Below are positions 1 through 24,214 of a stretch of 24,214 nt of DNA, in pieces. Each line of letters starts with the position of its first letter. The stretch's first letter is position 1. Source of the DNA: a virus; the IMG/VR virus record IMGVR_UViG_3300048921_000235, positions 1 to 24,214 of that record; one strand, written 5' to 3'. Position numbers and translations under genes: made by a program. A model generated the notes under the pieces. It was not told the origin of the DNA, made no database searches, and saw only the letters and a program-made list of their open reading frames with translations.

Positions 1-242
1 GCCACTTCGGCAACATTCAACCCTGCAGGCCACAACGTAGAAACATCCTTATTGGCCGCGATACTGCGAATAATGCCTTTTTCGTCATAAGCGATCTTTA
101 TTGTGTCAGCCGAAAAACTCTGCTGACTGCTATACCATTCCACGCCATCTTCGGAAAAAAGAAATAACGCATTATGCTGATTACTTAATTTAAGTTGTTC
201 CGGTGTTTTTGGTGAGCCGACTTTAAAGCCTTTAATATTCAT
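1..242 (-). CDS. tail fibre assembly chaperone, N-terminal part
   Basis: The reading frame starts with MNIKGFKVGSPKTPEQ and runs off the left edge of the window, so only about 80 residues are visible. The opening, followed by the FLFSEDGVEWYSSQQSF stretch and a segment resembling DEKGIIRSI, looks like the Caudovirales tail fibre assembly family (P2 gpG and lambda Tfa-like). These proteins help the fibre fold or trimerise and can influence receptor choice. It begins 7 bases after the fibre gene stop, the expected H-then-G order of P2. A second in-frame ATG immediately upstream (243-245) could be the start instead. The family call is by pattern recognition; the C-terminal domain cannot be checked here. 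Confidence 0.8.
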   Translation of the reverse strand, partial: MNIKGFKVGSPKTPEQLKLSNQHNALFLFSEDGVEWYSSQQSFSADTIKIAYDEKGIIRSIAANKDVSTLWPAGLNVAEV

Positions 243-248
243 CATGAT

Positions 249-2870
249 TTATCGACCTATAGTGATCCATTGTCCATTTTTATAAATCTGGATGTAACTC
301 CAGAACAATTCTTCGGGAGAGTAGTCGCCATCCCAGTTATTGAATCCCGTCAATACGGTATTTTCGTGATAGGTATAGATGCCTGTAGCACCGTGCTGCG
401 TTTCTGCACTGTACCTGACGTTTTGAATAAAGTTTTGGTTAACCCAATCGACAGTTGCACGCGCCCCAACCTCACGGTTAAAGGTTCCCCAATCAACGCG
501 GCTATTAACCTGTTCAATAACCGCATCCCATAACCATTTATTACCCCAACGGCTGCCCAGAATATTGCCATCGCCGGCATGAGTTGCCGCACCTACATTG
601 AAGGTACCTTGAATCGTTACGTCATGGCCCAACGTCATTGCGCCCGTTTTCACATTGACGGCCATCGGGCGTAGGTTGTTAAACGTGCCGTACTGGTTTT
701 TTGCATTGGTCAACATTAAATACAGGCTGCTGCCGTCGTTACGCCAGAACGTCCCGTGATCGCCGCCGACAATGCGATAGTTATCGATGGATGTTGATTG
801 AATTTCCGCGCTGGTTTTGACTATGCCAGTCAATTGCCCGCCAGCTTTCGCCAAGTAGCGCCCGTCAGCCTCGGTTTTATTCCATGCGTTGACATCACCG
901 GCCAACAAATTGATATCACCACTCAGCGGCTTGCCGTTGATTTTGAGTGAACGTACCGCATATTTTTTCATTGCTTCAGCGTCAGTCAGCGCACCGGTTT
1001 CCTGCGCAGTGGGCGGCTTGGCTGTCGTATAAATACGGGGATTTGCAGCCTGATTGGCCTCGGTTCCCCAATGCAATTCATTATCCAGAGCAACGCCAAG
1101 ACGCATTAATGGCATAGCGCCAATCTGAAAACCTAGCGATAAATTACTCTGTGCAGTAGGTCTGCTCATCACAAATGGGGTATGCGCACTGCTCTCGATC
1201 CGCAGGAATTCTCCCTCAGTGGAAGCACTATCGGATTTTATCGCCAGCTTCTTCACCGTGCCGCCTGTCAGCATCAGATAACGCCCGTCGGCCTCCGTTT
1301 TATTCCACGCATTTACATCACTTGCCAACAGGTTAACGTCACCGCTTAACGGCTTGCCGTTAATCTTGAGGGCGCGTAAAGCATACTTTGCATCAGCCTC
1401 TTTTGCGGTGTAGCTGTTGCCGGAGTGCAAGAATTCAAACCAGCCGTCGATCCCTTTCCCAGCCTCTTTGGTGCGGAATGACATCCGCCCCTGACGCCAG
1501 CCAATCTGCAACCCGAAATACTCGCCCCCGGCGCTGGCCTGCCACGTCTGATTGATAATCCCGACGGAACTCCCCGCCTGAGCAAACGGCGGTTTATCCG
1601 GGTCGTTGACTTCTGCCCATGTAAATCCGGTAAACGCCCCTTGCCCCCAGATATCCGCCAGCGCGTGACGCCGTGCGGGCGGCGTCAGCCCCAGCCCGAA
1701 AGCCTGATCGGCCGTCAACACTTGCCCTGCGGCTTCACCGATATCACGTTGGGCGGCAGATTTTAACGCCAGCGCTTGGCGCGCCTTGGCTTTGTCCGGC
1801 AGATCTGAAAGGTTGTTAACGCGTTGAGCATAGCGGCCGTCAGCTTCTGCTTTACTCCATGCACCAACATCGGCCGCCGTGGGCTTGTAATCCGTGGTGT
1901 AAATCCGCGACCACTTCACCCCGTTTTCAGGTCGGTTAGACGCACCAATAAAGGCTGCGCCTAAGCCCGATACACTGACATATCCCGTTGACGGCGCGGC
2001 ATCGCACGGCAGGCTAAGCACCCCGGCGGCGATATTGCCACTGATCGGCGGTTTGTTTTCGGAAGCCATATTCACGCGGTAAATTTGCGCAGTGTTGCAA
2101 TAGGCGTTATCAAACGCTCGCGCACCGCCACCCAGCCCAAACGCACCGACGGCCATCAATTGCCCACCTTCAACACCGACGTTTTTTGTCGCGGCGCTGC
2201 CCAGTGCGAGATTGCCGCGTGCAGCGGCCTTATCGGTCAAATCGGAAAGATTAGCGCCCTTTTTGGCGCTGGCATCACTGACCGCTTTCAGCGCCTTTGG
2301 CGTGGCAGCCTTAGTTTCGTCGGTGCTGGTTGTGGCGCTGCTCAGTTGTACCAAGCCTTTCGCCGTGGTGCTGGCGTCCGGGTGATTGCGCGTTTTCTCA
2401 TGGGCGCTAATAGCATCGGCAACAAAATCTTTGGTGGCCAATACCGTATCGCCCCCGGCGATCACCTGAATCGCCTCAGTGCTGCTGACAATCAGGATCA
2501 TGCGCAGCGTCTGCGTACGCCCACTGCCTTCCGCCAGTTTTGGCTTGTAGCTCTCCGCCATATTGGCGACGGCGATCAGCGTTCCGGCTTCGTCATACAG
2601 GCCCATTTCCCGCAGCCAGAACCCGCCGACGTCGGCCGGGATAATCAGCTCCGCCACAATGTTGTTTTTCACAGCGCCGATTGTCAGCCCATTGAGCGCG
2701 GCGCGGTATTTCTCATTGACCAGCTTGGTCTGTGCAGGATTCGGTGTCGGCAATGTACCGTTGCCGTCACCGACAGCCATACGGGTGATTTTCAACTGGG
2801 TACCGCCAGCGGTGGCGGCGGCAATCTTGGCCACCCCGGCGGTGGTAATAATGGCTTTGTATTTGCTCAT
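249..2870 (-). CDS. H: tail fibre protein (gpH-like)
   Basis: This 873-residue protein is the receptor-binding side fibre. The N-terminus MSKYKAIITTAGVAKIAAAT and the following 140 residues match the baseplate-attaching domain of P2 gpH (phage tail-collar fibre family). The middle is built of repeated shaft modules with the signature LKINGKPLSGD and DVNAWNKTEADGRYL, seen twice in full and several times in weaker form (ADVGAWSKAEADGRYA). The C-terminal 150 residues, ending in YIQIYKNGQWITIGR, form the probable tip and are typical of variable enterobacterial P2-like fibres. I chose the ATG at 2870 because it gives the family N-terminus and is preceded by AAAGAGAAA; an upstream ATG would add 16 residues overlapping gpI. 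It follows I in the V-W-J-I-H operon. Confidence 0.93.
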   Translation of the reverse strand: MSKYKAIITTAGVAKIAAATAGGTQLKITRMAVGDGNGTLPTPNPAQTKLVNEKYRAALNGLTIGAVKNNIVAELIIPADVGGFWLREMGLYDEAGTLIAVANMAESYKPKLAEGSGRTQTLRMILIVSSTEAIQVIAGGDTVLATKDFVADAISAHEKTRNHPDASTTAKGLVQLSSATTSTDETKAATPKALKAVSDASAKKGANLSDLTDKAAARGNLALGSAATKNVGVEGGQLMAVGAFGLGGGARAFDNAYCNTAQIYRVNMASENKPPISGNIAAGVLSLPCDAAPSTGYVSVSGLGAAFIGASNRPENGVKWSRIYTTDYKPTAADVGAWSKAEADGRYAQRVNNLSDLPDKAKARQALALKSAAQRDIGEAAGQVLTADQAFGLGLTPPARRHALADIWGQGAFTGFTWAEVNDPDKPPFAQAGSSVGIINQTWQASAGGEYFGLQIGWRQGRMSFRTKEAGKGIDGWFEFLHSGNSYTAKEADAKYALRALKINGKPLSGDVNLLASDVNAWNKTEADGRYLMLTGGTVKKLAIKSDSASTEGEFLRIESSAHTPFVMSRPTAQSNLSLGFQIGAMPLMRLGVALDNELHWGTEANQAANPRIYTTAKPPTAQETGALTDAEAMKKYAVRSLKINGKPLSGDINLLAGDVNAWNKTEADGRYLAKAGGQLTGIVKTSAEIQSTSIDNYRIVGGDHGTFWRNDGSSLYLMLTNAKNQYGTFNNLRPMAVNVKTGAMTLGHDVTIQGTFNVGAATHAGDGNILGSRWGNKWLWDAVIEQVNSRVDWGTFNREVGARATVDWVNQNFIQNVRYSAETQHGATGIYTYHENTVLTGFNNWDGDYSPEELFWSYIQIYKNGQWITIGR
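854..1374. repeat. diverged direct repeats in fibre shaft
   Basis: Two roughly 97-base copies lie at about 854-951 and 1279-1374. Both encode the same fibre module (LKINGKPLSGD followed by NLLA.DVNAWNKTEADGRY), differing by scattered third-position changes. A weaker third copy lies near 1848-1900. These are coding shaft repeats rather than a mobile element, but they are likely recombination points for exchange of fibre tips. Confidence 0.75.
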
Positions 2871-2880
2871 GTTTTTCTCT

Positions 2881-3414
2881 TTATCCGGGGTAAACGGTAA
2901 TGACATCGCCATCCACAACGGCCGCGCCGGTGTAAATCCGACCGGGGATGTCCTGCAAGATGTTGAGGCCGATCAGGTGTCGGCTTAGCGGTTTGGCGTC
3001 GGCGATCAGGCGTTCCATTTCCCGATACATCTCCTCGGTGATACCGGTTTCTAGCACGCCAATATCAAGCCTGAAGGTGCCGGGCGGATCGTCACCGTGG
3101 AACCATTCGATAACGTTAATCAGGTAGCCGAGCGGCTCCACCACGCGGCGCACGGCCCCAATGGTGCCTTTATGCCGGTGAATGTAGAACGCGGCGGACA
3201 CCACGCCCCGCTTGATGTCCTCCGGCCAAACCTCATCCCACCTGTCGACGGAAAACGCCCACGCCAGATAGGGCAACAGCGGCAAAGGACAGGTTTTTGG
3301 GTTCCATAGGTCACGCAACGCAACCGGCACATGCTCCAGCTCCGTGCACGCAGCGGCAGCGGCCACTTCCAGCGGCGATGAACCGACCGGTAACAAGCGG
3401 TTATTCATCGTCAT
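2881..3414 (-). CDS. I: baseplate protein gpI
   Basis: A 177-residue protein, almost the length of P2 gpI (176), a baseplate wedge component at the tail tip. The start MTMNNRLLPVGSSPLE and the core LWNPKTCPLPLLPYLAWAFSVD are typical of the P2 I-like family. The ATG at 3414 is preferred over the one at 3408 and over longer extensions because AGGG lies seven bases upstream. The gene overlaps the end of J by 14 bases, suggesting translational coupling, and is followed after 10 bases by the fibre gene. Confidence 0.93.
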   Translation of the reverse strand: MTMNNRLLPVGSSPLEVAAAAACTELEHVPVALRDLWNPKTCPLPLLPYLAWAFSVDRWDEVWPEDIKRGVVSAAFYIHRHKGTIGAVRRVVEPLGYLINVIEWFHGDDPPGTFRLDIGVLETGITEEMYREMERLIADAKPLSRHLIGLNILQDIPGRIYTGAAVVDGDVITVYPG

Positions 3415-4315
3415 CGGCGCGCCCTGGTGTAATGGTGTAACCGGTGCAATAACCGGCCTGCGTCTTATCAAGCACGATATCAACGGCCGGTTTAGTGATC
3501 TGCACGTCTTCCACCCCTTCGACTTTCAGCGCGGCGTTGATGCCGGAGCGGCGGATATTTCGACCCAGCCGCCGCATGTTTTGCACATAGGCACGTAGCC
3601 GTTTATCGGCCGTGTCGAGGATGGGCGCAACCTCCGGGCCGGGGTACAGAGACAAAACGGCCTCGATGGCGTAACGGGTAATTCTTGCAGACTGCACGGT
3701 AAGCCGATCACCAACCGGGCGCACATCTTCATCATTCAGCGCCACGCTGACAGCTTGCAACAGCTCAGGGCTGGCAGCGCCGTCGCCGTCACGCGATAAC
3801 ACCGTGACGGTCACGCTGGCCGGGGTTGGGCTGATCGCCGTCACATCGGCCACGCGGCCATCTGCCGAGCGGGCGTGAAAACGGTATGAACCGGCCGATC
3901 CCGCCGTGCTCATCCCTTCAAAAGCATCTTGCAGGCGCAGACGGTAATCCTCATCTGACTCCATGACCGCCGGTGTCGGCGGGATAGTGGTTTCATCCGC
4001 CGGAGTGATCACCAGTCGCGGGGTATTGAAATTCGCGCCGATCTGGTCAAGGTCGCTACCGGTGGCATAAGCCAGCATCAGCGCTTTAGCGGCATCGTTG
4101 ACGCGTTGACGCAAAATCACCTCACGGTAGGCGTTTTCCTGCAGCAGCTTCACGATCGGCTCAGACTCCAGCGCCAGTGTGCGACTGAGGGCTTCCCGCT
4201 GTTCCTCCGGGTAGAGCGAAATCAACGTGGCCTTACGCTCAGCCAAAATGTCTTCATAATCCACTGTCTCCACGATGAGCGGTGCGGGCAGTTGGGACAG
4301 GTCAATGGTTGCCAT
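3401..4315 (-). CDS. J: baseplate assembly protein gpJ
   Basis: The 304-residue product matches P2 gpJ (302 residues) in length and opens with MATIDLSQLPAPLIVE, a characteristic start for this family. The segment EREALSRTL.LESEPIVKLLQ and the central TPAVMESDEDYRLRLQDAFE are also typical. gpJ is an edge component of the baseplate wedge (Baseplate_J-like family), working with gpW and gpI. It starts 4 bases after the W stop and overlaps I, so it belongs to the V-W-J-I-H tail operon. The upstream ribosome binding sequence is weak, which fits coupling to W. Confidence 0.95.
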   Translation of the reverse strand: MATIDLSQLPAPLIVETVDYEDILAERKATLISLYPEEQREALSRTLALESEPIVKLLQENAYREVILRQRVNDAAKALMLAYATGSDLDQIGANFNTPRLVITPADETTIPPTPAVMESDEDYRLRLQDAFEGMSTAGSAGSYRFHARSADGRVADVTAISPTPASVTVTVLSRDGDGAASPELLQAVSVALNDEDVRPVGDRLTVQSARITRYAIEAVLSLYPGPEVAPILDTADKRLRAYVQNMRRLGRNIRRSGINAALKVEGVEDVQITKPAVDIVLDKTQAGYCTGYTITPGRADDDE

Positions 4316-4319
4316 GGTT

Positions 4320-4670
4320 TCAGCTCACAGGAACAGACAGCGACAGCGCGCCGGGGGCATCGGTGCGGGTGCCGGTGATGTCGATCACCATCTTGCCGTC
4401 GTAGGTGGTATTAAAGGTGATGCCAGTCAGTTTTACACGTGGCTCCCATGCCAGAATCGCGCTGTAACAGGCGGCCATGATTTGCAGGCGCAGCGTGTCA
4501 TTCTGCGGCTGGTCAAGCAGCGCTGACAGCAGCGAGCCATAGGCCCGGCGCATAGGGCGTGAACCCTGCGGCGTGATCAGGATGTCTGCCACGGACTGGC
4601 GAAGATGCTCGATGTCCGTCAGTGCGCGGCCGGTATCGCGGTTCATGCCAAGGTATTTCGCGTTGTTCAT
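4320..4670 (-). CDS. W: baseplate wedge subunit gpW
   Basis: The 116-residue protein aligns from memory with P2 gpW (115 residues): the start AKYLGMNRDTGRALTD, the central ILITPQGSRPMRRAYGSLL and the end PLSV-like SVPVS are conserved. It belongs to the gp25-like lysozyme-fold baseplate family, which in contractile tails bridges the wedge and sheath. It overlaps the V stop codon (ATGA), so it is translationally coupled to V. Confidence 0.95.
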   Translation of the reverse strand: MNNAKYLGMNRDTGRALTDIEHLRQSVADILITPQGSRPMRRAYGSLLSALLDQPQNDTLRLQIMAACYSAILAWEPRVKLTGITFNTTYDGKMVIDITGTRTDAPGALSLSVPVS

Positions 4671-5296
4671 GCCGGTTTATCCGTGTTACCGCCGCCGTTC
4701 TGGACGCCGCCGTGCGTATGTTTATCAACAACAATGCCGTTGGATGTGAACGATCCACCGCTGTGCTCAATGCTGCCGGTCATCTTCCCGCCCTTCAGCA
4801 CTTCCAGCGTGCCGGTAGTGAGCTTGTTCGTGCAAACCACCTCCGGCGCATCAAGGGTGATTTTGTCAGCCTTGACCATCACCACTTTGGTGCTGACGGT
4901 GATCGACTCGGACGCCTGTACGTTGGCAGTTTTTATGCCGGTAACACTCAGCGCGCCGGTTGCCGGTTCGTACTCAATTACGGCATCGTCCGGGAAGGTG
5001 ATATGTATCGCATCCGCCGAGGCCGATGGGGCCGGGAAGTCATCGGAAAAAACACCCGGCAGCACAAAGGCGGTATCCAGCTCGCCGCCCAGCGCCAGCA
5101 CTAACACTTGCTCACCTTCAGACGGTGCCCACCACACGCGGGTACGCCCGGCACGGCAGGTTAGCCAATTCAGCCAGTCGGTAAGGTTGCCTGCGGTATC
5201 GACACGGCAAAGACCGCTCTCGAGGTCGACGGCGTTCACGGTGCCAATGCGGATCAGGTTGCGCAGCAAGCGCAGGATGTCGGATTGATTTTTCAT
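4667..5296 (-). CDS. V: baseplate spike protein gpV
   Basis: The 209-residue protein corresponds to P2 gpV (211), the membrane-piercing central spike. An N-terminal OB-fold region (TRVWWAPSEGEQVLVLALGG) is followed by a triple-stranded beta-helix region (EVVCTNKLTTGTLEVLKGG). The C-terminal tip carries an HTH motif (DKHTHGGVQ) of the HxH type that binds iron in P2-family spikes. It is the first gene of the tail-tip operon. The ATG at 5296 has no visible Shine-Dalgarno sequence and no nearby alternative start in frame; compared with P2 it is a few residues shorter at the N-terminus. Confidence 0.95.
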   Translation of the reverse strand: MKNQSDILRLLRNLIRIGTVNAVDLESGLCRVDTAGNLTDWLNWLTCRAGRTRVWWAPSEGEQVLVLALGGELDTAFVLPGVFSDDFPAPSASADAIHITFPDDAVIEYEPATGALSVTGIKTANVQASESITVSTKVVMVKADKITLDAPEVVCTNKLTTGTLEVLKGGKMTGSIEHSGGSFTSNGIVVDKHTHGGVQNGGGNTDKPA

Positions 5297-5306
5297 GCTG
5301 AAAGAA

Positions 5307-5330
5307 TGCCGTTCGCCGTGGGCGACGGCA
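5307..5330 (-). promoter_or_regulatory. hairpin in V leader
   Basis: TGCCGT (5307-5312) pairs with ACGGCA (5325-5330). Inside, CGCC pairs with GGCG around a three-base loop with one bulged base. It lies 10 bases upstream of the V start, between that start and the proposed late activator site. Its role is unknown; it could shape the V promoter or its 5' leader. Confidence 0.45.
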
Positions 5331-5339
5331 ATGCTGCGG

Positions 5340-5362
5340 GGTTGGAAGATCGAACAAACAAC
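5340..5362 (-). promoter_or_regulatory. late promoter activator site upstream of V
   Basis: The segment contains GGTTGGAAGATC followed six bases later by ACAAC. The same 12-mer and ACAAC occur with almost the same spacing between O and P. Within it, TTGG-N12-ACAA is one base away from the TGT-N12-ACA dyad known for binding sites of the P2 Ogr/delta zinc-finger activators. It lies where the V operon promoter is expected. The identification is by position and by similarity between the two copies; the activator gene is outside the window. Confidence 0.6.
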
Positions 5363-5539
5363 GTATATTATATGTGAGCTCTTTTTGATTAATGACCCTA
5401 TTCGAGAGTAAGTTCAGAGATAATTCCCAAGGGCAGTAAACCAATTAGTCAGCTTTGGATATTCCCAATTTTTCAGTCGTTGAAGGCATATCGTGAAAAA
5501 TTCATAGCAACAATAATTTTACGGGCATAAGGATTAAAA

Positions 5540-6742
5540 ATGATAGATTTTAGAACTGAGGGAAAAAAAATAATATTAGAGTACACTCCTGAAATGGCCA
5601 GAACCAAGGACGTTTATGACTTACTAGAAAAACACGATACTTTTACTATTGCCAAAACATTTTATCTTTCGGAAAGAGAACTAACATCAAAATTCGACGA
5701 TGACGATTACGGAGACGTGATTGAGTTTGTCGTGGCAGAAGAAATAGGGAATTACTATAAATTTCGTGGTGAAATTCTTGGGTTGGATAAAGACGTATTT
5801 ATACACAAAGAAGTAAATTTGTCTCGAAAGGTTTTTGTTGCAGAAAGAAGAATATCAGTTTTCAAAAAGTTAGGTAAAGTAACCGACACAGACATCTACA
5901 TTGGTGGAGAAGAAACAGGAAGTATACCCTATGTAGAGTTCAAAAAATTAATCAGCAAATTTCCAAACACTAATGAACTAGATAAGTATGCTCTAGCAAG
6001 AGTAGAGTCAATTATTTCCTCATACATAGAATCAAATGGCCAACATGAAAAAAATTACCATGAGTATCTTAACAAAAAAATTGATTTGTCTGACAATAGC
6101 ATTAGCAACCAACTTGCCAACTATGAGGAATTCAAATATCAGAAGATTTTAGAAAAACTAAAAAAAATGCTAAAAAATGAAGACAAATACACTGAAAAAC
6201 AATGGCAATCTGAGATTTTGGATATCATCCTTTTGTTGTACCCAAAATATTTATATGTTTTCAATGAAGCTAAAGTAAAAGATTTTTACAGCAAAAAAAA
6301 CAGGTTCATTGACTATCTCCTCATCGATTCCTCAGGGAATATAGATATTATTGAAATAAAAAAACCCTTTGATAAGTGCATAGTTACCGAGAGAGGGTAT
6401 AGAGACAACTACATTCCATTAAGAGAGCTAAGTGGTACCGTAATGCAAATTGAGAAATACATCTTCCACCTAAGCAAGAGCGGCGACTCCGGCGAAAAAA
6501 AACTAACTCAGCAATTCAAGAATAAAATTCCTGACGACTTTGAAATAAAGATAACTAATCCCGGTGGTTTTATCATCATGGGAAGAAAATCGAACTTAAG
6601 AAAAGAACAACTACAGGACTTTGAAATAATAAAAAGAAAATATAAAAATCTGATTGATATTCTGACCTATGACGATTTAATCGAACGATTGGAGTTCATT
6701 GTAAATAAATGGTCAATTAAAAAACAACCTTCCACCATATAA
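5540..6742 (+). CDS. sduA: Shedu-family anti-phage nuclease (SduA, DUF4263-type)
   Basis: The 400-residue protein has a variable N-terminal half and a C-terminal half with the Shedu (DUF4263) PD-(D/E)XK nuclease pattern. The motifs are E225 in KQWQSEIL, D258 in FIDYLL, then E272 and K274 in IIEIKKP (D-x13-E-x-K). A helix GTVMQIEKY (Q303) and the late TYDDLIERL segment are also typical. Shedu proteins are single-gene systems that protect bacteria from phages; the N-terminal region is thought to sense the infection. All proposed catalytic residues are present, so it is probably active. The gene is strikingly AT-rich, runs opposite to its neighbours S and V and has its own ribosome binding site (AAGGA), all marks of an acquired cargo gene. 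The family call is by motif; the N-terminal domain is not assigned. Confidence 0.85.
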   Translation: MIDFRTEGKKIILEYTPEMARTKDVYDLLEKHDTFTIAKTFYLSERELTSKFDDDDYGDVIEFVVAEEIGNYYKFRGEILGLDKDVFIHKEVNLSRKVFVAERRISVFKKLGKVTDTDIYIGGEETGSIPYVEFKKLISKFPNTNELDKYALARVESIISSYIESNGQHEKNYHEYLNKKIDLSDNSISNQLANYEEFKYQKILEKLKKMLKNEDKYTEKQWQSEILDIILLLYPKYLYVFNEAKVKDFYSKKNRFIDYLLIDSSGNIDIIEIKKPFDKCIVTERGYRDNYIPLRELSGTVMQIEKYIFHLSKSGDSGEKKLTQQFKNKIPDDFEIKITNPGGFIIMGRKSNLRKEQLQDFEIIKRKYKNLIDILTYDDLIERLEFIVNKWSIKKQPSTI

Positions 6743-6745
6743 AAT

Positions 6746-6769
6746 CGCAAGCCAGTTGGCATACTTGCG
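6746..6769 (-). terminator. candidate terminator of the O-S operon
   Basis: Reading the minus strand, CGCAAG and CTTGCG form a 6-bp stem around a 12-base loop and are followed by ATTTTAT. It lies about 30 bases beyond the S stop and just past the sduA stop on the other strand. The short T run makes it only a moderate terminator. A second pairing, AGCCAG with CTGGCT, overlaps it. Confidence 0.4.
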
Positions 6770-6799
6770 CCGCTGGCTAACCATTATTAAAAACTCACA

Positions 6800-7249
6800 C
6801 TATTCGCCAAATAACAAGCAAACAATCTCACTTTCAATATCCTTCATGATATTTGTAGAAAACGCCAGCAGCGGGCGCGCCTCATATTTCACAGCTTTGC
6901 TGTGCGGTGATGGTCGGTCACGTAGGCCGTAGTGATGCACATTAGCCATTCTCCGCACACGTCCGACAAACTCCACCACGGCCGCATCACTGCTGCCCTT
7001 GGCTTTCATATAGCGCGCAGTGCGTAGCTTTGAGAACATCGCCCGATCGCGCAGGCGTTTTTTGCTGCGCAGCGATGTCTTGCGCGGCGCATAGGGTGTA
7101 CCGTCCGGTGCCTGCTGGCGCTTGATGTTCTGCTGTTGACTGGTGCGCAAGCGCCTTGACACGGCAACAGCCAGCGACTTGCGCGATTGTGGCGACAGCT
7201 TGGTAATCAGCCCGGCCAGCCGGGCGTCAAAGGGGCTAAGCTCGCTCAT
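6800..7249 (-). CDS. S: tail completion protein gpS
   Basis: A 149-residue protein matching P2 gpS (150), needed to finish the tail before joining to the head. It has the family start MSELSPFDARLAGLI, the basic segment RRLRTSQQQNIKRQQAPDG and the MANVHHYGLRDRPS motif. The ATG at 7249 is preferred; a GTG at 7258 would add three residues. It overlaps the end of R and is the last gene of the capsid-lysis operon before the sduA insertion. Confidence 0.93.
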   Translation of the reverse strand: MSELSPFDARLAGLITKLSPQSRKSLAVAVSRRLRTSQQQNIKRQQAPDGTPYAPRKTSLRSKKRLRDRAMFSKLRTARYMKAKGSSDAAVVEFVGRVRRMANVHHYGLRDRPSPHSKAVKYEARPLLAFSTNIMKDIESEIVCLLFGE

Positions 7250-7712
7250 GCCATTCACTCACTAACTCGCCGTGAACATAGAGCTGCATCGGCCGCATGA
7301 CGTTTTCCGGCAACGGGGGTTCAGGCAGGTGTTTAACGTGTAATGCGCCGCCGTCCTGCTCTTTGACGACAACCCGCTCGGTCAACTGCAGCGATACGCT
7401 GAAATCATAAGAGCCGTCGTTATTAAAATCCGTCTCGAAGGTGCAGCCGGTGCGGCGTTTTTCCTCGGTCGCCATGATGTCCGGCTGGTTCTCCCGCAGC
7501 CACATCTGAATCGGCACCATGATTAAATCCAAATCGCCGGTGTAGTCCAAAAAAAGCAGATTCAGCGTATAGCGGTATTCATGCGACAGCGAGGTGGCAA
7601 GCGTGGCGGCCACGCTGCCCCGCTCTACCCGCACCTGTAAATTTCCGGGGTTACGCTGTAGCCATTGCAGGCAGTTTGTCAGCTCAGCGCGGAGCTGTTG
7701 CGGCTTTAACAT
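7236..7712 (-). CDS. R: tail completion protein gpR
   Basis: The 158-residue product corresponds to P2 gpR (155), a tail completion protein acting with gpS. Recognisable features are the start MLKPQQLRAELT, the RVERGSVAATL segment and the late FDFSVSLQLTERV-like stretch (here YDFSVSLQLTERVVV). It overlaps lysC upstream by 29 bases and S downstream, the compact arrangement seen in P2. Confidence 0.93.
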   Translation of the reverse strand: MLKPQQLRAELTNCLQWLQRNPGNLQVRVERGSVAATLATSLSHEYRYTLNLLFLDYTGDLDLIMVPIQMWLRENQPDIMATEEKRRTGCTFETDFNNDGSYDFSVSLQLTERVVVKEQDGGALHVKHLPEPPLPENVMRPMQLYVHGELVSEWHERA

Positions 7713-7965
7713 CGTGTTGCTCCTGACAGATTTTTATCGTGTCGACCTGCACCGCGCAGGCCGCTAACGCATCTTCAAGCTGGCGAATGTCGGCGCTCAG
7801 GTCTCCGTTAGTCGCCGGACGGCTGGCCGGTATCTGGCATGGATTCACCGTCGGACAGCCAACGTAGATAATCTGCGGCGCCGATGAAGCCGGGGCGCTG
7901 GTGCAGCCTTGCAACATCAGCAGGCAAAGCAGTGTTAAACCAATCGCGTAATGTTTGGTTTTCAT
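7684..7965 (-). CDS. lysC: outer-membrane spanin lipoprotein (LysC/Rz1-like)
   Basis: A 93-residue product from the ATG at 7965. It has a short hydrophobic signal sequence (YAIGLTLLCLLMLQGC) whose LQGC is a lipobox, predicting a lipid-modified cysteine and outer membrane anchoring. It is the outer partner of the LysB inner-membrane spanin, and the pair fuses the two membranes at lysis. Its start is nested inside lysB in another frame (158-base overlap), the P2 lysB/lysC and Rz/Rz1 layout. A GTG at 7992 would add nine residues before the signal and seems less likely. Confidence 0.88.
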   Translation of the reverse strand: MKTKHYAIGLTLLCLLMLQGCTSAPASSAPQIIYVGCPTVNPCQIPASRPATNGDLSADIRQLEDALAACAVQVDTIKICQEQHDVKAATAPR

Positions 7966-8236
7966 TGAGTAATCTCTGTATTTTTTGCTCACGCGTCAGC
8001 GCCAGCCGGTGCGCGGTGTCGAGGTCAGCTCTCAGGTTTTTCTCTTCCTGCGCCAGTTGGCCGGCCGCTGTTTGCAACCTGCTGATCGCCGTGCGGGTGT
8101 CGGTCAGCGCCGCCGTTATCTTGCCGTTTTCCCGCTGCGCCTCGCCCAACTGATCACCCAGAGCGATAACCTGCCATTTAAGCCAACCGGCGACAGCCAG
8201 CGCCAACAACAGAAACAGCACGGCGACGCGGTTCAT
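7808..8236 (-). CDS. lysB: inner-membrane spanin LysB (Rz-like)
   Basis: A 142-residue protein equal in size to P2 LysB (141). It has one N-terminal membrane helix (VAVLFLLLALAVAGWLKW), then a long periplasmic coiled coil, then the conserved end LPADVARLHQRPGF. The ATG at 8236 overlaps the stop of the endolysin gene (ATGA), so the two are coupled. Its periplasmic part is expected to bind the LysC lipoprotein. Confidence 0.9.
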   Translation of the reverse strand: MNRVAVLFLLLALAVAGWLKWQVIALGDQLGEAQRENGKITAALTDTRTAISRLQTAAGQLAQEEKNLRADLDTAHRLALTREQKIQRLLNENQTLRDWFNTALPADVARLHQRPGFIGAADYLRWLSDGESMPDTGQPSGD

Positions 8237-8745
8237 GGCGCGGCCCCTTTCAGGCAATAGGCCATCTCCGCCGCCCGACGACGCTCCAGCCCCTTGGATT
8301 TAACCCCGTTGACATACACCCAGCGCGGCAACTGCTGACAGGCGCTGCGCCACTCCTCCCGCTTGATGAAACCTGCCAGTGTGGAGTCACACGCCGCCGT
8401 TACGCCGACGTTAAAGGCAAAGGACACAGTCGCGTCATAAACCGGCGGCGGCATCGTGACAGGCATACAGCGGCCTATGGCACGCTCTACCCGATACACG
8501 TCGACCACCAGATTGACGGCGGCTTGGCGCTTGCTGATCACCGCGCCCGGCGATACATCGGCAGTGTGCCCGATGCCGCTGGTCCAGACTCCCGCTTGGC
8601 ACTGGTAGGGCGACAACTGGCAGCCTTCAAAATCAGCCAGCAGACGCAATCCGCCCTCAGAGGTATGCAGCGCGCTGTATTGCGGCAGCAGCGCTGCCAA
8701 TGCCAGCACGGCGGCCACCGTGCAGCGTTTAGCGATTGAGTTCAT
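8233..8745 (-). CDS. K: SAR endolysin, P1 Lyz-like (GH24 muramidase)
   Basis: A 170-residue glycoside hydrolase family 24 lysozyme that cleaves peptidoglycan. The N-terminus is a weakly hydrophobic signal-arrest-release segment (CTVAAVLALAALLPQYSA) rather than a cleaved signal. The catalytic pattern is E40-8aa-C49-5aa-T55, with extra cysteines at 42 and 8. This mirrors phage P1 Lyz, where the catalytic Cys51 is caged by Cys44 and freed when Cys13 leaves the membrane. The enzyme is therefore probably inactive while tethered and activated when the holin depolarises the membrane. It overlaps the holin gene upstream and LysB downstream. Confidence 0.92.
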   Translation of the reverse strand: MNSIAKRCTVAAVLALAALLPQYSALHTSEGGLRLLADFEGCQLSPYQCQAGVWTSGIGHTADVSPGAVISKRQAAVNLVVDVYRVERAIGRCMPVTMPPPVYDATVSFAFNVGVTAACDSTLAGFIKREEWRSACQQLPRWVYVNGVKSKGLERRRAAEMAYCLKGAAP

Positions 8746-8938
8746 CGAATGCCCTCCGGCTGACGCCGAGCTTGTTCAGCAACTGGTAGCTTTTGCGGCG
8801 GTAGTACCAGTTAACGAGAAAGGTGCCGACGCCGACGGCGGCCCCGACCATAAAAGCGATGTCCTGCGGCGAATACTTGCCGATCCACGCAAGGAACACC
8901 GCCACCGCATAGGCTAAAAATGAGGTGATGCGCTCCAT
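8729..8938 (-). CDS. Y: holin (HP1-family-like)
   Basis: A 69-residue protein with two hydrophobic stretches (FLAYAVAVFLAWIG and IAFMVGAAVGVGTFLVNWYY) and a basic, polar C-terminus (RRKSYQLLNKLG). It fits a two-helix class II holin and resembles the HP1-family phage holins rather than P2 gpY itself, but sits in the Y position between X and K. The ATG at 8938 is chosen because GGG lies upstream at good spacing; one at 8950 would add four residues. It should trigger activation of the SAR endolysin. Confidence 0.8.
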   Translation of the reverse strand: MERITSFLAYAVAVFLAWIGKYSPQDIAFMVGAAVGVGTFLVNWYYRRKSYQLLNKLGVSRRAFDELNR

Positions 8939-8940
8939 TG

Positions 8941-9144
8941 TTAATCCCATAAATTGACGGTTTCACGCTGCGGCGCGGGGGTCACGTCCGGCAGCTCGAT
9001 CGGCTGGCCGTGGGGCAAAATTACCCCGGCATCGGCCAGCCCTGCATTGAGTGAATAAACCTGCTCAACCACACCCTGCGTGCGCCCGTAGTAGCGCCAG
9101 CAAATCGCGTCAACGGTGTCGCCCTGCAGGGCGTAGACTTTCAT
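8941..9144 (-). CDS. X: tail protein gpX
   Basis: The 67-residue protein matches P2 gpX in length and sequence (start MKVYALQGDTVDAICWRYYG). It belongs to a small LysM-like tail protein family that is essential for P2 tail formation. Its start overlaps the L stop (ATGA). Confidence 0.93.
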   Translation of the reverse strand: MKVYALQGDTVDAICWRYYGRTQGVVEQVYSLNAGLADAGVILPHGQPIELPDVTPAPQRETVNLWD

Positions 9145-9629
9145 CAGAGCAACCCGATGATGCAGTGAGATCGCTCGGCCACATTGCTGATCGCATTACG
9201 GGCGTTGCGCCACAGCTCGCCGATTGAGGCTTCAATCACATCGGCCTTACGGCCGCCGGTGGCGGTAGTGTCTACACTGCGGTATTGCTCCGAGAGCGTC
9301 GCCATGGTCATGGCGCTAACGGCGTTGCGGTACTCACTCACCCGCACACTTTCGCCGTCAATCTGGTCGCCCGGCACATCCTCCAGTCGCTGGTAGCCGT
9401 CGGCCATCTGGTCGCGGCGGAAGGTGAACAGCTCGGCGTTGACCTCCGCCATCGCGCTTTTAATCGCCAGTCGCAACCGCGGGGCGGTGATCGTACCTTC
9501 AATGCGCATAACATCGCGCACCTCCGCCGGGCGGATGTCCGGGAAGAAAAAGACGTTTTTAACGATCGGCTCATCCTCCGGGCGCGGTGCGGGCGCGTCC
9601 GGGCGTGGCGTATGAATTACGATGCTCAT
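9144..9629 (-). CDS. L: head completion/stabilisation protein gpL
   Basis: A 161-residue protein of the P2 gpL family (about 169 residues in P2), which seals or stabilises the filled head and joins it to the tail. Typical segments are FFFPDIRPAEVRDVMRIEGT and the C-terminal SIGELWRNARNAIS. The ATG at 9629 is supported by GAGGT four bases upstream. The gene is separated from M by a 92-base gap, unusual in this otherwise overlapping operon. Confidence 0.93.
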   Translation of the reverse strand: MSIVIHTPRPDAPAPRPEDEPIVKNVFFFPDIRPAEVRDVMRIEGTITAPRLRLAIKSAMAEVNAELFTFRRDQMADGYQRLEDVPGDQIDGESVRVSEYRNAVSAMTMATLSEQYRSVDTTATGGRKADVIEASIGELWRNARNAISNVAERSHCIIGLL

Positions 9630-9721
9630 GTGACCTCAAAAAATAGGGGGCGGTGGACGACGGCGTTGACGAGGTGAAACCTGTCGCGGCCGTCGTGCCG
9701 CCCGGCGCGGGGCGCGTTCTG

Positions 9722-10381
9722 TCAGCGGCTGGCGGCGGTGCGTATCGCCCGCTCCAGCCGTTCAATGTCCTTTTTCACGCCGCAGCCGTTATGCAACTGC
9801 AACGCACGTTTCAGGTGATTTAACGCCAGTTCAGCCCTGCCCGTTTCGCGCAAGACGTACCCGGTGATCTTGTGCAGCTTGGCGCGCACTTGGTCGGGCA
9901 TGTCTTCTGCGTCGGTGAGTTCCATGGTCTGCATGAGGTGGTCAATATTGACCGGCTCCCCGGCCTCATGGGCGCGGGTGGCAGACTCGGCGACGTCTTC
10001 TGCGATGAGGTACGGCGTGGAGCGCGCGAAGTTGCCCGGTGGGGCCAGCTTGTGGCGCAACGCATAGCGGGCAATGTCCAGCGCACCGGGGATGTCCCCG
10101 GCATCCAGTCGCCAGATCATGACCGTCATCAGAATGGCGTCCTGCACGCCGTTACCTTCGGCCAGCACTCCGGCAACCCATGGGGCATAGTCCGGCAGCA
10201 GTTGGCGCTTGAGTTCGGCCTTGCGCTCTTGTGAGCGTATCTGCTTGAGCTTTCGCTTATCTTCATAGAGTTTAAGCATCATCAGTTCGTAGCCGTTGGC
10301 ATGGCGCAGCGGGTCATTTTTCCGCTGCGCGGCCTCGACCGCTGACTGGCGCAAAAGGTGACGGCGGGCAGGGCTAGTCAT
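9722..10381 (-). CDS. M: terminase small subunit gpM
   Basis: A 219-residue protein of the P2 gpM endonuclease/small terminase subunit family, which with gpP cuts cos and packages DNA. Family features are the N-terminal SPARRHLLRQ, the basic region KLYEDKRKLKQIRSQERKAE and the central LLPDYAPWVAGVLAEGNGVQD. It is about 28 residues shorter than P2 gpM (247), and its stop is followed by 92 GC-rich bases before L. Its target should be the cos site at 18713-18731. Confidence 0.93.
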   Translation of the reverse strand: MTSPARRHLLRQSAVEAAQRKNDPLRHANGYELMMLKLYEDKRKLKQIRSQERKAELKRQLLPDYAPWVAGVLAEGNGVQDAILMTVMIWRLDAGDIPGALDIARYALRHKLAPPGNFARSTPYLIAEDVAESATRAHEAGEPVNIDHLMQTMELTDAEDMPDQVRAKLHKITGYVLRETGRAELALNHLKRALQLHNGCGVKKDIERLERAIRTAASR

Positions 10382-10383
10382 GG

Positions 10384-11601
10384 TTATTTACCGCCTTTCA
10401 CTTTGTCGTCTACCGGAGCTTCCTCCGGGCCTTTCACCTCAACATCAGCAACAGGCTCCACCGGGGCAACAGCAGCTTTCACCGCTTCAACGATGGCACC
10501 GGCCAGCGTCTTGATGTCCTCACCAGAAGATGTCAGCGCCGCCTTGGTCTGCGGATCGGTTGGCTTAGCAGGCAACAACTCGATGTTTTCCACCAATGCG
10601 CCGCAGGCGTAATCCTCCACCACGTAATCCTCGTTGATGGATTCGTAGTTTTCGATACGGTCTCGCTTAGAGTTTTCCACCATATGACGGCGGTGCGTGT
10701 CTTCCTGCCAATAAATCGACAGATTATCCATGCGGGTGATCAGCAGCGCATCCGCCGGGAAGTAAGGTACGCGGATTGCGGGCAGATTGCCGATGCGCTT
10801 CTGGCTGATAATCAGATCGGCGGCCATCGCCTCAGTGTTCGGCTGTTCCTGATTGACCAGCGGGAAGTATTTATCCGCTAGCAACTGACGACCGCAGATC
10901 ACCACCAATTCCGGGTCTTCCTGATACCACGGCGCGATCAGGTTGTTGGTGGCATCCATCACCAGCGCATCGAGATTAGCGTAATCGCCACCGGCACCCA
11001 CGCGGAGCTTTTCAGACACCACGCTGCCATCTTCGGCAACCACTTTATTCATCACCCGGCTCGGCGCGTTCTCGCGGTATTTCTGCAGCCAGCCCGGCGC
11101 AATGTCCTGCAACAGCGGGAACTTGATGCGGTTGGAGGTTTTCGCACGGTGCGTGCCGTTAAAGCCGATCATGATGCGGTCTAACGCCTGGCGTTTCACA
11201 ATCGCATCGCGTAAGCGGGTCTGGAAATCCTGATAACGTGCCCACAGGTCAAGGGTGTTATAGCGAATGTGGAAATCGTAGTTCACCTGCTGGCAGAAAT
11301 AGCCCTCGGCATCCAGCGTGGCAAAGTCAGCAGTTTCGCGCTCATCGCCGCCTGCGGTGTCGGTGTTGCTGGCAATCGTGCCGCTGACATTCAGCCCAAT
11401 TTTTTCCGCTTTCATCTCCGGCACCGGCACAATGTTGATGCGGGTCAGAAATGAGGAGGAATCCTGTACACGGGTCATGATGGTCTGCGTGACAGACGGC
11501 TCTACGCTGAATTTCTTATCCAGATCACCGGTGTCGACGCCGTTCAGCTCGGCCAAGCGAGACATAAAAGCATTAAATTTAAAGCGAGTTTGCTTGCGCA
11601 T
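10384..11601 (-). CDS. N: major capsid protein precursor gpN
   Basis: A 405-residue HK97-fold capsid protein of the P2 gpN family. The start MRKQTRFKFNAFMSRLAELNGV and the motifs IGFNGTHRAKTSNRIKFPLLQD and RRHMVENSKRDRIENYESINEDYVVED are characteristic. In P2 about 31 N-terminal residues are removed by the gpO protease. This copy has a tail of about 50 residues beyond the P2 endpoint (357), rich in alanine, valine, proline, glutamate and lysine (AVAPVEPVADVEVKGPEEAP). It lies between O and M in the PO operon. Confidence 0.96.
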   Translation of the reverse strand: MRKQTRFKFNAFMSRLAELNGVDTGDLDKKFSVEPSVTQTIMTRVQDSSSFLTRINIVPVPEMKAEKIGLNVSGTIASNTDTAGGDERETADFATLDAEGYFCQQVNYDFHIRYNTLDLWARYQDFQTRLRDAIVKRQALDRIMIGFNGTHRAKTSNRIKFPLLQDIAPGWLQKYRENAPSRVMNKVVAEDGSVVSEKLRVGAGGDYANLDALVMDATNNLIAPWYQEDPELVVICGRQLLADKYFPLVNQEQPNTEAMAADLIISQKRIGNLPAIRVPYFPADALLITRMDNLSIYWQEDTHRRHMVENSKRDRIENYESINEDYVVEDYACGALVENIELLPAKPTDPQTKAALTSSGEDIKTLAGAIVEAVKAAVAPVEPVADVEVKGPEEAPVDDKVKGGK

Positions 11602-11643
11602 TTTTATTCCTGTTTTTATTCGGTTTTATCGGGTGTGGCTGCC

Positions 11644-12459
11644 TTAGCAGTCGGTCAGCACGTCCTGCGCACCGTTGCCGCCGGTGGCTTCCGGGCGCGT
11701 CGGCTGGCTAAAGTCTTCGGTGGTCGACAACTGCGTTTTCAGCGCAGTGAAAGCAGCGCGGCCGGTGTCTACCTGTTGCTTGAGGTTGGTGACTTCCTCA
11801 TTAAGCTCGGCCGTGGTCTGGGTAAAACGCGCCTCCGCTTCCTGTAGTTGCTCGGCCACGGTCAACAGCGCGCTTTCCATCTCACCAAAGCGCACATCGT
11901 CGGTAGCTTGCTTGCGGGTAAACATCGCCTTAACACGGGCAGAGAATGAGGGTTCAGAGTCAGCGGCAGGCTCAAAATCAAATTGGACTTCCAGCGGCGC
12001 GGAGAACTCAACGGCTTCATGGCGGCGGCTGAACTCCAGCATTTCAGTGCCGAGGCTGGCCGGATCATCGGTCACGGCCAACCCGACCAAATAGGCTTTG
12101 CCGGTCTTGGCGAAATCGCGGCGGATCTCCATCGAGGTGAAAACCTTTTGGCCTGCGCCGACCATCAACACCAGATCGGCGGTCGGGGCCAGACTGGCAT
12201 ACAGCGCCCATTTGCCATGCAGCAGCGGTTCGCCCGGCTCGTCGATTTTCTCGGCCTTCAGCTCAACCACACCGCCGTAACGGCGGAAATAGCCATCCGG
12301 CAAAATGCCCTTGATGTGTTCCATGTTGATACGTGCGCCATACACCTTCGTGCTGTAGGTCGCAGCCATCTGCTGAATATCCGCACCGCCGATCTCGCGG
12401 CCGTCAATGGTGTCGCCTTCAACGCCAATGCGGAAAAACTTAGAAACTTTCTTTGCCAT
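11644..12459 (-). CDS. O: capsid scaffold/protease gpO
   Basis: A 271-residue protein matching P2 gpO (284), a serine protease fused to an internal scaffold that directs capsid assembly and processes the capsid proteins. The proposed P2 triad is preserved as D19, H48 (NMEHIKG) and S109 (VFTSMEI, equivalent to S107). The C-terminal half is a long coiled coil (about 195-245), the scaffolding part. The ATG at 12459 is supported by GGAG eight bases upstream and gives the family start MAKKVSKFFRIGVEGD. It is the first gene of the long minus-strand late operon. Confidence 0.95.
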   Translation of the reverse strand: MAKKVSKFFRIGVEGDTIDGREIGGADIQQMAATYSTKVYGARINMEHIKGILPDGYFRRYGGVVELKAEKIDEPGEPLLHGKWALYASLAPTADLVLMVGAGQKVFTSMEIRRDFAKTGKAYLVGLAVTDDPASLGTEMLEFSRRHEAVEFSAPLEVQFDFEPAADSEPSFSARVKAMFTRKQATDDVRFGEMESALLTVAEQLQEAEARFTQTTAELNEEVTNLKQQVDTGRAAFTALKTQLSTTEDFSQPTRPEATGGNGAQDVLTDC

Positions 12460-12533
12460 GTAAACGGCTCCGGTTGTGGTGGTTGGGTTCGGGGCTAGTT
12501 TCAGGGGAATGGCGTCGCGTCTCAACGCGTTGC

Positions 12534-12556
12534 GGTTGGAAGATCTGAGGCACAAC
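12534..12556. promoter_or_regulatory. late activator site in the divergent O/P region
   Basis: It carries the same GGTTGGAAGATC 12-mer and following ACAAC as the site upstream of V. The dyad TTGG-N12-ACAA (12536-12555) resembles the P2 Ogr site TGT-N12-ACA. It lies between the divergently transcribed O and P genes, where P2 has its PO and PP late promoters. A centre about 86 bases from the O start allows the usual -55 placement with a short leader. Confidence 0.6.
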
Positions 12557-12601
12557 AAGGGCTTAATGCAGGGTGTCCGGCGCTTCCGTAGCCTTGACAT
12601 C

Positions 12602-14374
12602 ATGAAAACGACACCGACGACAACCATCATCAGCGATCCGCGCCGCCAAGCAGCCCTGCTCTACTGGCAGGGCTTCTCTGTGCGCCAAATTGCGGAGACG
12701 TTGAACGCCAAGGCACCCACCGTGCAGAGCTGGAAGCTGCGCGACAAATGGGACGATATCGCGCCCATTTCCCGCGTGGAGCAAAGCATGGAAGCGCGGT
12801 TGATTCAGCTCATTATGAAAACGCAAAAGGAGGGTATCGACTTCAAAGAAATTGACCTGCTCGGCCGCCAGATTGAACGGCTGGCACGGGTCAATCGCTA
12901 CTCAATGAGCGGTAACGAGGCAGACTTAAACCCGAATGTCGCCAACCGCAACAAAGGCGAGCGTAAGCCCGTCGAGCGCAACCTGTTCAGCGAGGCCGCC
13001 GTGGAGAAGCTGCAAAGCATCTTCATGGAAAATGCCTTCGAATATCAAATGGGGTGGTATCGCGCAGGGTTGCAGCATCGTATTCGCAACATCCTGAAAT
13101 CGCGCCAGATCGGCGCAACATTTTTCTTTGCCCGCGAGGCACTTCTCGATGCACTGACCACCGGCCGCAATCAGATTTTCCTGTCGGCTTCAAAGGCGCA
13201 GGCGCATGTATTCCGCAACTACATCATTGATTTTGCCCGGCTGGTAGATGTTGACCTGAAAGGCGATCCCATGGTGTTACCGAACGGCGCCCGCCTGATT
13301 TTTCTCGGCACCAATGTGCGCACCGCGCAGAGCTACACCGGCAACCTTTATCTGGATGAGTATTTCTGGATACCGAAGTTTCAGGAACTGCGCAAAGTCG
13401 CCAGCGGGATGTCACTGCACGCCAAATGGCGCACCACCTACTTTTCCACGCCATCCAGTCTTGCACACTCCGCTTATCCGTTCTGGTCGGGGGAGCTGTT
13501 CAACAAGGGCCGCCGCAGCAAGAACGACCATATTCAGCTCGACCTCAGTCACAGCCACCTTGCAAAAGGCGTGCTGTGCGGGGATGGGCAGTGGCGGCAG
13601 ATTGTCACGGTAGAGGATGCGCTGACCGGCGGCTGTAACCTGTTTGACCTCAATCAGCTCTCCCTTGAATACGCGCCATCAGAGTATCAAAACCTCTTGA
13701 TGTGCGAATTCGTGGACGATACCGCGTCAGTGTTCCCGTTCGCCGAGCTGCAAGGCTGCATGGTCGACACTCTGGAAGAGTGGGAGGACGTCAACCCGTA
13801 CGCCGTGCGGCCGTTCGGCTATCGCCCGGTATGGATTGGTTACGATCCGTCAGAAGCCAACGGCGGTGACAGCGCCGGGTGTGCAGTCATCGCGCCGCCT
13901 ATGGTGGCCGGTGGCAAATTCCGCGTGCTTGAACGCCACCAGTGGCAAGGCATGAACTTTGCCGATCAAGCCCAGAAAATCAAAGACCTCACCGAAAAAT
14001 ATTGCGTGGAGTACATCGGTATCGATGCGACCACCGTCGGGCAAGGTGTTTTCCAACTGGTGCGCGAATTCTTCCCGGCAGCGCGGGAAATCAAATACAC
14101 CCCTGAAATCAAAACCGCCATGGTGCTGAAAGCCAAAGACACCATCGGGCGCGGCTGTCTGGAATACGACACCAGCCACACCGATATCACCGCCGCCTTT
14201 ATGGCGATCCGCAAAACCATGACCGCCAGCGGCGCACGCTCCACCTACACCGCCAGCCGCAGCGAAGAAGCCAGCCACGCCGATGTCGCGTGGGCAATCA
14301 TGCACGCCTTGCTTAACGAACCGCTGACCGCAGGCAGCGGCCACAGCAGCCCGAACATTTTGGAGTTTTATTAA
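12602..14374 (+). CDS. P: terminase large subunit gpP (ATPase)
   Basis: From the ATG at 12602 the product is 590 residues, the same length as P2 gpP. An N-terminal helix-turn-helix (DPRRQAALLYWQGFSVRQIA, about 12-50) precedes the packaging ATPase. The ATPase has a Walker A-like LKSRQIGATFF (K166 to T173) and Walker B LYLDEYF (D252, E253). The nuclease-type region begins around WIGYDPSEANGGDSAG (about 415). With gpM it cuts cos and drives DNA into the capsid. No good ribosome binding site precedes 12602; an in-frame ATG at 12566 preceded by AAGGG would add 12 residues. Its stop overlaps the Q start. Confidence 0.95.
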   Translation: MKTTPTTTIISDPRRQAALLYWQGFSVRQIAETLNAKAPTVQSWKLRDKWDDIAPISRVEQSMEARLIQLIMKTQKEGIDFKEIDLLGRQIERLARVNRYSMSGNEADLNPNVANRNKGERKPVERNLFSEAAVEKLQSIFMENAFEYQMGWYRAGLQHRIRNILKSRQIGATFFFAREALLDALTTGRNQIFLSASKAQAHVFRNYIIDFARLVDVDLKGDPMVLPNGARLIFLGTNVRTAQSYTGNLYLDEYFWIPKFQELRKVASGMSLHAKWRTTYFSTPSSLAHSAYPFWSGELFNKGRRSKNDHIQLDLSHSHLAKGVLCGDGQWRQIVTVEDALTGGCNLFDLNQLSLEYAPSEYQNLLMCEFVDDTASVFPFAELQGCMVDTLEEWEDVNPYAVRPFGYRPVWIGYDPSEANGGDSAGCAVIAPPMVAGGKFRVLERHQWQGMNFADQAQKIKDLTEKYCVEYIGIDATTVGQGVFQLVREFFPAAREIKYTPEIKTAMVLKAKDTIGRGCLEYDTSHTDITAAFMAIRKTMTASGARSTYTASRSEEASHADVAWAIMHALLNEPLTAGSGHSSPNILEFY

Positions 14375-15393
14375 TGAGTAAGCGCAAAGGCCGCAAGGCA
14401 CTCACCTCCCCTGCCCCTACCACTCAGGGGCAAGACTTTGAGGCGTTCTCCTTTGGAGAGCCTTCTCCGGTGTTGGATAAGCGGGAAATTCTTGATTACA
14501 TCGAATGCACCGGTAACGGCAAATGGTACGAGCCGCCGATCTCGTTCGACGGGCTGGCGCGCAGCGTACGGGCCGCCGTTCACCACAGTTCACCGATGTT
14601 CGTGAAACGCAACATTTTGGCGTCTACCTTCATCCCCCACCCCATGCTGAGTCAGCAGGAATTTAGCCGTTATGCGCTGGATTATCTGGTGTTTGGTAAT
14701 GCCTTTTTAGAGGTAAGGAAAAACCAACTTGGCGAACCGCTTCGCCTGCAATGCTCACCGGCAAAATATACCCGCCGGGGTGTTAAACCAGATACATATT
14801 GGTTTGTACAAGACTGGAAAGAGCCTCACCAATTTGCGCCGGGAAACGTGTTTCATCTGATTGAGCCGGATATCAATCAAGAGCTGTACGGCCTGCCGGA
14901 GTACCTGAGCGCCTTGAATTCTGCGTGGCTGAATGAAGCGGCGACATTGTTCCGCCGCAAGTATTACCAGAACGGCGCACATGCCGGTTACATCCTGTAT
15001 ATGACCGACGCGGCACAGAGCACCAGCGACGTCGACAGGATGCGCCAAGCCATGCGAGATACAAAGGGGCTGGGTAACTTCCGCAATTTGTTTATGTATG
15101 CACCGAACGGTAAACCCGATGGCATAAAAATCTTGCCACTGAGTGAAGTCGCTACCAAAGACGACTTTTTCAATATCAAGAATGCTACACGGGATGATTT
15201 ACTGAGCGCGCATCGTGTTCCACCTCAGATGATGGGGATTATCCCGAACAATACTGGGGGGTTTGGGGATATTGAAAAGGCTAGTCAGGTATTTGTGCGC
15301 AATGAACTACGCCCCCTTCAGAAACGCATTTCAGAATTGAATAAATGGCTGAGTATGGATGTTGTTAATTTCATAGACTACAAATTAAATTAA
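14374..15393 (+). CDS. Q: portal protein gpQ
   Basis: A 339-residue protein of the P2 gpQ portal family (344 in P2), the dodecameric ring through which DNA enters and leaves the head. The segments GKWYEPPISFDGLARS, HHSSPMFVKRNIL and NIKNATRDDLLSAHRVPPQ are characteristic. The start shares bases with the P stop (TAATG). It is the last phage structural gene before the AT-rich cargo and is followed directly by a terminator-like hairpin. Confidence 0.96.
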   Translation: MSKRKGRKALTSPAPTTQGQDFEAFSFGEPSPVLDKREILDYIECTGNGKWYEPPISFDGLARSVRAAVHHSSPMFVKRNILASTFIPHPMLSQQEFSRYALDYLVFGNAFLEVRKNQLGEPLRLQCSPAKYTRRGVKPDTYWFVQDWKEPHQFAPGNVFHLIEPDINQELYGLPEYLSALNSAWLNEAATLFRRKYYQNGAHAGYILYMTDAAQSTSDVDRMRQAMRDTKGLGNFRNLFMYAPNGKPDGIKILPLSEVATKDDFFNIKNATRDDLLSAHRVPPQMMGIIPNNTGGFGDIEKASQVFVRNELRPLQKRISELNKWLSMDVVNFIDYKLN

Positions 15394-15400
15394 GCTCAAC

Positions 15401-15423
15401 GGGGACATATCACTGTCCCTTTT
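15401..15423 (+). terminator. rho-independent terminator after Q
   Basis: GGGAC (15402-15406) pairs with GTCCC (15415-15419) around an 8-base loop, followed by TTTT. It begins 8 bases after the Q stop and separates the P-Q operon from the convergent cargo gene ending at 15429. Confidence 0.75.
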
Positions 15424-15428
15424 CACCC

Positions 15429-16238
15429 TTATAATTTATCCTTATAAGCATGTTTACTATACAAATCGGTTACACCGAGCTCTATTAATTTATTTTTAAA
15501 CCCATTACTCAAACTATATTCTTGCAAAAGAGAGTACTTTTCTATCAATTTTTTTGATGCCCCCCCACGGCTCGATAAGCCATTTAGAAAAAGAGCGCCT
15601 GATTCAATTGAAGAAATTTGAGCTCTTACTAATTTAGCATATTTTATTTTTTCTTTTACGGTAAGGAAAGACGCCTCATCTATGTGCTTAAATATATGGT
15701 AAATATTTCTAAAATAATGACCAACATTAGAAAAATTACCCTCATCTAAATATACCAAATCAACAGAGGATTTTACTCTATCGACAATGGGAATTTCGTC
15801 ACTGACTTCATTCAGAAACTTGAATTTAACTTCTGTCGAATACCACTCCAGGGCATCTCTTCCTCTCACACTAAATGAACTTTCAGCATAAGAAACGTTA
15901 ATTTCAGATAAGTTATCCTTATGGAACCTTAATAATTCAAAGAGTACTGACTCAAATGATTGAATAGAGGATCGTTTTGATGTTGAATAAAGGGTCAAAC
16001 AAACCAGAACAATAGAAATAAAACTCAGTCCGGGATTAAGAACCCCACCAACATAATCACCAAACTGCCCCCATTTCTCTACTGAATCACTAACAGGAAG
16101 CTCACTAAAATGTGACCAATAATAATATAACGCGCCAACAACAAAACATGCAGCAAAAACAAAAAGAACTATAATAATAGAATGATTTATAATGCCATCT
16201 AAGAGTCTATTAAATCTTGATCTCGAACCAAAATCCAT
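15429..16238 (-). CDS. putative AbiC-type phage abortive infection membrane protein
   Basis: The 269-residue product has two membrane segments (about 18-40 and 68-85) around the family motif WGQFGDYVGGVLNP. A cytoplasmic region follows with LLRFHKDN (102-109), HYFRNIYHIFKHID (174-187) and RAQIS (205-209). This arrangement matches the putative phage abortive infection family (Pfam putAbiC). Members block phage growth in some hosts by unknown means. The ATG at 16238 is chosen because AAGGTGG lies five bases upstream; a longer frame would overlap the ASCH gene. It starts 13 bases after the ASCH stop, so the two probably form one transcription unit. It is AT-rich like the rest of the cargo. The family call is by motif memory. 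Confidence 0.8.
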   Translation of the reverse strand: MDFGSRSRFNRLLDGIINHSIIIVLFVFAACFVVGALYYYWSHFSELPVSDSVEKWGQFGDYVGGVLNPGLSFISIVLVCLTLYSTSKRSSIQSFESVLFELLRFHKDNLSEINVSYAESSFSVRGRDALEWYSTEVKFKFLNEVSDEIPIVDRVKSSVDLVYLDEGNFSNVGHYFRNIYHIFKHIDEASFLTVKEKIKYAKLVRAQISSIESGALFLNGLSSRGGASKKLIEKYSLLQEYSLSNGFKNKLIELGVTDLYSKHAYKDKL

Positions 16239-16251
16239 CTCTGCCACCTTA

Positions 16252-16620
16252 TTACAAATCCAAATCCAAAGTATAAATCCCTTTCCTTGCCCTGCATAGC
16301 ACAGGAATTTCAATCTTCCTTATATTTTTCATAACCCACAAAAAATAACCAGGCTTCCATTCTTTACTCATTGTGGTACTAGCTTCTTGATTAACAAAAA
16401 TATCTTTCGTCCAAGGAATTACGGAGGTGAAGTCGACTATTGCCATGGCTAAGCCATCATCTTCATCATCCTGACTAATCAGATACTTTTCATTTTGGAC
16501 TAAAATAACATTATTTAATGGAAGCTGTGGTGGGGTCCAAGATCTTATCTCCAGATCTTTTGATCCATTGAGAATATTATTAACTGCCGGTTTCAAAATT
16601 GATAGCGCTTGAAACTTCAT
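16252..16620 (-). CDS. ASCH-domain protein
   Basis: A 122-residue single-domain protein. It starts MKFQALSILKPAVNNILNGS and carries G19-S-K21-D-L-E24-I-R26, the G-x-K-x-x-E-x-R signature at the ligand groove of ASCH domains. It then has the strands VILVQNEKYL and AMAIVDFTSV and the late PGYFLWVMKNIR. ASCH proteins have a PUA-like fold and are thought to bind or act on RNA or modified nucleosides. The E. coli ASCH protein YqfB hydrolyses N4-acetylcytidine, but its catalytic threonine is replaced here by glutamate. The AAGGGG site six bases upstream supports the start. It leads the AbiC-like gene and is divergent from the kinase-like gene. The ligand is unknown. Confidence 0.75.
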   Translation of the reverse strand: MKFQALSILKPAVNNILNGSKDLEIRSWTPPQLPLNNVILVQNEKYLISQDDEDDGLAMAIVDFTSVIPWTKDIFVNQEASTTMSKEWKPGYFLWVMKNIRKIEIPVLCRARKGIYTLDLDL

Positions 16621-16687
16621 AACTAACCCCTTAATATTGTAGCCTACTATTCATTTTAGCACATTTAAAGTAACTGAGGGGAGTGTT

Positions 16688-17209
16688 ATGTTAGTGTTTA
16701 TTGCAGGTGTTCATGGCGTTGGCAAGGGTTACTTGTGCACCCACGCAACAAATGAGTTGAATTTCTTGCACAAGAGTGCCAGTGAGCTCATAAGAGAATT
16801 TGGCGACGTTCAACTTGATAAAAATAAACTAACTGACAATATAAATAAAAATCAGTTAATACTTCTAGCAGCGCTCGCCCAATTAAAAAATGACGGGTGC
16901 GATATCCTTTTAGATGGGCATTTTACTTTACTGGGCAAGGATGGCAGCATCACCCCTCTAGATGCTGAAGTATTCAATGAAATGGCATTAGACGGTATAA
17001 TATTAGTTACAGAACCAGAAAATATAATAAAAGAGCGCATTCATTCACGAGATGGCATTGATATAGATTATGATCTCAAGAATCTTTTAAAGAGCGAAAC
17101 AGAGCATGCGAGGAAAATTTCAAATCATTTGGGCATAAAATTAATTGAACTGAACTCTCCAAGCAAAGAAGCTTTTATCGACGTACTTAAAAAGTTAAGC
17201 ACACGATAA
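16688..17209 (+). CDS. P-loop kinase-like ATPase
   Basis: A 173-residue protein with Walker A GVHGVGKG (7-14) right at the N-terminus, a second acidic motif LLDGHFTL (74-81) and a lid-like ERIHSRDGID (116-125). It resembles small nucleotide or nucleoside kinases (AAA_33/adenylate-kinase-like) found in prophage cargo. The substrate is not known. It has a strong GAGGGGAG ribosome binding site, is divergent from the ASCH/AbiC-like pair across 67 bases, and converges on the GNAT-EVE-ASCH operon. It is the only + strand gene in the cargo. Confidence 0.7.
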   Translation: MLVFIAGVHGVGKGYLCTHATNELNFLHKSASELIREFGDVQLDKNKLTDNINKNQLILLAALAQLKNDGCDILLDGHFTLLGKDGSITPLDAEVFNEMALDGIILVTEPENIIKERIHSRDGIDIDYDLKNLLKSETEHARKISNHLGIKLIELNSPSKEAFIDVLKKLSTR

Positions 17210-17222
17210 CCATGCGCTTAAC
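17189..17222 (-). terminator. rho-independent terminator of the GNAT-EVE-ASCH operon
   Basis: On the minus strand GTTAAGC and GCTTAAC form a 7-bp stem (17216-17222 with 17194-17200) around a 15-base loop, followed by TTTTT. It lies just past the ASCH stop and inside the last codons of the convergent kinase-like gene. In the + direction there is no T run, so it should act only on the minus-strand operon. Confidence 0.75.
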
Positions 17223-17228
17223 CTGACA

Positions 17229-17600
17229 TTATACATATCTGAATGATTGTGGCGCAGTACCTCCCGGCACTATATCATTCAAATCAACAGGGTAATTGTA
17301 CCTTATAGGGCTTTTGACTGAAATAGCAAAAGCCTTTTCCCTTTGGTGAAAATAATTATTAAAAAATGCACGAGTAATTCCAGCATGCACCTTTGTTCTA
17401 TCCCATAGCTCAGAAGGTGATAATGCAAGAATATCTCCGACCTCAAACTCGCCAATTACCTTTCCAACAGGCATCGTTGCGTAAATTAAAACCGTGTCAA
17501 CATTTTTATTTTTGAATATGCTTTTCCGGAATTCATATTTTTTCTCGCCGTTCAATATCCTTTCCGCATACTCTGGTTTAATTGACAATAAAACTTTCAT
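17229..17600 (-). CDS. ASCH-domain protein (COG4933-like)
   Basis: A 123-residue protein starting MKVLLSIKPEYAERILNGEK with the ASCH signature G18-E-K20-K-Y-E23-F-R25. The strands VDTVLIYATMPVGKVIGEFEVGDIL follow. This is the typical pattern of single-domain ASCH/PUA-like proteins annotated as predicted transcriptional regulators. Compared with YqfB the lysine is kept but the catalytic threonine is glutamate, so a reader role is as likely as catalysis. The gene overlaps the upstream EVE-like gene by 23 bases and ends the operon, followed by a clear terminator. Close coupling suggests the three products work together. Confidence 0.75.
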   Translation of the reverse strand: MKVLLSIKPEYAERILNGEKKYEFRKSIFKNKNVDTVLIYATMPVGKVIGEFEVGDILALSPSELWDRTKVHAGITRAFFNNYFHQREKAFAISVKSPIRYNYPVDLNDIVPGGTAPQSFRYV

Positions 17601-18159
17601 CGACCCCTCCTTGAAGAACTATTTTTCTGAATGCAATATCAGTCAATGGGAGAAACCCCCAATAATCACTGTTATTGTACCCAGTAATGTTCATTATATC
17701 ATCTCGTATGACCCTAGTTTCCAGAGGGAAGTTATACGTAAAACGAACAATAATTGGATAATTTTTCTTTAAATATAAAAGATTGAGCTCATCTTCATCA
17801 AATACACTATAAGGAGCACAATATTGCTTAAATCCCTCATAGGAGGCGAACTCTCGAACATCCCTTATCTCTTGAACAACACAAACCGAGGTCGCAACTG
17901 ACCTATACTTTGCTGGCCCCTGACCATCAGAGGTGCGATATATTAACAAGTTATCCCCGGGTCTGAGTGATGACACTCCACTCATTTTTGTTAGGTATAC
18001 TTTTTCAATGCTATTAGCATGTGATACATCCTGAATTAACCTTGAGTTTTCATTATGTAACTTAGACTCCGGAAATAGCCTTGTATGCCACATAGGATAA
18101 ATGCTTAATAAAAAATTCCTTCCTTGTAACTTTATTAATGGATAGTTAGCATAGCTCAT
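17578..18159 (-). CDS. EVE/PUA-like domain protein
   Basis: A 193-residue protein whose middle (67-95) reads PGDNLLIYRTSDGQGPAKYR followed by SVATSVCVV. This is the strand-rich core expected of EVE and other PUA-superfamily domains, where a PGD turn precedes the strand lining the modified-base pocket. It ends ITGYNNSDYWGFLPLTDIAF. I cannot name the exact family; a PUA-like nucleic-acid reader is the best reading. It starts 3 bases after the GNAT stop and overlaps the ASCH gene, so all three are translationally linked. It is AT-rich, like its neighbours. Confidence 0.55.
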   Translation of the reverse strand: MSYANYPLIKLQGRNFLLSIYPMWHTRLFPESKLHNENSRLIQDVSHANSIEKVYLTKMSGVSSLRPGDNLLIYRTSDGQGPAKYRSVATSVCVVQEIRDVREFASYEGFKQYCAPYSVFDEDELNLLYLKKNYPIIVRFTYNFPLETRVIRDDIMNITGYNNSDYWGFLPLTDIAFRKIVLQGGVDESFIVN

Positions 18160-18162
18160 TAA

Positions 18163-18633
18163 TTAATCCCTCCATTCTAATTTTCTAAAGTATACACCTT
18201 CTTGTCCATTTATGGTATTGTTATTTTTCCTCGATTTAAGGACGAAGCCAAACTTTGTCAAAAGTTTTATTAAACCAGAATGTTTATCAAAAATAGTCAC
18301 GTAAATATCTTTTAGTTTATTTTTCATCGCATATTGAAAAACTATACGAACGAATCTTTCCCCAAGCTTAGTTCCGTGCGCATCTATTTTAAAAGTTCCT
18401 AACTTCACTCTTTTTTCTTTCGAAAACGATGGTGTCATATCTTCAAGAGCTTCATCTTCAACTTTCAAATAAAGAAAACCATCAATCTCACCAACATCAT
18501 TATGAGAGACGTAAGCTATATTCCTTCCCTTAGAAAGGAACCATTTATCAAATCCCTCATAGTCAGCTCTTAACGTGTTGAAAAATGGATCATTCAAGTC
18601 AACATCACAAAAATTTTTCTCTTCAATAGACAT
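18163..18633 (-). CDS. GNAT-family N-acetyltransferase
   Basis: A 156-residue protein with a GNAT layout. An N-terminal helical part is followed by strand DGFLYLKVED (51-60), strand VKLGTFKIDAH (77-87), the acetyl-CoA pyrophosphate loop region HGTKLGERFV, and the C-terminal IYVTIFDKHSGLIKLLTKFGF (110-130), which is typical of the fold. It should transfer an acetyl group from acetyl-CoA to an unknown acceptor. It is the first gene of the three-gene operon; GGAG six bases upstream supports the ATG. The next gene begins after 3 bases. From memory, longer single proteins combine a similar GNAT with PUA-like domains; if so, this is a split version. Confidence 0.75.
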   Translation of the reverse strand: MSIEEKNFCDVDLNDPFFNTLRADYEGFDKWFLSKGRNIAYVSHNDVGEIDGFLYLKVEDEALEDMTPSFSKEKRVKLGTFKIDAHGTKLGERFVRIVFQYAMKNKLKDIYVTIFDKHSGLIKLLTKFGFVLKSRKNNNTINGQEGVYFRKLEWRD

Positions 18634-18685
18634 CCTGTTCTCCGATGATTAGTCATTAGCTTTGCTGATGGCAGATAGTTCTAAT

Positions 18686-18713
18686 GTTATAAGACAAATG
18701 CACCAGAGCGCAA
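18686..18713 (-). promoter_or_regulatory. candidate promoter of the GNAT operon
   Basis: On the minus strand TTGCGC (18708-18713) is followed after 16 bases by TATAAC (18686-18691). This is a good -10 with a poor -35 box, whose last base touches the cos sequence. It would give a leader of about 45 bases before the GNAT start. Confidence 0.35.
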
Positions 18714-18731
18714 TGCTATCCCCGCCTCGCC
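18713..18731 (-). other. cos: cos site (P2-type cohesive end)
   Basis: On the minus strand the 19 bases GGCGAGGCGGGGATAGCAT match the P2 cohesive end GGCGAGGCGGGGAAAGCAC at all but two positions, in the same orientation relative to Q and A. The sequence continues TGCGCTC, also P2-like. This is where gpM/gpP would cut packaged DNA to leave 19-base 5' overhangs. It places the A gene at the right end of virion DNA and the cargo at the extreme left end, before Q. Confidence 0.9.
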
Positions 18732-18760
18732 TGCCCGCTTCGTGTGTCGCTTTTCATGCA

Positions 18761-18844
18761 GGTGCATGATCCGGCGCGATCCGCGCCAATGCTGACGCTG
18801 CGGGGGTAAAACCCACACCGGATCATCATGCAAATTCATGCACC
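18761..18844. repeat. nested inverted repeats flanking cos
   Basis: GGTGCATGA (18761-18769) is repeated inverted as TCATGCACC (18836-18844). GGCGCG-ATC-CGCGCC (18773-18787) makes a tight hairpin. CCGGATCAT near 18818 mirrors ATGATCCGG near 18766. Several TGCAT copies lie between here and 18855. The position beside cos suggests terminase binding or bending sites, by analogy with the cos-adjacent packaging region of P2 and P4. No gene is seen in 18634-18863. Confidence 0.55.
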
Positions 18845-18863
18845 TAATGAATGCATGGGGTAA

Positions 18864-19055
18864 TCAGCACAGGAAAAGGTATGTATTGTGCTGATATCGG
18901 CCCTCTTCAATCAGCCGGAACACATGCCCGGACTGGTGTTTGATGTAATAATTTGCTTCCTCGGGCGTCAGGTGCGTACCGAGCCGATTAGCAGCATGGA
19001 TGAAATCAACTGTCTTAATCCGGCGGCCTTTATCAGTGAATTTCAGCGTTTCCAT
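18864..19055 (-). CDS. small hypothetical protein downstream of the LexA box
   Basis: A 63-residue protein (METLKFTDKGRRIKTVDFIH...) with a GGGG site about five bases upstream of its ATG. It contains a helix HLTPEEANYYIKH, but I do not recognise the family. It is the last gene before cos and the second gene after the LexA box, so it may be induced by DNA damage together with the gene upstream. In phage 186 the same place holds tum and orf97. Confidence 0.6.
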   Translation of the reverse strand: METLKFTDKGRRIKTVDFIHAANRLGTHLTPEEANYYIKHQSGHVFRLIEEGRYQHNTYLFLC

Positions 19056-19102
19056 AAACGCCCCGATCAGGTCTAAATCTCTTTTTATACGTCACCTATG
19101 GA

Positions 19103-19300
19103 TCACGAAACAGTAGTGAGCTGTTGGATCACCGCTGCTTTTTCTGGGCTGATGCTAGTTTTCATCTCACCGGCCAGTTCTGAAATCCATATCAACGCAA
19201 TGTCTTTATCCTTCGCTTGGCTCTCATAACAAACCCCCAGACGGGCGATGAGTTCAATACGTTCCAAAACAACCAATTCTTCCACTGCTGGTAAATGCAC
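19103..19300 (-). CDS. small SOS-controlled hypothetical protein
   Basis: I place the start at the GTG at 19300 because GGAGG lies six bases upstream. A longer frame would begin inside the LexA box. The 65-residue product is mostly helical (ELVVLERIELIARLG, DIALIWISELAGEM) and acidic to neutral. I do not recognise it; it shows no clear similarity to DinI or to 186 Tum. It lies 22 bases downstream of a near-perfect LexA site and is the first gene of the damage-inducible unit, so a role in prophage induction (anti-repressor) is a reasonable guess only. Confidence 0.6.
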   Translation of the reverse strand: MHLPAVEELVVLERIELIARLGVCYESQAKDKDIALIWISELAGEMKTSISPEKAAVIQQLTTVS

Positions 19301-19321
19301 CCTGTTCCTCCGATGCTTAAT

Positions 19322-19341
19322 TACTGTATGCATATACAGTA
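19322..19341 (-). promoter_or_regulatory. LexA (SOS) box
   Basis: On the minus strand this reads TACTGTATATGCATACAGTA, which differs from the E. coli consensus TACTGTATATATATACAGTA at only two central positions. It keeps the CTGT-N8-ACAG core intact. It lies between the A stop and two small genes near cos. Phage 186 has a LexA-controlled promoter for tum in the corresponding place, so this probably ties prophage induction to DNA damage. Confidence 0.88.
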
Positions 19342-19373
19342 TCAACCATAAATTTCGCTTCTGCAACCAATTA

Positions 19374-21584
19374 TTAAAAACCTGCCCAATCATTAACCAG
19401 CGCATACTCCATTGAAATATCACCAAATTTGACTTTAGCACCACGCGCTAGCGCTTCCAGTTCCCAGCGCTTAGCGGCAATGTCGTGCAGTGCCAAATCG
19501 GCCCGAATTACTCCCAGCCGATCACGTTCTACCGAGGTCAATCTTGCTGAAGGGGCAACATCTGGCACACGATAAGGGTCAAAACTCCGCTGTGATTTCT
19601 TTATCTGCGACGGAATAGCCCGAATACGGCTCATAACAGACCGTGTAACGGTCATATCATCCCAGTCAATCGGGATTTCCGGCGGGTGCTCCAGCACCGC
19701 CACGGCCTCTACAGGCTCACTATCCTGCGTATCTGTCACGCCTTTGCTATCGGCCAACCCACAGTTATTGACAGGACTCCGAGGCGCACCGGAGGCGCTT
19801 TTCAAAGTCAAAGGCTCAACGGCAACGGCCTTGGCGACAATGCGCCATTGCGTCGTGCGGGTTTCATAGATGCGATCTGCGCCAATATGCGGGGCATAAA
19901 TCCCCGCGATTTTCTGGACTTCTTCGTCATAGACGTTGAGTTCGTCGGCAACCCTGCGGGCAACACGCACGGTCTGATCGTCACGGGAAACATTGGTGCC
20001 GCCCTGGGCCAGAATGTAGGCTGCAAAATCACCGGCATCAGCGGCAGCGCGTACCGCTTCCACGCTGTCGTCAAACTCATCGGCCAGACTGATAGAACGA
20101 ATTTTTCGGCATTCACGCCACGCGCCACGCGACGGCAGGCCAATGAATTGAAATTGGGGAATGCGCCACGTGGAAGCCCACGCGGTGACAGCGGCGGCCG
20201 TCTCGGTCAACAGCTCGCCGGTTTCATGATCACGCTCGCCATCCAGCGCGTAACCGTCGATATTTTTGGCGATGTATTTGGCGATATAGCCCGCCGCGCC
20301 ACCTTTGTTCAGGTGCTTGCAGTCGAAGCGATTTTTAACTGCACCGCGCTCGTCGCCATCCTCGGCCATGGCATAACGACGCATGATATCGATCACCGGC
20401 TGGCGCTGTTCTTTAGAGGTAAACAGCATCATATGCCAGTGCGGCGTTGCATCGTGATGTGGCTCGACAACGCGCACGCCGTAAACTTGCAGCCCGTTGT
20501 CTTTAAACGCCGTCCGAATATTGCTAAACAAGTTCACAAGATAACGCTGGCCGTCTTTTGGCGTGTACGCTTCTTCATCCCAATTGTGGTTAAACTGCAC
20601 CTTCGGGCTGTTTTTGCCGACGGTACGGGTCGGATGGTATTTGGATGGCGTAGTGATGGTGATAAACATCCCCTTATCGCCTTTAATCTCAGCAGCCTGT
20701 TGAACCCCGGCAACTATCGTCATTAGCTCCATGCGGCGGATCTCCGGGTTAGAGATACTCGCCATTACCTTATCAATTAGGCTGAATCGCTCACCGGTTT
20801 CGACGTTCTCCAGCTCGCGGCTGTTGAGGTAATCAAAGTTAGACTGACGGCGTACTTTCACATCACGGATCGCCTGCTTGCTGGCATAGGACGACGCCCC
20901 ACGGTTCACATTGCCGACGGCAATCAGCAACGCCTCGCGCCAACGAGTGCGCTGGGCTTTTAACTGGCGTTCCCACCATTCCGCATCTACCAACCGGGAC
21001 AGACTTGCGATCGCTGACCGGGCATCCAGTTTGCCCTTGCGGTATTTGCTCCAGTGCATCGGTGTGATGTTGAAGGCGCGAGCCATCGGCGCGGTATGAC
21101 CATAAAAACAGGCTTGAGTGCTGTCTTCAAACAGCCCCGTATTGTCTCCGCTGTTGCATTTAATAAATTCTTCAACGCGGCTCTCATAGATAGACAACAG
21201 TTGACCGGCCACGCGATCCGCAAGGCGTTTCAGTTCTTTGTCATCCATGCCCGGCAAGCCAGCATAATTATCAATTTCCGCCATCCAGCGCGGTGAAGCC
21301 GCTAAGTTCATCCCATTCTTGGCGTTAACGGCCTCAATACGGGGCCAGATGCGGCGCTCAAACTGGAACACCAACCATTTATTGGCGTCATGCAGCCCTT
21401 TGGATTTCAGCAGATAGTCATGGCGTGACAGGAAAATAGCACTGAGAAAGCGCGGTAGAGAGTGGATATTGCGTAAAACAGCTTGCCCCTGAGCGTGTTC
21501 CTCACGGGTAAGCTGTCTTACCGACCCGGCGATTGCCGGGCGCGGTGCGTTCCATGGATATGCCCATAGATTTCGTTCAGTCAT
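19374..21584 (-). CDS. A: replication initiator gpA (rolling-circle endonuclease)
   Basis: The 736-residue product matches P2 gpA (761) along its whole length. The HUH motif PHWHMMLF places the metal-binding histidines at 382 and 384. The two active tyrosines are Y433 and Y437 in YIAKYIAKN (P2 Y450 and Y454). gpA nicks its own origin, joins covalently to the 5' end and starts rolling-circle replication. The ATG at 21584 is chosen because it overlaps the stop of the upstream 38-residue gene (ATGACTGA), implying coupling. An ATG at 21620 would add 12 residues but has no ribosome binding site. It is the last gene of the early operon. Confidence 0.96.
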   Translation of the reverse strand: MTERNLWAYPWNAPRPAIAGSVRQLTREEHAQGQAVLRNIHSLPRFLSAIFLSRHDYLLKSKGLHDANKWLVFQFERRIWPRIEAVNAKNGMNLAASPRWMAEIDNYAGLPGMDDKELKRLADRVAGQLLSIYESRVEEFIKCNSGDNTGLFEDSTQACFYGHTAPMARAFNITPMHWSKYRKGKLDARSAIASLSRLVDAEWWERQLKAQRTRWREALLIAVGNVNRGASSYASKQAIRDVKVRRQSNFDYLNSRELENVETGERFSLIDKVMASISNPEIRRMELMTIVAGVQQAAEIKGDKGMFITITTPSKYHPTRTVGKNSPKVQFNHNWDEEAYTPKDGQRYLVNLFSNIRTAFKDNGLQVYGVRVVEPHHDATPHWHMMLFTSKEQRQPVIDIMRRYAMAEDGDERGAVKNRFDCKHLNKGGAAGYIAKYIAKNIDGYALDGERDHETGELLTETAAAVTAWASTWRIPQFQFIGLPSRGAWRECRKIRSISLADEFDDSVEAVRAAADAGDFAAYILAQGGTNVSRDDQTVRVARRVADELNVYDEEVQKIAGIYAPHIGADRIYETRTTQWRIVAKAVAVEPLTLKSASGAPRSPVNNCGLADSKGVTDTQDSEPVEAVAVLEHPPEIPIDWDDMTVTRSVMSRIRAIPSQIKKSQRSFDPYRVPDVAPSARLTSVERDRLGVIRADLALHDIAAKRWELEALARGAKVKFGDISMEYALVNDWAGF
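19768..19787 (-). other. ori: replication origin (gpA nick region)
   Basis: On the minus strand GCGCCTCGGAGTCCTGTCAA lies inside A where the protein reads GAPRSPVNNCG. This peptide is also conserved in P2 gpA, whose coding sequence holds the P2 origin. From memory, the P2/186 nick lies in the CTCGGAGTCC core. Conservation of the DNA and the position support the call; the exact nick is not shown. Confidence 0.7.
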
Positions 21585-21693
21585 ACTGCTGTACTTCAGG
21601 TCTGCGAGCATATTCAGCATCGCTCAAATCGGCGGCCCAAAAAAAGCCCGCTGCAATAAGCAGCAGGCTGAGCACGATAAAAAAGCTTGTCAT
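21577..21693 (-). CDS. 38-residue membrane peptide
   Basis: A 38-residue frame begins with one membrane helix (MTSFFIVLSLLLIAAGFFWA) and has a polar, acidic tail ending QQYD. Its ATG overlaps the stop of the zinc-finger gene (ATGA), and its stop overlaps the A start (ATGACTGA). It is thus embedded by translational coupling between two real genes, strong evidence of expression. I do not recognise a family. It could be a small toxin-like or regulatory membrane peptide of the early operon; no function can be given. Confidence 0.7.
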   Translation of the reverse strand: MTSFFIVLSLLLIAAGFFWAADLSDAEYARRPEVQQYD

Positions 21694-21914
21694 GACTGCA
21701 CCACGTTAGAACGACACTTGACCTCACGCAGCTGTTGGCAGGAAACACAGGTGTTTACCCCAGAAAGGGCAATGCGGCGTGCTTCGGGGATCGGTTCGTC
21801 GCAGTCTTCACATTTGAAAGCAGAAGGCATAACCGAGAACTTACGAGCGTTAGCAATCTGTGCATCCAATAGCAGAGCCTGCCGCTCTTGTGACAAATCC
21901 ATGAGGTCGGCCAT
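21690..21914 (-). CDS. TraR/DksA-family zinc-finger protein
   Basis: A 74-residue protein with the four-cysteine pattern CEDCDEPIPEARR...CVSCQ, the zinc finger of TraR/DksA-like proteins. It corresponds to P2 Orf82. Larger TraR/DksA proteins bind the RNA polymerase secondary channel; these short phage forms are not well characterised. It overlaps the DUF2732-like stop (ATGA) and the following membrane peptide start. Confidence 0.88.
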   Translation of the reverse strand: MADLMDLSQERQALLLDAQIANARKFSVMPSAFKCEDCDEPIPEARRIALSGVNTCVSCQQLREVKCRSNVVQS

Positions 21915-22150
21915 CAGTGCAACTCCTGCGCTTGATTCTCGATGGCTTCAGCTTCTTGGCGCAGCAGCTCTACAGCTTCAGTTACACTTAGGCCGCCGCA
22001 CGTGATGTACGCAGCCAAACGCACCAAGCGAGCCGCCGCAACCTCAGCCTGATTCCTGCGCTCATCCATGCGAGCATCGTTAAGTAAAACAGTCACGGCA
22101 CTAACATCTTTGCCGCTGGCAGGATCAAACCCGATAATGCATTTATTCAT
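21914..22150 (-). CDS. DUF2732-family protein
   Basis: A 78-residue early protein with the family segment LLNDARMDERRNQAEVAAARLVRLAAYI, which I recognise as DUF2732, common in P2/186-like phages between fil-type genes and the zinc-finger gene. Its function is unknown. AAGGA lies about ten bases before the ATG, and its stop overlaps the next gene. Confidence 0.75.
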   Translation of the reverse strand: MNKCIIGFDPASGKDVSAVTVLLNDARMDERRNQAEVAAARLVRLAAYITCGGLSVTEAVELLRQEAEAIENQAQELH

Positions 22151-22154
22151 TTTG

Positions 22155-22478
22155 TTAATTCCTTATTTTAGGCAAAACGATGCACGGCGGGTTAACGCCA
22201 GAATTACTGATAAAACGCGGTAAAGTTTTTGATAAATCAATAATGTCATTAAATGCCCATATTAATTTCTGACGTTCGGTATAACTCATTTCTACAAATT
22301 TCATATTGACATGCCGCTCTTTCAATCCAGCATGAAAACAAAGCGTTCTGCGGATATGCCCCGGTGACTTATCAAAAGCCTCTTGTGCCACGTTCTTTCT
22401 ATTCACGAACAGATCCCGCTTAATCTGCGAAATGCGCTTAATGCCAATAGCTTTTTGGTCATCCGTTGCCAGTAACAT
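22155..22478 (-). CDS. DUF5347-like early protein
   Basis: From the ATG at 22478 (GGGG six bases upstream) the product has 107 residues. The core RISQIKRDLFVNRKNVAQEA, then RRTLCFHAGL, and SYTERQKLIWAFNDI resembles the DUF5347 proteins of P2-like early operons. This is a tentative assignment. Longer frames would run back through the Fil-like gene in a different frame. It ends 4 bases before the DUF2732-like start. Confidence 0.65.
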   Translation of the reverse strand: MLLATDDQKAIGIKRISQIKRDLFVNRKNVAQEAFDKSPGHIRRTLCFHAGLKERHVNMKFVEMSYTERQKLIWAFNDIIDLSKTLPRFISNSGVNPPCIVLPKIRN

Positions 22479-22489
22479 ATCAACCCCAA

Positions 22490-22669
22490 TTAGCGGCAGA
22501 ACAAACGGCGCAGCAGTTGCGCAGGTTTTGCAGTAGACAGACCGTGCAGCAATGCAGCTTGCTCGTGACGTGGCCGCCAACGTTTTCCGTCCGGTAGTTC
22601 AATAAAGCCGTTTTCAAAATGGCGCGACGGACTTTGCTGTTTCAACAGCGGGGCTATAGATATAGGCAT
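22490..22669 (-). CDS. Fil-like protein (DUF2724 family)
   Basis: A 59-residue gene with a very strong ribosome binding site (TAGGAGGG) before its ATG. The sequence HFENGFIELPDGKRWRPRHE contains the GW/GF-I-x-x-PDGKRW-x-P core of the 186 Fil / DUF2724 family. Fil expression blocks division and causes filamentation in E. coli. It starts the run of compact early genes and lies 11 bases before the DUF5347-like start. The tryptophan-rich core is visible; the family name is from memory. Confidence 0.75.
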   Translation of the reverse strand: MPISIAPLLKQQSPSRHFENGFIELPDGKRWRPRHEQAALLHGLSTAKPAQLLRRLFCR

Positions 22670-22728
22670 ATATTTACCCTCCTAATTAATCCATTATCAA
22701 CTGTCCACAATGTAGGCAGTTGAGAATG

Positions 22729-22760
22729 AAAACCGGGTTTTAGCCATGCCCGGCACATGG
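22729..22760. promoter_or_regulatory. twin palindromes upstream of the + strand gene
   Basis: AAAACC-G-GGTTTT (22729-22741) is followed three bases later by CCATG-N7-CATGG (22744-22760). They lie in the 146-base space between the Fil-like gene and the divergent small gene at 22816. They could be operators for the latter or a hairpin attenuating the early transcript. No clear promoter boxes were found here. Confidence 0.4.
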
Positions 22761-22815
22761 TTGCTGTGGTAGGATCGAATCGCCAAAAACAACCAACCAG
22801 CAACGGAGTTATTAC

Positions 22816-23004
22816 ATGTTAGATAGTGATATTAATGTTATTAAGTCTTTACTTTCCGAATTAAATGAAATGCTCGACAATATTGAGAAACCAATTAAAA
22901 ACAGCCCCCACGCTGAAGAGTTGAAAGAATTGCATATAGCACTTGGTGTCAAGCTTAATGAAAAAATACCCGTAACCCATAAAACCATTATCGAATTTTT
23001 CTGA
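22816..23004 (+). CDS. small hypothetical protein, antisense within the early operon
   Basis: A 62-residue protein (MLDSDINVIKSLLSELNEML...) with two predicted amphipathic helices and no recognised family. CGGAG lies about nine bases before the ATG, and a terminator-like hairpin follows the stop after 9 bases. It lies alone in the 363-base gap between two minus-strand early genes, transcribed against them. Its own terminator and the absence of any minus-strand gene there make it likely real. It could be a lysogeny-expressed accessory gene. Confidence 0.6.
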   Translation: MLDSDINVIKSLLSELNEMLDNIEKPIKNSPHAEELKELHIALGVKLNEKIPVTHKTIIEFF

Positions 23005-23015
23005 ATACAACCCAC

Positions 23016-23041
23016 GGGGCCTGAAAATGGCCTCACTCTTT
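23016..23041 (+). terminator. terminator after the small + strand gene
   Basis: GGGGCC (23016-23021) pairs with GGCCTC (23029-23034), including one G-T pair, around a 7-base loop. ACTCTTTTATTT follows. On the minus strand there is no T run, so the opposing early operon can read through. It overlaps the last codon of the minus-strand gene ending at 23033. Confidence 0.65.
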
Positions 23042-23233
23042 TATTTCACCAAGACAAATAAAAGCGTCGAACACCTGCTTAACCTCCTCCATTGGAACTC
23101 CTTTTAAACCCATTTTTTTAACTTCTTTGCCTAAATACTTTTGCATCACTCTTAAAAGCCGAGTGCGCTGTTTTGCAGTTGTAATTTGCTCTTTAAGTGC
23201 CGCCTCAATACGATCCTTTTTAGCTTCCCGCAT
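23033..23233 (-). CDS. small basic hypothetical early protein
   Basis: A 66-residue, lysine-rich helical protein (MREAKKDRIEAALKEQITTA...). The ATG at 23233 is chosen because AAGGAG lies five bases upstream; an ATG at 23248 would add five residues. It starts 17 bases after the CII stop and so is part of the early operon. I do not recognise it. It occupies the space of small post-cII genes in 186-like phages. Confidence 0.65.
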   Translation of the reverse strand: MREAKKDRIEAALKEQITTAKQRTRLLRVMQKYLGKEVKKMGLKGVPMEEVKQVFDAFICLGEIKE

Positions 23234-23250
23234 AAACTCTCCTTTCATTG

Positions 23251-23760
23251 TCAAGCCAATCCCGCCACAGCCCCCAAGCCACCGATAACATCTACGGTTG
23301 TGGCCAGAGCAGGATTGGATTGAATACGATTTTGAACGGTCAGGCCGATTAGCGACAAATGGCGGATCGCCGTGTTGACGCTATCGAGTAAAGCGGATTT
23401 GCGAGATGCTGTTTTATGGTCGCCGTCTACCGCCGCCGCCGCAACAGAACCTACTGCAGCCGTCGCTTTCAATGCATAGGTTGATATGTTGCCAGCGCAT
23501 GCCTCATTAACTGGCACTGAAGGTAAACAGTTCAACTGTGCCAGCAAAGCATCTACCAAGCTGGAATCTTCTGTTGCATCAGTGATTGCCAGCAGTTCAG
23601 TGCAACTCAGTTGATGCGGTTGTTCTGGGTTCAGCTTGTTGCGCAGCATCTGCGGCTTCATTTCAATTTGTTCAGCAACCCGCACAAGGTTTTGCCGAAC
23701 AGCAAACTGGCGACACGCCATCTCAAAATGTGGATGTTTCGAAACTTCAAAATCAAACAT
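23251..23760 (-). CDS. cII: CII-type regulatory protein (phage 186 CII family)
   Basis: The 169-residue product equals 186 CII in length. It has the family start MFDFEVSKHPHFEMACRQFA, the helix-turn-helix MKPQMLRNKLNPEQPHQLS, and LLAQLNCLPSVPVNE. In 186, CII activates the promoter that establishes CI repressor synthesis, so this prophage uses a 186-type rather than P2-type lysogeny decision. GGGGAGAG before the ATG at 23760 fixes the start. It is the second gene of the early operon after the Cox/Apl-like gene. Confidence 0.93.
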   Translation of the reverse strand: MFDFEVSKHPHFEMACRQFAVRQNLVRVAEQIEMKPQMLRNKLNPEQPHQLSCTELLAITDATEDSSLVDALLAQLNCLPSVPVNEACAGNISTYALKATAAVGSVAAAAVDGDHKTASRKSALLDSVNTAIRHLSLIGLTVQNRIQSNPALATTVDVIGGLGAVAGLA

Positions 23761-23789
23761 TTCTCTCCCCTTTTGCGTCTGGCAACATC

Positions 23790-24020
23790 TCAAACCGTTA
23801 CCGAAAATTCACATTCCGAGAGAGCATTAAGAGTGAGCTTCACCATGTTGATGAGGACTTTCTCCCGTTTTGCACCAGTACCCAAGCGGTGGCGATATGA
23901 TGACAAACGCCCATCAGCGAGCATGTCATCAACTGTATTCTTAGATAACCCTGTGAGTTCACAGTATTTTTCTATGGTTACGTGCGGTGTAGGAACCGTG
24001 ATTGAAATGTTTTTACGCAT
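23790..24020 (-). CDS. Apl/Cox-like excisionase and regulator
   Basis: A 76-residue protein with the winged-helix signature ITIEKYCELTGLSKN-like (here VTIEKYCELTGLSKNTVDDML) and SYRHRLGTGAKREKVLIN. It matches the Apl/Cox family, which represses the lysogenic and early promoters and directs excision. GGAGG lies ten bases upstream of the ATG. It is the first gene of the early operon, directly opposite the CI-like gene across the control region, the 186 apl position. Confidence 0.82.
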   Translation of the reverse strand: MRKNISITVPTPHVTIEKYCELTGLSKNTVDDMLADGRLSSYRHRLGTGAKREKVLINMVKLTLNALSECEFSVTV

Positions 24021-24098
24021 AGTGCAAGATCCTCCGATGACCTGTGGCGGGTCGCGTTAAGTGGTGGTTAATGGTGTTTAACGCCAAAAACTCCGTTT

Positions 24099-24146
24099 CG
24101 AAGTAAATTTAATACTCCGAATCGGATTAGTCAACGAAATTTACTT
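24099..24146. promoter_or_regulatory. repressor operators in the switch region
   Basis: AAGTAAATTT (24101-24110) and its exact inverse AAATTTACTT (24137-24146) flank a central TCCGA-A-TCGGA palindrome (24116-24126). They lie between the divergent CI-like and Apl/Cox-like genes. The centre falls in the spacer of the early promoter, so repressor binding would block it. Which repeat binds CI and which binds Apl cannot be told. Confidence 0.7.
24106..24134 (-). promoter_or_regulatory. early (lytic) promoter pR
   Basis: On the minus strand TTGACT (24129-24134) is followed after 17 bases by TAAATT (24106-24111), a good sigma-70 promoter. It drives the Apl/Cox-like, CII and early replication genes. 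The central operator palindrome lies inside the spacer. Confidence 0.75.
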
Positions 24147-24160
24147 TGTTTTGGTGGTGT

Positions 24161-24214
24161 ATGGAATTTAATCAGGGTGCTAAAGCAGCTATCGAAAGGA
24201 TGGTTGAGGCCTAC
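24161..24214 (+). CDS. cI: CI-type prophage repressor, N-terminal fragment
   Basis: Only 18 codons are visible (MEFNQGAKAAIERMVEAY) before the right edge. The opening resembles the N-terminal helix of the phage CI repressor helix-turn-helix family (xGAxAAIERMxxAYGF). The position, divergent from the Apl/Cox-like gene across operators, fits the 186 cI gene. The rest of the gene, and presumably integrase, lie outside the window. Confidence 0.72.
   Translation, partial: MEFNQGAKAAIERMVEAY

Follow-up and report, generated by a model that had tools for sequence, protein, structure and literature searches.

Modules in which an EVE domain forms the C-terminus of a GNAT acetyltransferase, often with a PIN domain at the N-terminus, are described in the part of Bell et al. 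(2020, PMC7641849) that deals with them; there, an ASCH gene accompanies them almost always and an AAA_17 ATPase often, a toxin-antitoxin function is predicted for (PIN)-GNAT-EVE plus ASCH modules, the PIN-less form is given as common in beta- and gamma-proteobacterial prophages, and an earlier description is credited to Iyer et al. The PADLOC candidate system PDC-M11 consists of the same parts (M11A, GNAT-EVE; M11B, ASCH), and in the GenBank entry of Escherichia phage PhiR47_2 (PV340567) a homologous pair is labelled "GevT toxin" and "GevA antitoxin". A literature search found no published study behind GevT, GevA, PDC-M11 or PhiR47 and no experiments on this family; the GevT/GevA names are those of the GenBank annotation, whose basis the search did not find. 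Similarly named phages (PhiR40.1, PhiR47.1 and others) are present in a Nature 2026 paper, the text of which does not contain Gev.

The DNA analyzed here (the window) comes from a P2-like phage and is the 24,214 nucleotide stretch that makes up positions 1 to 24,214 of the IMG/VR virus record IMGVR_UViG_3300048921_000235. As originally predicted, it carries a GNAT, an EVE/PUA-like and an ASCH gene as open reading frames on the minus strand, the first two separated by a gap of 3 bases and the last two overlapping by 23 bases (ORF coordinates), and a gene order that is repeated across many phages, with dN/dS values well below 1, indicates that the genes are real. The same prediction took them to be an undescribed system; this is not the case, as the trio matches PDC-M11, the modules of Bell et al. 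2020 (PMC7641849) and GevT/GevA of PV340567. The GNAT protein matches positions 11–160 (E 4e-58) and the EVE-like protein positions 166–357 (E 3e-68) of the PADLOC model PDLC04419, so that the two genes cover its complementary halves in the order expected of PDC-M11A, and the adjoining, overlapping ASCH gene matches PDLC04425 (E 8e-50) over its full length. PDC-M11A is a single protein, whereas here it is two reading frames, with a stop codon and a second start between them, and the split is kept in one clade (below). The GNAT, EVE and ASCH parts are 43%, 46% and 51% identical, respectively, to the PhiR47_2 pair, in which the ASCH start likewise overlaps the EVE end, but PhiR47_2 is a lambdoid phage and its GevT is one 357 amino acid protein. 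The modules of Bell et al. (PMC7641849) share the three domains, the prophage location and the AAA_17 neighbor with our locus; the split form, the second ASCH protein (ASCH2) and the putative abortive infection protein (putAbiC) are not described in the part of that article that covers them. The PDC-M11 models and the PhiR47_2 locus lack AAA_17, ASCH2 and putAbiC altogether. The locus thus belongs to a known family, and what is new is a stably split toxin and an under-described, conserved three-gene companion (Table 1).

Table 1. Features of the locus (window positions).
Feature	Position	Strand	Remarks
putAbiC, putative phage abortive infection protein	15429..16238	-	Pfam PF16872 6e-20
ASCH2, second ASCH protein, own subfamily	16252..16620	-	Pfam ASCH weak in the window (0.047)
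AAA_17 P-loop kinase-like protein	16688..17209	+	Pfam AAA_17 3e-15; convergent with the trio
ASCH protein, 123 aa, presumed antitoxin	17229..17600	-	homologue of GevA / PDC-M11B
EVE/PUA-like subunit, 193 aa	17578..18159	-	corresponds to the C-terminal half of GevT / PDC-M11A
GNAT acetyltransferase subunit, 156 aa	18163..18633	-	corresponds to the N-terminal half of GevT / PDC-M11A
Presumed P2-type cos core GGCGAGGCGGGG	18720..18731	-	exact match, 0.01 expected by chance

One promoter and one terminator had also been proposed for the operon. Promoter-like and terminator-like matches occur at about the level found in shuffled sequence (10 observed and 13.8 expected for the former, 4 observed and 2.7 expected for the latter), and none is correctly placed before or after the operon; no RNA families were found in the window.

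The domain assignments stand for all three proteins, through AlphaFold2 models and Foldseek for the first two and through Pfam for ASCH (E 1e-7), whose sequence also matches the solved structure of ZmASCH (5gus, E 1e-9). The models were made from alignments of the window sequence with fetched relatives. That of the GNAT protein has a pLDDT of 94, and N-acetyltransferases fill its top 50 PDB matches, among which the characterized tRNA-acetylating toxins are absent. The EVE-like model (pLDDT 87) matches ZmASCH (5y6b) first, followed by THYN1 with 5mC DNA (5j3e), the McrB N-domain (6p0f) and the EVE prototype (2eve), and the middle protein thus has the PUA-like fold that was predicted for it. It has no sequence match among solved structures; Pfam gives no significant match for the GNAT and EVE-like proteins of the window, and its EVE family is matched weakly and only by relatives. 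Residues W31, F53, K57, E59, K77, T80, K82, G91, Y111, T113 and E145 of the GNAT protein are invariant among 61 representatives, and four of them (K57, E59, K77 and K82) hint at an active site that is basic and unusual. Its acetyl-CoA loop reads HGTKLG. The tyrosine that is catalytic in many GNATs, just before the final GF motif, is absent (L125 is found at this position), and the chemistry that the protein may carry out is uncertain.

Relatives were collected as 66 loci from a scan of GTDB genomes and 80 from a scan of IMG/VR. They are not scattered singly but lie in a conserved neighborhood: 164 of 189 loci, near-copies counted, retain each of the three domains intact, and the ASCH gene nearly always follows and overlaps the EVE gene. 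In samples of species that include the centre genomes, the EVE-like gene is present in 14 of 392 genomes from the family to which the Kosakonia locus (L025) belongs; for three classes centered on other loci the figures are 10 of 391, 12 of 395 and 6 of 385 genomes. GNAT and EVE are fused in most relatives, forms of about 500 amino acids carry an N-terminal PIN domain (PIN_4, E 3e-4 in L087; PIN_3, 0.03 in L088), and in L087, from a Clostridia metagenome-assembled genome (MAG), positions 4047–5960 encode PIN, GNAT, EVE and ASCH as one 638 amino acid protein, the only such single chain seen among our loci. The defense-type role that had been proposed is supported by association. The toxin is broken beside an intact ASCH gene in 12 loci and the reverse is true in one or two; this is the direction expected of a toxin-antitoxin pair, but it is not significant after correction for length (p = 0.11–0.25). 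In L093 the ASCH gene (5518–5930) is frameshifted beside intact GNAT and EVE genes, which may go against a strict toxin-antitoxin rule, unless it is an error of sequencing.

In a tree of 81 GNAT plus EVE sequences all 17 split rows fall, with one fused row, into a single clade of P2-like Enterobacterales phages with a support of 100/100. The fused row (L004) is the Salmonella P2-like phage SopEPhi, whose orf12/orf13 lie in the same cargo site between the replication gene and portal but encode a re-fused, 369 amino acid GNAT-EVE protein and lack AAA_17, ASCH2 and putAbiC. The fewest changes that would account for this tree are two, one fission and one nested re-fusion, and the re-fusion within the split clade argues that the separate halves still act together. 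In undamaged split loci the EVE start lies close to the end of the GNAT stop codon, at most 1 base before it and at most 3 bases after it. The dN/dS values are 0.03–0.17 for both GNAT and EVE, where synonymous sites are unsaturated, so both halves of the toxin are under purifying selection. A frameshift or sequencing artefact as the source of the split is rejected, since the split is kept over about 40% protein divergence, in a clade with full support and with both halves selected. Readthrough of the stop codon to give a fused protein is likewise rejected as a general rule; GNAT and EVE are in the same frame in most split loci, but they are in different frames in L026, L027, L108, L109, L111 and L113.

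The original prediction read the trio as an acetylation-based writer/reader set aimed at phage or host RNA, in which the GNAT may acetylate a base, RNA or protein and the two PUA-fold proteins may recognize or process the product. Spelled out, the GNAT would acetylate a base, the EVE protein would read the mark and the ASCH protein would remove it in the manner of YqfB, an ASCH-fold ac4C hydrolase (PMC6972931). All three folds are indeed present, and two of the residues that YqfB catalysis requires (Lys21, Thr24, Arg26 and Glu74; PMC6972931), Lys21 and Arg26, are kept in the ASCH family motif G-x-K-x-x-E-x-R, which is found in 96 of 98 unique sequences, the other two lying outside the motif pattern. 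The nucleophile is not: in those 96 sequences the position of Thr24 is occupied by Glu, and we therefore reject a YqfB-type eraser role for the ASCH protein. In addition, YqfB enzymes bound no RNA in a published test (PMC9599836), and the nearest solved sequence relative is not YqfB but ZmASCH (PDB 5guq/5gus, under a title naming it a helix-turn-helix domain protein), a single-stranded RNA ribonuclease that binds and cleaves RNA through Tyr47, Lys53 and Ser128 (PMC5615036). In the ASCH alignment these three residues correspond to Y40, G46 and S119, so that the lysine position differs. The residues that match the RNA-cleft positions Tyr47, Tyr90, Gln127 and Ser128 (Y40, Y83, Q118 and S119) are all invariant, as are K20, E23 and R25 (56 representatives). 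Because the YqfB nucleophile is absent and these four cleft positions are invariant, an RNA-binding ASCH protein seems more likely than an ac4C hydrolase. The main analogy of the writer/reader hypothesis, YqfB, fails, and we regard an acetyl writer, reader and eraser set as unlikely.

Iyer et al. and Bell et al. (PMC7641849, in the part that treats these modules) raised the further possibility that such proteins act on DNA, with EVE and ASCH binding modified DNA and GNAT modifying bases, so that the prophage escapes restriction. EVE homologues that bind 5mC DNA are among the fold matches (5j3e, 6p0g), and the prophage location of PIN-less forms noted in that part of PMC7641849 agrees with such a role. 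ZmASCH, which cleaves single-stranded RNA, nevertheless ranks first among the fold matches of the EVE-like protein and is also the solved structure nearest in sequence to the ASCH protein, and fusions to PIN RNases also point to RNA; we consider a phage-protective DNA-targeting function quite improbable.

We favor, at a probability of roughly 0.6, a prophage-borne GevTA / PDC-M11 toxin-antitoxin or abortive infection module whose toxin is made as two proteins. The toxin-antitoxin reading is backed by the full-length PADLOC PDC-M11A/B matches and the GevT/GevA annotation in PV340567, together with the prediction and the prophage-borne PIN-less form in the relevant part of Bell et al. 2020 (PMC7641849), and it agrees better than the writer/reader model with the fusions and with how such genes are already annotated. 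The favored explanation as a whole draws on the intactness of most loci, the L087 single chain, the fully supported split clade with its re-fusion, the low dN/dS values, the mobility of the cassette (below) and the four invariant ZmASCH-cleft residues. In L087 the fusion of ASCH to the toxin in cis points to a stable complex and is at odds with a labile type II antitoxin. Aminoacyl-tRNA acetylating toxins of the TacT/AtaT type are GNATs paired with an RHH-type antitoxin; the operon described here has no RHH gene, and the partner is an ASCH protein. The GNAT subunit would transfer the acetyl group of acetyl-CoA to an RNA-linked substrate, most likely a charged tRNA or a tRNA base; charged tRNA is proposed by analogy with other GNAT toxins and after Bell et al. 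The EVE-like subunit, to judge from the fold of its model, would bind RNA and supply the targeting. The ASCH protein would sit on the toxin and keep it inactive, probably while also binding RNA in its ZmASCH-like cleft. Phage infection or another trigger would upset this balance and free the toxin from ASCH control.

The trio itself stands as predicted, but the conserved unit is not the trio alone and extends to putAbiC at 15429. The window shares with most split loci the arrangement GNAT, EVE and ASCH, followed by AAA_17 on the opposite strand and then by ASCH2 and putAbiC. From an alignment of relatives the putAbiC start is taken as a conserved ATG, 13 bases past the ASCH2 stop. The AAA_17 protein has a conserved P-loop (GxHGVGK) and LLDGHF motif and no match in named phages, and its gene also lies beside many fused GNAT-EVE genes. 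Pfam ASCH is above threshold for the ASCH2 protein of L019 (1e-4), and among viral contigs close ASCH2 relatives are found only in the six-gene cassette or in its partial copies at contig ends. A tentative extension of the favored explanation is that the six genes form one system, with AAA_17, ASCH2 and putAbiC in the pathway of the trio, supplying, for instance, a signal enzyme and a membrane effector. Of the 17 distinct split loci, 15 have AAA_17 and ASCH2, 11 have putAbiC and 10 have the complete set of six genes; in two Pantoea loci (L028, L110) GNAT, EVE, ASCH and putAbiC alone are present, and in L077, a Bacteroidales MAG, a putAbiC-AAA_17 fusion (5935–7230) directly follows GNAT-EVE-ASCH. 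This fusion is known from that one MAG, with no second full-length case among 393 genomes of its order, AAA_17 is transcribed in the opposite direction, and all split loci occupy one cargo site, so the neighbors could be co-inherited cargo. In viral contigs, 31 putAbiC relatives that are more distant have no other cassette gene nearby, and on this ground we reject putAbiC as a general partner of the trio. AAA_17, ASCH2 and putAbiC are probably an associated second arm with putAbiC as membrane effector. More doubtful is a single immune system of all six genes with two arms, a split RNA-guided acetyltransferase and the putAbiC membrane effector, each restrained by an ASCH protein of its own, and with the AAA_17 kinase as the signal or switch that connects them.

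The P2-like cargo site beside cos that had been proposed is found as such, between the replication gene and portal gene Q, where every tested split locus lies, and an exact match to GGCGAGGCGGGG, which we take to be the P2-type cos core, is nearby. The core precedes the trio in the window and follows the cassette in L023, L027, L105, L109, L111 and L168; the cassette is therefore found on either side of cos. The phage backbone of the window is closest to L026 (terminase 95%, portal 86%, repA 80%), whereas its cassette is closer to the E. coli loci L091/L092 (EVE 82–83%, versus 68% for L026), which indicates that the cassette has been transferred, as a unit, from one phage backbone to another. 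Of 5,426 complete E. coli genomes, 8 contain a match that covers at least 80% of the cassette region. Elsewhere in the window, a Shedu defense gene, SduA (5540–6742, plus strand; PADLOC E 3e-151, Pfam SduA_C 2e-34), lies amid minus-strand tail and baseplate genes and marks a second cargo site, at which E. coli L003 has a DUF6216 gene. Positions 22155–22580 (minus strand) encode a weakly DUF5347-like protein, as is found near the CII gene in other P2-like phages.

The family is widespread, in genomes of many phyla and in many temperate phages; it is a defense candidate for which a toxin-antitoxin function has been predicted since 2020, and we found no published mechanism for it. The locus adds two features to the descriptions that we found, a split GevT and a six-gene cassette. 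The AAA_17-ASCH2-putAbiC half of the cassette offers concrete candidates for missing partners, and the split is a natural experiment in which the catalytic and targeting halves of the toxin can be expressed apart, so that the role of each is directly testable.
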